Positions 1 to 64,000 of a stretch of DNA of 64,000 nucleotides are shown here, one piece after another. Position 1 is the stretch's first letter. The number at the start of each line of letters is the position of its first letter. The notes under the pieces are model-generated. The model ran no database searches and had not been told where the DNA came from. It worked only from the letters and a program-made list of their open reading frames with translations. Made by a program: the position numbers and the translations under genes. Source of the DNA: Gemmatimonadaceae bacterium (GTDB lineage Bacteria; Gemmatimonadota; Gemmatimonadetes; Gemmatimonadales; Gemmatimonadaceae); contig WYBP01000008.1 in assembly GCA_011525845.1 (NCBI GenBank), forward strand, positions 310,001 through 374,000. The letters are read 5' to 3'.

Positions 1-572
1 TCACCCTCCCCGAGGACGACCGCGTCTCGACGACGCGCGAGCAGCTGGAGGCCCGGCTCGTGATGGCGTACGGCGGGCGCTGCGCGGAGGAGATGATCTT
101 CGGGCGCGACCACGTGACCACCGGTGCCTCGAGCGACATCCAGTTCGCCACGGGGCTCGCCCGGCGATACGTCTCGCAGTGGGGCCTCTCCGACGCGATC
201 GGACCGATCCTCGTGGGGGACAACGAGCAGGAGGTCTTCCTCGGCCGCGAGCTCACGAGCCGTCGCACGGTCTCGGAGCGCACGGCGCAGCAGGTGGACG
301 ACGAGGTCGCGCGCGTGATCAACGAGGCGTACAACCGCGCGATGGACACGCTCACCACGCACCGTGACCTGCTCGACCGGATCGCGAACGCGCTGCTCGA
401 GCGGGAGACGCTCTCGCGCGAGGACATCGCGCTGCTCGAGAAGAACGAGCCCCTCCCGCCGCGCCAGGACCCGCCGACCGCGCTGCCCGCGGCGGACAAG
501 CCCGCCGTCGGCGCCCCGGAGGCGCGACGCGTGCCGCCGCTCATGGGCGGACCGGAGCCCTCGCCGGCCTGA
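1..572 (+). CDS. ftsH: ATP-dependent zinc metalloprotease FtsH, C-terminal part (5' end outside window)
   Basis: This is the end of the membrane-anchored AAA+ protease that degrades misfolded and short-lived membrane and cytosolic proteins. The first full codon is at position 3. The visible part is the M41 peptidase domain after the active site: it reads LPEDDRVSTTREQLEARLV, then AYGGRCAEEMIFG, TTGASSDIQFAT and a region matching the family's final helices (ALLERETLSREDI). The AAA domain and the HExxH zinc site lie upstream of the window. The last 50 or so residues are proline- and alanine-rich, as in many FtsH tails. A 58-base gap with a small inverted repeat separates it from yggS. Confidence 0.95.
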   Translation, partial: TLPEDDRVSTTREQLEARLVMAYGGRCAEEMIFGRDHVTTGASSDIQFATGLARRYVSQWGLSDAIGPILVGDNEQEVFLGRELTSRRTVSERTAQQVDDEVARVINEAYNRAMDTLTTHRDLLDRIANALLERETLSREDIALLEKNEPLPPRQDPPTALPAADKPAVGAPEARRVPPLMGGPEPSPA

Positions 573-607
573 CGCGCGCGCGCACGGAATCACTTTCGCG
601 GAGTGCT

Positions 608-630
608 AACACCCTGTAATTTCGGGTGTT
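608..630 (+). promoter_or_regulatory. Inverted repeat with -10-like hexamer directly before yggS
   Basis: A 7-bp perfect inverted repeat (AACACCC at 608-614, GGGTGTT at 624-630) ends at the base before the yggS ATG. Its loop holds TGTAAT (615-620), a 5 of 6 match to the -10 consensus in an otherwise very GC-rich region. Initiation from this hexamer would start the mRNA about 3-4 bases before the ATG. No Shine-Dalgarno sequence precedes the ATG, and no good -35 was found. The palindrome could be an operator over the promoter, or the end of the ftsH transcript. Confidence 0.4.
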
Positions 631-1320
631 ATGCACTTTTCAGGGCTGGCCGAGCGCGTCACGGCGGTGCGGGAGCGGATCGCGCGGGCGGTGGAGCGCG
701 GCGGCCATCACCAGCAGGTCACGCTCGTGGCGGTCACCAAGACCCATGGCGCGGACGCCGTGACGGCCATCCGCGCCGCGGGTGTGACGGACGTCGGTGA
801 GAACAAGGTGCAGGAGGCGCTCGGGAAGCAGGACGAGCTGGGGGGGCAGGAGACCGCAGGCGGGGTGCGCTGGCACCTGATCGGCCACCTGCAGACCAAC
901 AAGGTGAAGGCGCTGCCGCGGTTCTCGCTCTTCCACGCGCTCGACCGGCCCCGGCTGGCGGATGCGATCGACAAGGTCGGCGCCTCCGCGCCGGTGGATG
1001 TGCTGGTGCAGGTGAACGTGTCGGGGGAGGGAACGAAGGGAGGCTACGCGCTCGGGGAGCTGGCGGCCGAGGCGGAACGGCTCCGGGGGCTGGGTGGCCT
1101 GCGCGTGGTCGGCGCGATGACGATGGCGCCGTTCGACGCGGAAGAGGGAGTGCTGCGGCGCGTGTTCGCAGGGGCACGCGAGGCGCGCGAGGTGCTGTGC
1201 GCCGCGGGCCACCCCGCGACGGAGCTGTCGATGGGGATGTCCGGCGATTTCGAGGTGGCGGTGGAGGAAGGCGCGACACTCGTGCGACTCGGCACGGTGC
1301 TCTTCGGCGAGAGGGGTTGA
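631..1320 (+). CDS. yggS: YggS/PROSC-family PLP homeostasis protein
   Basis: This is a 229-residue single-domain protein of the YggS (YlmE, PLPBP) family, which binds pyridoxal 5'-phosphate and keeps vitamin B6 and amino-acid pools in balance without a known catalytic reaction. The PLP lysine lies in VAVTKTHG near residue 36. Other family blocks are GENKVQEAL, WHLIGHLQTNKVK, VDVLVQVNVSGE and, near the C-terminus, ELSMGMSGDFEVAVEEGAT followed by VRLGTVLFG. The length matches the family. The stop is 4 bases before divIVA, so the two are probably co-transcribed; yggS-divIVA is also a common pair in Gram-positive bacteria. Confidence 0.95.
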   Translation: MHFSGLAERVTAVRERIARAVERGGHHQQVTLVAVTKTHGADAVTAIRAAGVTDVGENKVQEALGKQDELGGQETAGGVRWHLIGHLQTNKVKALPRFSLFHALDRPRLADAIDKVGASAPVDVLVQVNVSGEGTKGGYALGELAAEAERLRGLGGLRVVGAMTMAPFDAEEGVLRRVFAGAREAREVLCAAGHPATELSMGMSGDFEVAVEEGATLVRLGTVLFGERG

Positions 1321-1324
1321 GGCG

Positions 1325-1825
1325 ATGGAATCAGAGGACGCGTTCTATCTCACGGCGGTCGACGCGCGGCGCTACGACTTCGGGTCGGCGATGCGCGGCT
1401 ACGACCGCGCGCGCGTGGACCAGTTCCGCGACCTCGTCGCGGACGAGATGGAGCGGCTCACGAAGCTGAACACGGACCTCGAGGAGAAGGCGCGCGGGTT
1501 CCATGAGCAGCTGCGCGCCTTCCGCGAGCGGGACCGGGCGCTCAACGAGGCGCTCATCAGCGCCCAGCAGCTGCGCGCGGACATGAAGGAGCAGGCGGGA
1601 CGCGAGGCGGAGCTGATCCTCGCGGAGGCGCGCGCGGCCGCGGAGCGGGTGTCGGCCGACGCCCAGGCGCGGATCGCGTCGCTGCGTCATGAGCTCGAGG
1701 CGCTCGAGCGCGCCCGTCGCACCTACCTCGCGGAGCTCAAGATGTACGCCGAGCGCCAGCTGGCCGAGGTCGCGGCGGCCGAGCAGCGGCGCCCGCCGGG
1801 CGCCGACATCCCGCCGACGCCCTGA
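1325..1825 (+). CDS. divIVA: DivIVA-domain coiled-coil protein
   Basis: This is a 166-residue cytoplasmic coiled-coil protein. The N-terminus ([19 protein letters not shown], residues 14-32) is the DivIVA membrane-targeting motif, normally written F..a.RGYd..eVd.FL. Residues 35-155 are a long charged coiled coil ([32 protein letters not shown]). DivIVA proteins bind curved membrane at poles and septa and recruit division, wall-growth or chromosome factors. The tail is proline-rich. It follows yggS by 4 bases. DivIVA is most familiar from Firmicutes and Actinobacteria but also occurs in some diderms. The client protein is not shown by the sequence. Confidence 0.85.
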
Positions 1826-1838
1826 GCTCCGGCTGGCG

Positions 1839-2678
1839 ATGACGACCACCGAGGCCCCCCTGCACACGAGCGCCGCGATCACCCGCGCGGTGGACGCCGT
1901 GCGCGCGCGCAGCGCGCTGGTGCCCGAGGTGGCGGTCATCCTCGGCACCGGGCTCGGCGGGCTCGCCACGGCGATGGAGGTCGAGACGACGGTGGAGTAC
2001 GGCATGATCCCGGGGTTCCCGCTCTCCACCGTGGAGTCGCACTCCGGCCGCCTCCTGCTCGGCACCCTCGGGGGGCGTCGCGTGGTCGCGATGCAGGGCC
2101 GGTTCCACCGGTACGAGGGGTACACGCTGCAGCAGGTGACCTTCCCGGTGCGCGTCCTGCGCGCGCTCGGCGCGGAGACGCTGGTCGTGTCGAACGCCTG
2201 CGGCGGGATGCATCCGCTCTGGGCGCCCGGCGACCTGATGCTGATCGCGGACCACATCAACCTGCTCGGGGACAACCCGCTCATCGGTCCGCACGATGCG
2301 TCGCTCGGCGTGCGCTTCCCGGACATGAGCGCGCCCTACGACGAGGGGCTGCGCTCGCTCGCGCGCGAGGTGGCACGCGCACAGGGCACCACGCTGCGGG
2401 AGGGCACGTACGTCGCCGTGCAGGGCCCGACGCTCGAGACGCGCGCCGAGTACCGGATGCTGCGCACCCTCGGCGCGGATGTCGTCGGCATGTCGACGGT
2501 GCCCGAGGTGATCGTGGCCGTGCACGCGGGGATGCGCGTGCTCGGGTGCTCGATCATCACCGACCAGTGCCTCCCCGATGCGCTCGAGGAGGCGTCGCTG
2601 GAGCGGATCCTCGCGGTCGCGCGGGCCGCGGAACCGAAGCTGACCGCGCTCGTGCGCGGCGTGCTGGAGCGCCTGTGA
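1839..2678 (+). CDS. Purine nucleoside phosphorylase (trimeric PNP/MTAP family)
   Basis: This 279-residue enzyme cleaves purine nucleosides with phosphate to give the free base and (deoxy)ribose 1-phosphate. Family blocks are [11 protein letters not shown] (phosphate loop), [23 protein letters not shown] and [16 protein letters not shown], with the conserved Glu, followed by [13 protein letters not shown]. The residue that in mammalian PNP is Asn243, which reads the 6-position of the base, is Asp242 here (SIITDQC). MTAP-type enzymes have Asp at this site, so 6-aminopurines may be accepted. The start is the ATG after GGCTGGCG; a longer upstream frame lies inside divIVA. The stop overlaps the GTG start of ileS (GTGA). 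Confidence 0.9.
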
Positions 2679-5600
2679 CCGGCGCGGGGACCAGCGTGCG
2701 CTACCGCCTCCTCCCGAGCGAGCTCTCGGGGGACGCGCTGGAGCGCGAGGTGCTGGAGCGCTGGACGCGGGACGGCGTGTTCGCCGCCTCGCAGGCGGCG
2801 CGCGCCGACGCGCCCTCGTGGGTCTTCTTCGAGGGACCGCCCACGGCGAACGGCAAGCCGGGGATCCATCATGTCTTCGCCCGCACGGTGAAGGACCTGT
2901 TCTGCCGGCATCGCACCATGAAGGGGTTCCACGTCCCGCGGAAGGCGGGGTGGGACACGCACGGGCTCCCGGTGGAGATCGAGGTGGAGAAGGCGCTCGG
3001 GATCTCGGGCAAGCAGGACATCGAGCGGATCGGTGTCGCGGAGTTCAACCGCCGCTGCCGCGAGAGCGTCTGGACGTACAAGGAGGAGTGGGAGCAGGTC
3101 AGCGCCCGCATGGGGTACTGGCTGGACTACGACGATCCCTACGTGACGTACTCCAACGAGTACGTCGAGAGCGTCTGGTGGGCGCTCAAGACGCTGCACG
3201 AGAAGGGACTCCTGTACCTGGGGCACAAGATCCTCCCGTACTGCGCGCGCTGCGGCACCGCGCTCAGTTCGCACGAGGTGGCGCAGGGCTACCAGGACGT
3301 CGAGGACCCGTCGGTGTACGTGGCGCTCGATCTCGTGCCGTCCACCGGCGGGTCGCTCCCCGCCGCCGCGACGGGGGTGAAGCGCCGCCGCGTCGTCGTC
3401 TGGACGACGACGCCCTGGACGCTCGTGTCGAACGTGGCGCTCGCGGTGAACCCCGGGCTCGCCTACGTCGAGCTGCGCAAGAAGAACGTGGAGGACTGGA
3501 CGATCATCCTGGCCGAGGCGCGTGCGGCCGGCGTGCTCGGCGCGGACTTCGCCGACCGCTGGGACGTCGTCGCGCGATTCACGGGTGAGGCGCTCGCCGG
3601 CCACCGGTACCGCCGGCCCCTCGACTGGCTCGAGTACCCGGCCGAGGGTGCGCGCGAGGTGATCGTCGCCGAGGAGTTCGTCTCGGCCGAGGACGGGTCG
3701 GGGGTGGTGCACCTCGCGCCGGCGTTCGGCGCGGACGACTACGCCGCAGGGCAGCGCCATGGCCTGGCGTTCGCGAACCCCGTGGATGCGCGCGGGCGCT
3801 TCCCCGAGGGGATGCCCCTCGTGGGTGGACAGTTCGTCAAGGACGCGGACGCCGCGATCGTCGAGGAGCTGGAGCGCCGCGACCAGCTCTGGAAGGCGCA
3901 GCGCGCCGTGCACAGCTATCCCCACTGCTGGCGCTGCGGGACGCCGCTCCTCTACTACGCGCGCTCGAGCTGGTTCGTGCGCACCACCGCGTACCGCGAC
4001 GAGATGCTCGCGCGGAACGCGGCCGTGGACTGGAACCCCGCCGAGATGGGATCCGGCCGGTTCGGTGGATGGCTGGAGAACAACATCGACTGGGCGGTCT
4101 CGCGCGACCGGTACTGGGGCACGCCCCTCCCGGTCTGGGTGAACGACGCGGACCCGGACGAGGTCGAGGTGATCGGATCGTTCGCCGAGCTCGCGCAGCG
4201 CGCGGGGCGAGAACTGCCGGCCGACTTCGACCCGCACAAGCCCTTCGTGGACGCGTACACCTGGCCGGCGCGCAGCGGCACGGGCACGATGCGTCCGGTG
4301 GGGAGCGTGATCGACGCCTGGTTCGACTCGGGGGCGATGCCGTTCGCGCAGTGGGGGTTCCCGCACCGGCCCGGAAGCGCGGAGCTCGTGGCGCGGCACT
4401 TCCCGGCGGACTTCATCGCCGAGGGCGTGGACCAGACGCGCGGGTGGTTCTACTCGCTCCTCGCGATCGCGGCGGGGCTCGGGGACGCGCTGCCGAACAA
4501 CGGGAGCGGCGCCGGTCGCGCGGCGCCCTATCGCGCCGTGGTCGTGAACGACCTGGTGCTGGACGCCGCCGGGCAGAAGATGTCCAAGTCCAAGGGGAAC
4601 ACCGTCGCGCCGCGCGAGGTGCTGGAGCGGCATGGCGCGGACGCCGTGCGGCTCTTCCTCGTGTCGAGCTCGCAGGTCTGGCTCCCGCGCCGGTTCGACG
4701 AGGCGGTGATCCGCGAGTCCGCGGGGCGCTTCCTCGTGACGCTGCGCAACGTGTACAGCGGGATCTTCGCGCAGTACGCCAACTTCGGGTGGGCCCCCTC
4801 GGCCGCCGATCCCGCGGTCGCGGAGCGTCCCGTGCTCGACCGCTGGATCCTCTCGCGGCTCGGCAGCGTGGAGGCGGAGGTGGACGCGCTCCTCGAGCGT
4901 TTCGACGCCACCGCGGCCGCGCGGCTGCTCATGGAGTTCGTCGGCGAGGACCTGGCCAACTGGTACGTGCGGCTCTCGCGCTCCCGGTTCTACGAGGTGG
5001 AGGGCGCGGACCACCGCGCGGCGTTCGCGACGCTGCACGAGGTGCTCGTGGTGACGAGCCGGCTCCTCGCGCCCTTCGCCCCCTTCATCGCGGATTGGCT
5101 GCACCGCGAGCTCACGGGCGCGTCCGTGCACCTGGCGGAGTTCCGGCGCCCCGGCGTGGCGCGCCCTGACGCGGCGCTGGAGTCGGCGATGGCCGCGGCG
5201 CGCACGCTCGCGACGCTCGGGCGAGCGGCGCGCGAGCAGGCCGGCATCAAGGTGCGGCAGCCGCTTGGCGCCCTCACCTGCGTGGCCCCCGCGCTCGACC
5301 CGGCCTGGCACGGCACGATCGCCCCGCTCGTCGCCACGGAGCTGAACGTCAAGGCGGTGCATTTCGCCGACTCGGCGGCCGACTGGGTGCGCCTCGAGGG
5401 GAAGCCGAACTTCCCCGTGCTCGGCAAGGTGCTCGGGCCGGCGATGAAGGCGGCCAAGCCGGTCGTGGAGGCGCTCTCGCAGGCGGAACTCCGCACGGTC
5501 GAGCAGGGTGGCACGGTGACCGTGCAGGTGCCCGGCCATGGCGCGCTGGAGCTGGATGCCTCGCGGGTGGCGATCACGGCGCGGGCGGCCACCTCGCTGG

Positions 5601-5935
5601 TGGTGCAGCAGGGCGAGGGGATGTCCGTGGCGCTCGACCCCACGGTGAGTGACGCATTGCGCGCCGAGGGGATGGCGCGCGAGGTGGTGAGCCGCGTGCA
5701 GCGCCTGCGGAAGGAGGCAGGGCTCGCGGTGAGTGACCGGATCCGGCTCGCGATCGTGGCGCCGCCGGCCGTGCTGGACCCGCTCCGACCCCACGGCGCG
5801 TGGATCGCTGGTGAAGTCCTGGCTCGGGAGTGCGTCCTCTCGGAGGCACTGCCCGCATCCCCCACGTGGCTGGCCGTCGCCGATGTCGACCTGGACGGCC
5901 CCACGGCACGCATCGCCCTTTCCAAGGACAGTTGA
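2675..5935 (+). CDS. ileS: Isoleucyl-tRNA synthetase, type 2 (IleRS2), with GIHH signature
   Basis: This 1086-residue class I synthetase charges tRNA-Ile. It begins with GTG overlapping the PNP stop. The Rossmann fold starts at [14 protein letters not shown]: the class I HxGH signature is G63-I64-H65-H66. The KMSKS loop is intact (residues 635-639). The CP1 editing domain is present ([14 protein letters not shown]), as are Cys pairs near residues 190 and 414 (CARCG, CWRCG) and a C-terminal anticodon-binding region. Overall sequence and length fit the type 2, eukaryote-like IleRS, which is known for mupirocin tolerance. A GxHH variant of the signature has been described in a subset of IleRS2 with extreme mupirocin resistance. 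The gene is followed after 2 bases by the dksA-like gene. Confidence 0.95.
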
Positions 5936-5937
5936 CG

Positions 5938-6360
5938 ATGGCGAACTCGACCCCCGGTGGCGACAAGAAGTTCAAGCCGCTCCCGAAGAAGCAGATCGCG
6001 TACTTCGAGAAGCGGCTCCTCGAGGAACGGCGGCGTGTCCTCAAGGAGCTGGGCCACTACGACGAGACCTTCGGCAACACGCCGCAGGGCGCGGACGGTG
6101 ACCTGAGCGCGTACTCGTTCCACATGGCGGACCAGGGCACGGACGCGATGGAGCGGGAGAAGGCGTTCCTCTTCGCGTCGAAGGAGGGGCGGTTCCTCTG
6201 GCACGTGGACCAGGCGCTCCGCCGGCTCTACCGGCACCCGGAGGAGTTCGGGATGTGCCACCAGTGCAAGGGCGAGATCCACTTCGACCGGCTCGATGCG
6301 CTCCCGCACGCCCGCTACTGCATCGAGTGCAAGCAGCGCGAGGAAGATGGGAAGAAGTGA
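5938..6360 (+). CDS. DksA/TraR-type zinc-finger transcription factor
   Basis: This 140-residue protein has the DksA layout: a basic N-terminus (KKFKPLPKKQIAYFEKRL), a helical hairpin with an acidic tip region (HMADQGTDAMEREK, about 61-74), and a C-terminal four-Cys zinc finger (CHQC near residue 105, CIEC near 129). Proteins of this kind enter the secondary channel of RNA polymerase and, with ppGpp in many species, retune transcription. The exact DxxDxA tip motif of E. coli DksA is not seen, so ppGpp synergy is uncertain. It lies between ileS and lspA, an arrangement found in many bacteria. Confidence 0.85.
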   Translation: MANSTPGGDKKFKPLPKKQIAYFEKRLLEERRRVLKELGHYDETFGNTPQGADGDLSAYSFHMADQGTDAMEREKAFLFASKEGRFLWHVDQALRRLYRHPEEFGMCHQCKGEIHFDRLDALPHARYCIECKQREEDGKK

Positions 6361-6379
6361 GTCGGGGCCGGGGGGCGTG

Positions 6380-6880
6380 ATGTCGCCGCGGCGGTTCCTC
6401 GGCGTGGTGCTGGCGATCGTGACCGCGGACGCGATCACGAAGTGGTTCGCCGTGCGCCACCTCACGCCGGCGTACGTGCCGCACGACGTCCTCGGCGAGT
6501 CGGTGCGCCTGACGCTCGTGTACAACCCGGGCGCCGCGTTCGGGCTGCACCTCGGCCCCTGGTCGCGGTGGATCTTCACCGCGCTCACGGTGATCGCGCT
6601 GGTGCTCATGTGGCGCCTCTACAAGACCTCCGAGCCCGGGGCGCGCTGGCGCGTGGCGGCGCTCGCGCTCGTGAGCGGCGGGGCGATCGGCAACCTGGTC
6701 GACCGGCTGCGTTCCTCCCGGGGTGTGGTTGACTTCGTCGACATCGGGGTGGGGGACTGGCGCTGGCCGACGTTCAACGTGGCCGACGTGGCGGTGAGCA
6801 CGGGAGCGCTCCTGCTCGCCGTGGTGCTCTGGCACGAGGAGGAGGTGCGGGTCAAGCGCGAGCGCGCCTCGACGGGATGA
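6380..6880 (+). CDS. lspA: Lipoprotein signal peptidase II
   Basis: This 166-residue inner-membrane aspartyl protease removes the signal peptide from prolipoproteins after lipid attachment to the +1 Cys. About four hydrophobic segments are visible: FLGVVLAIVTADAI, the stretch before MWRLYK, VAALALVSGGAIGNLV and STGALLLAVVLW. The conserved blocks include VYNPGAAFG, GNLVDRL with the first catalytic Asp, and FNVADVAV with the second. The start is the ATG at 6380; a GTG immediately before it is also in frame. The stop overlaps the rluD-type start as ATGA. A substrate, the lipoprotein at 50857, is in the same window. Confidence 0.93.
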   Translation: MSPRRFLGVVLAIVTADAITKWFAVRHLTPAYVPHDVLGESVRLTLVYNPGAAFGLHLGPWSRWIFTALTVIALVLMWRLYKTSEPGARWRVAALALVSGGAIGNLVDRLRSSRGVVDFVDIGVGDWRWPTFNVADVAVSTGALLLAVVLWHEEEVRVKRERASTG

Positions 6881-7887
6881 GCGTCCCGCCGCCCGAGCCG
6901 CTGGCGCCGGGCACGTACACCTTCCGCGCGGATGCGGCGGTGGCCGGGGAGCGGCTCGACCTCGCCGTGGCGCGGCTCACCGCGCTCTCCCGAACCCAGG
7001 CCGCCACGCTGATCGCCACGGGGCGCGTGCAGGTGGACGGGCGCGCCGAGCGCGCGAGCTGGCGGGTGGAGGCGGGGGCGACGATCGCCGTCGAGATCCC
7101 CGAGCCACCGGGGCGGGAGGTGCTCCCCGAGCGGATCCCCATCCGGGTCGTCTACGAGGATGAGGAACTCGTGGCGGTGGACAAGCCGGCCGGGATGGTG
7201 GTGCATCCGGCCCCGGGGAACTGGTCGGGGACGCTGGTGAACGCGCTGATGGGTCGGGGGCAGGGACTCGCGCCGGGGACGGCGCCCGAGCGGGCGGGGC
7301 TCGTGCACCGCCTCGACAAGGAGACCTCCGGCCTCCTGCTCGTCGCCAAGACCGATCGGGCGCACCGGACGCTCAGCGCCGCGCTCGCCGCGCGCCGGAT
7401 CACGCGACGCTACGCCTGCCTCGCGTGGGGCCACCTGGAGGCGGACCGGCTCACCGTGGACCGCCCGCTCGGCCGCGCCGCGAACGACCGGACCCGCATG
7501 GCCGTGCGCGCCGACGGGCGCCCGGCGCGGACGGACTTCCAGCGCCTCGCGCGCTTCGACTCGGCCGACCTCCTGCGCGCCCGGCTGCACACCGGGCGCA
7601 CGCACCAGATCCGCGTGCACCTGAGCGCGATCGGGCATCCGGTGGTCGGGGACGACACTTATGGGGGAGGGGGCGGCCGACGGCTGGTCGGCCTGCCGCC
7701 GAATCGGCATTTCCTTCATGCGGCCTGGCTCGTCTTTAAACACCCGGTGTCGGGGACGGACATGGATCTTCGTTCCCCGTTGCCGGCCGAGCTCAGGCAC
7801 TCGCTGGCCACCGTGGCCGGAGAGCCGACGTGGTTTGCCCACCCCGATCCGCTGGAGTACCTTGGCTTCTATAGAGCCGACGACTGA
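6877..7887 (+). CDS. rluD: RluA-family 23S rRNA pseudouridine synthase (RluD type)
   Basis: This 336-residue enzyme has an S4 RNA-binding domain (about residues 20-90; GERLDLAVARLTALSRTQAA) and a pseudouridine synthase catalytic domain. The catalytic Asp is in VHRLDKETSGLLLVAKT. A second family block is LHTGRTHQIRVHLSAIGHP. RluD makes pseudouridines in helix 69 of 23S rRNA; other RluA-type targets cannot be excluded from sequence alone. It overlaps lspA by 4 bases, and the first chemosensory gene starts 26 bases before its end. Confidence 0.9.
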   Translation: MSVPPPEPLAPGTYTFRADAAVAGERLDLAVARLTALSRTQAATLIATGRVQVDGRAERASWRVEAGATIAVEIPEPPGREVLPERIPIRVVYEDEELVAVDKPAGMVVHPAPGNWSGTLVNALMGRGQGLAPGTAPERAGLVHRLDKETSGLLLVAKTDRAHRTLSAALAARRITRRYACLAWGHLEADRLTVDRPLGRAANDRTRMAVRADGRPARTDFQRLARFDSADLLRARLHTGRTHQIRVHLSAIGHPVVGDDTYGGGGGRRLVGLPPNRHFLHAAWLVFKHPVSGTDMDLRSPLPAELRHSLATVAGEPTWFAHPDPLEYLGFYRADD

Positions 7888-8311
7888 ATCGGTCGCGCCG
7901 CGCTACCTGTTGGTGGAGGTCGGCGGGCAGCGGTTCGCGTGGGAGTTGGCGCAGGTCAGGGAGATCCTCCCGGCGCGGAACGTGACGCGGCTGCCGGGTT
8001 CCCCGGCATGGGTGCTCGGGTTGCTGAACCTGCGCGGCGCCGTGCTCACCGTGACGGACCTCGGCGTCCGGTTCGGCCTGCCGAGCGAGGGGATCGGGAC
8101 GGTCGTGGTGATCGAGTCCGACGGTCGGGCGCTCGGGGTCCGCGTGGATGCGGTGCTCTCGGTGGCGACCGCCGAGCAGGCGCCGCTGGAGCCGGTGGAC
8201 GGGGCGCGTGCGGCGGACGGACTGGTGATGGGGATGGTCCGGATGGCGGCGGGGCCCGCGGCGCTGGTCGATGCGGGCGCGCTCTGCCGGTCGGTGCTGG
8301 CGACGGTGTGA
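7862..8311 (+). CDS. cheW: CheW-domain chemotaxis adaptor (first of three)
   Basis: This 149-residue single CheW domain couples receptors to the kinase CheA. Visible CheW blocks are RYLLVEVGGQRFAWELAQVR, LPGSPAWVLGLLNLRG and VLTVTDLGVRFG. The reading frame opens inside rluD. The best start is TTG at 7862, preceded by GGAG four bases earlier (7854-7857), which makes a 26-base overlap with rluD and suggests translational coupling to it. It heads the che operon, and 34 bases separate it from cheY. Confidence 0.85.
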   Translation: MASIEPTTESVAPRYLLVEVGGQRFAWELAQVREILPARNVTRLPGSPAWVLGLLNLRGAVLTVTDLGVRFGLPSEGIGTVVVIESDGRALGVRVDAVLSVATAEQAPLEPVDGARAADGLVMGMVRMAAGPAALVDAGALCRSVLATV

Positions 8312-8345
8312 CGGAACGAGACCTACTTCCAGGACGGGGGAACGC

Positions 8346-8708
8346 GTGGCTCCGACGGTACTGATCTGTGATGACGCCATCTTCATGCGCACGATGGTCG
8401 GCGACATCCTGCAACAGGCAGGGTTCGAGATCGTGGGCGAGGCGGAGACCGGCACCCAGGCGGTCGAGCGCTACAAGGCGCTGCGCCCCGACCTGGTGAC
8501 GATGGACATCGTGATGCCGGACATGGGAGGCATCGACGCCGTCCGGGAGATCACGAAGTTCGACCCCAACGCCCGCGTGCTGATGTGCAGCGCGATGGGG
8601 CAGCAGTCGCTGGTGGTCGAGGCCATCCAGGCGGGGGCGAAGGACTTCGTGGTGAAGCCGTTCCAGCCCAGCCGGGTGCTGGAGGCGGTGCAGCGGGTCC
8701 TCGGCTAG
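8346..8708 (+). CDS. cheY: CheY-like single-domain response regulator
   Basis: This 120-residue receiver domain has no output domain. The acidic pair is D9-D10 (LICDD), the phospho-acceptor is D54 (DLVTMDIVMPDMGG), the switch Ser/Thr is in VLMCSAMG and the conserved Lys is in DFVVKPFQPS. The start is GTG at 8346, with a GGGGGA ribosome site 4-5 bases upstream. It lies directly before cheA, its presumed kinase. In flagellated cells CheY binds the motor; no flagellar gene is in this window, so its target may be another motility or polarity system. Confidence 0.92.
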   Translation: MAPTVLICDDAIFMRTMVGDILQQAGFEIVGEAETGTQAVERYKALRPDLVTMDIVMPDMGGIDAVREITKFDPNARVLMCSAMGQQSLVVEAIQAGAKDFVVKPFQPSRVLEAVQRVLG

Positions 8709-8724
8709 ACGGCGGCGCGCCGTC
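8708..8724 (+). terminator. Short GC hairpin between cheY and cheA
   Basis: A perfect 7-bp stem (GACGGCG / CGCCGTC) with a 3-base loop starts at the last base of the cheY stop codon. No T-run follows. It could partly attenuate transcription or protect the 3' end of the cheY message, giving more CheY than CheA. Its function is inferred from position only. Confidence 0.35.
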
Positions 8725-8753
8725 GCCCGCCGGCCACCCGAACCCCCCTCCGC

Positions 8754-10781
8754 GTGGACCCGTCCCGCTACGCCGACCTCTTTCGCACCGAGAGCCGCGA
8801 CCAGCTCTCGGCGATCAACGCCGCCCTGCTCGCGCTCGAGCAGGGCGAGACGTCGCGCGAGCCGGTGGATGCGATCTTCCGCGGCGTGCACACGATCAAG
8901 GGGATGAGCGCGACGATGGGCTACGCCGCCGTCGCCGAGTTCTCGCACGAGCTCGAGTCGCTGCTGGACAAGGTGCGCTCGGGGGACCAGGGACTCACCC
9001 CCGACCTGATGGATGCGCTCTTCGCGGCGGCGGACGCGCTCGAGGCGGGTGTCGACGCCGCCAGCGAGTCTGCGGCGCTCACCCCCGCGATGCGCCGCGC
9101 GCTCGAGCGGCTGCACGACGTGGCGGGGGGGCGTTCGACGGCCGAGTTCCGGGTGATGCGCCCGTCGGATGCCGCGACGAGCGCGGCGGAGCTGGCCGCG
9201 GCCGCCGCGGTGGCGCTCCAGGCGGCGCTCGAGGGGCCGGGCACGCATGTGCAGGTGGTGCAGTCCGCCGCGGCGCTCCTCCCCGGTGTGCGCGCGTTCA
9301 TGGCGGTGCAGCGCCTGCGCGAGCTCGGCGAGGTGCACGCCGTCTCGCCGACCGTGGAGCAGCTGCAGGCGTCGACGACCCCGCAGATCTTCCGCGTGCG
9401 GCTCGAGACCTCGGCCGGCGACGCGGAGATCGAGCGTGCCGTGCGCAGCGCCGGCGACGTCGAGAGCGTCTCGATCGAGCGACGCGAGCCGCGTCCGGTG
9501 CCGGAGGGTGCCGCGGGTGTCGCGGGCGCCGCGGGCACCGGGGTCGTCGAGGATCGCCGGACCACCGCCGGCCGGCGTGCGACCGACGTGCCCCGCGCGG
9601 TGGACGAGTTCGGCCAGCCCGTGGAGCGGCGCGAGGCCCCGCGGGCGCGGCACGTGCGGATCGAGCTCTCGCGTCTGGATGCGCTGCTCAACCTGATCGG
9701 CGAGCTCGTGATCGTGCGCGGACGGCTGCAGCGGGAGACCCGGGGGGTGCCGCTGCCGGCGCTCCACGAGGCCGTCGCCGACGCGGCACGGCTGATCGGC
9801 GACCTGCAGACGGAGATCATGACGAGCCGGCTCGTCCCGGTGGGGCAGGTGTTCGACCGCTTCCCGCGGCTCGTGCGCGACACGGCGCGCGCGCTCGGCA
9901 AGGACGTGCTCTTCTCGATCGAGGGGAAGGAGATCGAGCTCGACCGGTCCGTGCTGGACGAGATCGGCGAACCGGTGGTCCACTGCCTGCGCAACGCGGT
10001 GGACCACGGGCTCGAGCTCCCCGAGGTGCGGGAGGCGGCGGGGAAGCCGCGCGCGGGGCGACTGATCCTCGCGGCCCAGCGCGACCGCGCGGCCGTGGTG
10101 ATCAGCGTGCGGGACGACGGGCGCGGGATCGACCGCGACCGCGTGCTCAAGCGCGCCCTCGCGCTCGGCATGGTGCCGCCGGGCACCGTGGTGCTCGACG
10201 ACGACGCCATGCTGCGCTGCATCTCGCACCCCGGGTTCTCCACCGCGGAGTCCGTCACCGGGGTGTCGGGGCGCGGCGTGGGGATCGACGCGGTGCAGGC
10301 GCGCACGCGTGCGCTCGGCGGCACCTTCGAGGTGAGCACGGTGCCGGGGGAGGGCACCACGGTCACCATCCGGCTCCCGGTGACGCTCGCGATCGTGCGC
10401 GCACTGCTCGCCCGGGTGGGGAACGAGCACTACGCGCTCCCGCTGGCCCACGTGCGGGAGACGATGGCGCACGGGCCCGCGGAGATCCGGCAGGTGCAGG
10501 GGCGGGACGTGCTGGTGCTGCGCGACGAGGTGCTGCCGATGCTGCGGCTGCGGGACGTGGTGCAGCTCCCGGAGGCCGCGGCGGCCCTGGCGGAGGAGAT
10601 CGTGGTGATCGAGCGCGGCGACCGCCGCGCCGGTCTGGTGGTCGATGAGCTCACGGGACAGGAGGATATCGTGGTCAAGTCGTTCGACGCGGTGCGGGAT
10701 GGCGCGACGCTCTTCAGCGGGGCGACCATCCTGGCGGACGGCGCGCCGGCACTCATCGTGGACGTGGGGAGCCTCCTGTGA
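8754..10781 (+). CDS. cheA: Chemotaxis histidine kinase CheA
   Basis: This 675-residue kinase is the hub of the chemosensory pathway. Domains in order are: Hpt (1-110) with the phosphorylated His46 in GVHTIKGMS; a variable region (about 120-290) that may hold the CheY/CheB-binding part; a dimerisation domain (about 300-360, RIELSRLDALLNLIGELVI); a GHKL ATPase (about 365-540, with VVHCLRNAVDHGLE and GRGVGIDAV); and a C-terminal CheW-like domain (about 545-675). The start is GTG at 8754; no clear Shine-Dalgarno sequence precedes it. The stop overlaps the cheC start by 4 bases. Confidence 0.95.
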   Translation: MDPSRYADLFRTESRDQLSAINAALLALEQGETSREPVDAIFRGVHTIKGMSATMGYAAVAEFSHELESLLDKVRSGDQGLTPDLMDALFAAADALEAGVDAASESAALTPAMRRALERLHDVAGGRSTAEFRVMRPSDAATSAAELAAAAAVALQAALEGPGTHVQVVQSAAALLPGVRAFMAVQRLRELGEVHAVSPTVEQLQASTTPQIFRVRLETSAGDAEIERAVRSAGDVESVSIERREPRPVPEGAAGVAGAAGTGVVEDRRTTAGRRATDVPRAVDEFGQPVERREAPRARHVRIELSRLDALLNLIGELVIVRGRLQRETRGVPLPALHEAVADAARLIGDLQTEIMTSRLVPVGQVFDRFPRLVRDTARALGKDVLFSIEGKEIELDRSVLDEIGEPVVHCLRNAVDHGLELPEVREAAGKPRAGRLILAAQRDRAAVVISVRDDGRGIDRDRVLKRALALGMVPPGTVVLDDDAMLRCISHPGFSTAESVTGVSGRGVGIDAVQARTRALGGTFEVSTVPGEGTTVTIRLPVTLAIVRALLARVGNEHYALPLAHVRETMAHGPAEIRQVQGRDVLVLRDEVLPMLRLRDVVQLPEAAAALAEEIVVIERGDRRAGLVVDELTGQEDIVVKSFDAVRDGATLFSGATILADGAPALIVDVGSLL

Positions 10782-11410
10782 GCGACGCCATGTATCCACC
10801 CGACGACCTGCGCTCGCTCAACGCCGCGCAGCTGGACGCCCTGCGCGAGGTGGCCAACATCGGCGCCGGTCACGCCGCCACGGCGCTCTCGCAGATGACG
10901 GAGCAGCAGATCATGATCTCGGTGCCCGAGCTCACGATCGCGGCCCTGGACGCGGTGCCGAACCAGATCTCGGCGCCCGAGGAACCCGTGGCCGCCGTGC
11001 TCATGCGCATGGAGGGGGACCTCACGGGCCTCACGCTGCTCGTCTTCCCGCAGCCGATCGCGATGCGCGTGGCGTCGCTCATGATGCGGCGGCCCGTCAC
11101 GGCGATGGGGGCGATCGAGGAGTCGGCGATCAAGGAGGCCGGCAACATCCTGAGCGCGGCCTACCTCAACGCGCTCGCCGACTTCATGCAGATGACGCTC
11201 CTCCCGTCGCCGCCGAGCCTGGCGATCGACATGAGCGACGCGATCTTCACGTCCACCTACGTGGCGAGCTCGCAGGGGGCCGCCTACGTGGTGTGCGTCG
11301 AGAGCGAGTTCCACCTGCAGGAGGCGTCCGAGCGCCTGCGCGGGTTCTTCCTCCTCCTCCCCGACCCGCCGAGCCTCCGGGCCATCCTGAAGGCCGTCAA
11401 CGTCGCGTGA
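10778..11410 (+). CDS. cheC: CheC-family CheY-P phosphatase
   Basis: This 210-residue protein has two copies of the CheC active-site pattern: LREVANIGAGHAATAL (about residues 21-36) and IEESAIKEAGNILSAAYLNA (about 113-132). CheC dephosphorylates CheY-P and in other species is stimulated by CheD, which is encoded at 21730. This fits the absence of cheZ. The start is GTG in the GTGA overlap with cheA; an ATG four codons later (10790) is an alternative. It overlaps the next gene by 4 bases. Confidence 0.9.
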   Translation: MSDAMYPPDDLRSLNAAQLDALREVANIGAGHAATALSQMTEQQIMISVPELTIAALDAVPNQISAPEEPVAAVLMRMEGDLTGLTLLVFPQPIAMRVASLMMRRPVTAMGAIEESAIKEAGNILSAAYLNALADFMQMTLLPSPPSLAIDMSDAIFTSTYVASSQGAAYVVCVESEFHLQEASERLRGFFLLLPDPPSLRAILKAVNVA

Positions 11411-14130
11411 CCGACCCGACCGCCACCCGGATCTCGGAGCGGGACCGCGAGGTCCTGCGGGGCTTCGCGCGTCGCATCGACCCGTCGGACGCGGGGGCGC
11501 ACAACAACCTCGGGGTCCTCTACTTCAACAAGGGGCTCTACCAGGAGGCGGTGGCCGCCTTCACGCAGGCGCTCGAGCTCGACCCGAAGATGCAGGTGGC
11601 GCAGCGCAACCTCGAGGTGGCCTACTTCAACACGGGGTACTACGACCTCCGCGTCTCCGAGCTGCGCGACCGCCTCCGCGTGCGCCCGGACGACCGGGAC
11701 GCGCGCTGGGAGCTCGGGCGCGCCTTCGCGCTGCTGGGCCAGCACGAGGACGCGATCCCGGAGTTCCGCGCGATCCTCGCCCTCCGGCCGCGCGACGTCG
11801 CGGCCCGCATCCAGCTCGGCCTCTCCGAGAAGGCCAGCGGGCGGCTGGGCGACGCGCTGCAGTGGTTCCGCGAGGCGCTCCTGCTCGACCCCGAGAGCTC
11901 GCTCCTCCACTTCTACCTGGGCGAGGTGCTCTACAACCAGGGCGCCTTCGACGAGGCGCTCACCTCCCTCCGGCGGTCGATCCAGTACAGCCCCGAGAAC
12001 CCGGACGCGCACTTCCTGCTCTCGTTCGTGCTCGGCGACATGGGTCAGCACGAGGAGGCGCAGGAGGCGTCGAAGCGGGCGGTGCGCCTCAACCCGTCGC
12101 TCTCGCGCGCGCAGGCCAACCTCTCGCTCGACCAGTACGACCCGCGCAAGTACGAGGCGCTCCTCCCGGGCCGCCAGTCGCGGCGCTCGCAGGCGCAGAT
12201 GGCGATCGCGGAGGGGGAGCCGCTCGCGAACTACACGCTCGGGCTGGCGTACCGGAAGCAGGGGTTCGTCGCCGAGGCGATGCGCGCCTACCAGATCGCC
12301 CTGGAGAAGGGGGAGGACCGGGCGCTGGTGGTGCAGGCGATGGCGGAGCTGCACCTCATCCAGAAGGAGCCGCTGCCGGCGATCGAGCTGTACGAGTCGC
12401 TGATCGCGGAGCAGGAGGAGAGTCCCAAGCTCTGGAACGAACGGGGCGTGGCGCTGCACCAGGCGGGGCGGCACCAGGAGGCCGCCGAGAGCTACGTGCG
12501 CGCGCTCGAGGTCGACGCCGGGTACGCGCTGGCGCGGAACAACCTGGGCGTGGCGCTCTTCCACGGCGGCGCGCCCGACGACGCGGTGGACGCGTTCCGC
12601 GATGCGCTGCGCTCCGACCCGCACCTGGTGAAGGCGCGGCTCAACCTCGCGCTCCTCCTCACCCGCGGCCGGCGCTTCCAGCTCGCCCTCGAGGCGTACC
12701 GCCAGGCGCTCGAGTCGGCGCCCGAGCAGGCGGTGGCGTGGAACGGCATCGGGATGGTGCTCGCGGAGCTGCGCAAGTTCGAGGAGGCGCGCACGGCGTT
12801 CGCGCGCGCCATCCAGGCCAAGCCCGAGTACGCGGAGGCCCACTACAACCTGAGCTTCACCCTCTCGAACCTCGGCGACTTCGACGGGGCACTGCGTGAG
12901 ACCAAGCTCGCGCTCGAGCTCGACCCGTACTACGTGGGGCAGAAGTTCGCGCTCGCGATCGACCTCGAGTTCGAGGATCCCGACCTCTCGGTGGTGCCCG
13001 AGCTCGGCGGGGAGCACCGGATGACGACGGACGTGGACACGTTCACGTTCGATCCCACCCTCCTCGACTCGCTCTTCACCGAGCTCGCGCCCGTGGACGA
13101 GGCGGCGGCCGAGCCGCTCGAGAGCGACCCCTACCGACTGGCGCTCGACTATCTCTCGAAGGGGCTCACCGACCGCGCGATGGCGGAGACGCGGCGCGTG
13201 CTCGCGCGCGGCGGCGACGCCGCCACCGGGAACATCCTGCTGGGCGAGGCGCTCGGCCGGCAGGGGGCCTGGGGGGACGCGCTGGAGCGGTTCGAGGCGG
13301 CGCGCGAGCGGGAGGCGGACCACCCGGACGCGCTCCGCGGCCAGACGCAGAGTCTGCTGATGCTCGGGCGCGGCGCGGAAGCGGGCGTGGTGGCCGAGGA
13401 GCTGATCGCCTGCTCGCCGGACGACCCGGATGCGCTCCTGCTGGTCGCCACCGCGCGCTTCGAGTGCGGCGACCCGGACGGCGCGCTGCGCGCGCTCGAC
13501 CACGCGCGGCGCGTCTCGCCCGAGCGGGCGGACGTGCTGCGCGGCATCGGCAACATCACGCGCGCGCTGGGGAACGTCGACGCGGCGGTCGCGGCCTACC
13601 GGCACGCCCTGACGCTCGACGCCGACTTCGCGGCCGTCCGCTTCGACCTCGCCAAGCTCCTCACCCAGCGCGGGGAGTTCGACGAGGCGGAGCGCGAGCT
13701 CCGCGCGGCGCTCGAGTCGGTGCCCACGTACGCGGACGCGACCCTCGCGCTCGCCGGCGTCCTGCGCAGCACCCGGCGGACGCGCGAGGCGCTCACGATG
13801 CTGATCGAGTTCCTCGAGCGCGACCCCTACCACTTCGACGCGCTGATCGCGCTCGGCGAGCTCCTGCACGAGGTCGGACGCACGCAGGATGCGGCGGTGG
13901 CGTTCCAGCGCGTGCTGCGCTTCGACGAGACGCACGTGGGCGCGATCTTCTTCCAGGGCGTGGTGCTCGCGGCGCAGGAGCGCTTCCGCGAGGCGCTGGC
14001 CTGCTGGCGGCGCGTGGCGCTGCTCGAGCCGCAGAGCGAGTACGCGCGCCGGGCGTTCCGCGAGTCGCGCAAGGCGCAGCACCGGCTCGAGGGGACCGAG
14101 CCCGACAGTGCCGAGGGGCGGGAGGGCTGA
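11407..14130 (+). CDS. Large TPR-repeat protein (about 907 residues)
   Basis: The protein consists almost wholly of tetratricopeptide repeats. The first clear unit is NNLGVLYFNKGLYQEAVAAF near residue 35, and repeats continue to LPRVALLEPQ-like helices near the end. A less regular acidic stretch around residues 525-575 splits the array into two superhelices. There is no signal peptide and no membrane segment, so it should be a cytoplasmic scaffold. It starts at GTG overlapping cheC and overlaps the PATAN gene by one base. In Myxococcus a TPR protein (SgmX) binds MglA; a similar scaffold role for the MglA at 16785 is possible but is only inferred from context. Confidence 0.85.
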   Translation: MTDPTATRISERDREVLRGFARRIDPSDAGAHNNLGVLYFNKGLYQEAVAAFTQALELDPKMQVAQRNLEVAYFNTGYYDLRVSELRDRLRVRPDDRDARWELGRAFALLGQHEDAIPEFRAILALRPRDVAARIQLGLSEKASGRLGDALQWFREALLLDPESSLLHFYLGEVLYNQGAFDEALTSLRRSIQYSPENPDAHFLLSFVLGDMGQHEEAQEASKRAVRLNPSLSRAQANLSLDQYDPRKYEALLPGRQSRRSQAQMAIAEGEPLANYTLGLAYRKQGFVAEAMRAYQIALEKGEDRALVVQAMAELHLIQKEPLPAIELYESLIAEQEESPKLWNERGVALHQAGRHQEAAESYVRALEVDAGYALARNNLGVALFHGGAPDDAVDAFRDALRSDPHLVKARLNLALLLTRGRRFQLALEAYRQALESAPEQAVAWNGIGMVLAELRKFEEARTAFARAIQAKPEYAEAHYNLSFTLSNLGDFDGALRETKLALELDPYYVGQKFALAIDLEFEDPDLSVVPELGGEHRMTTDVDTFTFDPTLLDSLFTELAPVDEAAAEPLESDPYRLALDYLSKGLTDRAMAETRRVLARGGDAATGNILLGEALGRQGAWGDALERFEAAREREADHPDALRGQTQSLLMLGRGAEAGVVAEELIACSPDDPDALLLVATARFECGDPDGALRALDHARRVSPERADVLRGIGNITRALGNVDAAVAAYRHALTLDADFAAVRFDLAKLLTQRGEFDEAERELRAALESVPTYADATLALAGVLRSTRRTREALTMLIEFLERDPYHFDALIALGELLHEVGRTQDAAVAFQRVLRFDETHVGAIFFQGVVLAAQERFREALACWRRVALLEPQSEYARRAFRESRKAQHRLEGTEPDSAEGREG

Positions 14131-15110
14131 TGGCGATCGAGGGCCCACTCCGCGAACTCGGCATCCACGACGTCTTCCAGCTCCTTGACCTGAGCCGGAA
14201 GACGGGGACGCTGCGCGTCTTCTCCGAGCTCCGCGACAACGCCGGCACGGTGCTCTTCGAGAACGGGAAGATCATCAGCGCCGCCATCCGGTCCAACCCG
14301 CACCGCATCGGCGACCTCCTCGTCCGCTCCGGGCGCCTCTCCGACGTCGACATGGCGCGCGCGCAGCGCGAGCAGGCGCAGGGGGACACGCGCCGGCTCG
14401 GGGAGATCCTCGTCGCGCTCGGCCTCGTGACGACGAAGGAGATCGAGCGGCAGATGCGGCTGCAGATCGAGGCCGTGGTCTTCGAGCTGATGTCCTGGCG
14501 GGAGGGGTTCTTCCGCTTCGAGGAGGGGCTGGACGAGGAGGAACTGCCCGATGCGGGCGTCCCCATCTCGACCGAGTCGCTGCTGATGGAGGGGGCGCGC
14601 CGGATCGACGAGTGGTCACGGATCGCCGACCGCGTGCCGAACCTCTCGGTGATCCCCTATCTCACCCCTCCGGACGAGGACCACCCGCCGATGCTCGACC
14701 TCCTGCCGCAGGAGTGGCAGGTGCTGGCGCTCATCGACGGCGAGCGCGACCTGCGCGAGATGTCGGCGACGCTCGCGATGAGCGAGTTCGACGTCGCGCG
14801 CATCGTGTACGGCATGGTGACCACCGGGGTGATCCGGCTGCGGCAGCCGGAGCGCGCCTCGCGCGTGGCCCCCCTGCCGCGCGACCCGCTCCCGGCCGAG
14901 CGGCTGACGCCGATCGACCAGACGGCGGAGCCGGTGCGGCGGGGCGCCGCCGCCTTCCGCCGCGGAGACCTGCGCGAGGGGATCGCGGTGTGGAGCGCCT
15001 TCGTCGCGGCGGCGCCGGGCTACCCGGGGCATGCCGCCATCGCGCAGGGCGTCGACGCGGCGACCATCCTCTGGGACGTGCTCGAGCGGGAGGCCCCCGA
15101 TGTCGGCTGA
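14130..15110 (+). CDS. PATAN (DUF4388) domain protein 1
   Basis: This 326-residue cytoplasmic protein has an N-terminal PATAN/DUF4388 domain (about 1-110: LRELGIHDVFQLLDLSRKTG, VLFENGKIISAAI, RIGDLLVRSGRLS). A type-II-secretion-E-like helical segment follows (RRLGEILVALGLVTTKEIE), then a winged-helix-like part (about 190-245) and a short helical tail. PATAN proteins are known adaptors in two-component and surface-motility signalling, where some bind CheY-like regulators. It shares the N-terminal architecture with the protein at 19287, pointing to an old duplication around the MglA core. It overlaps the TPR gene (TGATG) and the next gene by 11 bases. Confidence 0.8.
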   Translation: MAIEGPLRELGIHDVFQLLDLSRKTGTLRVFSELRDNAGTVLFENGKIISAAIRSNPHRIGDLLVRSGRLSDVDMARAQREQAQGDTRRLGEILVALGLVTTKEIERQMRLQIEAVVFELMSWREGFFRFEEGLDEEELPDAGVPISTESLLMEGARRIDEWSRIADRVPNLSVIPYLTPPDEDHPPMLDLLPQEWQVLALIDGERDLREMSATLAMSEFDVARIVYGMVTTGVIRLRQPERASRVAPLPRDPLPAERLTPIDQTAEPVRRGAAAFRRGDLREGIAVWSAFVAAAPGYPGHAAIAQGVDAATILWDVLEREAPDVG

Positions 15111-15933
15111 CGACATCCGCGCCCTCAGCGAGCAGCTCGCGGCGGACCCGCACAGCCTCGCCTTCCTCCCCCTCGCGGAGGCGCTGCTGAGCCGGGGCGA
15201 CCTGGAGCACGCGGCCCGCGTCGCGCAGCGCGGGGCGGTGCGTCACGCCGGGCGCACCGAGGCGCACGACCTCGTGGCGCGGATCGCGCTCGCCCGGGGG
15301 GACGAGGCACGCGCCGAGAGCGCGTGGGAGTCGGTGCTGGCGCTCGAACCGCGCTTCGGCACGGCGCACCGCGGCCTCGGGCTCGTGCGCTACCGGCAGG
15401 GCCGGCTGGATGAGGCGCTCTTCCACCTCACCCAGGCCGCCGCCGACGATCCCGCGGACGACGTGGTCCGGAGCGCGCTCGAGGCGGTGCGGGGCGTGGT
15501 CGAGGCGCGCGATGCCAAGGCGCCTTCCCCCCGGAAGTCGGCGATCGTGCCCGCGGACGTCGCGGGGGAGTCGGCCGCCGCGCTCTTCGATCCCATCCTC
15601 GAGGACTCGCGCCAGGTGGCGCTCCTGCTCGATGCGGAGGGCCTGATCGCGGCCGGGGAGTACCGCACCGCGGACGGCCGGGACCTCGGACCCGAGATCG
15701 GGGCGCACCTCACCGGGGTGAGCGACGAGGCCGACCGCGCGATGCGGCACTTCGGCTTCGGGGCCTGGACGCGGCTCGTCATCGAGACCGAGGCGGCGAC
15801 GGTGGCGATGGCACCGGTGGAGGACGCGATGGCGCTCGTCGCCGCACCCGCGGACGTGCCGCTCGGCTTCGCCCGCCGGACGCTGGAGCGCTGCCTCGGC
15901 GTCGCCCGCACCTGGCTCGGGAGCGCCCGATGA
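15100..15933 (+). CDS. TPR plus roadblock-like protein
   Basis: The 277 residues fall into an N-terminal helical half with about three TPR-like repeats (LAFLPLAEALLSRGDLEHAA, FGTAHRGLGLVRYRQGRLDE) and a C-terminal half (about 160-277) with the alternating strand-helix pattern of roadblock/LC7 domains (VALLLDAEGLIAAGEYRTAD, TRLVIETEAATVAMAPVEDA). The roadblock assignment is by pattern only. Roadblock proteins bind small Ras-like GTPases; MglB is the roadblock GAP of MglA. It overlaps the preceding gene by 11 bases and the next by 4. Confidence 0.65.
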   Translation: MSADDIRALSEQLAADPHSLAFLPLAEALLSRGDLEHAARVAQRGAVRHAGRTEAHDLVARIALARGDEARAESAWESVLALEPRFGTAHRGLGLVRYRQGRLDEALFHLTQAAADDPADDVVRSALEAVRGVVEARDAKAPSPRKSAIVPADVAGESAAALFDPILEDSRQVALLLDAEGLIAAGEYRTADGRDLGPEIGAHLTGVSDEADRAMRHFGFGAWTRLVIETEAATVAMAPVEDAMALVAAPADVPLGFARRTLERCLGVARTWLGSAR

Positions 15934-16271
15934 GCGCCTACTCGCCGCTCATCGCTTCGGTCACGCGGCACCGCGGCGTCTCCGCGTGCCTCCTCGTCTC
16001 CGAGGAGGATGGCATCGTCGTCGAGGGGACGGCGCAGATCGGCGTGAGCACCGCGGCCTTCGCCGCGCTCACCGCGTCGCTCTACCGCAAGTCGGCGCGC
16101 GCCTCGGAGGCCGCGGGGTTCGGCACCGTGGCGTTCTTCGAGCTCGAGGCCGAACGGGGGCGCGTGCTGGCGGCGGGGCGGAACGGGCTGCTGATGGTCG
16201 CCGTGGCCGAGCCCCGGGTGAACGTGGGGCTGCTGCGGGTGGAACTGCTCCGTGCCGCGGAGTCGTTCTGA
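15930..16271 (+). CDS. Small roadblock/LC7-type protein (possible MglB-like regulator)
   Basis: A compact 113-residue protein with roadblock spacing: a first strand-turn-strand (VSACLLVSEEDGIVVEGT), a central helix (AAFAALTASLYRKSARAS), two more strands (TVAFFELEAERGRVLAAG, LLMVAVAEPRVNVGLLRVE) and a C-terminal helix. That is the fold of MglB, the activator of MglA. The order roadblock, roadblock-like, MglA supports this role. Sequence identity to MglB was not tested. It overlaps both neighbours (ATGA upstream, one base downstream). Confidence 0.65.
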   Translation: MSAYSPLIASVTRHRGVSACLLVSEEDGIVVEGTAQIGVSTAAFAALTASLYRKSARASEAAGFGTVAFFELEAERGRVLAAGRNGLLMVAVAEPRVNVGLLRVELLRAAESF

Positions 16272-16747
16272 TGCGCCGCTCCCTCGCGCTCGGCTGGGCG
16301 GACGCGCCCCTCAAGCAGTTCGTGGACGACGCACGGCTCCAGCTCGCGGTGCTGATGCACACGAGTGGCCAGGTGCTCGCGCAGGTGGGCTTCCGGCGGT
16401 CACTCGACGTCCAGACCGCGTGCGCGCTCTCGGCCGCGATCAACGCCTCGGCGGAGCAGCTGGGACTCCTGGTGGACGGCACGCCCTTCCGCGGACTGCA
16501 CTACGCCGGGACCACGCGCCAGCTCTGGCTGGGCCAGGTCGGGTCCCGGGAGGACCCGTTCGTGCTGCTCGCGGTCTTCGACGGCGAGAGTTCATTGGGT
16601 ATCGTTCAGCTGTACCTGGAGGAGCTGCGCACCGCGCTCGGTGCGGCGTTGCCGGAGGCCGTGCTCGAGGAGGAGCCGCCGGCGCTCGCCGAGGATTTCG
16701 AGCGCGAGCTGAACCGCAACCTCGCCTCCCTCTTCGGGAGGGCGTGA
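16271..16747 (+). CDS. Roadblock/LC7-like protein adjacent to MglA
   Basis: This 158-residue protein is again of roadblock type by pattern: FVDDARLQLAVLMHTSGQVL (first strand pair), a helix around CALSAAINASAEQLG, strands LHYAGTTRQLWLGQV and PFVLLAVFDGESSLGI, then a helix and an acidic tail (EEEPPALAEDFERELNRNLA). It could be the partner or GAP of the GTPase encoded 37 bases downstream. Alternatively it could dimerise with the 113-residue protein to form a hetero-roadblock complex. The start is the ATG right after the TGA of the previous gene. Confidence 0.6.
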   Translation: MRRSLALGWADAPLKQFVDDARLQLAVLMHTSGQVLAQVGFRRSLDVQTACALSAAINASAEQLGLLVDGTPFRGLHYAGTTRQLWLGQVGSREDPFVLLAVFDGESSLGIVQLYLEELRTALGAALPEAVLEEEPPALAEDFERELNRNLASLFGRA

Positions 16748-16784
16748 CCGTGCAGCCCTCCTGTCCTCGTCACCTGACCCCGCC

Positions 16785-17387
16785 GTGAGCCTCGTCAACT
16801 ACGCGACGCGCGAGATCACCTGCAAGATCGTCTACTACGGCCCCGGGCGGTCGGGGAAGACGACCAACCTGCACTACATCTACGGGCAGGTCCCGAACGA
16901 CCGGAAGGGGCAGATGGTCTCGCTCGCGACCCAGACGGACCGCACGCTCTTCTTCGACTTCCTGCCGATCGACCTGGGCACGATCTCGGGCTTCACCACC
17001 CGCTTCCAGCTGTACACGGTGCCGGGCCAGGTCTACTACCAGACCACGCGCAAGCTCGTGCTGCAGGGGGCCGACGGCGTCGTCTTCGTCGCCGACAGCC
17101 AGGCGCGGCAGCTCGCGGAGAACATCGAGTCGATGCAGGACCTGCACGCAAACCTCGCCGAGCAGGGCGTGGACGCGCGCACCCTGCCGCTGGTGATGCA
17201 GTACAACAAGCAGGACCTGCCGCCCGAGATCATCACCCCGGTGGCGGAGCTGGACGAGGCGCTGAACTTCCGCGGCGTCCCGTCGTTCCCGGCGGACGCG
17301 CTGCATGGCCCGGGCGTCTTCGAGACGCTGCGCGGGATCTCCGAGCTCGTGCTGCGGCGGCTGAGCACCGGTCAGGGCGCGGGCTGA
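16785..17387 (+). CDS. mglA: MglA-type small Ras-like GTPase
   Basis: This 200-residue protein contains only a GTPase domain. The P-loop is GPGRSGKT (19-26), the G3 region is TVPGQ as in MglA proteins, and the guanine-specificity motif is NKQD. MglA in Myxococcus and Bdellovibrio sets the leading cell pole for gliding and pili and is switched by MglB (GAP) and a RomR-based GEF. The start is GTG at 16785 (VSLVNYATREI), matching the usual MglA N-terminus (fNya.rEi..KIVYYGP). The next gene starts one base after the stop. Confidence 0.95.
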   Translation: MSLVNYATREITCKIVYYGPGRSGKTTNLHYIYGQVPNDRKGQMVSLATQTDRTLFFDFLPIDLGTISGFTTRFQLYTVPGQVYYQTTRKLVLQGADGVVFVADSQARQLAENIESMQDLHANLAEQGVDARTLPLVMQYNKQDLPPEIITPVAELDEALNFRGVPSFPADALHGPGVFETLRGISELVLRRLSTGQGAG

Positions 17388-17388
17388 G

Positions 17389-19287
17389 ATGCGGCTCGAC
17401 CCGCGCCTGACCTTCGAGCGCCTCGTCGTGGGCTCGGCCAACCGGCTCGCGGCGGCCGCCGCGCGCGCGGTGGCCGAGGCGCCCGGCACCACCTACAACC
17501 CGCTCTTCATCTACGGCGGGTCCGGGCTCGGCAAGACGCACCTGCTCACCGCGGTGGGCCACCGGCTCCAGGAGCTCCAGCCGGCCGCCGAGGTGTTCGC
17601 GCTCACGCTCGACGAGTTCTCCGAGCAGTGGCACGCCGCGGTCTCGGCGGGCGAGACGCACGCGTTCGGCCGGCGCCTGGGGCGCGTGGACCTCCTGCTC
17701 CTCGACGACCTCCAGTTCCTCACGGGCCGGCGCGAGATGCAGGCGGAGCTGCTGCGTCTCTTCACCGCCATGCAGGAGGAGGGGCGCCAGATCGTCTGCA
17801 CCAGCGACCGGCCGCCGAGCGAGATCGCGGACGTGGACGAGCGGCTGATCCAGCGGCTGTCGGGCGGACTCGTCGTGGACGTGAGTGTGCCGGAGTTCGA
17901 GGCGCGCGTGGCGATCCTCCGGGCCGCCTGCGCCGAGCGCGGGGTCTCCGTGCCGGACCGTGCGCTCGACACGCTCGCCCAGCGGGGCGTGAACTCCGTG
18001 CGCGAGCTGCAGGGGGCCCTCAACCAGTGGCTCGCGCGCGAGACCCTCGGCAGCCCCTCCGCACGGCACACGCCCTTCTCGACCCCGGTCATCGCGCCGC
18101 GCTCCTCGAGCGAGTTCCTCAGCTTCCTCGACGACGTCACGAGCGTGGTGCAGTCGCACGTCGAGTCCTGGCAGGTCCGGCTCCGCGAGGTGATCGCGTA
18201 CTGGCAGGGCGAGGGGTACCGCACCGCCGTGCTCGAACGGGCGCTCGCCCTGCCGAAGGACCCCGACGTCAACGCCCTCGTGGAGATGTTCGCGAACGCG
18301 GTCGAGCACCTGCGCGACCTCGAGGCGAAGGCGACGGCCATCGATGCGGAGCTCGGCGGGCACGAGCTCTTCCGCGACCCGGAGCGCCTGGCGCAGGCCG
18401 AGGACCTGGTGGAGGAGGCGCTGGCCGGCGAGCGGCCGCCCGGCGGCCCGAACCCGTCGTTCACGCGCGCGGAGTTCGAGGTCGGCGCCGCCAACCAGCT
18501 CGCGGTCCACGCCGCCGACGCCGTGATCGCCACCCCGGCCACGCGCTACAACCCCCTCGTCATCACCGGGAGCAGCGGGGTGGGGAAGACCCACCTGCTG
18601 CACGCGATCGGGAACGCGATCGCCGAGGCGTCGCACGGGGAGTCGCGCGTGGCGTGCGTGCATGCCCAGGTGCTGGTGGACGAGCTGATCGCCGCGATCC
18701 AGGACGGGAGCGTGGAGCGCTGGCGGAACCGCTATCGCGCGGCCGACGTCCTGCTGGTGGACGACATCCAGTTCCTGGCCGGGAAGGAGCGCACGCAGGA
18801 CGAGTTCTTCCTCGTCTTCAACGCGCTCACGGAGGCGGGGAAGCAGATCGTGCTCGCGAGCGACCGCGGGGTGTCGGAGATCCCGGAGCTCGCGTCGCGC
18901 CTGCGCTCGCGCTTCGAGGGCGGACTCACCGTCGAGATCCTCCCCCCGGACCGTCCGCTGCGCGAGCAGCTGGTCGCGCGGTTCCTCACGGCCCTCGGGC
19001 GCCCCGCCACGCCCGAGCTCCTCGACGTGGTGTGCGATCCCACCGTGCAGAGCGTGCGCGAGCTGATCGGCGTGGTGAACCGGCTGGCGCAGGCGTCCGA
19101 GTCGCGGGGCGTGGACCTCGATGCCGCGCTCGCGCGGGAGGAGCTCGGCCTCGGGGCCGACGCCTCCGCCACGATGGCCCCCGCCGCGGCCGCGCTCGCC
19201 GCCGGGGACCGCACCTTCCTCGACCGCGAGCGCGTGGTCTGGGACTGGCCGGACATCGGCGGGCGCCTGATCGAGGAGATGCGCTGA
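17389..19287 (+). CDS. Tandem DnaA/Hda-type AAA+ ATPase protein without DNA-binding domain
   Basis: This 632-residue protein has two complete DnaA domain-III-like ATPase modules. Module 1 (about 8-220) has Walker A GGSGLGKT (43-50), Walker B LLLLDD (102-107), sensor I VCTSDRPP, an arginine in the box VII position (RLIQRLSGG) and sensor II SVRELQGALN. Module 2 (about 356-570) has Walker A GSSGVGKT (394-401), Walker B VLLVDD (454-459), box VII RLRSRFEGG and sensor II SVRELIGVVN. Both look catalytically intact. They are joined by about 100 residues that look helical (240-345). The C-terminal 60 residues hold no helix-turn-helix, so domain IV, which recognises DnaA boxes, is missing, as is domain I. 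It is therefore not the replication initiator. It lies one base after mglA and overlaps a PATAN gene, implying a role in the MglA/Che pathway. Confidence 0.85.
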   Translation: MRLDPRLTFERLVVGSANRLAAAAARAVAEAPGTTYNPLFIYGGSGLGKTHLLTAVGHRLQELQPAAEVFALTLDEFSEQWHAAVSAGETHAFGRRLGRVDLLLLDDLQFLTGRREMQAELLRLFTAMQEEGRQIVCTSDRPPSEIADVDERLIQRLSGGLVVDVSVPEFEARVAILRAACAERGVSVPDRALDTLAQRGVNSVRELQGALNQWLARETLGSPSARHTPFSTPVIAPRSSSEFLSFLDDVTSVVQSHVESWQVRLREVIAYWQGEGYRTAVLERALALPKDPDVNALVEMFANAVEHLRDLEAKATAIDAELGGHELFRDPERLAQAEDLVEEALAGERPPGGPNPSFTRAEFEVGAANQLAVHAADAVIATPATRYNPLVITGSSGVGKTHLLHAIGNAIAEASHGESRVACVHAQVLVDELIAAIQDGSVERWRNRYRAADVLLVDDIQFLAGKERTQDEFFLVFNALTEAGKQIVLASDRGVSEIPELASRLRSRFEGGLTVEILPPDRPLREQLVARFLTALGRPATPELLDVVCDPTVQSVRELIGVVNRLAQASESRGVDLDAALAREELGLGADASATMAPAAAALAAGDRTFLDRERVVWDWPDIGGRLIEEMR

Positions 19288-20906
19288 TGGCGATCCGCGG
19301 CTCCCTCAAGGAGGCCTCGCTCCCCGACGTGCTGCAGCTCCTCGCGATGGGGAAGAAGAGCGGCTGCCTCTCGGTCACGCACCGGAACAACTTCGGGTCG
19401 ATCTTCTTCGACTCGGGGAAGATCTGCTACGCCTCGATCGTGAACCGGCGCGACCGGCTCGGGGACATCCTCGTGAAGAGCGGGCTCCTCACGCAGGCGC
19501 ACCTCGACGAGGTGGTCGGCATGCAGGCCAAGGCGCGCGGCCAGCGCCTCGGCGAGCTGCTCGTGGAGAAGCAGATGATCACGCGCGAGAACCTGCACGC
19601 GCAGATCCGGATCCAGATCGAGGAGGCCGTCTACTTCCTGTTCACCTGGGCCGAGGGGACCTTCAACTTCGAGTCGGACATCCGGCCGGAGGAGCAGGAC
19701 TTCCTGGTCTCGATCAACCCCGAGTCGCTCCTCCTCGAGGGCGCGCGGCGGGTGGACGAGTGGAGCCTGATCGAGAAGAAGGTGCCCTCGTTCGACCTCG
19801 TGTTCGAGCTCGACCGGCGGCGCCTGGTGGAGAGCGACGCGCACCTGACGAGCGAGCAGAAGGCCCTCGTGCCGCTGATCGACGGGCGCCGGGACGTCGC
19901 CACGATCGTCGACGACTCCGGGTTGGTGGAGTTCGAGGTGGGGAAGGCGCTCTACGGCCTCGCCACGGCGGGGTTCCTGCACCGCGTGGGGAAGTCGAAG
20001 CCGCAGGAGGCCAACACCGCGGACGTGCGGGTGGAGGAGCACCGCAACCTCGGCCTCGCGTTCTACAAGACCGGGATGCTCGACGAGGCGCTGCGCGAGT
20101 TCCGGCGCGTCGTGGAGCTCCGCCCGGATGACCTCGGGGCGCGCTTCCACCTCGGGCTCTCGCACCTGCGGCTCGGGAAGTGGAGTGACGCCCTCTCCGA
20201 CTTCGAGACCGCGTCGCGCCAGCGGGGCGCCAAGGCCGCCGTCTTCCTCAACCTCGCGCTCGCGCAGGAGCGGCTCGGCCGGCTGGACGACGCGCAGGCC
20301 TCGCTGCAGGAGGCGCTGATCCGCGGCGGCGAGGGGGAGCCGCGCGTCCACCTCTCGCTCGGCATCCTGCACCTGCGCCAGGGGCTCTTCGCCGACGCGG
20401 ACAGCCGGCTCCGCCACGCCCGTCCGCTCTATGGCGACAAGGCGCCCGCGGCGGTCTGGTTCCACTGGGCCGGCCTGGCCGCCGCCCTCGCGGGACACCT
20501 CCCGAATGCGATCGCGGTGCTCCGCGAGGGCGTCAAGGCGCATCCGCATGCGGCGGCGCTGCACAACAACCTCGCCGTCGCCCTCGCGCTGGACGGCCAG
20601 GGCGACGACGCGCTGCACGCGATCGACCTGGGGATCACCGCGGACCCGGGGATGGCGCAGCTGCATCGCAACCGCGGCGACCTCCTCCTCGAGGCCGGGC
20701 GGCACGAGCAGGCGCTCGACGAGTACCGGCGCGCGGTGAAGCAGCACGAGACCCTCGGCCCCGAGGTGTGGGCGCGCATCGGCTCGCTCCTCTCGTCCCA
20801 GGGCGACATCCTCGAGGCCGAACGCGCCTGGGAACGGGCGCTCGTGCTCGACCCTTCGCATCGCGAGGCCCGGCACCGGCTCTCGACCTCGCGCGGGGAT
20901 CGGTGA
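19287..20906 (+). CDS. PATAN (DUF4388) domain protein 2 with C-terminal TPRs
   Basis: Of 539 residues, the first 240 or so repeat the architecture of the protein at 14130: PATAN domain (LPDVLQLLAMGKKSG, IFFDSGKICYASI, RLGDILVKSGLL), a GspE-N-like helix bundle (RLGELLVEKQMITRENLHAQ) and a winged-helix-like region ending near HRVGKSK. Residues 250-530 are about seven TPR units (HRNLGLAFYKTGMLDEALRE, NLALAQERLGRLDDAQASL). It is cytoplasmic and probably a protein-binding adaptor. The start is ATG in a TGATG overlap with the tandem ATPase gene, and the stop overlaps the cheR GTG start. Confidence 0.85.
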   Translation: MAIRGSLKEASLPDVLQLLAMGKKSGCLSVTHRNNFGSIFFDSGKICYASIVNRRDRLGDILVKSGLLTQAHLDEVVGMQAKARGQRLGELLVEKQMITRENLHAQIRIQIEEAVYFLFTWAEGTFNFESDIRPEEQDFLVSINPESLLLEGARRVDEWSLIEKKVPSFDLVFELDRRRLVESDAHLTSEQKALVPLIDGRRDVATIVDDSGLVEFEVGKALYGLATAGFLHRVGKSKPQEANTADVRVEEHRNLGLAFYKTGMLDEALREFRRVVELRPDDLGARFHLGLSHLRLGKWSDALSDFETASRQRGAKAAVFLNLALAQERLGRLDDAQASLQEALIRGGEGEPRVHLSLGILHLRQGLFADADSRLRHARPLYGDKAPAAVWFHWAGLAAALAGHLPNAIAVLREGVKAHPHAAALHNNLAVALALDGQGDDALHAIDLGITADPGMAQLHRNRGDLLLEAGRHEQALDEYRRAVKQHETLGPEVWARIGSLLSSQGDILEAERAWERALVLDPSHREARHRLSTSRGDR

Positions 20907-21733
20907 GCACCGACCCCACCGACGACGCGGGCTTCCGGGCGTTGACCGCGAAGATCGCCGCGGAGCGCGGCTTCGGGTGCGCGAACTACAAGGACGGATG
21001 CCTCCGGCGGCGCATCGCCGTGCGCATGCGCGCGCGCGGCACCCCCGACTTCGGGACGTACCAGTCGCTCCTCGACCGGGACCCGGCGGAGTACGAGCTG
21101 CTCCTGGACGCGCTCACGATCAACGTGACGAAGCTCTATCGCGACGCGGAGGTCTGGGGGGAGGTCGCGCGCGTGGTGGTGCCGGCCCTCTGGTCGCTGC
21201 CGGAGCCGCGCCTCGACATCTGGAGTGCGGGGTGTGCCTCCGGCGAGGAGCTCTACACGCTGGCGGCCCTCGTGCACCAGCACGCGGAGCGCACGGCCAC
21301 GCTCCCGCGCCTCCGCTCCGTGCGCATCCGCGGGAGCGACATCGACCGCGCCTCGCTCGACGCGGCGCGCCGGGGTGCGTACGCCACCGACGCGTTCACC
21401 GAGATGCCGGTGGACCTCCGCGTCCGGTACTTCTCGCCCACGGACCCGCACCTGGCCGCGCCCGAGCTCCGGGCGCTCGTGGACGTGGAGCGGCGCGACC
21501 TGCTCGGCGAGCCGGCGCCCGAGGGCGGGTGGCACCTCATCTGCTGCCGGAACGTGATCATCTACTTCGACCGTCGCAGCCAGGAGCCGCTGCTGCGCCG
21601 GTTCCATGACGCGCTCGTGCCGGGCGGCTTCCTCGTGCTCGGCAAGGTCGAGACGCTGATGGGCCCCTCGCGCGCCCTCTTCGAGGCGGTCGACGCGCGC
21701 AACCGGATCTTCCGCCGGCCGGTGGCACGATGA
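20903..21733 (+). CDS. cheR: Chemoreceptor methyltransferase CheR
   Basis: This 276-residue enzyme methylates receptor glutamates using S-adenosylmethionine. It has the N-terminal helical subdomain (FRALTAKIAAERGFGCANYK, CLRRRIAVRMRARG) and the SAM domain (WSAGCASGEELYTLA, RGSDIDRASL, WHLICCRNVIIYFD, LVLGKVETL). The start is GTG overlapping the preceding stop. It is the first gene after the Mgl/PATAN block and runs on into cheD with ATGA overlap. Its substrates, the methyl-accepting receptors, are not encoded in this window. Confidence 0.95.
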   Translation: MSTDPTDDAGFRALTAKIAAERGFGCANYKDGCLRRRIAVRMRARGTPDFGTYQSLLDRDPAEYELLLDALTINVTKLYRDAEVWGEVARVVVPALWSLPEPRLDIWSAGCASGEELYTLAALVHQHAERTATLPRLRSVRIRGSDIDRASLDAARRGAYATDAFTEMPVDLRVRYFSPTDPHLAAPELRALVDVERRDLLGEPAPEGGWHLICCRNVIIYFDRRSQEPLLRRFHDALVPGGFLVLGKVETLMGPSRALFEAVDARNRIFRRPVAR

Positions 21734-22209
21734 CGGACCAGCACGTGCGCATCGCCCACCACGCCGTGGCGCGCGGGAGCGGCCGGCTCGTCACCATCGG
21801 GCTGGGCTCGTGCGTGGCGATCGCGCTGCATGATGCGCGCTTCCGCGTGGCGGGGCTCGCGCACGTGCTCCTCCCCGACCCGAGCGTGGCGCGCGACGGG
21901 ACGAATCCCGCCCGCTTCGCCGCCACGGCGGTGCCCCTCCTCCTCGCGGACATGCAGGCGATGGGGGCACGCGGCGCGATCACGGCGAAGATCGCCGGCG
22001 GCGCGGCGCTCTTCGGCGCGATGCTGGGCGCGACGGGGGGACAGATGGGCGCGCGCAACGTCGCGGCCACCCGCGCGGCGCTCGCGGCGGCGGGGATCCC
22101 CCTCCTCGCGGAGGAGGTGGGCGGGAGCGCCGGCCGCAGCGTCGCGCTCGACGTGAACTCCGGGATGCTCACGGTGCGCTCGGTGCGCGGGGGCGAGCAT
22201 GTCCTCTGA
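21730..22209 (+). CDS. cheD: Chemoreceptor glutamine deamidase CheD
   Basis: This 159-residue protein has the CheD catalytic Cys in TIGLGSCVAIALHD (about C28), the His in VAGLAHVLLPDP (about H45) and the conserved Thr region AITAKIAGGAALF. CheD deamidates receptor glutamines and, in species with CheC, binds it and stimulates its phosphatase activity. CheC is present at 10778. It overlaps cheB by 11 bases. Confidence 0.92.
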   Translation: MTDQHVRIAHHAVARGSGRLVTIGLGSCVAIALHDARFRVAGLAHVLLPDPSVARDGTNPARFAATAVPLLLADMQAMGARGAITAKIAGGAALFGAMLGATGGQMGARNVAATRAALAAAGIPLLAEEVGGSAGRSVALDVNSGMLTVRSVRGGEHVL

Positions 22210-23272
22210 GGAGCGCCGCGTGCTCGTCATCGAGGACAGCGTGCTCCTCGCCGAGGTGCTGCGCGACCTGATCGACGGTCTCGACGGGTTCCGCGTGGTC
22301 GGGACCGCCCGCGACGGCGAGGAGGGACTCCGCCTGGTGCACCAGCTGGATCCCGACATCGTGACGCTCGACATCGAGATGCCCGGCCTCGACGGGCTCG
22401 CGGTGCTCGGCTACATCATGAGCGAGGCGCCGCGTCCCGTGGTGATGGTGAGCGCCGCCACCACGCGCGGCTCGGTGGACCTCACGATCCGCGCGCTCGA
22501 GCTCGGCGCGGCGGAGTTCGTGCGGAAGCCCGTCGGCACCTCGCGGGAGGCCTGGGCGGGGAGCGTGCGGCGGATCGACGAGGCGCTCCGGGCGGCGGCG
22601 CAGATGAACGTGCTGGGCGTGAGCATGCTGGCGCGGCCGCGCCTGCGGACGCCCGCGGAGCTCCCGCGCAGCTCGCGGCGCGCGACCGCGGCGGTCGCCA
22701 TCGCGAGCTCCACCGGCGGACCGCGGGCGCTCGCCGAGATCATCCCCGGCTTCGGTCCCGACCTCGACGCCGCGCTCCTCGTGGTGCAGCACATGCCCCC
22801 GGGATTCACGGCCGGCCTCGCCCGCCGGCTGGACCAGCTCGCCTCGATCCCGGTGCACGAGGCGGTGCATGGCGAGGCGATCGAGTCGGGACGCGTCTAC
22901 CTCGCCCCCGGCGGGAACCACATGACGGTGACCGCCACGCCGGCGGGACGCGCGATCGCGTTGTCGGATGGGCCGGCGGTGCACGGCGTGCGTCCGGCGG
23001 CGGACCCCTTGTTCCGCTCCGTCTCCGAGCATTTCGGCGCGCGCGCGGTCGGCGTCGTCCTCACGGGGATGGGGCGCGACGGCTCCGCCGGGCTGCAGGC
23101 CATCCGCCGCGCCGGGGGCGGGGCCGTGGTCCAGGACCGGGCGACCTCGGTGATCTATGGGATGCCGCAGCAGGCGCTGCGAGAGGCGGGAGCGGACCAC
23201 GAGGCCCCGCTCGGCGGGGTCGCCGCGTCGGTGACGGCGCTCCTGCGCACGCGCACCGGGGTGCCCGCATGA
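22199..23272 (+). CDS. cheB: Chemotaxis methylesterase/response regulator CheB
   Basis: This 357-residue protein has an N-terminal receiver (1-125; phospho-acceptor D58 in TLDIEMPGLDGL, Lys in FVRKPV) and a C-terminal methylesterase. The catalytic triad blocks are Ser in IASSTGGPRAL, His in VVQHMPPGFT and Asp in LTGMGRDGSAGL. It removes methyl groups from receptors and opposes CheR. It starts 11 bases before the end of cheD and overlaps the next cheW by 4. Confidence 0.95.
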   Translation: MSSEERRVLVIEDSVLLAEVLRDLIDGLDGFRVVGTARDGEEGLRLVHQLDPDIVTLDIEMPGLDGLAVLGYIMSEAPRPVVMVSAATTRGSVDLTIRALELGAAEFVRKPVGTSREAWAGSVRRIDEALRAAAQMNVLGVSMLARPRLRTPAELPRSSRRATAAVAIASSTGGPRALAEIIPGFGPDLDAALLVVQHMPPGFTAGLARRLDQLASIPVHEAVHGEAIESGRVYLAPGGNHMTVTATPAGRAIALSDGPAVHGVRPAADPLFRSVSEHFGARAVGVVLTGMGRDGSAGLQAIRRAGGGAVVQDRATSVIYGMPQQALREAGADHEAPLGGVAASVTALLRTRTGVPA

Positions 23273-23775
23273 GCCGCGGCGCCACGGAAGCGACGCCCCT
23301 CGTCGGCCCCGCGTCCGCGCGCCGCGTGGCGGGCGACCAGCACCGCGTGCTGCTGGCGCGCGTGGCGGGCGAACGATTCGCCTTCCCGCTGGCGGAGCTG
23401 CAGGAGGCGGTGGACGCACCCGAGATCATCGCGGTGCCGCTCGCCGCGGCCGGGTTGGCCGGCCAGTGCGCGCACCGGGGGCGCCTGCTCCCGGTCTTCG
23501 ACGCCGGCGTGCTCCTCGGCGTCCCGCGCCGGGGAGGAGCCGGCGCCCTGCTGGTGCTCGACGGGACCGGGGGGCCGTTCGGGCTCCTGCTCGACGACGT
23601 GGAGGACATGGTGGCGGCGCCCCGGCGCGCCTGGCGCGCGCTGCCCGCGGCCGAGGGGCGCGTGGGGTCGGTGCTACGCGCCCTCCTCGCGCTCGAGGAT
23701 GGGATCGCGGCGCTCGTGGACGTGGGCGTCCTGCGCGCCACGGTCGCCGACCGACTCAGGACGGAGGCACGATGA
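23269..23775 (+). CDS. Divergent CheW-domain protein (second of three)
   Basis: This 168-residue CheW-like protein (HRVLLARVAGERFAFPLAEL, then RLLPVFDAGVLLG) is less conserved than the other two. The usual GxxNLRG motif is replaced by GQCAHRGRLLP. It may couple a special receptor or act as a CheA array modifier. It overlaps cheB (ATGA) and the third cheW (ATGA). Confidence 0.75.
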   Translation: MSRGATEATPLVGPASARRVAGDQHRVLLARVAGERFAFPLAELQEAVDAPEIIAVPLAAAGLAGQCAHRGRLLPVFDAGVLLGVPRRGGAGALLVLDGTGGPFGLLLDDVEDMVAAPRRAWRALPAAEGRVGSVLRALLALEDGIAALVDVGVLRATVADRLRTEAR

Positions 23776-24260
23776 CGACGGGCACGGCCGACAAGCGACA
23801 GCTGGTGACGTTCGAGGCGGCGGGGGAGCTCTTCGCCGCCGACATCTTCGCCGTGGAGCGGGTGCTGCGCTACACGCCCCCGCGCCTCCTGCCGAACGCG
23901 GCGCCCTGGCTGCGCGGCGTGATCGCGCACGGCGCGGAGACCATCCCGGTGGTCGACCTCCGCGAGCGGCTGGGGCTGCCGGCGGCGGCGTCGACGGAGG
24001 ATGCGCGCATCCTGGTGATGCTCGTCGGCGAGGTGCGGGTCGGCGTCATCGTGGACGCGGTGCTCTCGGTGCGCACCGTGCCGGCGACCGCGCTGGAGGC
24101 GCCCCCCGCGATCTATCGCGGGCTCGCGCGTGAATACCTGGAGGGGATCGTGCGGCAGGACGAGGCGATCTTCGTCGTGCTCGCCGCCGGACACCTCCTC
24201 ACCACAACGGAGCGGATCGAGATGGAACGGATGCTGGCGACGGAGGGGCGCGATGCCTGA
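23772..24260 (+). CDS. cheW: CheW-domain chemotaxis adaptor (third of three)
   Basis: This 162-residue CheW domain shows the pattern QLVTFEAAGELFAADIFAVE, PNAAPWLRGVIAHGAETIPV, VDLRERLGL and VGVIVDAVLSV. A C-terminal helix (about 135-162) carries TTTERIEMERML. Three CheW genes in one operon suggest that several receptor classes share CheA, or that the array has special geometry. It overlaps the next gene by 8 bases. Confidence 0.85.
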   Translation: MTTGTADKRQLVTFEAAGELFAADIFAVERVLRYTPPRLLPNAAPWLRGVIAHGAETIPVVDLRERLGLPAAASTEDARILVMLVGEVRVGVIVDAVLSVRTVPATALEAPPAIYRGLAREYLEGIVRQDEAIFVVLAAGHLLTTTERIEMERMLATEGRDA

Positions 24261-25116
24261 CGAGACACTGGAGGCGTACCGCGCACGCTACCGGGCGATC
24301 GAGGGTCGCCTGGAGGCGGGGCTCGCGGACGCCGATCGCGCCAAGGTGAAGGCCGACATCGTCGGGCTCTTCAAGGCCGTGGAGGCGCAGATCGCCGAGC
24401 TCACCACGTTCAAGGACGAGATCAGGACGCTCGTCGACAAGTGGAAGGCGCAGCAGGCCGCCGAGGGGAGCTCCGCGCCCGAGTTCTCCGGGGAGCGGCC
24501 CGTGGTGCACGCCGACCACATCGGGGCGAGCACCTTCATCGAGAAGGGGTGGAGCCGGCTCTCGCTCGGCGACCACGAGGGCGCGGAGCAGGCGCTGCTC
24601 AAGGCGATCGAGCTCTCCCCGGGGGACCCGCAGAGCGAGGCGCTCCTCGGCTGGGCGCAGATGCTGCAGGCCAAGTACGACGACGCGCTGATGAACTTCC
24701 AGAAGGTGCTCATCCGCGAGCCCACCAACGCACTCGCCCGCATCAATGTGGGGTACATCTGCCTGAAGAAGCGGATCTTCGGCGAGGCGATCGAGCACCT
24801 GTCGAAGGCGATCCGCCTCGACAACGACCGGAAGGCCACCCTGTACGCCCACTTCTACCTCGGGCTGGTGTACCTCGAGCGGGAGATGTACGAGGACGCG
24901 CAGACCTTCTTCCAGAAGACGCTCGCGCTCGGACCGAACCTGATCGAGGCCCACTTCGAGCTCGGGCGCGCGCACTGGTTCAACGGGGAGACGGAGGAGG
25001 CCAAGCGCGCGTGGGCGGCGGGGTTCGCCGCCAACAAGTTCAACCCCTGGGGGAAGCGGTGCGCGGAGACGCTCAAGCTGGTGGAGGGGGGAGGGGAGCC
25101 GCCGCGCACGCTCTGA
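24253..25116 (+). CDS. TPR protein ending the chemosensory gene run
   Basis: This 287-residue cytoplasmic protein has an N-terminal charged helical part (1-75; DADRAKVKADIVGLFKAVEA, KDEIRTLVDKWKAQQ) that could form a coiled coil. It is followed by about five TPR units (GWSRLSLGDHEGAEQALLKA, LARINVGYICLKKRIFGEA, FYLGLVYLEREMYEDAQTFF). It overlaps the third cheW by 8 bases and its stop overlaps the next frame. The function is unknown; its position in the operon suggests an accessory scaffold of the pathway. Confidence 0.8.
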   Translation: MPDETLEAYRARYRAIEGRLEAGLADADRAKVKADIVGLFKAVEAQIAELTTFKDEIRTLVDKWKAQQAAEGSSAPEFSGERPVVHADHIGASTFIEKGWSRLSLGDHEGAEQALLKAIELSPGDPQSEALLGWAQMLQAKYDDALMNFQKVLIREPTNALARINVGYICLKKRIFGEAIEHLSKAIRLDNDRKATLYAHFYLGLVYLEREMYEDAQTFFQKTLALGPNLIEAHFELGRAHWFNGETEEAKRAWAAGFAANKFNPWGKRCAETLKLVEGGGEPPRTL

Positions 25117-26120
25117 TCCGCCGCGTCGTCCTGCTGGGGGCGGTGCTGGCCGGGCTCCTCGCGCCCGGGATGCCGGTGCTGGAGGCGCAGGAACTCGCGC
25201 CGCCCGGCGCCACGCGCTTCGCCGGCGGGCGCTTCACCGTCTACGCGTACGCCGCCGAGGAGCGACTCGCGCGCACGCTGCTCGAGGCGGCGCTCGCGCG
25301 GGACACCTTCCCGGGACTGCCCCGCCCGAAGGCCGCGGTGACGCTCCTGCTGGCGCCGGACGAGCGGCGCTTCCGCGAGTGGATCGGAGTCGGCGCCCCC
25401 GAGTGGGGCGCCGCGATCGCGTACCCATTCGACCAGCGCATCGTGATGCAGGGGCGCGACGCGGGCGCGGTCGCCGGGGATCCCGTGGTGACCCTCCGGC
25501 ACGAACTCGCCCACCTCGCGCTGCACGAGGCGCTCGGCGCGGGGGTGCCCCGCTGGTTCGACGAGGGATACGCGTCGTACGCCGCGGGGGAATGGGGCCG
25601 GCAGGAGGTGATCGCGACGAGCGTGGGGCTCGTCTGGCGGGGACTGCCCACGCTCGCCGGTCTCGACTCCGGCTTCTATCAGGGGGCCGAGCGGGCGCAG
25701 CGCTCGTATGCGCTCGCGCACCACGCCGTGGCGACGCTCGCCTCGATCGACCGGGAGCGCGGGCTCGTGCTCTTCTTCGAGTACTGGCGCACCCAGGGGT
25801 CGTTCTCGCGCGCGCTCCGGAGCGCGTACGGGATGACGGAGTCCGACTTCGAGAAGGAGTGGCGCGGGCGGGTGCGCCGGCAGTACGGCGCGCTCGCGCT
25901 CGCGGCCGACCTGACGGTGCTCTCCCTGGTCCTCGTGCTGCTGCTCGGGCCGCTCTGGTGGCAGCGGCGGAAGCGGCAGCTGGCACGGCTGGAGCGACTG
26001 CGCCAGGCGGACGCCGCGCAGGAGGCGCGCGAGCGGGAGAGCGCGCTCGCCGCGCTGCTTGGCGAGGTGGTGGACGATCCCGCGGACGGGCCGGACGGAG
26101 GCCGCATTAAGGGTTCGTGA
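25113..26120 (+). CDS. Secreted/membrane-anchored gluzincin metallopeptidase (peptidase MA-like)
   Basis: The frame encodes a clear Sec signal peptide (IRRVVLLGAVLAGLLAPG), a zinc protease domain with H130-E131-x-x-H134 (TLRHELAHLALHEA) and the downstream glutamate ligand E151 (WFDEGYASYAAGE), and near residues 280-300 a transmembrane helix (VLSLVLVLLLGPLWW) followed by a basic coiled tail in the cytoplasm. The active site should therefore face the periplasm. No ATG or GTG gives the full signal peptide. The best fit is a CTG at 25113 overlapping the previous stop; GTG at 25143 would shorten it. Substrate unknown. Confidence 0.75.
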   Translation: MIRRVVLLGAVLAGLLAPGMPVLEAQELAPPGATRFAGGRFTVYAYAAEERLARTLLEAALARDTFPGLPRPKAAVTLLLAPDERRFREWIGVGAPEWGAAIAYPFDQRIVMQGRDAGAVAGDPVVTLRHELAHLALHEALGAGVPRWFDEGYASYAAGEWGRQEVIATSVGLVWRGLPTLAGLDSGFYQGAERAQRSYALAHHAVATLASIDRERGLVLFFEYWRTQGSFSRALRSAYGMTESDFEKEWRGRVRRQYGALALAADLTVLSLVLVLLLGPLWWQRRKRQLARLERLRQADAAQEARERESALAALLGEVVDDPADGPDGGRIKGS

Positions 26121-26137
26121 AGGCGCCGCGGATTTGG

Positions 26138-26166
26138 TTGACACGTCCACGGGCCGGACCTAAACT
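26138..26166 (+). promoter_or_regulatory. Consensus-like sigma-70 promoter (TTGACA, 17-bp spacer, TAAACT)
   Basis: A perfect -35 TTGACA (26138-26143) is followed by an ideal 17-base spacer and a good -10 TAAACT (26161-26166). Transcription should start at about 26173, only about 3 bases before the ATG at 26176, so the first message would be practically leaderless. It probably also serves the tRNA-Val gene at 26405. This is the best promoter seen in the window. Confidence 0.8.
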
Positions 26167-26175
26167 CCACCCTCT

Positions 26176-26355
26176 ATGACATCATCGGAGAGCGTGCGCG
26201 GCTCGCTGGCCTCCCGGCCCTCGTTGTGGTGGGGGTTGGCCATCGCCGCGCTGGTGATCGGCTACGCGGACCTCTGGCGGGGCGGGATGACGGTGGCCCC
26301 GATCCTGCTGGTGGCCGGGTACTGTGTCCTGATCCCCATCGCGATCCTGAAGTAG
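26176..26355 (+). CDS. 59-residue two-helix membrane protein
   Basis: This small frame begins at the ATG 10 bases after the -10 element. It has a short polar N-terminus (MTSSESVRGSLASRPS) and two hydrophobic helices (WWGLAIAALVIGYADLW, about 18-34, and VAPILLVAGYCVLIPIAIL, about 40-58) with a short basic turn between them. It has no recognisable domain. Gene reality is supported by the strong promoter, codon use like its neighbours and a coherent hydrophobic pattern. No Shine-Dalgarno sequence is present, which fits leaderless translation. Confidence 0.65.
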   Translation: MTSSESVRGSLASRPSLWWGLAIAALVIGYADLWRGGMTVAPILLVAGYCVLIPIAILK

Positions 26356-26404
26356 GCATCGGCAGCAGACGGCTCGGCCGGCGGAGGGTTCCGCAGTCCG
26401 GACG

Positions 26405-26478
26405 GGGCGAATAGCTCAGCTGGTTAGAGCACCTGCCTTACACGCAGGGTGTCGGGGGTTCGAATCCCTCTTCGCCCA
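26405..26478 (+). tRNA. tRNA-Val (anticodon TAC)
   Basis: A complete cloverleaf can be folded: acceptor GGGCGAA/TTCGCCC, D-arm GCTC...GAGC, anticodon stem CCTGC/GCAGG with loop CTTACAC (anticodon TAC at 26439-26441), and T-arm GGGGG TTCGAAT CCCTC with one G-T pair. The discriminator is A at 26478. CCA is not encoded. It is likely co-transcribed from the promoter at 26138. Confidence 0.97.
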
Positions 26479-26551
26479 TCCCCGCACTCGGGCAGGGAAC
26501 CGTTCGAGTGGTATCCGGGGTACGATAGTCAACGACTTGGAGGAGATGACC

Positions 26552-28276
26552 GTGAAGGCTCGGCTCGATGCCCGCTCCCTTGCCACGTTCGCCCTTGCGG
26601 CGGCCGTCTTCGGCGCCTCCCCCGCCGGCGCCCAGCCTGCGCGGCAGGGGCCCGGCCCCAATACGCCGAAGATGCTGGTCCAGGTCTTCCGCTCCGCGGA
26701 CAAGGTCGCCGGCCCCGAGGCCGCCGACGCGCTGCGCGACCGCCTCGCGCGCGCCTTCCCGCCCCGCGCCCTCCACATCATCGGCCGCGAGGACCTGATC
26801 CAGTTCCTCCAGCAGTCGGGGTACAACCCGAACGAGCAGCTCGGCCGGAGCGACGAGGCGCAGCTCGCGAAGATCATGCGCGCCGACGACTACATCCGCG
26901 GCCAGGTGACCAAGGTCGGGGACGTCTACCGCGTGGACGCGTGGCTGGTGCTGACCCGCGACAACTCCCTCTCGCAGCCGCTGCCTCCCTCCGAGGGCAA
27001 CCGCCCGGACCGCGCGGTCTCGGACCTCGTGCGCTCCATCCAGGACGCGCGCAAGCAGCTCGACAACGAGAAGAAGTGCATCGACCTCGCCCGCAGCGAG
27101 AAGTACGCCGAGGCGGTGAAGGCGGCGGACGAGGGGATCGCCGACTATCCGAACGCGACGCTCGTGCGCTACTGCAAGCTGAACGTGCTCGTGCGCCAGA
27201 AGGCGTCGCAGGAGCAGCTGCTGGCGATGGCCAATGAGATCCTCGCGATCGACCCGAACTCCAAGAACGCGCTCGCGATCGCGGCGGACGCGCAGAAGGC
27301 GGCGGGGAACATCGAGGAAGCCAACACGCTGATGGTGCGCCTCCTCGCCACCGACCCGACCAACGCGAACCTCGCGACCCAGGTCGTGGACGGGCTCGCG
27401 GCGAGCCGGAACTACACGGTGGCGAAGGAGATCGTGGTGAAGGCCGTGGCCGAGAACCCGGGGGACGTGGGGCTCGTCTCGCTCCAGTTCAAGATCCTCG
27501 CGGCGTCCGGCGACTACAAGCCGGCGATCGCCACGGGCGAGGAGATGGTCCAGATGGACACCTCGCTCGCCGACATCGGCTTCTTCCAGCGCCTCTCCGC
27601 GCTCTACGCGGCGGACAGCCAGCCGCAGAAGGCGGCCGAGGCGATGGCCCGCGGCACGCGCAAGTTCCCGAATGACGCGGGGAGCTGGCAGATCTATGCC
27701 CAGACGCTGAAGAACGCGGGCCAGACGCAGCAGTCCATCGCGGCGGCCAAGCGGGCGCTGGCGATCGACCCCAAGATCGCGAACGGCTGGACGCAGATCG
27801 CCGTCGCATACAATGAACTCGACCAGCCGGACAGCGCGCTCGTCGCGCTCCGCGAGGCCTCGGCCGCCGGCGACGACAAGAACACCGTGGGGAGCTTCGC
27901 GCTCAGCATCGGCAACCGGTTCTACCGGGCGGCCGTGGCCGAGGACCCGAAGAAGCCCGCGTCGTTCGAGCGTGCGCTCCCCTACCTGCACTTCGCCGAC
28001 AGCACCATCGTCGACGCGGACGCGAAGGGGAACGCGAAGTTCCTCATCGGCGTGTCGTCCTACTACATCGCGTCGAGCATCGCGCAGGGGCTCCAGGCGA
28101 GCAAGAACTGCGACGAGGCGAAGATGGCGCAGGCCGCCGCCACGAACTCGATGATCTACACCCAGGCCGGCGGCAAGACCGCGCCGGACGCTGCGGGCCA
28201 GATCCTCGGGGCGATCGGGCAGCTCTCACCGTACCTCGACGGTGCCGTCAAGACGCTCTGCAAGGCGACGCCGTAG
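26552..28276 (+). CDS. Secreted TPR-repeat protein
   Basis: This protein of about 574 residues has a Sec signal peptide (KARLDARSLATFALAAAVFG, then ASPAGA) and should act in the periplasm or at the outer membrane. Residues 30-150 form an alpha/beta domain (MLVQVFRSADKVAGPEAADA, DDYIRGQVTKVGDVYRVDAW) resembling the part of TolB-like or FlgO-like proteins that precedes TPRs. The rest is TPR-like helical pairs to residue 570. A strong GGAGGAG site at 26539-26545 fits GTG 26552 (spacing 6-8) better than ATG 26546 or TTG 26537. A 16-bp hairpin follows the gene. Confidence 0.8.
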   Translation: MKARLDARSLATFALAAAVFGASPAGAQPARQGPGPNTPKMLVQVFRSADKVAGPEAADALRDRLARAFPPRALHIIGREDLIQFLQQSGYNPNEQLGRSDEAQLAKIMRADDYIRGQVTKVGDVYRVDAWLVLTRDNSLSQPLPPSEGNRPDRAVSDLVRSIQDARKQLDNEKKCIDLARSEKYAEAVKAADEGIADYPNATLVRYCKLNVLVRQKASQEQLLAMANEILAIDPNSKNALAIAADAQKAAGNIEEANTLMVRLLATDPTNANLATQVVDGLAASRNYTVAKEIVVKAVAENPGDVGLVSLQFKILAASGDYKPAIATGEEMVQMDTSLADIGFFQRLSALYAADSQPQKAAEAMARGTRKFPNDAGSWQIYAQTLKNAGQTQQSIAAAKRALAIDPKIANGWTQIAVAYNELDQPDSALVALREASAAGDDKNTVGSFALSIGNRFYRAAVAEDPKKPASFERALPYLHFADSTIVDADAKGNAKFLIGVSSYYIASSIAQGLQASKNCDEAKMAQAAATNSMIYTQAGGKTAPDAAGQILGAIGQLSPYLDGAVKTLCKATP

Positions 28277-28298
28277 TCTCCGCTCCACCGGCAGCACC

Positions 28299-28334
28299 CG
28301 ACACCCGCCGTCGCCCACGCGACGGCGGGTGTCG
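28299..28334 (+). terminator. 16-bp perfect GC-rich hairpin between the TPR gene and rsmH
   Basis: The arms CGACACCCGCCGTCGC (28299-28314) and its exact complement (28319-28334) enclose a 4-base CCAC loop. No T-run follows, so it is not a textbook rho-independent terminator, but it is far stronger than chance. It lies after the TPR gene and 35 bases before the first dcw gene, where a terminator, RNA-stabilising structure or attenuator would be expected. Confidence 0.65.
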
Positions 28335-28368
28335 GCGTTCAGGGGGCTTCCATGTCATCTTTCGAGGG

Positions 28369-29325
28369 ATGAGCGAGCTCTCGACCTCCCGGTACGACAC
28401 CGCCTGGCACGCGCCGGTGCTCGTCGACGCCGTCTGCGACGCGCTGGCGGGATGCCGGCGCGTGCTCGACGGCACGCTCGGAGGGGGTGGGCACGCGGCG
28501 GCGCTCCTCGAACGCGGCGCGCATGTCACGGGCGTGGACCGCGACCCCACCGCGCTCGCCGAGGCGCGCGAACGGCTGGCGGATGCGGTGCGCGCGGGGC
28601 GCTTCGTCGCGGTGGAGGGGAACCACGACGCGATCGACGGGATCCCCGCGCTCGCCGGCCAGCGATTCGACGGCATCCTCCTCGACCTCGGCGTCTCGTC
28701 GCGCCAGATCGACGACGACGCGCGCGGCTTCTCCTTCCGCCCCGGCGTGCCGCTGGACATGCGCATGTCCCCCGCCGGCGAGGACGCCGCGGCGCTGCTC
28801 AACCACGCGGATGCCGCGACGCTCGAACACGTCTTCAAGGCGTTCGGTGACGAGCCCAAGGCCCGCCGGCTCGCGCGCGAGGTGCTGCACCGGAGGGAGC
28901 GCGCACGCTTCGCGGTGAGCGACGACCTGGTGGGCGCCATCCGCGCCGTGCTGGGCCCCCGCAGCGGCCCGGCGGATTTCGCGCGCCTCTTCCAGGCGGT
29001 CCGCATCGCGGTGAACGCCGAGCTCGACGGGCTCGCCGCCGGGCTCGTGACGCTCCGCGAGCGACTGGACCCGGGGGGCGTGTTCGCCGTGATCGCGTAC
29101 CACTCGGGCGAGGACCGGCTGGTGAAGCACGCGTTCCGCGAGTGGAGCACCGCGTGCACCTGCCCGCCGCGCCACCCCTTCTGCACCTGCGGCGGCGTGG
29201 CGCTCGGCACGCTCGTGACGCGAAAGCCGGTCACCGCGTCGGAGGCCGAGATCGCGGCGAACCCGCGCTCGCGGAGCGCACACCTGCGCGTCTGGCGGAA
29301 GGCGGCAACGGAGCAGGGGGCGTAA
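28369..29325 (+). CDS. rsmH: 16S rRNA (cytosine1402-N4)-methyltransferase RsmH
   Basis: This 318-residue SAM enzyme methylates C1402 in the ribosomal P site and is the usual first or second dcw gene. Blocks are HAPVLVDAVCDAL, LDGTLGGGGHAAALL (SAM loop), GVDRDPTAL, FDGILLDLGVSSRQIDD, RGFSFRPGVPLDMRM, RLFQAVRIAVNAEL and VIAYHSGEDRLVKHAF (SLEDR in most homologues, SGEDR here). Zinc-type cysteines CTCPPRHPFCTCGG are typical. mraZ, which usually precedes it, is absent. Confidence 0.95.
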   Translation: MSELSTSRYDTAWHAPVLVDAVCDALAGCRRVLDGTLGGGGHAAALLERGAHVTGVDRDPTALAEARERLADAVRAGRFVAVEGNHDAIDGIPALAGQRFDGILLDLGVSSRQIDDDARGFSFRPGVPLDMRMSPAGEDAAALLNHADAATLEHVFKAFGDEPKARRLAREVLHRRERARFAVSDDLVGAIRAVLGPRSGPADFARLFQAVRIAVNAELDGLAAGLVTLRERLDPGGVFAVIAYHSGEDRLVKHAFREWSTACTCPPRHPFCTCGGVALGTLVTRKPVTASEAEIAANPRSRSAHLRVWRKAATEQGA

Positions 29326-29616
29326 GTGCGCGGACGATCGGTCGTGTTCCTGGGACTCCTCGGTTTCTTCCTGGTGGCCACAGGCGTCATATGGAGGCGG
29401 AGCACCGGGCAGGCGCAATCGCGCGAGCTCGGCGAGCTCCGGCAGCGCCGGGCCGCGCTCGAGGCACAGCAGGCCGCCCTGGAAGGGGCGATCCGTGACG
29501 CATCGAGCCGGGCCCGGTTGGGTCGGATCGCCGAGGAGCGCCTCGGGATGCGCATCCCGCCCGACAGTCTCGTCATCCGCCTGCCACGCTCCACCCGGGA
29601 TACCGCCACACCGTGA
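29326..29616 (+). CDS. ftsL: FtsL-like divisome protein
   Basis: This 96-residue bitopic protein has a short basic N-terminus (RGRS), one membrane helix (VVFLGLLGFFLVATGVIW, about 5-22) and a periplasmic coiled coil (SRELGELRQRRAALEAQQAA). Its end, RLGMRIPPDSLVIRLP, resembles the typical FtsL/FtsB tail. Position between rsmH and ftsI supports FtsL, which with FtsB and FtsQ activates FtsWI. The start is GTG directly after the rsmH stop. Sequence similarity in this family is low. Confidence 0.8.
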   Translation: MRGRSVVFLGLLGFFLVATGVIWRRSTGQAQSRELGELRQRRAALEAQQAALEGAIRDASSRARLGRIAEERLGMRIPPDSLVIRLPRSTRDTATP

Positions 29617-31598
29617 TCCGTCTCAGCCGCGTCGGCGTCGTCCACGGCGCCTTCGTCGTCTTCGCCGTCTCCCTGCTCGGCCGTGCCGCCTGGGTCCAGC
29701 TCGGGCAGACCGAGCAGTGGCGCACGCGGGCGCGCGGCCAGCAGACGGTGACGCGCGAGCTCCCGGCGGCCCGCGGCGCGATCCTGGACGCCGAGGGCGT
29801 GGTGCTGGTGGAGAGCCGCGCGCTGGTGCGGCTCGATGTCGCGCCCACGGAGGTGAAGTCGTCCGCGGCGCTGGCGAAGGGGCTGCGCCGCATCGGCGTG
29901 CCGGAGGAGTTCGTGCGCCGTGCCACCGACCGTGGCCGCAAGTGGGTCGAGCTCCCGGGGCGGTTCCTCTCGACGGACGTCGAGGACCTGATGGCGATGC
30001 GCGGTGTGCACCCGCGTCCCGTGGTGGAGCGCGTGCCGCCGGCGACCGACGGCCTGCGCCGGCTCCTCGGCACCGTGGACGGGGACGGCGACGCCGTGGG
30101 GGGCGTCGAGGCGTCGCTCGACGACGTGCTGCGCGGCACGGCCGGGCGGTCCGTGCTCGTGCGCGCCGGCCGCGGCGCCCGGGTGAACTCGCCCGAGGAG
30201 TCGTTCGAGGCGCCGACCCCCGGGCGCACCGCGGTGCTCACGCTGCACCAGGGGCTCCAGGACATCGCCGAGCGCGCGCTCGCCGACGCGATCGCGGAGA
30301 TGAACGCCCGCGGCGGTGACATCGTCGTGCTCGACCCGCACACGGGGGAGATCCGGGCGCTCGCGAGCCGGCGCGCACGCGCCGACGCGTCCGGCGCGAC
30401 GGCGCTCACCGAGCCCTACGAGCCGGGCTCCACGCTCAAGCCCTTCATCGCCGCGGCCCTGCTGGAGCGCGGCCGTGCGCGGTTGTCCGACACGGTGGAG
30501 ACGCACAACGGCACCTTCAGGCTGAATGGCCGCGTCATCACGGACATCCACCGGGCGCGCGCCATGAGCTTCGCCGAGGTGGTGCGCTTCTCGTCCAACA
30601 TCGGGATGGCCCAGCTCGCCGAGCGGCTCACGCCACGCGAGCAGTACGAGGCGCTGCGGGACGCCGGGTTCGGGATGACCACGGGCGTGCCGTACCCGAG
30701 CGAGTCGCAGGGACGCCTCCGCCCGCCGCGCGAGTGGTCACGGCAGTCGCCGGCCTCGCTCGCCATGGGGTATGAGATCGCGGTGACGCCGCTGCAGCTC
30801 GCGATGGCCTATGGCGCCATCGCGAACGGCGGCGAGCTGCTGGAGCCCGTGCTCGTGAAGGAGATCCGCACGCCGGAAGGCGAGGTGGAGTTCCGGGCCG
30901 GCCGGCGCGTGGTGCGTCGGATCATGACCCAGGAGACGGCGCGCACGATGCTCGGCTTGCTGCGCGACGTGGTGGTGTCGGGGACGGCGACCTCGGCCGA
31001 GCTGGCCTCCTATGAGGTGGCCGGCAAGTCGGGCACGGCGCGCCGGGTGAGGACCGACGGCAGCGGGTATGAGGAGGGGGCATACACGGCGAGCTTCGTG
31101 GGGCTCTTCCCCGCGGAGTCGCCCGAGCTGGTGATCCTGGTGAAACTCGACGATCCGGACGGGGCCTACTACGGCGGGCGCACCGCGGCGCCGGTGACCA
31201 AGGCGGTGCTCACCGCCGTGATCGCCGCGCGCGATGCGGCGCTCGATCCACGTCGACTGGCCGGGCCGCAGGTGCGCCCCGCCGAGGGCGCACGCGCGGC
31301 CGAGGTCGCGAGCGCTGCCTCGGCGATCGAGGACGTGGAAGGGGTGGAGGAGGTCCAGTCCGCCGGCACGCCCTTCGTGATCGAGCTCGGGACGGAGCTG
31401 CCGGAGCCGAAGCGTGTGCGGAGCGCGCGCGCCGTGCCCGACGTGCGTGGGCTGCCCACGCGGCGCGCGGTCCGCGAGCTGCACCGGGCGGGATTCCGTG
31501 TCTCCGTCGTGCGCGCCTCCGAGGCGCCGCTCACGAGCCCGAGCGCGGGCACCATGCTCCCGGCGGGCACGATGGTCCGGCTCGCGGCGCGTCAGTGA
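29613..31598 (+). CDS. ftsI: Septal class B penicillin-binding protein (FtsI/PBP3) with a PASTA domain
   Basis: This 661-residue division transpeptidase has an N-terminal membrane helix (about 8-28) and a PBP dimer region with RGAILDAEG. The transpeptidase domain has S273-x-x-K (EPGSTLKPF), S327-x-N329 (SSN) and K472-S-G (KSGTARR). One PASTA-like domain is at the C-terminus (about 605-660; VPDVRGLPTRRAVRELHRAG). It crosslinks septal peptidoglycan with FtsW. The start is GTG overlapping ftsL by 4 bases. Confidence 0.93.
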   Translation: MIRLSRVGVVHGAFVVFAVSLLGRAAWVQLGQTEQWRTRARGQQTVTRELPAARGAILDAEGVVLVESRALVRLDVAPTEVKSSAALAKGLRRIGVPEEFVRRATDRGRKWVELPGRFLSTDVEDLMAMRGVHPRPVVERVPPATDGLRRLLGTVDGDGDAVGGVEASLDDVLRGTAGRSVLVRAGRGARVNSPEESFEAPTPGRTAVLTLHQGLQDIAERALADAIAEMNARGGDIVVLDPHTGEIRALASRRARADASGATALTEPYEPGSTLKPFIAAALLERGRARLSDTVETHNGTFRLNGRVITDIHRARAMSFAEVVRFSSNIGMAQLAERLTPREQYEALRDAGFGMTTGVPYPSESQGRLRPPREWSRQSPASLAMGYEIAVTPLQLAMAYGAIANGGELLEPVLVKEIRTPEGEVEFRAGRRVVRRIMTQETARTMLGLLRDVVVSGTATSAELASYEVAGKSGTARRVRTDGSGYEEGAYTASFVGLFPAESPELVILVKLDDPDGAYYGGRTAAPVTKAVLTAVIAARDAALDPRRLAGPQVRPAEGARAAEVASAASAIEDVEGVEEVQSAGTPFVIELGTELPEPKRVRSARAVPDVRGLPTRRAVRELHRAGFRVSVVRASEAPLTSPSAGTMLPAGTMVRLAARQ

Positions 31599-33109
31599 CG
31601 CCGGACCAGGGAGGCACCGGGCGCGCGGCGGCGCACGCGGCGGGAGTCCCCCTCGCGCGGATCCGTGATGCGCTGGCGCGCTCGGGGCAGCTGGTCGAGG
31701 AGCGGGGTGCGACCGTCGACGTCGTCACCGGCATCACGGACGACAGCCGGCAGGTGGCCCCCGGCCGCTGCTTCATCGCGGTGCGCGGCACCGCGGGTGA
31801 TGGCCACGCATACCTCGCGGACGTCGAGCGCGCCGGGGCGTCCTGCGCCATCGTCGAGGACGCCGGCGCGACCACGCTCCCCGCGCTCGTGGTGCGGGAA
31901 GGCCGCGTCGCGGCCGCGATCGCCGCCGCGGCCTTCTACGACGAGCCGGCGCGCGCGCTCCACGTGGTCGGCGTCACCGGCACCAATGGCAAGACGACGA
32001 CGGTGGGGATCCTCCGCCACCTCCTCGACGCCGAGGGCGCGCGCGCGGCGAGCATCGGCACGCTCGGCGTGCTCGTCGGCAGTGTGGGGGAACCGCTCCC
32101 GGGCGGCGCGGGGCTCACGACGCCGGGGCCCGTGGAGCTGCAGCGAACGCTGCGCGCGCTCGTGGACGCCGGGGTGCGCTCGGTCGCGATGGAGGTCTCG
32201 TCGCACGCCCTCCACCAGCAGCGGGTGCTCGGGGTCGCGTTCGCCGCGGCCGTCTTCACGAACCTCACCCGCGACCACCTCGACTACCACGGCACGATGG
32301 ACGCGTACCTCGCCGCCAAGGCGCGGCTGGTGGGGCTGCTCGCCCCCGGCGCCACGGCGGTGGTGAACGCGGACGACGTCGCGTGGACGCGCCTCCCGGC
32401 GGCGCCGCGCACGCTCCGCTTCGGACTCACCGCGGGCGCCGACGTGCGCGCCAGCGACGTGCGGTACTCGCCACGGGGAAGCGCCGGCACGCTCCACACG
32501 GCGACGGAGGCCGTGCCCTTCCGGCTCCCGCTGATCGGCGACTTCAACGTGGCGAACGCCCTCGGCGCCGCGGCGGCCGCGATCGCGCTCGGCGAGGCGC
32601 CGGCCACCGTGGCCGCCCGCCTCGCCACGCTGCCGCAGGTGCCGGGGCGCCTCGAGATGCTGCGCGAGCACCCGACCGTGATCCGCGACTACGCCCACAC
32701 CCCGGATGCGCTGGAGCGCGCGCTCGTCGCGCTCCGGCCCTTCACGGCGGGGCGCCTGATCGCGCTCTTCGGCTGCGGCGGCGACCGCGACCGCGGGAAG
32801 CGCCCGCTCATGGCGATCGCCGCGCGCGACCACGCCGACCGGCTCGTGGTGACCAGCGACAACCCCCGCACCGAGGACCCGGAGCGCATCATCGACGAGA
32901 TCGTGGCGCCGCTCGCGCCGGGGAGCTTCGACCGGATCGAGGACCGCCGCGCCGCCATCGCGCACGCGATCGCCCTCGCCGATCCGGCGCGCGACGTGGT
33001 GCTCCTGGCGGGGAAGGGCCACGAGACCTACCAGATCCGGGGGCGGGAGACCTTCCCGTTCGACGAGAAGGTGATCGTGCAGGAACTCGCCGCCGCGGGG
33101 GCCCCGTGA
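31595..33109 (+). CDS. murE: UDP-MurNAc-L-Ala-D-Glu:meso-diaminopimelate ligase
   Basis: This 504-residue Mur ligase adds the third stem residue. The three domains are visible: substrate binding (GITDDSRQVAPGRCFIAV), ATPase (VVGVTGTNGKTTTVGIL; AMEVSSHALHQ; TNLTRDHLDYHG) and C-terminal Rossmann (RDYAHTPDALERAL, FGCGGDRDRGKRPLM). The motif DNPR (TSDNPRTEDP) indicates meso-DAP rather than lysine as substrate, consistent with a diderm wall. The start is GTG in a 4-base overlap with ftsI. Confidence 0.95.
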   Translation: MTPDQGGTGRAAAHAAGVPLARIRDALARSGQLVEERGATVDVVTGITDDSRQVAPGRCFIAVRGTAGDGHAYLADVERAGASCAIVEDAGATTLPALVVREGRVAAAIAAAAFYDEPARALHVVGVTGTNGKTTTVGILRHLLDAEGARAASIGTLGVLVGSVGEPLPGGAGLTTPGPVELQRTLRALVDAGVRSVAMEVSSHALHQQRVLGVAFAAAVFTNLTRDHLDYHGTMDAYLAAKARLVGLLAPGATAVVNADDVAWTRLPAAPRTLRFGLTAGADVRASDVRYSPRGSAGTLHTATEAVPFRLPLIGDFNVANALGAAAAAIALGEAPATVAARLATLPQVPGRLEMLREHPTVIRDYAHTPDALERALVALRPFTAGRLIALFGCGGDRDRGKRPLMAIAARDHADRLVVTSDNPRTEDPERIIDEIVAPLAPGSFDRIEDRRAAIAHAIALADPARDVVLLAGKGHETYQIRGRETFPFDEKVIVQELAAAGAP

Positions 33110-34440
33110 TCCAGGAGCGCACCTTCTGGTCGTTGCGCCGGATCGCGCAGGCGCTGGGCGGGGGCCCGCGCGATGCGCGCGCCATCACGGGGGTCACCAC
33201 CGACACGCGGGCGATGGGATCGGGCGCGTGCTTCGTCGCGCTGCGCGGGGAGCGGTACGACGCGCACGACTTCCTCGCGGACGCCGTGCAGGCCGGTGCG
33301 GCGGCGCTGGTGGTCTCCGACGCGCGGCGCGCGGCGTCGCTCGGCGTGCCCGTGTTCGAGGTGCCGGATACCCTCGTCGCGCTCGGGGCGCTCGCGCGCT
33401 ACCGGCGCCTGGCGTGGGGCCATCCCGTGATCGCCGTCGGCGGCTCCAACGGGAAGACGAGCACCAAGGAGCTCCTGCGCGCCGCCCTCGGGAGCCGGTT
33501 CGAGGTGCACGCCACGACCGGCAACCTGAACAACCGGATCGGGGTGCCGCTCACCCTCCTCGCGCTCGAGGACGCCGCGGAGGTGGCCGTGGTCGAGTGC
33601 GGCACCAACGAGCCGGGGGAGATCGCCGCGCTGCGGGAGATCGTGCGCCCCGACGTGTCGCTCGTCACCACCGTGCAGGAGGAACACCTCGAGGGGCTCG
33701 GGAGCCTCGCGGGCGTGATGGCCGAGGAGATGGCACTCTGCGACGGGGTGCCGGTGGCGGTGGTGCCGGGGGCGGATGGCGCGATGGTGGCCGAGGCGAC
33801 GCGCCGCGCGGGGCGCGTGATCGCGGCGACGCTGGGCGCGCACGACCTGCATGCCGACGGCCGGGGATGGCTGGAGCACGACGGCGTGCGCGTCGAGGTC
33901 CCGCTGCGCGGGCGGCACAACCTGCAGAACGCCGCGCTGGCGCTGGCCGTGGCGCGGGAGTTCGGCGTGGCCGCCGCGGACGCCGCGCGCGGGATCGCTG
34001 CGATGCCGGCCCCGCCGATGCGCTCCGCCGTGCAGCCGCTCGGGGCGGCGCTCCTGCTGAACGACGCCTACAACTCCAATCCCGGCTCGGCACGCGCCGC
34101 GCTCGCCCTGTTGCGCGACGTCGGCGGCGGGCGTCAACGCGTTGCGGTGCTCGGCACGATGCGCGAACTCGGCGCGCACGCGGAGCGGGCCCACCGCGAG
34201 CTCGCGCAGGCGGCGCTCGACGGGGGGCACGACCTCGTGTGCGGGATCGGCGAGTTCGCCGCGGCGCTCCGGGCGGCCGCGCCGGGTGATTCACGCGTGA
34301 TCACCGCCGGTGACGTCGACGACCTCTGGCCGCTCCTCGCGCCCCGCCTCGATGCGAACGCGGCCATCCTCCTCAAGGCTTCGCGCGGCGTGAAGCTGGA
34401 ACGCCTCGTGCCGCTCCTCACCACCTGGGCCAAGGGCTGA
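33106..34440 (+). CDS. murF: UDP-MurNAc-tripeptide:D-Ala-D-Ala ligase
   Basis: This 444-residue last cytoplasmic Mur ligase adds D-Ala-D-Ala. Motifs are TGVTTDTRAMGSGACFVAL, AVGGSNGKTSTKELLRAAL (P-loop), TTGNLNNRIGVPLTLL, ECGTNEPGEI and LNDAYNSNPGSARAAL. It begins at GTG overlapping the murE stop; the upstream extension of the frame lies inside murE. The stop overlaps the mraY start as TGATG. Confidence 0.95.
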   Translation: MIQERTFWSLRRIAQALGGGPRDARAITGVTTDTRAMGSGACFVALRGERYDAHDFLADAVQAGAAALVVSDARRAASLGVPVFEVPDTLVALGALARYRRLAWGHPVIAVGGSNGKTSTKELLRAALGSRFEVHATTGNLNNRIGVPLTLLALEDAAEVAVVECGTNEPGEIAALREIVRPDVSLVTTVQEEHLEGLGSLAGVMAEEMALCDGVPVAVVPGADGAMVAEATRRAGRVIAATLGAHDLHADGRGWLEHDGVRVEVPLRGRHNLQNAALALAVAREFGVAAADAARGIAAMPAPPMRSAVQPLGAALLLNDAYNSNPGSARAALALLRDVGGGRQRVAVLGTMRELGAHAERAHRELAQAALDGGHDLVCGIGEFAAALRAAAPGDSRVITAGDVDDLWPLLAPRLDANAAILLKASRGVKLERLVPLLTTWAKG

Positions 34441-35573
34441 TGCTGTACGAGTTCCTGCTCCCCCTCACCTCGTACGTGAGCGGGTTCAACATCTTCCGCT
34501 ACATCTCGTTCCGGGCGGCGGGCGCGGCCATCACGGCGCTCCTCGTCTGCTTCGTGGTGGGGCCGTGGATGCTGCGCTGGCTGCAGGGGCTCGCCATCCA
34601 CCAGGTGGTGCGCCAGGGCACGCCGGACTCGCACGCGGGGAAGGGGACCACGCCCACGATGGGCGGGCTGATCATCCTCGCGGCGGTGGCGATCTCGACG
34701 CTGCTCTGGATGCGGTTCGACAGCCGCTACGTCTGGCTCGCCCTCGCGGTGACGGTGCTCATGGGGGGCATCGGGTTCCTGGACGACTACCTGAAGCTCA
34801 AGCAGAAGCGGGAGGGGAGGCACAACGAGGGACTGGTCGAGCGCTACAAGCTCATCGGCCAGGTCACCATCGGCCTCGGTCTCGGGCTGATCCTCTGGCA
34901 GTATCCGCTCAACAACCTCCCGGGCGCGTCCACCACGCTGCCGTTCTACAAGTACACGCTGATGATCCCGGCCATCCCGCTGCTCTACCTCCCCTTCGTC
35001 GCGTTCGTGATGACGGGGACGAGCAACGCGGTGAACCTCACGGACGGGCTCGACGGCCTCGCCGCCGGGCTGATGGCGATCGCGATGCTGACCATGGCGA
35101 TGTTCGCCTACGTCATGGGACGCTTCGACGCGTCCGAGTACCTGCAGATCTTCTACCTGCGGGGCGCGGGCGAGCTCACGATCTTCTGCTCGGCCGTCTT
35201 CGGCGCGGCGATGGGCTTCCTCTGGTACAACGCACACCCGGCGCAGGTCTTCATGGGCGACACGGGATCACTCGCGCTGGGCGGAGCGCTCGGCGCGGTG
35301 GCGATCCTGCTCAAGAGCGAGTTCCTGGTGCTGATCGTCGGCGGCGTGTTCGTGACCGAGACGCTCTCCGTGATCGTGCAGCGCACCGTGTTCAAGGTGC
35401 GCAAGCGGCGGCACGGGGTGGAGTACGCGAAGGCCCACCGGGTCTTCCTCCGCGCGCCGATCCACCACCACTTCGAGCTGAAGGGGTGGCCGGAGACGCG
35501 CGTGGTGGTGCGCTTCTGGATCCTCGGCGTGCTCTGCGCCTTCCTCGCGCTCTCGACGCTCAAGATCCGGTGA
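34440..35573 (+). CDS. mraY: Phospho-MurNAc-pentapeptide transferase (lipid I synthase)
   Basis: This 377-residue polytopic inner-membrane enzyme transfers phospho-MurNAc-pentapeptide to undecaprenyl phosphate. The conserved blocks include GKGTTPTMGGLIIL, GFLDDYLKLKQKREG with the DD pair, SNAVNLTDGLDGLAAGL, AHPAQVFMGDTGSLALGG and the C-terminal FLRAPIHHHFELKGW. About ten hydrophobic segments are visible. The stop overlaps the murD GTG. Confidence 0.97.
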   Translation: MLYEFLLPLTSYVSGFNIFRYISFRAAGAAITALLVCFVVGPWMLRWLQGLAIHQVVRQGTPDSHAGKGTTPTMGGLIILAAVAISTLLWMRFDSRYVWLALAVTVLMGGIGFLDDYLKLKQKREGRHNEGLVERYKLIGQVTIGLGLGLILWQYPLNNLPGASTTLPFYKYTLMIPAIPLLYLPFVAFVMTGTSNAVNLTDGLDGLAAGLMAIAMLTMAMFAYVMGRFDASEYLQIFYLRGAGELTIFCSAVFGAAMGFLWYNAHPAQVFMGDTGSLALGGALGAVAILLKSEFLVLIVGGVFVTETLSVIVQRTVFKVRKRRHGVEYAKAHRVFLRAPIHHHFELKGWPETRVVVRFWILGVLCAFLALSTLKIR

Positions 35574-36955
35574 CCACGCCAGCACCGCTCACGGCCCTCT
35601 CGGCCCGCGGCGAGGTCGCGGTCATCGGGCTCGGGCGGAGCGGCGGGGCGGCGGCGCGCCTCCTCGCGCGCGTGGGGGTCCCGGTCTACGCGAGCGATGC
35701 CGGCAGCGGCGCGGCGGCGATGGAGGCCGCGGCGGCGCTCACCGCCGAGGGCATCGCCGCCGAGGCGGGCCGGCACGACCTCGAACGGATCCGCCGTGCG
35801 CGCACGGTCGTCGTGAGTCCGGGTGTCCCGCCGTCCGCGCCCGCCCTCGAGGCCGCGCGGGCCGGTGGCGCGCTGGTCCTCAGCGAGATCGAGGTCGCAC
35901 TGCGCGCGCTCCCCGGCGTGCCCTACGTGGGCATCACCGGCACGAACGGCAAGACGACGGTCACCGCGCTCATCGCGCACCTCCTCCGCGCCCTCGGCCA
36001 CGAGACGGTCGAGGCGGGGAACATCGGCACGCCGCTCTCGGAGGTCGCGCTCGCGGGGCGGCGTCCGGCCTGGGTGGTGGTGGAGCTCTCGTCGTTCCAG
36101 CTCCACGACACGCCCTCCGTGGCGCCGCAGGTCGCGGTGCTGACCAACCTCGCGCCCGACCACCTCGACCGGTACGCCACGCTCGAGGAGTACTACGGCG
36201 ACAAGATGCTCCTCTTCCGGAACGCCGGACCCGCGTCGGTGCGAGTGGTGAACGGGGACGACGCCGAGGTGATGCGCCGGACGGCATCCCTGGCGGGCAT
36301 CGCGCGCCGGTTCGCGCTCGCCGACAGCGACGCCGACGCGACGTACGACGCGAACCGCGAGATGCTCACGCTCGCGGGGAGCGCCCTGCTCGAGCGCACC
36401 CTCCTCCCCCTGCTCGGCGCGCACAACATCGCGAACGCGCTCGCCGCCGCGCTGGCGGTCTGGCATGCGGTGCCGGGAGACCAGACGACCGCGGGGCGGG
36501 CACGCATCGCGGCCGGCCTCCGCGGGTTCAAGGCGATCGCGCACCGGCTGGAGCCGCTCGGGGAGCGCGATGGCGTGCTCTGGGTGAACGACTCCAAGGC
36601 GACGAACATCGGCGCGGCCCGCGTGGCACTCGAGGCGATGACGCGACCGACGATCCTCCTCCTGGGGGGGCGCCACAAGGGGGAGCCGTACACCGCGCTG
36701 CTCGACGCCCTGCGGGGGCGCGCCAAGGCCGTGCTCGCGTACGGCGAGTCGGCGGAGCGCATCGCGCACGACCTCGGCGCGCACGTGGCGGTGGAGCGGC
36801 TCGGATCGTCCTTCGAGCAAGTCATCGCCCGCGCCCGTGCGCTCGCCGCGCCCGGCGACGCGGTCCTTCTCGCCCCTGCCTGTTCGAGCTACGACATGTT
36901 CCGCAACTACGAGGAGCGCGGCGCGACCTTCCGCCGCCTCGCCCTCGGCGAATGA
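35570..36955 (+). CDS. murD: UDP-MurNAc-L-Ala:D-Glu ligase
   Basis: This 461-residue ligase adds D-glutamate. It has an N-terminal Rossmann domain (VAVIGLGRSGGAAARLLA), ATPase domain (VGITGTNGKTTVTALIA; VELSSFQL; TNLAPDHLDRYATLEEYYG) and C-terminal domain (INDSKATN-type block seen as VNDSKATNIGAA, LLLGGRHKG, LLAPACSSYDMF). The start is GTG overlapping mraY. The ATGA overlap with ftsW continues the tight operon. Confidence 0.95.
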   Translation: MTTPAPLTALSARGEVAVIGLGRSGGAAARLLARVGVPVYASDAGSGAAAMEAAAALTAEGIAAEAGRHDLERIRRARTVVVSPGVPPSAPALEAARAGGALVLSEIEVALRALPGVPYVGITGTNGKTTVTALIAHLLRALGHETVEAGNIGTPLSEVALAGRRPAWVVVELSSFQLHDTPSVAPQVAVLTNLAPDHLDRYATLEEYYGDKMLLFRNAGPASVRVVNGDDAEVMRRTASLAGIARRFALADSDADATYDANREMLTLAGSALLERTLLPLLGAHNIANALAAALAVWHAVPGDQTTAGRARIAAGLRGFKAIAHRLEPLGERDGVLWVNDSKATNIGAARVALEAMTRPTILLLGGRHKGEPYTALLDALRGRAKAVLAYGESAERIAHDLGAHVAVERLGSSFEQVIARARALAAPGDAVLLAPACSSYDMFRNYEERGATFRRLALGE

Positions 36956-38181
36956 CCACCGCCTCCCTGCCACTCCCGGCGTCCACGCGCCGGGCCACGC
37001 CGCTGCCCCACGCCGCCACGCACTCCCGCGAGCGCTGGCGCATGGGGCTCGAGGCGAAGGCGATGATCATGGTGACCGCCGCCCTGCTCGCCTTCGGGCT
37101 CGCCACGCTCTACTCCGCGAGCGCCGGCGCCGCGATGGCCGAGGGGCGGCCGAGCTGGTTCTTCCTCTGGCGTCAGCTCACCGGGGTCGGCGTGGGGATC
37201 GTCGCGTTCGCGGTCGCGGCGAAGCTCGACGCCGAGCGCTGGCGGGGGTGGGCCTGGCCCCTGATGGGGCTCACGATCCTGCTGCTGCTCGTCGTCATCC
37301 TGCCCTTCACGAAGTCCATCGCCCCGCCGATCAACGGCTCCCGGCGCTTCCTGCTGGGCGGGTCGCTGCAGCCGTCCGAGCTGGGGAAGCTCGCCGTGGT
37401 GATGTGGACCGCGATGCTGATCGTGAAGAAGGGCGGGGAGGAGGGGCTCCGGCGCCTCTCGAAGGGGCTGCTCCCGTTCATGGTGATCCTCGGCGTGCTC
37501 TCGGCGCTCGTCGTGGCGGAACCCGACCTCTCGGTCGTGATCTTCTACGCGTTCGTGATGGGCGTGATGCTCTTCTCGGCGGGCGCCCGCATCGGGCACT
37601 TCGTCGTCATGGGGATCCTCGGGGCCCCGTTCCTCTGGACCTACGCGCACAAGCTGGAGTACGTGCTGCGCCGCATCCTCGGGTTCGCCGCGGGCGCGGA
37701 CAGTGCGGTGCAGGTGAACCACCAGCTGCAGCAGTCGCTGATCGCCGTGGGCTCCGGCGGGCTCTTCGGCGTCGGGTTCGGGCAGGGACGGCAGCAGTTC
37801 GGCTTCCTCCCGCTCCCGTACAACGACTTCATCGGCAGCAACGTGGGCGAGGAGTGGGGGTTCGTCGGGCTCGGCGGGCTGATCCTCCTCTACACGCTCT
37901 GGGGGTGGCTCGGCTTCAGGATCGCGAAGCTGGCGCGCTCGCCCTTCCAGCAGCTCGTCGCCATCGGCCTCACCTCCACGATGCTCGTGACGGCGTTCCT
38001 GCACCTGGGCGTGGTGATCGGGCTCCTCCCGACGACGGGGCTGACGTTGCCCTTCATCTCGTACGGCCGCTCGAACATCCTGCTCTCCCTCCTGCTGACG
38101 GGGATCCTCGTGAACATCGGGAGCGCGAAGGAGCGGGTGATCGGGGAGCGCGCCACCGACCCGCTCGCGACGGGGCGGTGA
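36952..38181 (+). CDS. ftsW: Septal peptidoglycan glycosyltransferase FtsW
   Basis: This 409-residue SEDS-family protein has about ten membrane helices. It polymerises lipid II at the septum with FtsI. Family motifs are LYSASAG, INGSRRFLLGGSLQPSELGK, VVAEPDLSVVIFYA with the catalytic Asp region, VNHQLQQSLIAVGSGG, GFLPLPYNDFIGSNVGEEWG and LLPTTGLTLPFISYGRSN. The N-terminal 30 residues are cytosolic and basic. The gene sits between murD and murG. Confidence 0.95.
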   Translation: MTTASLPLPASTRRATPLPHAATHSRERWRMGLEAKAMIMVTAALLAFGLATLYSASAGAAMAEGRPSWFFLWRQLTGVGVGIVAFAVAAKLDAERWRGWAWPLMGLTILLLLVVILPFTKSIAPPINGSRRFLLGGSLQPSELGKLAVVMWTAMLIVKKGGEEGLRRLSKGLLPFMVILGVLSALVVAEPDLSVVIFYAFVMGVMLFSAGARIGHFVVMGILGAPFLWTYAHKLEYVLRRILGFAAGADSAVQVNHQLQQSLIAVGSGGLFGVGFGQGRQQFGFLPLPYNDFIGSNVGEEWGFVGLGGLILLYTLWGWLGFRIAKLARSPFQQLVAIGLTSTMLVTAFLHLGVVIGLLPTTGLTLPFISYGRSNILLSLLLTGILVNIGSAKERVIGERATDPLATGR

Positions 38182-39278
38182 GCACGGTGAACGTCCTCTT
38201 CACGGGGGGCGGCACGGGCGGGCACCTCTATCCCGCGCTCGCCATCGCGCGCGCCCTCGTCCGCGCGCGGCCGGAGGTCGCCCCCTACTTCGTCGGCGCG
38301 CAGCGCGGCATCGAACGGGAGATCCTCCCCACCACGGAGTTCCCCTTCCTGCTCCTCGACCTGCATCCGCTCTACCGTCCGCGCGTCTGGGAGAACTGGA
38401 AGACGCTGCGCGGCGCGATCAGCGGGTGGGGGGCGCTCAACCGGCTGGCGCGCACGACACCTCCCGCGCTGGTGGTCGGCACGGGCGGCTACGCATCCGG
38501 ACTCACGACGTTCTGGGCGTCGCGCCGCGGGGTGCCCGTGGTGCAGCACATCGGGGATGCGACGCCCGGGATCACGGCACGCTGGACGGCGCGCTTCTCG
38601 CGCGAGGCGTACCTCGGCTATCCGGAGGCGGAACGGCACCTGCCGCGCGGGCGCGGCGTCTACCGCGACACCGGGAACCCGATCGAGCCACCCCCGGACA
38701 TCCGGCCGGCCCCGGCGGCCGCGCGCGCGCGCTGGGGCTTCCCCGCGCACGCCACGGTGCTGCTCGTCTTCGGCGGCTCGCAGGGCGCGCGGGCGCTCAA
38801 CCGCGCGGTGGCCGCGTGGGTGGAGCAGGGACTCCCGAAGGGGCTCTGCGTGCTCTGGTCCACCGGACGCGCGCACCACGACGGCTTCAAGCACCTCGAC
38901 CGGCCCGACGTGCGCGTGCTCCCGTACATCGCCCCGATCGCCGAGGCGTACGCCACCGCCGACCTCGCCCTGGTGCGCGGCGGGATGATGGGATCCAGCG
39001 AGCTCTGCGCGTGGGGCGTGCCGACGGTGATCGTGCCGCTCCCCAGCGCCGCACAGGACCACCAGACGGCGAACGCGCGCGTGCTGGAGGCCGCGGGTGC
39101 CGCGGTGCACCTGCCGGAGCGCGACCTCTCGGTGGAGTCGCTCACGCGCGTGGTCGGCGGGCTCCTCGCGGACCGGTCCCGCCTGGCGGCGATGGCCGCG
39201 GCGGCGGCGGCGCGGGGACGCCCGCACGCGGCCGCGGAGATCGCGGCGCACATCGGGCGCCTGCTCGCCGCCCCCTGA
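38178..39278 (+). CDS. murG: Lipid I N-acetylglucosaminyltransferase (lipid II synthase)
   Basis: This 366-residue peripheral GT28 enzyme adds GlcNAc to lipid I. Motifs are LFTGGGTGGHLYPALAIA, GTGGYASGL, the second glycine-rich motif FGGSQGARALN and the UDP-GlcNAc pocket ALVRGGMMGSSELCAWGVPT. H-A-A-Q-D is PSAAQDHQTANA here. The start is GTG overlapping the ftsW stop; a GTG three codons later is also possible. A 10-bp hairpin follows directly after the stop. Confidence 0.93.
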   Translation: MSTVNVLFTGGGTGGHLYPALAIARALVRARPEVAPYFVGAQRGIEREILPTTEFPFLLLDLHPLYRPRVWENWKTLRGAISGWGALNRLARTTPPALVVGTGGYASGLTTFWASRRGVPVVQHIGDATPGITARWTARFSREAYLGYPEAERHLPRGRGVYRDTGNPIEPPPDIRPAPAAARARWGFPAHATVLLVFGGSQGARALNRAVAAWVEQGLPKGLCVLWSTGRAHHDGFKHLDRPDVRVLPYIAPIAEAYATADLALVRGGMMGSSELCAWGVPTVIVPLPSAAQDHQTANARVLEAAGAAVHLPERDLSVESLTRVVGGLLADRSRLAAMAAAAAARGRPHAAAEIAAHIGRLLAAP

Positions 39279-39304
39279 GCGGCGCGTGTAGTCGCACGCG
39301 CCGC
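39279..39304 (+). terminator. 10-bp perfect hairpin after murG
   Basis: The arms GCGGCGCGTG and CACGCGCCGC enclose a 6-base loop (TAGTCG) and begin at the base after the murG stop. No T-run follows. With the -10-like hexamer 20 bases downstream it suggests a partial break in the dcw transcript before murC. Confidence 0.45.
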
Positions 39305-39324
39305 ACGCACCGTACGCGCCCACC

Positions 39325-39330
39325 TAGTTT
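39325..39330 (+). promoter_or_regulatory. -10-like hexamer TAGTTT before murC
   Basis: In this GC-rich genome the AT-rich hexamer TAGTTT stands 6 bases before the murC ATG, with no Shine-Dalgarno sequence between them. Initiation would give an mRNA starting at or within a base of the ATG. No clear -35 was found, so this is suggestive only. Confidence 0.35.
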
Positions 39331-39336
39331 TCCCTG

Positions 39337-40716
39337 ATGCCCCTGCTCGATCCCTCCGACCCGCGCCCGATCCACTTCCAGGGGATCGGCGGCGCCGGCA
39401 TGAGTGCACTCGCCGAGCTCTGCCACCGTCGTGGCGCGCGCGTCACCGGGTGCGACCAGAATCCCGACGGCGCGGCCGACCTCCGCGCGCTCGGCATCGA
39501 GGCCGTGCGCGGGCACGATCCCGCGCACATCGAGGGGCACCGCGCGCTCGTGGTCTCGAGCGCGATCCCGAAGGACCACCCCGAGGTGCTCCGCGCCCAG
39601 GTGCTCGGGATCCCGGTGATCCGTCGCGCCGAGGCGCTCGCGGAGGCGACGGCGGGGGGCATGCTCATCGGCATCGCCGGGACCCACGGCAAGAGCACCA
39701 CCACCGTGATGACGACCGAGGCGCTCGCCGCCGCGGGGAAGGCGCCCACCGGCGTGGTCGGGGCGCGCGTGGCCGCGTGGGGCGGGAACCTCTCGCGCGG
39801 CGGGTCGGACGTCTTCGTGGTGGAGGCGGACGAGTACGACCGCTCGTTCCTGGCGCTCCACCCGACCGTGGCCGTGGTGACCAACGTCGAGGCCGACCAC
39901 CTCGACATCTACCGCGACCTGCAGGACATCCACGAGACCTTCGCGACCTTCGTCGGTCGCGCGCGCTACGTGGTGCTCTGCGCGGACGACCCGGGGGCGA
40001 ACGCGCTCCCCTCGCCGGCGACGGCCGAGGTGATCCGGTACGGACTCACGAGCCCCGACGCGCGGCTCGTCGCGCGCGACGTGCGGCACGCGGACGGCCG
40101 CACGCGGTTCGAGGTCGCCTACGACGGCAAGGCGCTCGGGAGCGTGACGCTCGGCGTGCCCGGGCTGCACAACGTGCGGAACGCGCTCGCCGCGCTCGCC
40201 TGCGGCATCGGGCCCTGGGGGCTGACGGTGGAGCAGATGGCGCCGGGGCTCGCGGCGCTCGTCGGCGCGGAGCGGCGCTTCCAGCGGATCGGGCGCGCGG
40301 CCGGGGTCGACGTCGTGGACGACTACGCGCACCATCCCACCGAGGTCCGCGCCACGCTGGGCGCGGCGCGCGAGGCGTTCCCCGGGCGGCGGATCGTGGT
40401 GGCGTTCCAGCCCCACCTCTTCTCGCGGACGCGGGACTTCGCCACGGAGTTCGGCGAGGCGCTCGCGCTGGCTGACGTAGTCGCGCTCGCGGACATCTAC
40501 CCGGCGCGGGAGCAGCCGATGCCCGGGGTGACGAGCGCGCTCGTCGCGTCCGCAGCGAAGGCGGCGGGGCGTGCGCCGGCGTGGGAGGGGCCGCGCACGG
40601 CGCTCGCCGCCGGGCTGGCGCAGCTCGTGCGGGACGGGGACGTGGTGTTCACCGTGGGCGCCGGCGACATCACGCGCACGGGGCCCGAGCTGCTCGCGCT
40701 CCTGGGGGCGCGGTGA
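39337..40716 (+). CDS. murC: UDP-MurNAc:L-alanine ligase
   Basis: This 459-residue first Mur ligase joins L-Ala to UDP-MurNAc. Blocks are IHFQGIGGAGMSALAEL, IGIAGTHGKSTTTVMTTEAL, VEADEYDRSFLALHP, TNVEADHLDIY, VVDDYAHHPTEVRATL and AFQPHLFSRTRDF. It is the only dcw gene here with a gap of more than 50 bases before it. The GTG start of ftsQ overlaps its stop. murB, often next to murC, is not in this cluster. Confidence 0.95.
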   Translation: MPLLDPSDPRPIHFQGIGGAGMSALAELCHRRGARVTGCDQNPDGAADLRALGIEAVRGHDPAHIEGHRALVVSSAIPKDHPEVLRAQVLGIPVIRRAEALAEATAGGMLIGIAGTHGKSTTTVMTTEALAAAGKAPTGVVGARVAAWGGNLSRGGSDVFVVEADEYDRSFLALHPTVAVVTNVEADHLDIYRDLQDIHETFATFVGRARYVVLCADDPGANALPSPATAEVIRYGLTSPDARLVARDVRHADGRTRFEVAYDGKALGSVTLGVPGLHNVRNALAALACGIGPWGLTVEQMAPGLAALVGAERRFQRIGRAAGVDVVDDYAHHPTEVRATLGAAREAFPGRRIVVAFQPHLFSRTRDFATEFGEALALADVVALADIYPAREQPMPGVTSALVASAAKAAGRAPAWEGPRTALAAGLAQLVRDGDVVFTVGAGDITRTGPELLALLGAR

Positions 40717-41462
40717 GTCCCGGTCGCGGGAGTGGGGCGGGCGGCGCCGGTGGAGCGCCCGAGGCGACGCCCCTGCGCCGCGAGGTGCGCCGCGCGGGGC
40801 TGCTCCTCGCCGCCCTCGCACTCCTCGCCTCGCCCTGGTGGGGCCGGGCCCTCCTCCAGAGCATGGATTTCTTCCGCGTGCGTCGCGTGGAGATCGAGGG
40901 CGCGCGTTACGCCGCCCCCGACGAAATCGTTTCGCGGTTGAGGGTCGATACCACGGCGTCCGTCTGGGACGACATGTCGCCCCTCGAGGCGCGGGTGCGG
41001 GAACATCCCCAGGTGCGCGAGGTGCGCATCGGGCGGCGGCTCCCGGGAACCCTCGTCGTGCGGGTGACCGAGAACCCGCCGGTGGCGCTGGTGAGCACGG
41101 CGCGCGGGCTGGTGGTCACCGATGCGGCGGGGGATTCGTTGCCGGTGGACCCCACACGGATCGACGTGGACCTGCCGGTGCTCGCGTCGCGGGACACGCT
41201 GCTCCTCCGGCTGCTCGGGGAGCTGCGGGCGCAGGAACCGGCCCTCTTCGCTCGCGTGAGCGAGGTGCGCCGCACCCCGCGTGGCGAGGTGGTCCTCGTC
41301 TTCCCGGAACATCGCGTGCTCGCGCGTGCCGACGTGACGGCGCGGCGGCTGGGCGATGTGCGGCCGGTGGAGCTCGACCTCGCGCGTCGCGTCCTCAGGG
41401 CCGCGGAGCTTGACCTGCGTTTCCGCGATCAGGTGATCGCCCGACTCTCCCCAGCGCCTTGA
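40713..41462 (+). CDS. ftsQ: FtsQ/DivIB divisome protein
   Basis: This 249-residue bitopic protein has a Gly-rich cytoplasmic tail (1-22), one membrane helix (AGLLLAALALLASPWWG, about 28-44), and a periplasmic POTRA domain (FFRVRRVEIEGARYAAPDEI) followed by the beta domain (PGTLVVRVTENPPVALV). It links FtsL/FtsB to FtsW/FtsI. The start is GTG in a 4-base overlap with murC. It is followed by ftsA after 7 bases. Confidence 0.88.
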   Translation: MSPGRGSGAGGAGGAPEATPLRREVRRAGLLLAALALLASPWWGRALLQSMDFFRVRRVEIEGARYAAPDEIVSRLRVDTTASVWDDMSPLEARVREHPQVREVRIGRRLPGTLVVRVTENPPVALVSTARGLVVTDAAGDSLPVDPTRIDVDLPVLASRDTLLLRLLGELRAQEPALFARVSEVRRTPRGEVVLVFPEHRVLARADVTARRLGDVRPVELDLARRVLRAAELDLRFRDQVIARLSPAP

Positions 41463-41469
41463 CCCACGC

Positions 41470-42735
41470 ATGAACCTCGATCGACTCGTCGCCGGCCTCG
41501 ACATCGGATCCGCCAAGACCACCGCGGTGATCGCGGAGGTCGTGGGCGACCTCCCCAAGCACCCGACGGTGAACATCCTCGGCGTGGGGCAGGCGCGCAC
41601 CACCGGGCTCCGCCGCGGCGTGGTGGCCGACATCGACGAGACCCAGCGCTCCATCACCAAGGCGATGCAGGATGCCGAGCGGATGGCGGGGGCGCAGGTG
41701 GAGAGCGTGTACGCCGGGATCGCCGGGGAGCACGTGCAGGCGATGACCTCGACCGGGATCGCGTCCGTGACCGGGAGCGAGATCACCCGCGCCGACGTGG
41801 AGCGCGCGAACGCCGTCGCCCGGGCGCAGGCCATCCCGCAGGACCGCGAGCTGATCCACGCGATCCCGCAGGAGTACACCGTCGACAAGAACATCGGCAT
41901 CCGCGACCCGATCGGGATGATCGGCACCCGCCTCGAGACGGAGATGTACCTCGTCACCATCGGCTCCTCGCCGGCGATGAACCTGCGGAAGGCCGTCGAG
42001 CGGGCGAGCTACAAGGTGAGCGAGCTGGTGCTCGAGCCGCTCGCGAGCGCGCTCTCGGTGCTCACCGACGACGAGAAGGAACTCGGGGTGGCGCTCGTGG
42101 AGATGGGCGCCGGGACCACCGACGTCGCCGTCTTCCACGAGGGGAAGATCCGCTACCTCGGCACCATCGGGTACGGCGGGCTGAACGTCACCGGCGACAT
42201 CGTGCACGGGCTCGGCGTCACGCAGGCCGACGCGGAGCGGCTCAAGGAGCAGTACGGCGCCGCCTACGAGCCGATGGTGCCGCATGGCGAGAAGATCCGG
42301 CTGCCGAGCACGGGCGCGCAGGGGGACCGCGAGATCCCGCGGGAGCTGCTGGCCCACATCATCCACCAGCGCACGCAGGAGATCTTCGAGATCGTCCTGC
42401 GCCACGTGGAGGAGGCGGGGCTGATCAAGAAGCTCTCGGCCGGCGTGGTGGTCACCGGGGGCGCGGCCGCGCAGCCAGGCACCGCGGACCTCGCGAGCGA
42501 CGTCTTCGGCACCGGGGCGCGCCTCGGCGTGCCGGGGGAGTTCCTGGGCGGGCTCGCCGACTCGGTGCAGTCGCCCCGCTTCTCGACCGTGACCGGGCTC
42601 GTGCAGTACGGCGCGCACCGCGTGGCGATCGGGAGCGGCGCGGGGAAGGGGAAGCGCCTCAGCGTGGGCGCGGCGACCCCGTCGATGGACCACCTGGCGG
42701 CCCGATTCAAGACCTGGCTGCAGGACTTCTGGTAG
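41470..42735 (+). CDS. ftsA: Actin-like cell division protein FtsA
   Basis: This 421-residue actin-fold ATPase tethers FtsZ to the membrane. Blocks are VAGLDIGSAKTTAVIAEV, GLRRGVVADIDETQRSI, the 1C subdomain around SVYAGIAGEHVQAM, VALVEMGAGTTDVAVFHEGK, YGGLNVTGDIVHGL and VVTGGAAAQPGTADLA. The C-terminal amphipathic helix is DHLAARFKTWLQDFW. After it comes a terminator-like hairpin, so ftsZ has its own transcription signals. Confidence 0.95.
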   Translation: MNLDRLVAGLDIGSAKTTAVIAEVVGDLPKHPTVNILGVGQARTTGLRRGVVADIDETQRSITKAMQDAERMAGAQVESVYAGIAGEHVQAMTSTGIASVTGSEITRADVERANAVARAQAIPQDRELIHAIPQEYTVDKNIGIRDPIGMIGTRLETEMYLVTIGSSPAMNLRKAVERASYKVSELVLEPLASALSVLTDDEKELGVALVEMGAGTTDVAVFHEGKIRYLGTIGYGGLNVTGDIVHGLGVTQADAERLKEQYGAAYEPMVPHGEKIRLPSTGAQGDREIPRELLAHIIHQRTQEIFEIVLRHVEEAGLIKKLSAGVVVTGGAAAQPGTADLASDVFGTGARLGVPGEFLGGLADSVQSPRFSTVTGLVQYGAHRVAIGSGAGKGKRLSVGAATPSMDHLAARFKTWLQDFW

Positions 42736-42795
42736 CCGCGCCGCGCGCGCGAGACGGTGGCGGGCCCGCGCTCCGATGCGCATCACAAATCTGAT

Positions 42796-42848
42796 CGGCG
42801 GTGACCGGCGCGGTGGAAAAATGCGCTCGGTCACCGCCGTTTCGGTTT
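42796..42848 (+). terminator. Terminator-like hairpin with T-rich tail between ftsA and ftsZ
   Basis: A 12-bp perfect stem (CGGCGGTGACCG at 42796-42807, CGGTCACCGCCG at 42828-42839) with a 20-base loop is followed directly by TTTCGGTTT. The T-rich tail makes this the best intrinsic-terminator candidate in the window. It is 60 bases after the ftsA stop and 59 bases before the ftsZ -10 element. Confidence 0.6.
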
Positions 42849-42883
42849 CGCCTCCCGTTCGTCTACCCAACGTGGCCACGCAG

Positions 42884-42912
42884 GTGATGGCCAGAGTGGT
42901 TTGGGCTATATT
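42884..42912 (+). promoter_or_regulatory. Putative ftsZ promoter
   Basis: TATATT (42907-42912) is a 5 of 6 match to the -10 consensus. The hexamer 17 bases upstream, GTGATG (42884-42889), matches TTGACA at three positions. It follows the terminator-like hairpin and leaves a leader of about 50 bases before ftsZ, containing a possible 6-codon leader ORF. Confidence 0.55.
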
Positions 42913-42952
42913 CCGCCACCGGACCCGCCAGACCTGACCTCACGCCTGACCG

Positions 42953-42973
42953 ATGGAGCAGCGCCGCCGATGA
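42953..42973 (+). CDS. Possible six-codon leader ORF (MEQRRR) overlapping the ftsZ start
   Basis: ATG GAG CAG CGC CGC CGA TGA ends in an ATGA overlap with the ftsZ start codon. The same GGAG that could serve ftsZ (11 bases away) lies inside its second codon. Ribosomes finishing the arginine-rich peptide could re-initiate on ftsZ. It may be chance, since such short frames are common. Confidence 0.25.
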
Positions 42974-44127
42974 GCATCTTCGAGTTCGAGGAGAACGCTT
43001 CGCAGACCGCCCGGATGAAGGTCGTGGGCGTCGGCGGGGGTGGCGGCAACGCGGTCAACCGCATGATCGAGGAGCACCTGGAGGGCGTCGAGTTCATCTC
43101 CGTGAACACCGACGCGCAGGCGCTCCTCAACTCCAAGTCCGACGTCAAGATCCAGATCGGCAAGAAGCTCACGCGGGGACTCGGCGCCGGCGCCCGACCC
43201 GAGATCGGGCGTCAGGCGATCGAGGAGAACCGCGATGAGGTCTCGCGCACGCTGAGCGGCGCCGACCTCGTCTTCGTCACCTGCGGCATGGGGGGCGGCA
43301 CCGGAACCGGCGCGGCCCCGATCGTCTGCGAGCTGGCGAAGAGCGCGGGCGCGCTCACCGTCGGCATCGTGACCAAGCCCTTCCTCTTCGAGGGGCGCAA
43401 GCGGATGCGCCAGGCGGACGAGGGGATCGCCGAGATGGCGAAGCACGTGGACACGATGATCGTCGTGCCCAACGAGCGCCTGCTCGCGGTGGTCGGGAAG
43501 GGAATCCCCTTCCAGGACGCCCTCAAGAAGGCCGACGAGGTGCTCCTGCAGGCGACGGGGGGCATCTCCTCGATCATCACCAAGGCGGGCGTGGTGAACG
43601 TGGACTTCGCCGACGTGCGCACCGTGATGAAGGACGGCGGCTCGGCGATCATGGGCACCGGCATCGGCCGCGGCGACGACCGCGCGGTGGAAGCCGCCAA
43701 GATGGCGATCGAGTCCCCCCTGCTCGACAACATCACCATCGCCGGCGCGCGCGGCGTGCTGATCAACATCACGGGCGGGAACGAGATGACGCTCGGCGAC
43801 ATCAACACCATCGCCGAGATCGTGAAGGAGGCGGTGGGCGAGGAGAGCGAGATCATCTTCGGCGCGGTGAACGAGCCGGCGATGCAGGGCGAGGTGCGGG
43901 TGACCGTGATCGCCACCGGGTTCGAGCGGAAGGCGGGGCAGATGGGCTTCGCCCACCGTGCGAGCACGCCGGTGATCCCGATCGACCCCTCCGCCCGCAC
44001 GCGCCCTGCGCCGTCGATCGGCGGCGGCAACGCCGTCCCGGCACCGCGCCCGCGGCCGAGCCAGCGCCCAGTCGAGGATCTGTCCGACATGGAGATCCCG
44101 ACGTTCATCCGGAGACAGATGGATTGA
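42970..44127 (+). CDS. ftsZ: Tubulin-like cell division GTPase FtsZ
   Basis: This 385-residue protein forms the Z-ring. The GTP signature is [15 protein letters not shown]; the N-terminal glycine loop is [16 protein letters not shown]; the T7 synergy loop is [12 protein letters not shown] linker rich in Pro and Arg (about 335-370) leads to the conserved C-terminal peptide [13 protein letters not shown] that binds FtsA. The start is the ATG at 42970 ([10 protein letters not shown]); upstream in-frame TTG at 42901 overlaps the promoter and is rejected. Confidence 0.97.
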
Positions 44128-45371
44128 TGCCGCGCGTCGTGCGGCTCCTCACCGGTGCGGCGGTCGCGGCTCTCGCGATCGCCGCGCTGCGCTTGCCCGC
44201 TCCGGCGCCCGGACGTCCCGGTGACCTCCTGGAGCGGGCGCCCGACCTCAGCCGCTTCGCCGAACGCGACACGCTCGGCTTCGGGGAGACGCTCACCAAG
44301 CTCCTGATGCGGCGCGGGTTGAGTGGACGGGACGCGGCCAACGTGATCGCCGCCGCCCCGCTCGACCCCCGGCGCATCCCCGCCGGCCTCGAGGTGGAGG
44401 TCGTCGGCGACACGATCGACCGCACGCCGGACGAGGTCCGCTTCCACATGGACGTCGACCACGTGGTGCGGGTGCTCCGTGGCGACTCCGCGTGGACGGT
44501 GACCGAGGAGCGCCTCCCCTGGTCGGTGGACACGCTGATCATGCGCGGGCGGGTCACCTCGTCCCTCTATGCGGCGGTGGAGGAGGGCGCGCAGGAGCTC
44601 CTCCCGGCACGCGCACGGCAGGAACTCGCCTGGAACATCGCCGACATCTACGAATACCGGTTCGACATGTCGCGCGACCTGCAGAACGGGGACGAGGTGC
44701 GCGTGCTCTTCGAGCGGCGCCGCGCCCCGAACGGTGCCGTGCGCATCGGCACCGTGCTCGCCGCGGGGCTGCAGCGCGCCGGCAGCGAGGTGCAGGCCAT
44801 CCGGATGCCCGTCGACAACGGGCGCTCGAAGTACTACGACCAGCAGGGGCGCTCGCTCGCCTCGACCTTCCTCCGCACCCCGGTCTCGTTCCGGCGCATC
44901 TCGAGCAACTTCGGCCGCCGCAAGCACCCGGTCCTCGGCACCTGGCGCCAGCACCAGGGGATGGACTACGCGGCCGACGCCGGCACCCCCGTGCGCACCA
45001 TCGGCGACGGCGTGGTGATCTTCGCCGGGCAGAAGGGGGGCTACGGCAACGCGATCGAGGTCCGGCATCCCAACGGGTTCGTCACGCGCTACGGACACCT
45101 CCGGGCGTTCGCCTCGGGCGTCCGGAGCGGCTCGCGCATCACGATCGGCAGCACCATCGGGTACGTCGGGATGACCGGGCTCGCGACCGGCCCGCACCTG
45201 CACTTCGAGGTGCTGGTGAACGGCGTCCAGCGCGACCCGCGGGGCGCGCTCACGCAGAGCTCGGGTCCCCCGCTCACGGGGGCGGACCTGGCGCTCTTCG
45301 AGCGCATCCGCTCGGCGGCGGTCTTCGCGCTCGAGCAGCCAGCGGGCGTGGTGCGGCCTCCCGCCAACTGA
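44127..45371 (+). CDS. Periplasmic M23-family (LytM-type) peptidase
   Basis: This 414-residue protein has an N-terminal signal or anchor (RVVRLLTGAAVAALAIAAL). A LysM/OapA-like segment (LGFGETLTKLLMRRGLSGRD; LDPRRIPAGLEVEVVGD) precedes the C-terminal M23 domain with the zinc ligands in HQGMDYAADAG and GPHLHFEVLV. M23 enzymes cut peptide crosslinks; if complete as here, it may act in septal wall splitting, which fits its position one base after ftsZ. A degenerate regulator is less likely because H, D and HxH are all kept. Confidence 0.88.
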   Translation: MPRVVRLLTGAAVAALAIAALRLPAPAPGRPGDLLERAPDLSRFAERDTLGFGETLTKLLMRRGLSGRDAANVIAAAPLDPRRIPAGLEVEVVGDTIDRTPDEVRFHMDVDHVVRVLRGDSAWTVTEERLPWSVDTLIMRGRVTSSLYAAVEEGAQELLPARARQELAWNIADIYEYRFDMSRDLQNGDEVRVLFERRRAPNGAVRIGTVLAAGLQRAGSEVQAIRMPVDNGRSKYYDQQGRSLASTFLRTPVSFRRISSNFGRRKHPVLGTWRQHQGMDYAADAGTPVRTIGDGVVIFAGQKGGYGNAIEVRHPNGFVTRYGHLRAFASGVRSGSRITIGSTIGYVGMTGLATGPHLHFEVLVNGVQRDPRGALTQSSGPPLTGADLALFERIRSAAVFALEQPAGVVRPPAN

Positions 45372-45414
45372 GGACGACGCGGCTGCGTAGTACGGGCGGC
45401 CCCTTCTCCTCCTG

Positions 45415-47001
45415 ATGCTCTCCTGGCTCCTTGCCCTCGTCGCGGGGCTCCTCCTCGCGGCCCTGGCCTATCGCGCGCGTCCCGCGCGCGAGGCGCTGCC
45501 GGTGTTCGCCCTCCGCGCCCTCTCGGGCACGGCGGCCGTGGCGCTCCTCCTGGACGCGCCCCTCGGCCCCAGCCGCCCCCTCGCCCCCTGGGTGGGGCTC
45601 GACGTCTCCGCCAGCTGGCGTGCCTCGGGGGACTCCACGGCGTGGCGCCGCGCCCTCCAGACGGTGGATTCGCTCCGGCGCTCGGGAGCGGACGCGGTGC
45701 TCCTCTTCGGTGACTCCGTCCGGGCCGACACGGCGCCTGCGCTGCCCGCCGACCGCGCCTCGCTCGTGGGGCCGCTCGTGGAGTCGGCACTCGCCGTCGG
45801 TCGCCCGCTCGTGCTCGTCACCGACGGGGCGATCGACGATCCCGAGCGACTCGCGCGCCTCCCGCGCGGATCCTCCGTGCACGTGGTCGCCTCGAGCGCA
45901 CAGCCGGACGCGGCGCTGGCGGTGCTCGATGCGCCCGGCGGGGCGCTCGGCGGCGACACGATCAGCGTCCGGATCGTGGTCCGCGGCGGGAGCGCCGGCG
46001 CGAACGCCACGCGCCTCGAGGTGACCCTGGACGGCCGCGCCGTGCACGCCGCGCCGCTGCCGGCGCTCGAGCCGTTCGAGGAGCGCGAACTCCGTGTCCC
46101 CCTCGCGGTGCCGGCCGCGGACGCCACGCGCCGCCTCCGGGTGGCGCTCGACGCGGGGGACGCGGTGCCGGCGAACGACACCGCCAGCGCGGCGCTCGTG
46201 GTCTCCGGCGCGGCCGCCGCGACCTTCGTCTCCACCTCGCCCGACGCCGACGCGCGTTTCGCGCTCGCGGTGCTCCGCGGCACGCGCCGCGGCCCGGTGC
46301 AGGGGTTCTGGCGCGTGGCGCCCAACACCTGGCGCGTGGACGGCGCGATGCGGCCCACGACCGAGGCCGAGGTGCGCCGCGCCGCCGTGTCCACGCCCCT
46401 CCTCGTCCTCCACGGCGACACGGCGATCTTCGGGGCGCCTCGCGCGCTCGGCTCCGGCGCACTCGTGCTGATCGCCCCGCCGGCCCCGGGGGGCGACGAC
46501 TACTACCCGTCGGCCACGGGGGACTCCCCGATCGTCGCGGCGCTCGCCGGCGTGCCGTGGGACTCGCTCCCGCCCATCGAGGTGGCCGCCACGCGCGCTC
46601 CCGGCTTCTCCGCCGTGCTGGCCCGCCGCGCCCGCCGGTTCGACGAGCGCGTGGTGGTGACGCTCACCGACGGAGCGCGACGGACGGCCCTCGTGCCCGC
46701 GACGGGGATGTGGCGCTGGCGCATGCGTGGCGGCCGCACCGCGGACGCCTTCAACGCGATGTGGGGGAGTATATTCGACTGGGTCGGGGCGGAGCCGAAC
46801 GCCGGCCCGTCACCCGCAGGGCGCGGCGGCCTGGCGCGCGAATGGGTGCCGCGGCGGCCGACGGTCACCTCCGGCGACATCGGGGATGGCGTGCCGCTCG
46901 ACCGGGCACCGCGCGCCCTCGGCGCCTGGTGGCTGGCCCTGGTCGCGATCGCGGCGCTCTGCGCGGAATGGCTCCTGCGACGACGGATCGGCTTGCGCTG
47001 A
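45415..47001 (+). CDS. Two-anchor membrane protein, VWA/BatA-like, unknown function
   Basis: This 528-residue protein has a hydrophobic N-terminus (SWLLALVAGLLLAALAY), a second hydrophobic stretch (about 30-50), a long extracytoplasmic part and a C-terminal membrane helix (WWLALVAIAALCAEWLL). Segment 58-140 has a von Willebrand A-like pattern (VGLDVSASWRASGDSTAWRR, DAVLLFGDSVR, PLVLVTDGAIDDP), although the full MIDAS is not clear. A CARDB-like beta domain follows (about 170-265). Such proteins are common near BatA/BatB and DUF58 genes, which are absent here. No clear function. Confidence 0.65.
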   Translation: MLSWLLALVAGLLLAALAYRARPAREALPVFALRALSGTAAVALLLDAPLGPSRPLAPWVGLDVSASWRASGDSTAWRRALQTVDSLRRSGADAVLLFGDSVRADTAPALPADRASLVGPLVESALAVGRPLVLVTDGAIDDPERLARLPRGSSVHVVASSAQPDAALAVLDAPGGALGGDTISVRIVVRGGSAGANATRLEVTLDGRAVHAAPLPALEPFEERELRVPLAVPAADATRRLRVALDAGDAVPANDTASAALVVSGAAAATFVSTSPDADARFALAVLRGTRRGPVQGFWRVAPNTWRVDGAMRPTTEAEVRRAAVSTPLLVLHGDTAIFGAPRALGSGALVLIAPPAPGGDDYYPSATGDSPIVAALAGVPWDSLPPIEVAATRAPGFSAVLARRARRFDERVVVTLTDGARRTALVPATGMWRWRMRGGRTADAFNAMWGSIFDWVGAEPNAGPSPAGRGGLAREWVPRRPTVTSGDIGDGVPLDRAPRALGAWWLALVAIAALCAEWLLRRRIGLR

Positions 47002-47043
47002 TCCTGCCGGGCCACCGACCGTCCGTTCTCCTTCACCCGACCG

Positions 47044-47976
47044 ATGGCCCTCCTCTCCCGACGCAAGGACGACACGCCGCGCCGCTCCCTCTGGCAGCGG
47101 ATCAAGGACGTCGCGCTCACCGACGTCACGGTGCTCGCGCGCGGCGGCGTGGACGCGGGGTCGCTGGAGTCGCTCGAGCAGCTCCTCCTCGAGTCGGACT
47201 TCGGGGTGCCGGTCACCGTGCGGCTGGTGGACGCGGTGCGCCATCAGGCGTCGCGCGGGGCGGTGAAGACAGCCGAGCAGTTCCAGCGCGCGTTGCGCAC
47301 CGGGATCGTCGAGGCGCTCCGGGCGGGGAACTCGGACGCGCGACTCCGGTTCGCCGCGGACGGACCCACCGTGATCCTGGTGCTCGGCGTCAACGGCGCG
47401 GGGAAGACGACCTTCATCGGCAAGCTGGCGTCACGGCTCGGAAAGGAGGGAAAGCGCGTCCTCGTCGGCGCGGGGGACACCTTCCGCGCGGGCGCGATCG
47501 ACCAGTTGAAGGTCTGGGCGGAGCGCACGGGGGCCGAGTTCATCGGCGGTGCGCCGGGCGGTGACCCGGGCGCGGTGGCGTGGCAGGCGATCGATGCGGG
47601 GGTCGCGCGTGGCGTGGACGTGATCCTGATCGACACGGCGGGCCGCCTGCACACGAGTGGCGCCCTGATGGAGGAGCTCCGCAAGGTGCAGCGCGTGGTG
47701 CAGAAACGGCTCCCCGGCGCGCCGCACGAGGCCCTGCTCGTGCTCGACGGCACCGTCGGCCAGAACGCCGTCGTGCAGGCGCGCACCTTCGCCGAGGCGG
47801 TGCCGGTCACGGGGCTCGTGGTGACGAAGCTCGACGGAACGGCGCGCGGGGGCGTGGTGCTCGCGGTGCACGAGGCGATCGACGTGCCCGTGAAGTTCAT
47901 CGGCGTCGGGGAGCAGGCGGCGGACCTGGTGCCCTTCGACGCGGACGCCTTCGTGCGCGAGCTGCTGGAGGGGTGA
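47044..47976 (+). CDS. ftsY: Signal recognition particle receptor FtsY
   Basis: This 310-residue SRP GTPase has an N domain (1-100) and a G domain: VLGVNGAGKTTFIGKLA (P-loop), VGAGDTFRAGAIDQL, DVILIDTAGRLHTSG, VVTKLDGTARGGVVLAV and VGEQAADLVPFDADAFV. It docks translating ribosomes at the membrane. The acidic A domain of E. coli is absent, as in most bacteria. The stop overlaps the recG GTG. Confidence 0.95.
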   Translation: MALLSRRKDDTPRRSLWQRIKDVALTDVTVLARGGVDAGSLESLEQLLLESDFGVPVTVRLVDAVRHQASRGAVKTAEQFQRALRTGIVEALRAGNSDARLRFAADGPTVILVLGVNGAGKTTFIGKLASRLGKEGKRVLVGAGDTFRAGAIDQLKVWAERTGAEFIGGAPGGDPGAVAWQAIDAGVARGVDVILIDTAGRLHTSGALMEELRKVQRVVQKRLPGAPHEALLVLDGTVGQNAVVQARTFAEAVPVTGLVVTKLDGTARGGVVLAVHEAIDVPVKFIGVGEQAADLVPFDADAFVRELLEG

Positions 47977-50066
47977 CGCCGGCCGCCGGTCCGCGCCTGA
48001 CGCTGGAGACCCCGGTCACCTACCTCACCGGGGTCGGCCCGCGGCGCGCCGAGCAGCTCAAGCGGCTGAACATCTTCACCGCGCGCGACCTGCTCTTCCA
48101 CATCCCGCACCGGTACGAGGACGCGAGTACCGTCGCGCAGATCGCCAAGCTCCGCATCGGCGACGACGCGACGGTGATCGGGACGGTGGTCTCCAAGGGG
48201 ATCCTCCCCACGCGGAAGGGACTCCGCGTCTTCCAGGCCGTCGTGCAGGATGCCTCGGGGCTCATCGAGGCGGGGTGGCCGGGGCAGCCCTGGCTCGACC
48301 GACAGATCCAGAAGGGGGACGTGCTCCTGCTGAGCGGCCCCGTGCGCTTCTACCACGGGCGCCAGCTCTCGCCGCGGGAGTTCGTGAACCTCGGCGCCGA
48401 CGCCGACCCGACCATGGGCGGGCGGGTGCTCGCCGTGTACCCGGCGACGGAGGGGCTCTCGTTCAAGGTGCTGCGCGGGCTGATCGAGAAGCACCTCGAC
48501 GCGCTGCTGCCGCTGGTCTCGGAGTACCTCCCCGCGGCGATGCTCGCCGAGGCGGGGGTGCCGTCGCTCCCGGAAGCGCTGCGCGCGGTGCACCGCCCGA
48601 CCTCGGTGGCGGCGGCGCTCGCGGGCCGGGCACGGCTGGCGTACGAGGAGCTGCTCTTCGTGCACCTGCTGCAGCGGCGCGCCCGGGCGCTCGCCCGGGA
48701 GCGGCGCGACGGCATCCGGTTCGAGCGGAAGCGGACGCTCACCACGCGCCTCAAGAAGGCGCTCCCCTTCGCGCTCACGGGGGCACAGGTGCGCGCGGTG
48801 CGGGAGATCGTCGCGGACATGGGCACCGAGTTCCGGATGCACCGCCTGCTGCAGGGGGACGTGGGGAGCGGGAAGACCGTCGTCGCGCTCTTCGCCGCCC
48901 TGCTCGCCCTCGAGAACGGCTACCAGGTGGCGTTCATGGCGCCCACGGAGCTGCTCGCCGAGCAGCACGTGCGGACGATCGACCAGCTCCTCGCGCCGCT
49001 GGGGATCATCCCCGTGCTCGTCACCGGGTCGCGCACCGCGAAGGAGCGGCGGCTCGCCGCGACGCGGCTCGAGAGCGGGGAGCCGCTCATCGCGGTCGGG
49101 ACGCACGCGCTCGTGCAGGAGGGCACGCGGTTCGCGCGGCTCGGGCTCGCGATCATCGACGAGCAGCACCGCTTCGGCGTGGACCAGCGCCGGCTCCTCG
49201 GCGAGCGCGGCCGCGGCGCCGAGCAGCCCGACGTCCTCCTGATGTCCGCGACGCCCATCCCCCGCTCGCTCGCCCTCACGCTCTACGGCGACCTCGACGT
49301 GAGCATCCTCGATGAGCGCCCGCCGGGGCGCCAGCCGATCACCACCGCGCTCCGCCCGGAGAAGGCCCGCGCGCGCGTGCTCGACTTCGTCGTGCGGCAG
49401 CTCGACGCGGGACGCCAGGCGTACATCGTCTACCCGCTCATCGAGGAGTCGGAGAAGAGCGCGCTCAAGGCGGCCAAGTCGGCGTACGAGGAGCTCACGG
49501 CCGGGGTGCTCCGCGGGCGCCGCGTGGCGCTCCTGCACGGGCGACTCCCGGCCGACGAGAAGGACGAGACGATGCGCCGCTTCCGCGACGGCGCGCTCGA
49601 TGCGCTCGTCTCGACCACCGTGATCGAGGTGGGGATCGACGTCCCGAACGCCACCGTGATGCTGATCGAGCATCCCGAGCGGTTCGGGCTCTCGCAGCTG
49701 CACCAGCTGCGCGGGCGCGTGGGGCGCGGGGCGGAGGAGTCGTACTGCATCCTGCTCGGCGACGTGAGCCCGGAGGCCGCGGACCGGCTCCAGCACTTCC
49801 TCGACACCGAGGACGGGTTCGAGATCGCACGCGCCGACCTCGAGCTGCGCGGGATGGGCGACCTCTTCGGCGAGCGGCAGAGCGGCGTCCCCACCTTCAA
49901 GGTGGCCGACCCGCTGCGCGACACCGAGCTGAGCGACCTCGCGCGCGCCGCGGCCGAGCGGCTGCTCGCGGAGGATCCCACGCTGGGCCGTCCCGAGCAC
50001 CGGCGGATGCAGGAGACGCTGCGCCGTCAATATGGAAGGGCGCTGGAGCTGTTCCGCGTCGGCTGA
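47973..50066 (+). CDS. recG: ATP-dependent DNA helicase RecG
   Basis: This 697-residue superfamily 2 helicase reverses stalled forks and processes branched DNA. The N-terminal wedge/OB domain is 10-160 (YLTGVGPRRAEQLKRLNI). The helicase domains show LLQGDVGSGKTVVALFA (Walker A), IIDEQHRFGVDQRRLL (DEQH box), LLMSATPIPRSLALTLYGDL and LHQLRGRVGRGAEESYCIL. The start is GTG overlapping ftsY by 4 bases. A 96-base gap with no clear terminator follows. Confidence 0.95.
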   Translation: MTPAAGPRLTLETPVTYLTGVGPRRAEQLKRLNIFTARDLLFHIPHRYEDASTVAQIAKLRIGDDATVIGTVVSKGILPTRKGLRVFQAVVQDASGLIEAGWPGQPWLDRQIQKGDVLLLSGPVRFYHGRQLSPREFVNLGADADPTMGGRVLAVYPATEGLSFKVLRGLIEKHLDALLPLVSEYLPAAMLAEAGVPSLPEALRAVHRPTSVAAALAGRARLAYEELLFVHLLQRRARALARERRDGIRFERKRTLTTRLKKALPFALTGAQVRAVREIVADMGTEFRMHRLLQGDVGSGKTVVALFAALLALENGYQVAFMAPTELLAEQHVRTIDQLLAPLGIIPVLVTGSRTAKERRLAATRLESGEPLIAVGTHALVQEGTRFARLGLAIIDEQHRFGVDQRRLLGERGRGAEQPDVLLMSATPIPRSLALTLYGDLDVSILDERPPGRQPITTALRPEKARARVLDFVVRQLDAGRQAYIVYPLIEESEKSALKAAKSAYEELTAGVLRGRRVALLHGRLPADEKDETMRRFRDGALDALVSTTVIEVGIDVPNATVMLIEHPERFGLSQLHQLRGRVGRGAEESYCILLGDVSPEAADRLQHFLDTEDGFEIARADLELRGMGDLFGERQSGVPTFKVADPLRDTELSDLARAAAERLLAEDPTLGRPEHRRMQETLRRQYGRALELFRVG

Positions 50067-50162
50067 ACGAACGCGGGCATCACATTGTGGCATGCGCCGG
50101 TTCCCGTGACGCGGGCCATCCGTCAGGATGACGGAACGCTCACGCCGTCACCGGGAGGGATC

Positions 50163-50747
50163 GTGCGACATCACAGGCTCGTCGGGACTGCTCGCCGCCT
50201 CGCCCTGGGCGCGGCGATGGCCGGGCTCTGCGTGTTGCTGCCCGCCCAGCTCCGGGCCCAGGACGCGCCGTCGGGCATCTGGTACGAGCTCACGATCGGC
50301 GGTGCGGCGGGGCGGCTCACCTGCGACATCTGCCAGGCGTCGTGGGATGCGGGACCTGCGGTCACGGCCACGATGGGTGGGTATGCGGGCCGGAAGCTCC
50401 GGGTGGGGCTCGAGTTCAGCCGCTGGTCGCACAAGGACGCGGCCGTGCGCGAACAGACCTACGGGCTCGGCGTCGTGGGGCACCTGACGCCGAACCCGGC
50501 GCGCGGGCTCTACCTCGTCGGTGGGATCGGCTGGACCGGATACCGGGCCGGCGACTTCTCATACGACGCGCCGCGGCTCACGATCGGGGCAGGGTGGGAG
50601 CTCCCGGCGTTCGGGCGATACGTCGTGGGGAACGTGGTGACGTTCGACGCCGCGTCGTTCGCGCCGCTCAAGAACGGGAACGCGACCGTGGTCCGCAGCG
50701 TGGGACTCAGTGCCATCCGAGGGGCGGTGCAACTGCGCCGACGGTAG
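50163..50747 (+). CDS. Secreted outer-membrane beta-barrel-like protein
   Basis: This 194-residue protein has a Sec signal peptide (RRLALGAAMAGLCVLLPAQL, cleaved after ...LRAQ). The mature part alternates strands and turns typical of small barrels (IWYELTIGGAAGRL, LRVGLEFSRWSHKD, TYGLGVVGHL, LYLVGGIGWTGY). A CDICQ motif lies near the mature N-terminus. The start is GTG at 50163, five bases after a GGGAGGGA ribosome site. Its last codons lie in a short tandem repeat. Function unknown. Confidence 0.7.
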   Translation: MRHHRLVGTARRLALGAAMAGLCVLLPAQLRAQDAPSGIWYELTIGGAAGRLTCDICQASWDAGPAVTATMGGYAGRKLRVGLEFSRWSHKDAAVREQTYGLGVVGHLTPNPARGLYLVGGIGWTGYRAGDFSYDAPRLTIGAGWELPAFGRYVVGNVVTFDAASFAPLKNGNATVVRSVGLSAIRGAVQLRRR

Positions 50748-50774
50748 TCGAACGGTAGTCGAGTGGTTGTCGAG
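50742..50774 (+). repeat. Three imperfect 11-bp tandem repeats
   Basis: Units are CGGTAGTCGAA, CGGTAGTCGAG and TGGTTGTCGAG. The first contains the stop codon of the preceding barrel-like gene. The array may be a slipped-strand duplication or repeated binding sites for a regulator of the downstream lipoprotein gene. Confidence 0.6.
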
Positions 50775-50856
50775 CGGGAACATGGAGCGTGTCAGGCCCG
50801 GCATCCCGGGTCACCGGCTCCGAATCGGTCACGGCGACGTGACGGAGGAGGTGGCT

Positions 50857-52095
50857 ATGCGCGCGTCCAGTCGGTCGTTCAAGGGTTCCCTGCTGCTCCT
50901 CATGTGGGCGGCCGCGTCCTGCGATTCCGCGTCCCTCACCTCGCCGCCGCGCTTCGAGCCGGTGGCCGAGGTCGGCGTCTCCGTCGCGCTCGGTGTCTGG
51001 TCCCCCTCGGGCCCCGACACCTGCAGCAGGGCGATCCACGAGAGCTACAGCACGGTCGGTCCTGACGGGCTCCGCTACCCCACCTGGCATCCGCCGGTGG
51101 ACCCGGCCTCCGGCTGCACCTTCGGGCACGAGCATGGGCGCGACCCCAGCGGCTCGGCGCTCTACGCCGAGGTCGGGGACATCCCGTTCGGCTATGCCAA
51201 CGAGCACCTCGCGGAGAGTGGCTTCGGCACGCACCGCCACGAGGACCATGTCGGCCACAAGGTCGAGTGGGAGAACCGGATGCTGATGCGCGCCGCGAAC
51301 ACCGGGACGGCGACGCTCGCCGTGTACTGCGACGTGCTCACGAAGCTGCATCAGGGCACGCACTCACCCGATGCGTTCACCAACAACATGCACGAGGTGG
51401 TGTACCACCTTCGCTGCACGGACGGCACGGCGTTCAGCGCGACCCTGCTCACCCCGATCGGCACGCCGGGTGAGCTCGTGGCCTCCTGTGATCGGGAGCG
51501 GCACGTGACCGTGGGGACCGCGAACCCGCCGAACTCGCCTTCGGGCGGCGGGAAGCGGGCGCTCCCCGACGCGGCGTGCATCGCCGACAACGTCCTGAAC
51601 GCGTCGGGAGGCCGACCGCGCTTCGACTCCGCCCTGCGCGAGAGCTGGGAGGTGAGCGCCTCGCTCCGCGCGGCGAATGGCCGCACGCTCGTCTCGTTCA
51701 ATCCCTACTACCAGGTGATGGATCCCAGCCGCTACCACGACGCCAGCCTCGACCGCTCGATGGGGCGGCCGATCGACCTCTGCTTCCGCGCTGGGGTGCG
51801 CGGGCAGGATCGCTGCGCGTCGCTCGGCAGCGACTCGGTGGCGTGGGACGACCCGCGCTCGCCGTTCAAGGGCGTGCGCCGGTTCGTCGACGTCAACGGC
51901 AACAACGTGCGCAACGCCGACGGGCCGACGGTCTGGTACACCGACCCCCTCGGCCGCAACGGGCGCACCGAGCCGTTCGTGGGCTCGATCCGGCAGTGGA
52001 TCGGCCGGCACGACAACTCGGGGATCGACCTGCACGGCACCGTGATGGGCCGGGACCGCGACTACAACGGCCCCGGCGTGCGGGCGCCCAACTGA
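50857..52095 (+). CDS. Lipoprotein of unknown function, His-rich
   Basis: This 412-residue protein begins with a lipoprotein signal (FKGSLLLLMWAAASC) where the lipobox Cys is near residue 21. A strong GGAGGAGG site (50844-50851) precedes the ATG at 50857. The N-terminal mature half is unusually rich in His and Cys (HEHGRDPSG, FGTHRHEDHVGHKVEWEN, DAFTNNMHEVVYHLRCTDG) and could bind metal. The C-terminal half ends with several DRDYNGPG-like loops. No family is recognised. It overlaps the next gene by one base (TGATG), so the two may form a pair at the outer membrane. Confidence 0.7.
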   Translation: MRASSRSFKGSLLLLMWAAASCDSASLTSPPRFEPVAEVGVSVALGVWSPSGPDTCSRAIHESYSTVGPDGLRYPTWHPPVDPASGCTFGHEHGRDPSGSALYAEVGDIPFGYANEHLAESGFGTHRHEDHVGHKVEWENRMLMRAANTGTATLAVYCDVLTKLHQGTHSPDAFTNNMHEVVYHLRCTDGTAFSATLLTPIGTPGELVASCDRERHVTVGTANPPNSPSGGGKRALPDAACIADNVLNASGGRPRFDSALRESWEVSASLRAANGRTLVSFNPYYQVMDPSRYHDASLDRSMGRPIDLCFRAGVRGQDRCASLGSDSVAWDDPRSPFKGVRRFVDVNGNNVRNADGPTVWYTDPLGRNGRTEPFVGSIRQWIGRHDNSGIDLHGTVMGRDRDYNGPGVRAPN

Positions 52096-52769
52096 TGCTG
52101 CGCACACTCGTGCCCCAGCGGATGGCGCGCTACACGCGGCCGCTCGCCTGCCTCCGTCTCCTGGTCGCGATCGCCACTCCGACCTCCGCGGCCGCGCAGC
52201 TCGCGCCGGACTCCCCGCGGCTGATCTCGCCCCACGGCTCCTCCGGGCTCGGCGTGCACTGGGTGCGGTCGGACGCGCTCCCGGGGTCGGAGGGTGCCCT
52301 GCTGGCCACCTGGGCCCCCGCGCCGCTCCCCGACGGACTCCGGTTCCGGACCGCGATGGGGAGGGGCGCCGCGGGGAGCTCCGCGGTGCTCGGCGGCGTC
52401 GACCTCCAGGTGCCGCTCCGGCGCGGGGGGAGCCTCCGTTCGCTGGCGATCGACTGGCAGAGCGGTGCGGGGATCAGCTTCGGCGACTACACGATCCTCA
52501 CGATCCCCGTCGGCCTCACCGGCGGAGTCTCCTGGACGTCGGGGTCGGTCTGGCTGGCGCCCTGGGCGTCGGCGGGATTCGCGGCGGACATGCGCCTGGG
52601 CGGCGCCGCGCCGGCCGAGGAGTTCGTCGTCACGCCGGCGTTCGAGGTGGGGGCGGACCTCGCGCTGGATGTCGAGCGACGCTTCGTCTTCCGCACGGCG
52701 GTGGCGCTGGGGGAGCGGCAGGCGGTCTCGCTCGGCCTGGCCTACGGACTGGGGCGCCTCGCGCGCTGA
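52095..52769 (+). CDS. Secreted barrel-like protein paired with the lipoprotein
   Basis: This 224-residue protein has a long N-terminus with a hydrophobic segment (LACLRLLVAIATPTSAAAQ) typical of a signal peptide. The mature part has about eight amphipathic strands (GLRFRTAMGRGA, VLGGVDLQVPLRRGG, LRSLAIDWQSGAGISFGDY, GVSWTSGSVWLAPWASAGF) consistent with a small outer-membrane barrel. The ATG overlaps the lipoprotein stop. No family recognised. Confidence 0.65.
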   Translation: MLRTLVPQRMARYTRPLACLRLLVAIATPTSAAAQLAPDSPRLISPHGSSGLGVHWVRSDALPGSEGALLATWAPAPLPDGLRFRTAMGRGAAGSSAVLGGVDLQVPLRRGGSLRSLAIDWQSGAGISFGDYTILTIPVGLTGGVSWTSGSVWLAPWASAGFAADMRLGGAAPAEEFVVTPAFEVGADLALDVERRFVFRTAVALGERQAVSLGLAYGLGRLAR

Positions 52770-52815
52770 GCCGGCCCTGCTGGACATCGCCCGGGTCGCG
52801 GCGCTGATTCCCCGG

Positions 52816-53976
52816 ATGCCGACCACCCGCCGCCCGTCCCGATCGCTCCTTCCGCACGCCCTCGCGGCGTTCCTCCTCCTCGTGCCGGCCGGCCGCGTGG
52901 CCGCGCAGGTGGCCGCGCCCGGCACCGGCCCCGCTCGCCCCAAGGTGCTGATCGTGGCCACGGGAGGCACCATCGCCGGCGTGCAGGATGCGCCCGGGAC
53001 CCTCGGTGGCTATCGGGCCGGAACGCTGACGGCGGCGGAGGTGGTCGCGTCCGTACCGGAGCTCGCGCGCCACGCCCAGGTGGAGGCGGAGCAGTTCTCG
53101 AACGTGGCCAGCCCGCTCATCACGCCGGCGCAGTGGGTGGCCCTCTCGCGCCGGATCAACACGGTGCTCGCCGAGCGCGCGGACATCGCCGGCATCGTCG
53201 TCACGCACGGGACGGACCGGTTGGAGGAGACGGCGTTCTTCCTCTACCTCACGGTGCGTTCCGACAAGCCGGTGGTGGTCGTGGGGGCGCAGCGTCCGGC
53301 CACGGGGATCAGCCCGGACGGGCCGATCAACCTGCTGGCCGCGGTCCGGACGGCGGTCGCACCGCAGGCGGTGGGGAAGGGCGTGCTCGTGGTGATGGAC
53401 GACCGGATCATCTCGGCTCGCGAGGTGCGCAAGCACTACCAGCGCACGGGGGGGTTCACCGGCGGCGAGATGGGGATGCTCGGCGTGGTCGCGTCGGGTG
53501 GGCCGGAGTTCCTCTTCGCGCCGGCGCGCCGGCACGGGCCGGCGAGCGAGTTCGACCTCCGCGGCGTCGACTCATTGCCGCGCGTGGAGCTGACCTTCTC
53601 GTACCCGGGGGGCACCGGGCCGCGCTTCGAGGGGACGCCGGACGGCGTGGTGGTCGCCACCACGGGATTCACGCGCGCCGAGTCGGTGGAGTACCGCAAG
53701 CTGCGGGTGGCGGGGGTCGTGGTGGTGAGCGCCTTCCCGTCGGGGGACAACGTGAACTCCCCGCCTCCTCCGGACGCCGGCCGCGGGGCCGCCGCACGCG
53801 CGGACTCGGGCGCAGCGCCCGACAGCGCGGCCCGGTCCACCCCGCCGGAGCCGCCCGCACCCCCGATGGTCGTGGCACAGCACCTCACGCCCCAGAAGGC
53901 GCGGATCCTGCTCATGCTGGCACTCACCCGGACGCGCGACCCGCGCGAGGTCCAGCGCTACTTCGTGGAGTACTGA
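52816..53976 (+). CDS. Periplasmic type II L-asparaginase (asparaginase/glutaminase family)
   Basis: This 386-residue secreted enzyme hydrolyses L-asparagine and perhaps glutamine. It has a signal peptide (RSLLPHALAAFLLLVPAGRV), nucleophile region VATGGTIAG (T52), second Thr-Asp pair THGTDRLEETAFF (T133-D134) and GAQRPATGISPDGPINLL. The conserved C-terminal QKARILLMLALT is present. Residues 314-352 are a proline/alanine-rich insert absent from most family members. It is preceded by no clear promoter; spacing of 46 bases from the barrel-like gene allows co-transcription. Confidence 0.88.
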   Translation: MPTTRRPSRSLLPHALAAFLLLVPAGRVAAQVAAPGTGPARPKVLIVATGGTIAGVQDAPGTLGGYRAGTLTAAEVVASVPELARHAQVEAEQFSNVASPLITPAQWVALSRRINTVLAERADIAGIVVTHGTDRLEETAFFLYLTVRSDKPVVVVGAQRPATGISPDGPINLLAAVRTAVAPQAVGKGVLVVMDDRIISAREVRKHYQRTGGFTGGEMGMLGVVASGGPEFLFAPARRHGPASEFDLRGVDSLPRVELTFSYPGGTGPRFEGTPDGVVVATTGFTRAESVEYRKLRVAGVVVVSAFPSGDNVNSPPPPDAGRGAAARADSGAAPDSAARSTPPEPPAPPMVVAQHLTPQKARILLMLALTRTRDPREVQRYFVEY

Positions 53977-54011
53977 GCGGGCGTCAGGTCGCGCGGTCCG
54001 GCCTGTGGTCG

Positions 54012-54017
54012 TAGAAT
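54012..54017 (+). promoter_or_regulatory. -10-like hexamer TAGAAT before the histidine kinase
   Basis: TAGAAT (5 of 6 to consensus) ends 5 bases before the ATG at 54023. Transcription from it would start at the ATG itself. No recognisable -35 is present at the usual distance. The ribosome site is weak (GGGA next to the ATG), consistent with a leaderless message. Confidence 0.4.
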
Positions 54018-54022
54018 CGGGA

Positions 54023-56056
54023 ATGTCCGAGGCCACGGCGTCCGCGCGAGTCCGGGCGAGCGAACCCGCCCGTGAGCGGCGACTCCTTCCCGGCCGCGCG
54101 TGGCAGGTCGCCGTCCTGTTCGGGCTGCTCGCGCTCGCCGTCTCCGCCATCGCCGACCTCTGGCAGTCCCCCAGGCGCGAGGCGGCGGCGCGCGCCGACG
54201 TGCGGGAGCGTCTCGTGCCGTATGGCGCCTCCCTGCGCGCCGCCGTCGTGCGCCGGCTCGGGCTGCTCACCGGGTTCCGCTCCTTCGCGGAGTCGCGACG
54301 CACCCGCGCCGACCTCGACGAGGAGTTCACGGCCTTCGCCCTCGGCACGCTCGCCGGCGCGGAGGGGGTGCGCGTGATGCAACTGGTCGAGGACGACCGG
54401 ATCGTCGCGATCGTGCCGCTCGAACTGCGCGCGACGATGCTGGGATTCGACCTGGGGGCGACCGATCCCGGCAACGCGAGCCAACTGCGCACCGGGCGAC
54501 CGGTCGTCACCGGGCCCATCGAGCTCCGTGAAGGCGGACTCGGCCTCCTGCTCAGGCAGCAACTGCCCGCGCGTCCCGGCTTCCCGGACGTCGTCACGAT
54601 CATCCTCGACGTGCCGACGCTCGTGCGCGAGGCCCGCATCCCCGACGGGCGCTCGGGACTCCGGATGGAGCTGCTCCGGAACGGGACGACCTGGTTCGGC
54701 GGGGACCCGCGCGGCACGACCGTGCGGCCCGAGACCCTCTCGCTCTTCATCGAGAACAACCGCTGGCAGCTGCTCGCCTCGCCCGTCGTGGGGTGGGCGG
54801 CGCTGGCGCGCGGGCGCGCGGCGCAGTTCCGGCTCGCCGCGGCGTTCGTCGTGGCGCTGGCCACGATGGTCGGCTTCCTCGTGGGACAGCGGGAGGAGCG
54901 GCTCGAGCGCGAACTGGAGGCGTCGGGCACGCGCCTCGATCTCGTGCTGCGCGCGGGGCGGATGGCGATCTGGGAGTGGGACCTGCGGTCCAACCGCGTG
55001 CACTGCAGCGCGTCGATCGTGGGCCTGCTCGGCTTCGACCCGTCCACCACGCCGCATCCCGACCGGGCGTTCTTCTCGGCGGTGCACCCCGACGACCGGG
55101 AGATGGTCACGCGCACGCTCGAGGCGACCCGGGCGGGCCAGCGGGTGAGCAACGTCCTCGAGTGTCGCGTGGTGCATCCGGACGGCACGACGCGCTGGAT
55201 CCTGGCCATCAGTGAGGCGCAACGGGACGAGACGGGGACTCCGGTATCGATCGCGGGCGTCCTCTCGGACGCCACCGAGCGACGGGAACTCGAGGAGCAG
55301 CTGCGGCACTCGCAGCGACTCGAGTCCATCGGGAAGCTCGCGGGGGGCATCTCGCACGACTTCAACAACCTGCTGACCGCGATGATCGGCTTCACGGAGC
55401 TCGCCGTGGACCAGGCCGGACGACTCGGCGATGACCCGCGCGCCGCGAGCATCCGGGCGGACCTGGGGCAGGTGCTGAGCACGGCGAACCGCGCGGCTAC
55501 GCTCACGGGCCAGCTGCTGGCCTTCAGCCGACGCGGGGTGACCCGTCCCGAGCCGCTCGACGTCGGGGCGGTCGTGCGGGACCTCGAGCCGATGCTGCGC
55601 CGGCTCATCAGCGCCGAGATCACGCTGACCGTGACGGCGGACGCTGGGCTGCCGCGCATCATGATGGACAGCGGCCAGCTCACGCAGGTGATCCTGAACC
55701 TGGTGGTCAATGGGCGCGACGCGATGCCGGCCGGCGGCGAGCTCGTCATCCGGACCTCGCTCGTGGCCGCCGAGGACCAGGAACGGCCCGTTGGGGCGCC
55801 GGACGGTGAGCTGGTCTGCCTGATGGTGTCCGACACCGGGGTCGGGATGTCGGAGGAGGTGCGGGCCCGCGTCTTCGAGCCCTACTTCACCACGAAGGAG
55901 ATGGGGCGCGGGACGGGGCTGGGCTTGGCGGTCGTCTATGGCGCCGTGCACCATGCGCGCGGCGCGGTCACCGTGAGCAGCGAGGAGGGGAAGGGGAGCG
56001 TCTTCCGCGTCTATCTCTCCCCGCACGAGCCCCGGGACCGGCCCTCCCCCGCTTGA
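54023..56056 (+). CDS. Membrane sensor histidine kinase with extracytoplasmic sensor and PAS domain
   Basis: This 677-residue kinase has TM1 (27-45), an extracytoplasmic CHASE-like domain (about 55-265), TM2 (270-288), a PAS domain (about 300-425; LVLRAGRMAIWEWDL, HPDGTTRWILAISEAQRDET), HisKA with phospho-acceptor H445 (LAGGISHDFNNLL) and a HATPase domain (ILNLVVNGRDAMP, VSDTGVGM, GTGLGLAVVYGAV). There is no receiver domain and no response regulator gene next to it. The start is the ATG at 54023; an upstream GTG at 54005 is less likely. It ends convergently with the minus-strand genes. Confidence 0.88.
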   Translation: MSEATASARVRASEPARERRLLPGRAWQVAVLFGLLALAVSAIADLWQSPRREAAARADVRERLVPYGASLRAAVVRRLGLLTGFRSFAESRRTRADLDEEFTAFALGTLAGAEGVRVMQLVEDDRIVAIVPLELRATMLGFDLGATDPGNASQLRTGRPVVTGPIELREGGLGLLLRQQLPARPGFPDVVTIILDVPTLVREARIPDGRSGLRMELLRNGTTWFGGDPRGTTVRPETLSLFIENNRWQLLASPVVGWAALARGRAAQFRLAAAFVVALATMVGFLVGQREERLERELEASGTRLDLVLRAGRMAIWEWDLRSNRVHCSASIVGLLGFDPSTTPHPDRAFFSAVHPDDREMVTRTLEATRAGQRVSNVLECRVVHPDGTTRWILAISEAQRDETGTPVSIAGVLSDATERRELEEQLRHSQRLESIGKLAGGISHDFNNLLTAMIGFTELAVDQAGRLGDDPRAASIRADLGQVLSTANRAATLTGQLLAFSRRGVTRPEPLDVGAVVRDLEPMLRRLISAEITLTVTADAGLPRIMMDSGQLTQVILNLVVNGRDAMPAGGELVIRTSLVAAEDQERPVGAPDGELVCLMVSDTGVGMSEEVRARVFEPYFTTKEMGRGTGLGLAVVYGAVHHARGAVTVSSEEGKGSVFRVYLSPHEPRDRPSPA

Positions 56057-56090
56057 GCCGGCGACGGCGGCTCGGAGCTCCAGCCTGGGG

Positions 56091-56708
56091 TCAGGGCGCC
56101 GCGGTCGGGGTCCAGACGAGGCCTGCGGGACGCGTGAAGAAGAGGCGGGGGCGCGTCCCCTCGAGCAGCGAGACCTCGAGTTCGATCGGGCCGCCGTTCT
56201 CGGTGTACGTCACGACCACGCGGATGCTGTCCGCCCGCTGCTCGGTGGTGATCTTCTCGATGGGGTAGACCGTGGCCGCCTGGTTCGCGCCGGCGGTGAT
56301 CAGCACCGCGGTGGAGGTGAAGGCGATCTTCCGGTCGGCGTAGCTCTGGTGGTCCGTGCTCCACTCCCGGATGAGTCCCGGCGGGACGACCGCCGGAGCG
56401 CTCGGCCAGAAGTAGAACACGGCCGCGGCGGCGATCGCCACCGCCGCCAGGATCGGGAGCACGGGGATCTTCCCCAGCGGGATCGAGGGGGAGGGTGCCG
56501 CGTCGGGGACCGCCTGGACCGCCGCCGTGGGGCGCTTGGGCGGGAGCCGCATCAGCTCGCCGATGTGCTCCAGCGTCTGCCGCAGCTCCGGCGACTCCTC
56601 CACGCCACGTACGCGATGGGTGGCGGTCACCCGCCCGGTGCTGGTGGTCGAGCGGCGGGCGCCGGAGGTGGAGGCGCGGCCGCCGGGGCGTTCGTCGAAG
56701 TCGCTCAT
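56091..56708 (-). CDS. Single-pass membrane protein of the pseudopilin operon, unknown function
   Basis: This 205-residue protein has a polar, Ser/Thr-rich cytoplasmic part (1-75), one membrane helix (IPVLPILAAVAIAAAAVFYF, about 80-99) and an extracytoplasmic C-terminal region with beta pattern (KIAFTSTAVLITAGANQAAT, DSIRVVVTYTENGGPIELEV). It overlaps the upstream pseudopilin by one base (TGATG), so it should work with it. No family recognised. An assembly or inner-membrane platform role is only a guess. Confidence 0.6.
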   Translation of the reverse strand: MSDFDERPGGRASTSGARRSTTSTGRVTATHRVRGVEESPELRQTLEHIGELMRLPPKRPTAAVQAVPDAAPSPSIPLGKIPVLPILAAVAIAAAAVFYFWPSAPAVVPPGLIREWSTDHQSYADRKIAFTSTAVLITAGANQAATVYPIEKITTEQRADSIRVVVTYTENGGPIELEVSLLEGTRPRLFFTRPAGLVWTPTAAP

Positions 56709-57163
56709 CAGTATCTCGAGGCCAGGCTCATGAAGCCGCCGTCGCCGCCGACCACCACGTCGTCCTGGCTGTCGGCCGCGGTGAGCGAGAGGGAGGAGAG
56801 GCCATCACGGCCGGCGCTGTAGAGGTCGAACCGGGAGTTGATCGCGACGCCGAAGCGGTCGAGGCGCGCGCCGGCGGGCTGCGCGGGTGGGACGGGAGCG
56901 GGGAGACGGACGTACACGTACGCGCGTCCCCAGGGGTCGCGCAGCGTGCCGCGGCCGATGTCCGCGAGCGAGGCGGGCAGGGAGTCGCGCACCGCGAGCT
57001 CCTGGCTGACGGACCGCAGGTCGCCGATGGCGCGCGCGACGCGTGCCTTGTCGATCAGTTCGGTGAGCTTGGGTGTCGCGACACCGGCCAGCAGGCCGAT
57101 GATCACGACCACGGACATCAGCTCGATGAGCGTGAAGGCACGACGGTCGGGGGCGCGGTCCAT
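56708..57163 (-). CDS. GspG-like type II/IV pseudopilin 1
   Basis: This protein of about 151 residues has a prepilin leader (MDRAPDRRA) and mature FTLIELMSVVVIIGLLAGVA, where FTLIE is the prepilin-peptidase site with Ala at -1 and Glu at +5. The C-terminal part has the GspG-like DPWGRAYVYVR and ends DSQDDVVVGGDGGFMSLAS. It is paralogous to the gene at 59343. ATG 57163 was chosen; an upstream ATG at 57190 would give an 18-residue leader. A 191-base gap without a gene, with short GC hairpins, lies between it and the HD-GYP gene. Confidence 0.85.
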   Translation of the reverse strand: MDRAPDRRAFTLIELMSVVVIIGLLAGVATPKLTELIDKARVARAIGDLRSVSQELAVRDSLPASLADIGRGTLRDPWGRAYVYVRLPAPVPPAQPAGARLDRFGVAINSRFDLYSAGRDGLSSLSLTAADSQDDVVVGGDGGFMSLASRY

Positions 57164-57354
57164 GCGGGAGGAGTACCCTTCGGTGGGCATCGTTCGCGGG
57201 GCTGGGCAGGTCGGGTGCGAAGAGGAGCCGGTGGGACCCTCTCGACTCAGCGGGCACCGGCACCGGGGTCCGGAGGGCGACCCCGTCCAAGGACGATCCA
57301 TCCGTCCCGTTCGCCACGCGCCCCTCAGCTCGGGTGCCCAGGCAGGCCGGAACC

Positions 57355-59343
57355 TCATGCTGTCGTCCCGACTCGGGGGCCCGCCGCCGAGCTCAGGAAC
57401 GCGGCGCTCTCGGTCCGAAGGTCTGCGGCCACGTCGAGAGGAGGGTGGGACAGGTCGAGACGGACGAACGCCTCCACGACCCGCGGATCGAACTGACTCC
57501 CCGACTCCGCCACGATCGCGGCCCGGGCCTCGTGCGCGGAGAGCCCGGACCGGTAGGGGCGATTGCTCGTGAGGGCGTCGAAGACGTCGGCCACGGCCAG
57601 GATGGCCGCGAGCCACGGGATCGCCTCGCCCGCGAGCCCGTCGGGATAGCCGGCACCATCGAAACGCTCATGGTGCGACCGGACGATCGGGAGCACGTCG
57701 CTGAAGCCCGATATGGGGCTCAGGATCTGCTCCCCGACGACCGGATGGCGCTCGATGAGGGCGCGCTCCCGCGGCGTGAGACCCTCGGTCTTGTCCAGGA
57801 TCGAAGGCGGCACGCCGACCTTCCCGATGTCGTGCAGGAGGCCTCCGCGGTAGAGCCGGCCGAGGTCGGCCCGGGAGAGCCCGAGGACCCGTCCGATGGC
57901 GAGGGCGCGATGCGTCACGCGTTCGCTGTGGCCCGCGGTCCAGGGCGAGTTCGCATCGATCGCCCGGGCGAACGCTCGCAACGTGCCCGCGGAGAGCGCT
58001 TCGAGGCGCTCGAGCAACCGGACGCTGCCAAGCGCCGTCGCCGTGCGCTCCGCGATGCGCCGGGCGGCGACGAGGGCGGGGGCATCGTCGCCGACCGGCT
58101 CGGGACCGCGCGAGACGAGGCGCACGACACCCACGCTCTCGTCTCCGTGGCGCAACGGAAGCTCGATCCATGAGTCCCGCCGGCGAATCCCGTTGACCGC
58201 CTCGAGCGGAGCGTCGAGGATCTCTGTCGCCGTGCTGAGCGCGGGTTCCCCGGGACGACCGTCCACGGAGAGCATCCGGTCCGCGCGCTGCGGCGAGACG
58301 TGTCCGACGCTCGCGAACGCCCAATCCCTCGTCTCGAGCAGCGCCTGGACCGCCCTGCCGGCGATCGCGCTCTGGTCCCGATCCCTGAGCGCCACGTCGT
58401 CGATCGCGTCGAGCGCGCGGAGCATTCTCAGCTGCTCGGAGAGCGCCCCAGTCATCTCGTTGAAGGACGTGCCGAGCTCGCGGAACTCGTCCCCCGACCT
58501 GATGTCGACGGCGGTGGACAGATCGCCCTGGCGGACCCGGCGGGTCGCGTCGCGCAGCGCGCGGAGGGGGTCCGTGCTGATGCGGATCTGGCGGTGGGCG
58601 AAGAGGAAGGCCATCACGACGGCCAGCGCGAGGAGGACCGCGAGCGTGGTGGTGATGTAGCGGTCCGCCGCGACGAGCTCCTGGCTCCGGTTCTCGACCA
58701 CCAGGCGCCACGAGGGGACGCCCAGGCTCTGCGTCAGGAAGACGTCCCGATGCGCGAGGAGTACGCCGTTCTCCGGTTCGGGCTCGTCGGCCCCGGGGGC
58801 CTCGACCGCCGCGCGCCGCAGTCGTGCGACGTCGACCGGTGTGACCTCGGGAGCGCAATGGACGCGGGACCATCCCGTCATCTCGAACACGCAGAACACG
58901 GAGCCGTCGGCGCTGAGCGTCTCCTCCACGGCGTTCCAGAAGGGAGCGGCGGTCAGCTCCTCGACGATCCGTGCCTCTCCCCCTGCGCGCCAGGTGAGCT
59001 CGAGCGCGGCGTCGAGGACATCGGATCGGTCCGCGGCCAGCGAGAGCGAGACGGTCCCGGGTGGCTGCCCCGGCGCCGCGGCGTTCACCGAAAGCCTCCC
59101 CGCGAGCGCTCCCGCCGTCCGGCGGAGGTTGTCGGCGCGGACCGTCAGGCCACCCAGCACCAGCAGCGCGCCGGCCTTGGCGCTACGGGCCACGCGCTCC
59201 TGCCGTTGCTCCGCCAGGGTGTTCCGGATGAACAGCACGCCCGCGACCGAGACCAGCACCGCCGGCAGGAGGCTGGCGGCGAGGAAGTGCGCGAGCATGC
59301 GCCGACCGACGCGCGTCTCGAGGAATCCCAGGCGCAATGGCAT
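57355..59343 (-). CDS. Membrane HD-GYP cyclic-di-GMP phosphodiesterase
   Basis: This 662-residue protein has TM1 (17-38), a periplasmic sensor region (40-228), TM2 (231-248), HAMP (about 250-303), a GAF-like domain (about 305-445) and an HD-GYP domain (about 450-640). The HD pair is H504-D505 (GLLHDIGKVGVP), with H533 (RHPVVGE), H557-H558, the GYP loop (HHERFDGAGYPDGL) and D586 (AVADVFDAL). It hydrolyses c-di-GMP to pGpG or GMP. The ATG overlaps the upstream pseudopilin stop (TGATG), tying second-messenger turnover to that system. Confidence 0.92.
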   Translation of the reverse strand: MPLRLGFLETRVGRRMLAHFLAASLLPAVLVSVAGVLFIRNTLAEQRQERVARSAKAGALLVLGGLTVRADNLRRTAGALAGRLSVNAAAPGQPPGTVSLSLAADRSDVLDAALELTWRAGGEARIVEELTAAPFWNAVEETLSADGSVFCVFEMTGWSRVHCAPEVTPVDVARLRRAAVEAPGADEPEPENGVLLAHRDVFLTQSLGVPSWRLVVENRSQELVAADRYITTTLAVLLALAVVMAFLFAHRQIRISTDPLRALRDATRRVRQGDLSTAVDIRSGDEFRELGTSFNEMTGALSEQLRMLRALDAIDDVALRDRDQSAIAGRAVQALLETRDWAFASVGHVSPQRADRMLSVDGRPGEPALSTATEILDAPLEAVNGIRRRDSWIELPLRHGDESVGVVRLVSRGPEPVGDDAPALVAARRIAERTATALGSVRLLERLEALSAGTLRAFARAIDANSPWTAGHSERVTHRALAIGRVLGLSRADLGRLYRGGLLHDIGKVGVPPSILDKTEGLTPRERALIERHPVVGEQILSPISGFSDVLPIVRSHHERFDGAGYPDGLAGEAIPWLAAILAVADVFDALTSNRPYRSGLSAHEARAAIVAESGSQFDPRVVEAFVRLDLSHPPLDVAADLRTESAAFLSSAAGPRVGTTA

Positions 59344-59834
59344 CAGTACTTGGACGCGAGCCCGTAGAACCCGCCGTCGTTCGCCACGACGACGTCGTCG
59401 CGGCTCGGAGCCGCGGTGAAGGGGAGGTTGCTCTGTCCGTTCGCACCCAGACTGTACAGGTCGAAGCGCGAGTTCACCGGCACCAGGAAGCGGTCCTTCC
59501 GCGTGCCGGCGGGGGGAGCGTTTCCGACCGGTGGAGGGAACCTGTAGTAGACGTAGGGTCGTCCCCAGGGGTCGAGCTTTCCCGCGAACCCGACCTGCGC
59601 CAGCGAGGCCGGGAGGGAGTCCAGCACGAGCAGCGCTTGTGTCATCACGCGCAGGTCGCCGATGGCGCGTGCGACCCGCGCCCGATCCGTGAGCCCGCGA
59701 AGCTGGGGGACGGCGAGACCGGCGAGCAGCCCGATGATCACGAGGACCGAGAGCAGCTCGATCAGCGTGAAGGCGCGGCGCAGCGAGAGCTCCCTCGTGC
59801 GGGCACGGGGACGGGCGGGCAAGCGTGATTCCAA
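59343..59834 (-). CDS. GspG-like type II/IV pseudopilin 2
   Basis: This 163-residue prepilin has leader MESRLPARPRARTRELSLRR then A|FTLIELLSVLVIIGLLAGLA. The C-terminal part has LDPWGRPYVYYRFPPP and ends SRDDVVVANDGGFYGLAS. It matches pseudopilin 1 through most of its length (RARVARAIGDLR, LDSLPASLA). The start is TTG at 59834, supported by GAGGT six bases upstream on this strand. It is the first gene of the minus-strand operon; its stop overlaps the HD-GYP start. Confidence 0.85.
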   Translation of the reverse strand: MESRLPARPRARTRELSLRRAFTLIELLSVLVIIGLLAGLAVPQLRGLTDRARVARAIGDLRVMTQALLVLDSLPASLAQVGFAGKLDPWGRPYVYYRFPPPVGNAPPAGTRKDRFLVPVNSRFDLYSLGANGQSNLPFTAAPSRDDVVVANDGGFYGLASKY

Positions 59835-59880
59835 GCGAGACCTCAGTCGTACCTGCAGTCTCGGCGCACGGAACGCCCGG

Positions 59881-59908
59881 TGTGAACGCTCGTTGGAGCG
59901 TACTCACA
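59881..59908. promoter_or_regulatory. 28-bp interrupted palindrome in the divergent intergenic region
   Basis: TGTGA (59881) and TCACA (59904-59908) flank an inner perfect repeat ACGCTC (59886-59891) GTTG GAGCGT (59896-59901). The two layers are joined with a 2-base bulge on the right side. It lies 47 bases before the pseudopilin 2 start and about 165 before asnS. It could be an operator or a leader hairpin of the pseudopilin message. The outer TGTGA/TCACA spacing (18) is too wide for a CRP site. Confidence 0.45.
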
Positions 59909-60008
59909 GGGGGTGGGACGACACGTAGCTGACGACCCCCGGGCCTATCCCGAAACACATGGGCCAGGTCCGGCGTCCGCGTGTCCCGCCGCAGCACGCC
60001 CGCGCTGA

Positions 60009-60038
60009 TAGATTTCGGCGCGACCTCCCCGAGGAGGT
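60009..60038 (+). promoter_or_regulatory. Possible asnS -10 (TAGATT) and strong Shine-Dalgarno site
   Basis: TAGATT (60009-60014) resembles a -10 element but no -35 is seen. GAGGAGGT (60031-60038) is a near-perfect anti-16S match. It is 11 bases before TTG 60049 and 34 bases before ATG 60073, so it may mark the TTG as the true asnS start. Confidence 0.35.
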
Positions 60039-60072
60039 CTTCGATTCCTTGGCGCAGCCCAACCAGACCCCA

Positions 60073-61377
60073 ATGGACCGCTCAGACGTCACCCGGATCA
60101 CCGATCTCCCGCAGTTGGCAGGCCAGGCCGCGACCCTCTCCGGCTGGGTCACCCACACGCGCTCGTCGGGGAAGGTCGCGTTCGTGGTGATGCGCGACGG
60201 GACTGGCATTCTGCAATGCGTGGTGGTCAAGACGCAGGTGAGCGCCGAGGTCTGGGAGCGCTTCCAGGCGCTCACCCTCGAGACCTCCCTGCAGGTGACC
60301 GGCGAGGTCCGCGCCGACGCCCGCGCGCCTGGTGGCGTCGAGCTCGGCGTGACGGACCTCGTGATCCTCGGCCCGAGCGCCCTCGACTACCCGATCCAGC
60401 CCAAGGAACACGGCGTCGACTTCCTCCTCGACAACCGGCACTTCTGGCTGCGCACGCCCCGCCAGGTGGCGATCGCCCGCATCCGGAACGAGGTGGAGCA
60501 GGCCATCCACGACTTCTTCTACGAGCGTGGCTTCCTGCGGGTGGACACGCCGATCCTCACGGCCGCGATCGGCGAGCGGAGCGGGCTCTTCGCCACCGAG
60601 TACTTCGACGAGGGGAACGCCTACCTCGCGCAGACCGGGCAGCTCTACGGCGAGGCGGCCGCGGCGGCGTTCGGGAAGATCTACACCTTCGGCCCGACCT
60701 TTCGCGCGGAGAAGTCCAAGACCCGGCGCCACCTCACCGAGTTCTGGATGATCGAGCCGGAGGTCGCGTTCAACGACTCCGCGGCGAACATCCGCCTGCA
60801 GGAGGATTTCGTCGCCTTCCTCGTCCAGCGCGTGGTGGAGCGGCGCGGCGCCGAGCTCAAAGAGCTCGAGCGCGACGTGAGCAAGCTGGAGAAGGTGAAG
60901 GTGCCCTTCCCGCGCATCGACTACGGCGACGCGGTGGCGATCCTCCAGAAGAAAGGGAGCGCGGTGCAGTGGGGGGACGACCTCGGCGCCGAGGACGAGG
61001 CGCTGCTCGTGGAGGACCACGAGACGCCGATCTTCATCTGCAACTATCCGAAGGAGGCCAAGGCGTTCTACATGAAGGAGAACCCGGCCGACCCGCGCAC
61101 GGTGCTCTGCGACGACATGCTGGCGCCCGAGGGATACGGCGAGATCATCGGCGGCTCGCAGCGCGAGGATGACCACGACAAGCTCCTCGCGCGGATCCAC
61201 GAGGAGAAGCTCCCGGTGGACGCGTACTCCTGGTACCTCGACCTGCGGAAGTACGGGACCTTCGTGCACTCGGGGTTCGGCCTCGGGCTCGAGCGCACCG
61301 TGGCCTGGATCTGCGGCACCCCCCACATCCGGGAGTGCATCGCCTTCCCGCGCATGATGCACCGGCTCTATCCATGA
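60073..61377 (+). CDS. asnS: Asparaginyl-tRNA synthetase
   Basis: This class IIb synthetase of about 434 residues charges tRNA-Asn. It has an N-terminal OB-fold anticodon domain (1-105; LSGWVTHTRSSGKVAFVVMR) and the catalytic domain (motif 1 around FFYERGFLRVDTPILT; motif 2 TFRAEKSKTRRHLTEFWMIE; motif 3 SGFGLGLERTVAWICG). The motif PEVAF and the lack of the Asp-specific GAD insert favour AsnRS over AspRS. ATG 60073 is used; TTG 60049 would add eight residues. Cells with AsnRS do not depend on the transamidation route for Asn-tRNA. Confidence 0.92.
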   Translation: MDRSDVTRITDLPQLAGQAATLSGWVTHTRSSGKVAFVVMRDGTGILQCVVVKTQVSAEVWERFQALTLETSLQVTGEVRADARAPGGVELGVTDLVILGPSALDYPIQPKEHGVDFLLDNRHFWLRTPRQVAIARIRNEVEQAIHDFFYERGFLRVDTPILTAAIGERSGLFATEYFDEGNAYLAQTGQLYGEAAAAAFGKIYTFGPTFRAEKSKTRRHLTEFWMIEPEVAFNDSAANIRLQEDFVAFLVQRVVERRGAELKELERDVSKLEKVKVPFPRIDYGDAVAILQKKGSAVQWGDDLGAEDEALLVEDHETPIFICNYPKEAKAFYMKENPADPRTVLCDDMLAPEGYGEIIGGSQREDDHDKLLARIHEEKLPVDAYSWYLDLRKYGTFVHSGFGLGLERTVAWICGTPHIRECIAFPRMMHRLYP

Positions 61378-61384
61378 GGCGCGC

Positions 61385-62350
61385 ATGAGCGGGGCGACCG
61401 AACTGCCGCGCAACCCGGGCGAGCCGCTCGACCTGGACGTGGTGCGCGCCATCCGGGTGAACCGGAGCGCCGTCGAGCGGCGCGCGGCCACCATCCCCAC
61501 GCGGCGCACCGTGAAGAAGGAGTGGCAGGCCGCCTGGCTGCTGCGGGCGATCACGCTGATGGACCTCACCACGCTCTCGGGGGACGACACCGCGAGCAAC
61601 GTGCGGCGGCTCTGTGCCAAGGCGCGCAACCCGGTGCGCGAGGACCTGGTCGAGGCACTGGGGGCCGGCTCGCTCGGGGTGACGGTGGGCGCGGTGTGCG
61701 TCTACCACCAGTGGGTCGAGACCGCCGTCGAGGCGCTCGCGGGGAGCGGGATCCCGGTGGCCGCGGTCTCCACCGGATTCCCCGCCGGCCTCTCGCCCTT
61801 CGAGCAGCGCCTCGCCGAGATCCCGGCGTCGGTGGCGGCGGGGGCGAAGGAGATCGACATCGTGATCACGCGCGGCCACGTGCTCACGGGGGACTGGCAG
61901 GCGCTCTATGACGAGGTGAAGGCGTTCCGCGCGGCCTGCGGCGACGCGCACCTCAAGGCGATCCTCGCCACCGGCGAGCTGGCGACGCTCACGAACGTCG
62001 CCCGCGCGAGCTGGGTGGCGATGCAGGCCGGCGCCGACTTCATCAAGACGAGCACGGGGAAGGAGGGCGTGAACGCGACGCTCCCCGTCTCGGTGACGAT
62101 GGTGCGGCAGATCCGCGAATATGAGGCGCGTACCGGCTTCAAGGTCGGGTACAAGCCGGCCGGCGGGATCCGCACCGCCAAGCAGGCGCTCGACTACCTG
62201 CTGCTCATGAAGGAGGAACTCGGGGACCGCTGGCTCCGGCCCGACCTCTTCCGCTTCGGCGCGTCGAGCCTGCTCACCGACATCGAACGCCAGCTCGAAC
62301 ATTTCGTGACGGGCCGCTACGCCGCGGCCCATCGCCACCCGATGCCCTAG
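61385..62350 (+). CDS. deoC: Deoxyribose-phosphate aldolase
   Basis: This 321-residue class I aldolase splits 2-deoxyribose 5-phosphate into glyceraldehyde 3-phosphate and acetaldehyde. The Schiff-base Lys is in FIKTSTGKEGVNAT and the second Lys in VGYKPAGGIRTA. Another block is EIDIVITRGHVLTGDW. It is longer than E. coli DeoC because of a 60-residue N-terminal extension and a C-terminal tail. The aldehyde dehydrogenase encoded 24 bases downstream would oxidise the acetaldehyde product, so the pair forms a deoxynucleoside catabolic unit, to which the PNP at 1839 could supply deoxyribose 1-phosphate. Confidence 0.93.
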   Translation: MSGATELPRNPGEPLDLDVVRAIRVNRSAVERRAATIPTRRTVKKEWQAAWLLRAITLMDLTTLSGDDTASNVRRLCAKARNPVREDLVEALGAGSLGVTVGAVCVYHQWVETAVEALAGSGIPVAAVSTGFPAGLSPFEQRLAEIPASVAAGAKEIDIVITRGHVLTGDWQALYDEVKAFRAACGDAHLKAILATGELATLTNVARASWVAMQAGADFIKTSTGKEGVNATLPVSVTMVRQIREYEARTGFKVGYKPAGGIRTAKQALDYLLLMKEELGDRWLRPDLFRFGASSLLTDIERQLEHFVTGRYAAAHRHPMP

Positions 62351-62374
62351 CCGTCCCCAGCGAGGCGACCAGCG

Positions 62375-64000
62375 ATGTCCAGCGTAGCCGAGATCTTCGA
62401 GACCATGGAATACGGGCCCGCCCCCGAGAGCGACGCCGAGGCGCGGGCCTGGCTCGCGCGCCACGGGAGCCGGTTCGGGCACTTCGTGAACGGGGCGTAC
62501 ACCAAGGCGGGCACCACCTTCGACGTCATCGACCCGAGCACCACCGCGCTCCTGGCGAAGGTATCGCAGGGGAGCGCGAAGGACGTGGACGCGGCGGTGG
62601 CCGCCGCGCGGAAGGCCTTCCCGAAGTGGTCGAAGCTCTCCGCCCACGCGCGCGCGCGGCACCTCTATGCGCTCGCCCGGATGGTGCAGAAGCACTCGCG
62701 GCTCTTCGCCGTGGTGGAGTCGCTCGACAATGGGAAGCCGATCCGCGAGACGCGGGACCTCGACATCCCGCTGGTGGCACGGCACTTCTACCACCATGCC
62801 GGCTGGGCGCAGCTGATGCCGACCGAGTTCGCCGGCCACGGGCCGGTGGGCGTGGTGGGGCAGATCATCCCGTGGAACTTCCCGCTGCTGATGCTGGCGT
62901 GGAAGGTCGCCCCGGCGCTCGCGGCGGGGAACACGGTGGTGCTCAAGCCGGCGGAGTTCACCCCGCTCTCGGCGCTCCTCTTCGCCGAGCTCGCGCACGA
63001 GGCGGGACTCCCGCCCGGCGTGCTGAACATCCTCACCGGGGACGGGCGCACCGGCGCGGCGCTCGTGGAGCACGCGGACGTCGACAAGATCGCCTTCACC
63101 GGCTCCACCGACGTGGGGCGGATCATCCGGAAGGCGACGGCCGGGAGCGGCAAGAAGCTCTCCCTCGAGCTCGGCGGGAAGTCGCCCTTCATCGTGTACG
63201 AGGACGCGGACCTCGACAGCGTCGTCGAGGGCGTGGTGGACGCGATCTGGTTCAACCAGGGGCAGGTCTGCTGCGCGGGCTCGCGCCTGCTCGTGCAGGA
63301 GGGGATCCACGACCGGCTGATCGCCAAGCTGCGCGTGCGGATGGAGAAGCTCCGGGTCGGCAAGCCGCTGGACAAGGCGGTGGACATGGGCGCGATCGTC
63401 GCGCCCGAGCAGCTCGACCGCATCCGCTCGCTGGTGAAGCAGGGGCGCGAGGAGGGGGCGGAGATGTGGCAGCCCTCCTGGAGCGTGCCGAAGAACGGCT
63501 GCTTCTATCCGCCCACGCTCTTCACCAACGTCGAGCCGGCGAGCACCATCGCGCAGGTGGAGATCTTCGGCCCCGTGCTCGTGGCGATGACCTTCCGCAC
63601 GCCGGAGGAGTCGGTCGCGCTCGCGAACAACACGCCCTTCGGGCTCGCGGCGAGCGTCTGGACCGAGAACATCAACCTCGCGCTCGACATCGCCCCGAAG
63701 ATCAAGGCGGGGGTGGTCTGGGTGAACGCGACCAACCTCTTCGACGCGGCCGCGGGGTTCGGCGGGTACCGCGAGTCCGGGTTCGGGCGCGAAGGCGGAC
63801 GCGAAGGGATGTACGAGTACTGCAGACGTGAGATGGGAGATGGGAGAAGTGAGGTGACTCCGCGGCGCGGGAAGAAGCCTGTCGCGCGCGATGCATCCGC
63901 CCCACACCTCCCATCTCCCCCCTCCCCTCTGCCGTCCGTCGACCGCACCCCGAAGCTCTTCATCGGCGGGAAGCAGGCGCGTCCCGACTCCGGCTACTCG
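62375..64000 (+). CDS. Tandem aldehyde dehydrogenase (second domain cut by window end)
   Basis: The frame stays open to the window edge (542 codons). Residues 1-490 are a full ALDH domain: GQIIPWNFPLLMLAWKV, FTGSTDVGR (NAD site), LSLELGGKSP (general-base Glu), FNQGQVCCAGS with catalytic C299 and the closing GFGGYRESGFGREGG. A linker of about 40 residues follows, encoded by an inverted-repeat element, and then TPKLFIGGKQARPDSGYS, which is the start of a second ALDH-like domain. In several bacteria deoC is followed by two separate ALDH genes; here they appear fused. The ATG at 62375 has GAGG nine bases upstream. Confidence 0.88.
   Translation, partial: MSSVAEIFETMEYGPAPESDAEARAWLARHGSRFGHFVNGAYTKAGTTFDVIDPSTTALLAKVSQGSAKDVDAAVAAARKAFPKWSKLSAHARARHLYALARMVQKHSRLFAVVESLDNGKPIRETRDLDIPLVARHFYHHAGWAQLMPTEFAGHGPVGVVGQIIPWNFPLLMLAWKVAPALAAGNTVVLKPAEFTPLSALLFAELAHEAGLPPGVLNILTGDGRTGAALVEHADVDKIAFTGSTDVGRIIRKATAGSGKKLSLELGGKSPFIVYEDADLDSVVEGVVDAIWFNQGQVCCAGSRLLVQEGIHDRLIAKLRVRMEKLRVGKPLDKAVDMGAIVAPEQLDRIRSLVKQGREEGAEMWQPSWSVPKNGCFYPPTLFTNVEPASTIAQVEIFGPVLVAMTFRTPEESVALANNTPFGLAASVWTENINLALDIAPKIKAGVVWVNATNLFDAAAGFGGYRESGFGREGGREGMYEYCRREMGDGRSEVTPRRGKKPVARDASAPHLPSPPSPLPSVDRTPKLFIGGKQARPDSGYS
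63830..63930. repeat. In-frame inverted-repeat element inside the aldehyde dehydrogenase linker
   Basis: A perfect 12-bp inverted repeat, GGGAGATGGGAG (63835-63846) and CTCCCATCTCCC (63908-63919), flanks a GC-rich centre. The left arm includes a tandem of GAGATGG units, and inner arms GAGGTG/CACCTC add to the stem. Its purine-only left side and pyrimidine-only right side differ sharply from the codon pattern around it. It encodes a low-complexity linker (EMGDGRSEV ... HLPSPPSPLPS) between two ALDH domains and may be a small mobile or REP-like repeat captured in frame. Confidence 0.65.

Follow-up and report, generated by a model that had tools for sequence, protein, structure and literature searches.

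A DnaA-type AAA+ pair within a proposed adaptor family of the chemosensory/MglA cluster in Gemmatimonadota

The window analysed here, a 64,000-nucleotide stretch of DNA from a Gemmatimonadaceae bacterium, encodes a protein with two DnaA-type AAA+ modules (M1 and M2) that belongs to a phylum-wide family residing in a chemosensory/MglA gene cluster, with a split between the modules into a putative catalytic one and a putative arginine-finger donor. As judged from sequence, the invariant part of this family would be a bidentate adaptor, with the product of the adjoining gene, a PATAN-TPR protein, as its nearest constant partner. The established roles of DnaA-type AAA+ modules lie in replication and replication control; should our reading be true, this would be, to our knowledge, the first known case of a DnaA-type machine reused for motility-type signalling.

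Architecture of the putative adaptor and its gene cluster

The stop-free reading frame at positions 17389–19287 (+ strand) translates into 632 amino acids. Its orthologues lie in open frames and share 72–81% identity within the genus and 44–61% in other genera, which establishes that the gene is real; the relatives that bear a name are Gemmatimonadaceae metagenome-assembled genomes. The window genome (3.58 Mb) has its own single-module DnaA on a different contig (C9). The adaptor comprises the following elements:

17389–19287, + strand: two-module DnaA-like adaptor (632 aa; orthologues found)
17389–18048, + strand: M1, DnaA domain III-type AAA+ module with a complete ATP site (residues 1–220; AlphaFold2 pLDDT about 80–95)
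18103–18450, + strand: helical linker domain with W261, W272, GEGYRT and FRDP (residues 239–354; from alignments and model)
18109–18162, + strand: N-motif helix around EFLSFLDDVTSVVQSHV (residues 241–258; kept in linker-only and mini forms)
18451–19152, + strand: M2, DnaA domain III-type AAA+ module (residues 355–588; ATP site lost in some relatives)
19204–19284, + strand: C-terminal tail ending VVWDWPDIGGRLIEEMR (residues 606–632; predicted disordered)

The initial annotation had described two complete DnaA domain III modules lacking domains I and IV, and profile searches bear this out. Pfam PF00308 (Bac_DnaA) matches two stretches of the protein (E 2.6e-105 for the whole protein), and motif residues are present in both modules: K49, D106/D107, D140, R152/R156 and R205 in M1, and K400, D458/D459, D492, R504/R508 and R557 in M2. 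DnaA_N and Bac_DnaA_C are both absent among the Pfam and NCBIfam matches listed for the protein, M1 begins at residue 2–3, and the match to TIGR00362 is confined to positions 103–321 of the 437 of DnaA, which correspond to domain III. The TIGR00362 score of 483.5 exceeds the cut-off of 343.9 solely by addition of two domain III matches, so that annotation pipelines would call the adaptor DnaA; such summed scores constitute an annotation trap. The structure prediction proposed in the initial annotation gives, for the full-length protein in AlphaFold2, two DnaA-type modules and most of the linker at good confidence, with low-confidence stretches at residues 221–242, 250–258 and 591–632. M2 is followed by just a low-confidence, apparently disordered tail, with no domain IV helix-turn-helix among the listed Pfam matches. 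VIA-align superposition on DnaA domain III yields Z scores of 31 for M1 (against Bacillus subtilis DnaA) and 29 for M2.

The linker domain, modelled alone with a pLDDT of 86.7, is specific to Gemmatimonadota within the genomes searched. Comparison of its model with the PDB returned no convincing match, with at best an E value of 4.4 in Foldseek and a Z score of 3.9 in VIA, a result that does not by itself establish a new fold. The C-terminal tail gives one significant match per genome, always at the adaptor locus (10 of 10 genomes), and a search of these ten genomes for further genes bearing it found none that was convincing.

The adaptor gene is embedded in a long cluster of genes on the same strand:

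8754–11410, + strand: CheA and CheC (Pfam)
11404–14130, + strand: long TPR protein (Pfam, synteny)
14130–15110, + strand: PATAN (DUF4388) protein (Pfam, synteny)
15100–15933, + strand: TPR protein with a weak roadblock/LC7 match (Pfam, synteny)
15930–16271, + strand: roadblock/LC7 protein (PF03259), MglB-like (Pfam, synteny)
16271–16747, + strand: small conserved protein RB3, no Pfam match (syntenic in most lineages)
16785–17387, + strand: MglA, a small GTPase of Group 1 type by its TVPGQ signature (Pfam)
19287–20906, + strand: PATAN (DUF4388)-TPR protein (Pfam), the most constant neighbour of the adaptor
20903–25116, + strand: CheR, CheD, CheB, two CheW and a TPR protein (Pfam, synteny)

The mglA stop codon (17385–17387) and the adaptor ATG (17389) are separated by a single base, and the adaptor TGA (19285–19287) has one base in common with the PATAN-TPR ATG (19287), in agreement with the spacing and overlap first described. 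The window MglA contains YTVPGQ, the Group 1 G3 signature (TVPGQ; PMC4316618). The 40 regions compared, from different families and orders, repeatedly show one arrangement: CheA-CheC-TPR-PATAN-roadblock proteins-MglA-[adaptor]-PATAN/TPR-CheR-CheD-CheB-CheW-TPR. The inference that the DnaA ATPase fold has been recruited to an MglA/chemosensory cluster is borne out, and this recruitment is conserved in the phylum. The link to mglA itself needs qualification: the same gene order is found in most lineages, but in one family (f5) only the adaptor and PATAN-TPR genes remain, and the sole MglA there is a second, more distant one. PATAN-TPR is thus the constant neighbour, and at most loci, for nearly every form of the adaptor including the smallest, its start codon abuts or overlaps the adaptor stop codon by 0–1 base.

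Several other features of the cluster proteins were observed. The small conserved protein encoded before mglA has a conserved terminal helix, EDFERELNRNLASLFGRA (16690–16744), of a pattern similar to that of the adaptor N-motif, and the two helices are perhaps one docking site. A helical insertion in PATAN-TPR (19287–20906) scores 39.0 against an NCBIfam cut-off of 38 for an MshE-related c-di-GMP-binding motif, and the other PATAN protein (14130–15110) scores 36.3, just under that cut-off; PATAN proteins of this cluster may bind c-di-GMP. The second MglA (G000:C21:169038-169514, L217, in the window genome), 51–64% identical, occurs in almost all of the Gemmatimonadota genomes tested, those without the cluster among them.

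Unequal modules

M1 and M2 are, on the pattern of residue conservation, not equivalent and would have different jobs. Residues were counted over 68 double proteins in B. subtilis DnaA numbering. The ATP site of M1 is almost invariant, with the Walker lysine K157 in 66, D214 in 67 and the sensor II residue R313 in 66 of the 68 proteins. I190 and K222 of B. subtilis DnaA are essential for binding of single-stranded DNA (PMC6669920), and in M1 these positions are replaced: I190 by H in 69% and K222 by R, Q or H, with E at position 224 in 86%. The corresponding residues of the window protein are H82, R114 and E116 in M1, and I434 and K466 in M2, which retains the B. subtilis residues at both positions. 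Across the family M2 keeps these DnaA-like residues (I190 in 85%, R at 224 in 91%), and docking on M1 leaves them unexplained.

In M2, box VII R260 and the arginine finger R264 (R504 and R508 of the window protein) are each present in 66/68 proteins. Among the residues essential at the filament interface of B. subtilis DnaA (R202, R206, F218, H231, R264, L269, G317 and R321; PMC6669920), R202 and L269 are retained in 97% of M2 modules. In ten M2 modules the Walker lysine is gone, in most of these along with other ATP-site residues; all ten retain R260, R264, R202 and L269, and the partner M1 is intact in every case (10/10). This split fits the pattern expected with M1 as the ATPase and M2 as the arginine-finger donor. 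The initial annotation had proposed a two-module switch, and an intramolecular switch is consistent with the split, but its two modules would not be interchangeable. M1 itself retains its arginine finger (R264) in 63/68 double proteins, and does so also beside an M2 that is unable to bind ATP; this suggests M1–M1 contacts or oligomers instead of a simple closed pair.

A tandem duplication of a recent DnaA was rejected as an origin, as M1 and M2 form separate old clades and share 34% identity within one protein. In a quick maximum-likelihood tree, all M1 modules group in one clade (SH-aLRT 99) and all M2 modules in another (99), with DnaA apart (80); ordinary DnaA genes of other phyla, taken from a single-protein scan, served as the outgroup.

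Distribution and reduced forms

A linker profile search over 394 Gemmatimonadota genomes detects the family in 238 of them, and the two-module architecture and its neighbours are found across families and orders of the phylum, the outcome of the homology search suggested at the outset. With the same profile the family was found neither in 82 genomes of a KSB1-phylum sample nor in 189 genomes of a Myxococcota sample, and 29 mixed genomes gave nothing but one chance match, these searches having no positive control within those phyla. The chance match, in Thermaceae (L211, E 0.004), sits in a histidine kinase frame. One contig of 3.2 kb that bears a Planctomycetota label (isolate SJ480; L096) carries an adaptor copy of 78% identity and is probably misbinned Gemmatimonadota DNA. 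Four smaller genomes of the same genus (G001, G010, G012 and G013; 1.8–2.3 Mb) have neither the adaptor nor the cluster-type MglA. A literature search returned no published family of this architecture and no paper in which DnaA-type modules are connected to PATAN, to MglA or to a chemosensory cluster.

The adaptor exists in forms of decreasing size, all at an equivalent locus: 68 double forms, 12 to 14 single-module forms and 2 linker-only forms. Two apparent single forms were excluded, one at a contig end (L064) and one whose frame continues into another gene (L087). The latter (G160:C1) is a 1002-aa open frame in which M1 and the linker are followed by peptidase-like sequence, a possible fusion or frame error. 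A separate M2 gene was sought in the genomes with single-module forms and was not found in those tested. Among the 11 genomes that have cluster-type MglA and no linker match, eight possess an ORF of 65–83 aa exactly between mglA and PATAN-TPR, two have a contig break inside an M1-like module, and in one (G114, L230) mglA is followed by a peptidase-like ORF, with the adaptor absent within the 1.4 kb examined. Both end motifs, EFxxFLxDIxxxVxxRV (N-motif) and EWPxxxxRMIEEMR (tail), are present in the mini ORFs, and profiles built from larger members only recovered exactly the mini ORFs among 2199, with E values of 1e-3 to 4e-8 and the next at 0.2 or above.

Only the N-motif helix and the C-terminal E-W-P...IEE tail are constant across all forms. 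The AAA+ modules are not the core of the protein, given orthologues with one module, with none and with the ends only at the equivalent locus. In a tree of MglA and PATAN-TPR rooted on the second MglA, double forms are basal, with single-module, linker-only and mini forms nested inside; the order of loss comes from a quick method with SH-aLRT values only and a root provided by MglA alone. With double forms at the base of this tree, the AAA+ modules were probably lost several times, with retention of the two ends of the adaptor. As some single-module forms have degenerate arginine fingers, ATP control of the adaptor is not universal. The series of double, single, zero-module and mini forms at one locus makes the contribution of the ATPase directly testable.

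A possible mechanism, its alternatives and known systems

The reading that we favour, tentatively and at slightly less than an even chance, is that an ATP-gated DnaA-type pair, with M1 as ATPase and M2 as finger, controls the two ends of the adaptor, whose partner is most likely PATAN-TPR. Two docking elements, the N-motif helix that follows M1 and the E-W-P...IEE tail that follows M2, would bind cluster partners, most likely the PATAN-TPR protein of the overlapping next gene, and in the double form the internal AAA+ pair would set their spacing or exposure. M1 would bind and hydrolyse ATP, and M2 would dock intramolecularly and place its arginine finger on the M1-bound nucleotide, in a contact like that between neighbouring DnaA subunits in a filament or that of Hda on DnaA. 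With ATP the pair would close, and on hydrolysis it would open, resulting in a slow timed switch in which DNA plays no part. Its output would probably be exerted on type IV pili or on polarity, via PATAN-TPR and MglA. This is the most plausible output because cyanobacterial PATAN proteins act on pili and pilus motors (PixE and PilB1; PMC7690835) and PATAN genes have previously been noted near mglA (PMC4316618). PilT-family ATPases are found in 53/53 genomes tested, with or without the adaptor gene, and do not discriminate for a pilus output.

Alternatively, the AAA+ pair could regulate MglA directly as a GEF, GAP or effector, with the end motifs docking on MglA or roadblock partners. The single base between mglA and the adaptor gene is in keeping with this, as is the joint occurrence of an adaptor form and cluster-type MglA in nearly all genomes tested, relatives with reduced genomes having neither. 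However, the constant overlap involves PATAN-TPR, family f5 has the adaptor and PATAN-TPR in the absence of cluster-type MglA, and G114 has cluster-type mglA with no adaptor, so that we regard direct regulation of MglA as unlikely. A scaffold, in which both modules assemble ATP-dependent head-to-tail filaments that hold the chemosensory, PATAN and MglA proteins in an array, seems distinctly unlikely. DnaA forms filaments of that type, both modules carry a finger and, in most double forms, an ATP site, and the M1 finger persists where M2 has no ATP site; yet M1 has lost the AID-1-type R206 and H231, and the mini form would do an equal job with no polymerisation.

A link to the cell cycle would arise if the finger face of M2 docked on the cell's own DnaA-ATP, in an Hda-like manner, or on single-stranded DNA, thereby coupling replication to polarity or motility. 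M2, although more distant from DnaA overall than M1 (35% versus 40% identity), retains the filament residues R202, R206, R264 and L269 and the single-stranded DNA-motif residues I190, K222 and R at 224. A PF00308 search of the window genome turned up no stand-alone Hda-like gene, and 15 relatives show only a few weak matches beyond DnaA and the adaptor. Against these points, the modules have probably been lost repeatedly with retention of the cluster, the adaptor gene is not near dnaA, and most of the conserved interface of M2 would be accounted for by docking on M1, which leaves this link improbable. It is a shade less probable that M2, in addition to its place in the pair, is a finger donor for the cell's DnaA or binds single-stranded DNA, and so couples DnaA-ATP and replication to MglA/PATAN surface behaviour. 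That the protein is a DnaA paralogue in decay, or an incidental one, without any function that depends on nucleotide, as might be read from the degenerate M2 ATP sites and single-form fingers of several lineages, is very improbable in view of M1 catalytic residues about 97% conserved across families and of the conserved synteny and tail.

The adaptor modules, from these sequence comparisons, belong to the DnaA clade, but the tests applied identify the protein as a whole neither with DnaA nor with Hda. DnaA domain III shares with them the AAA+ fold (VIA Z 29–31), Walker A and B motifs, box VII, arginine finger and sensor II, at about 35–43% identity. Unlike DnaA, the adaptor has two modules per chain, neither domain I nor domain IV, an M1 that lacks the residues for single-stranded DNA, and an additional linker and tail; it is encoded at a chemosensory locus in a genome with a separate DnaA. 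Hda/HdaA resembles it in being a DnaA-type AAA+ protein with no DNA-binding domain, and the arginine finger of Hda, which acts on another DnaA-type ATP site, is an analogy for M2. Hda consists of one module and binds the clamp through its N-terminus, and the adaptor scores 155.8 against the Hda model TIGR03420, below the cut-off of 194.8. The MglA-MglB/RomR-Frz system of Myxococcus xanthus is like this locus in its Group 1-type MglA, roadblock proteins, CheA-type signalling and TPR proteins, whereas here the genes form one cluster; we know of no DnaA-type AAA+ protein in the M. xanthus system. In the cyanobacterial proteins PixG, PixE and LsiR, as proposed here, PATAN is a signalling output, there on type IV pili (PMC7690835); the cyanobacterial arrangement is PATAN-CheY, and that of the Gemmatimonadota cluster is PATAN-TPR with a DnaA-like adaptor.
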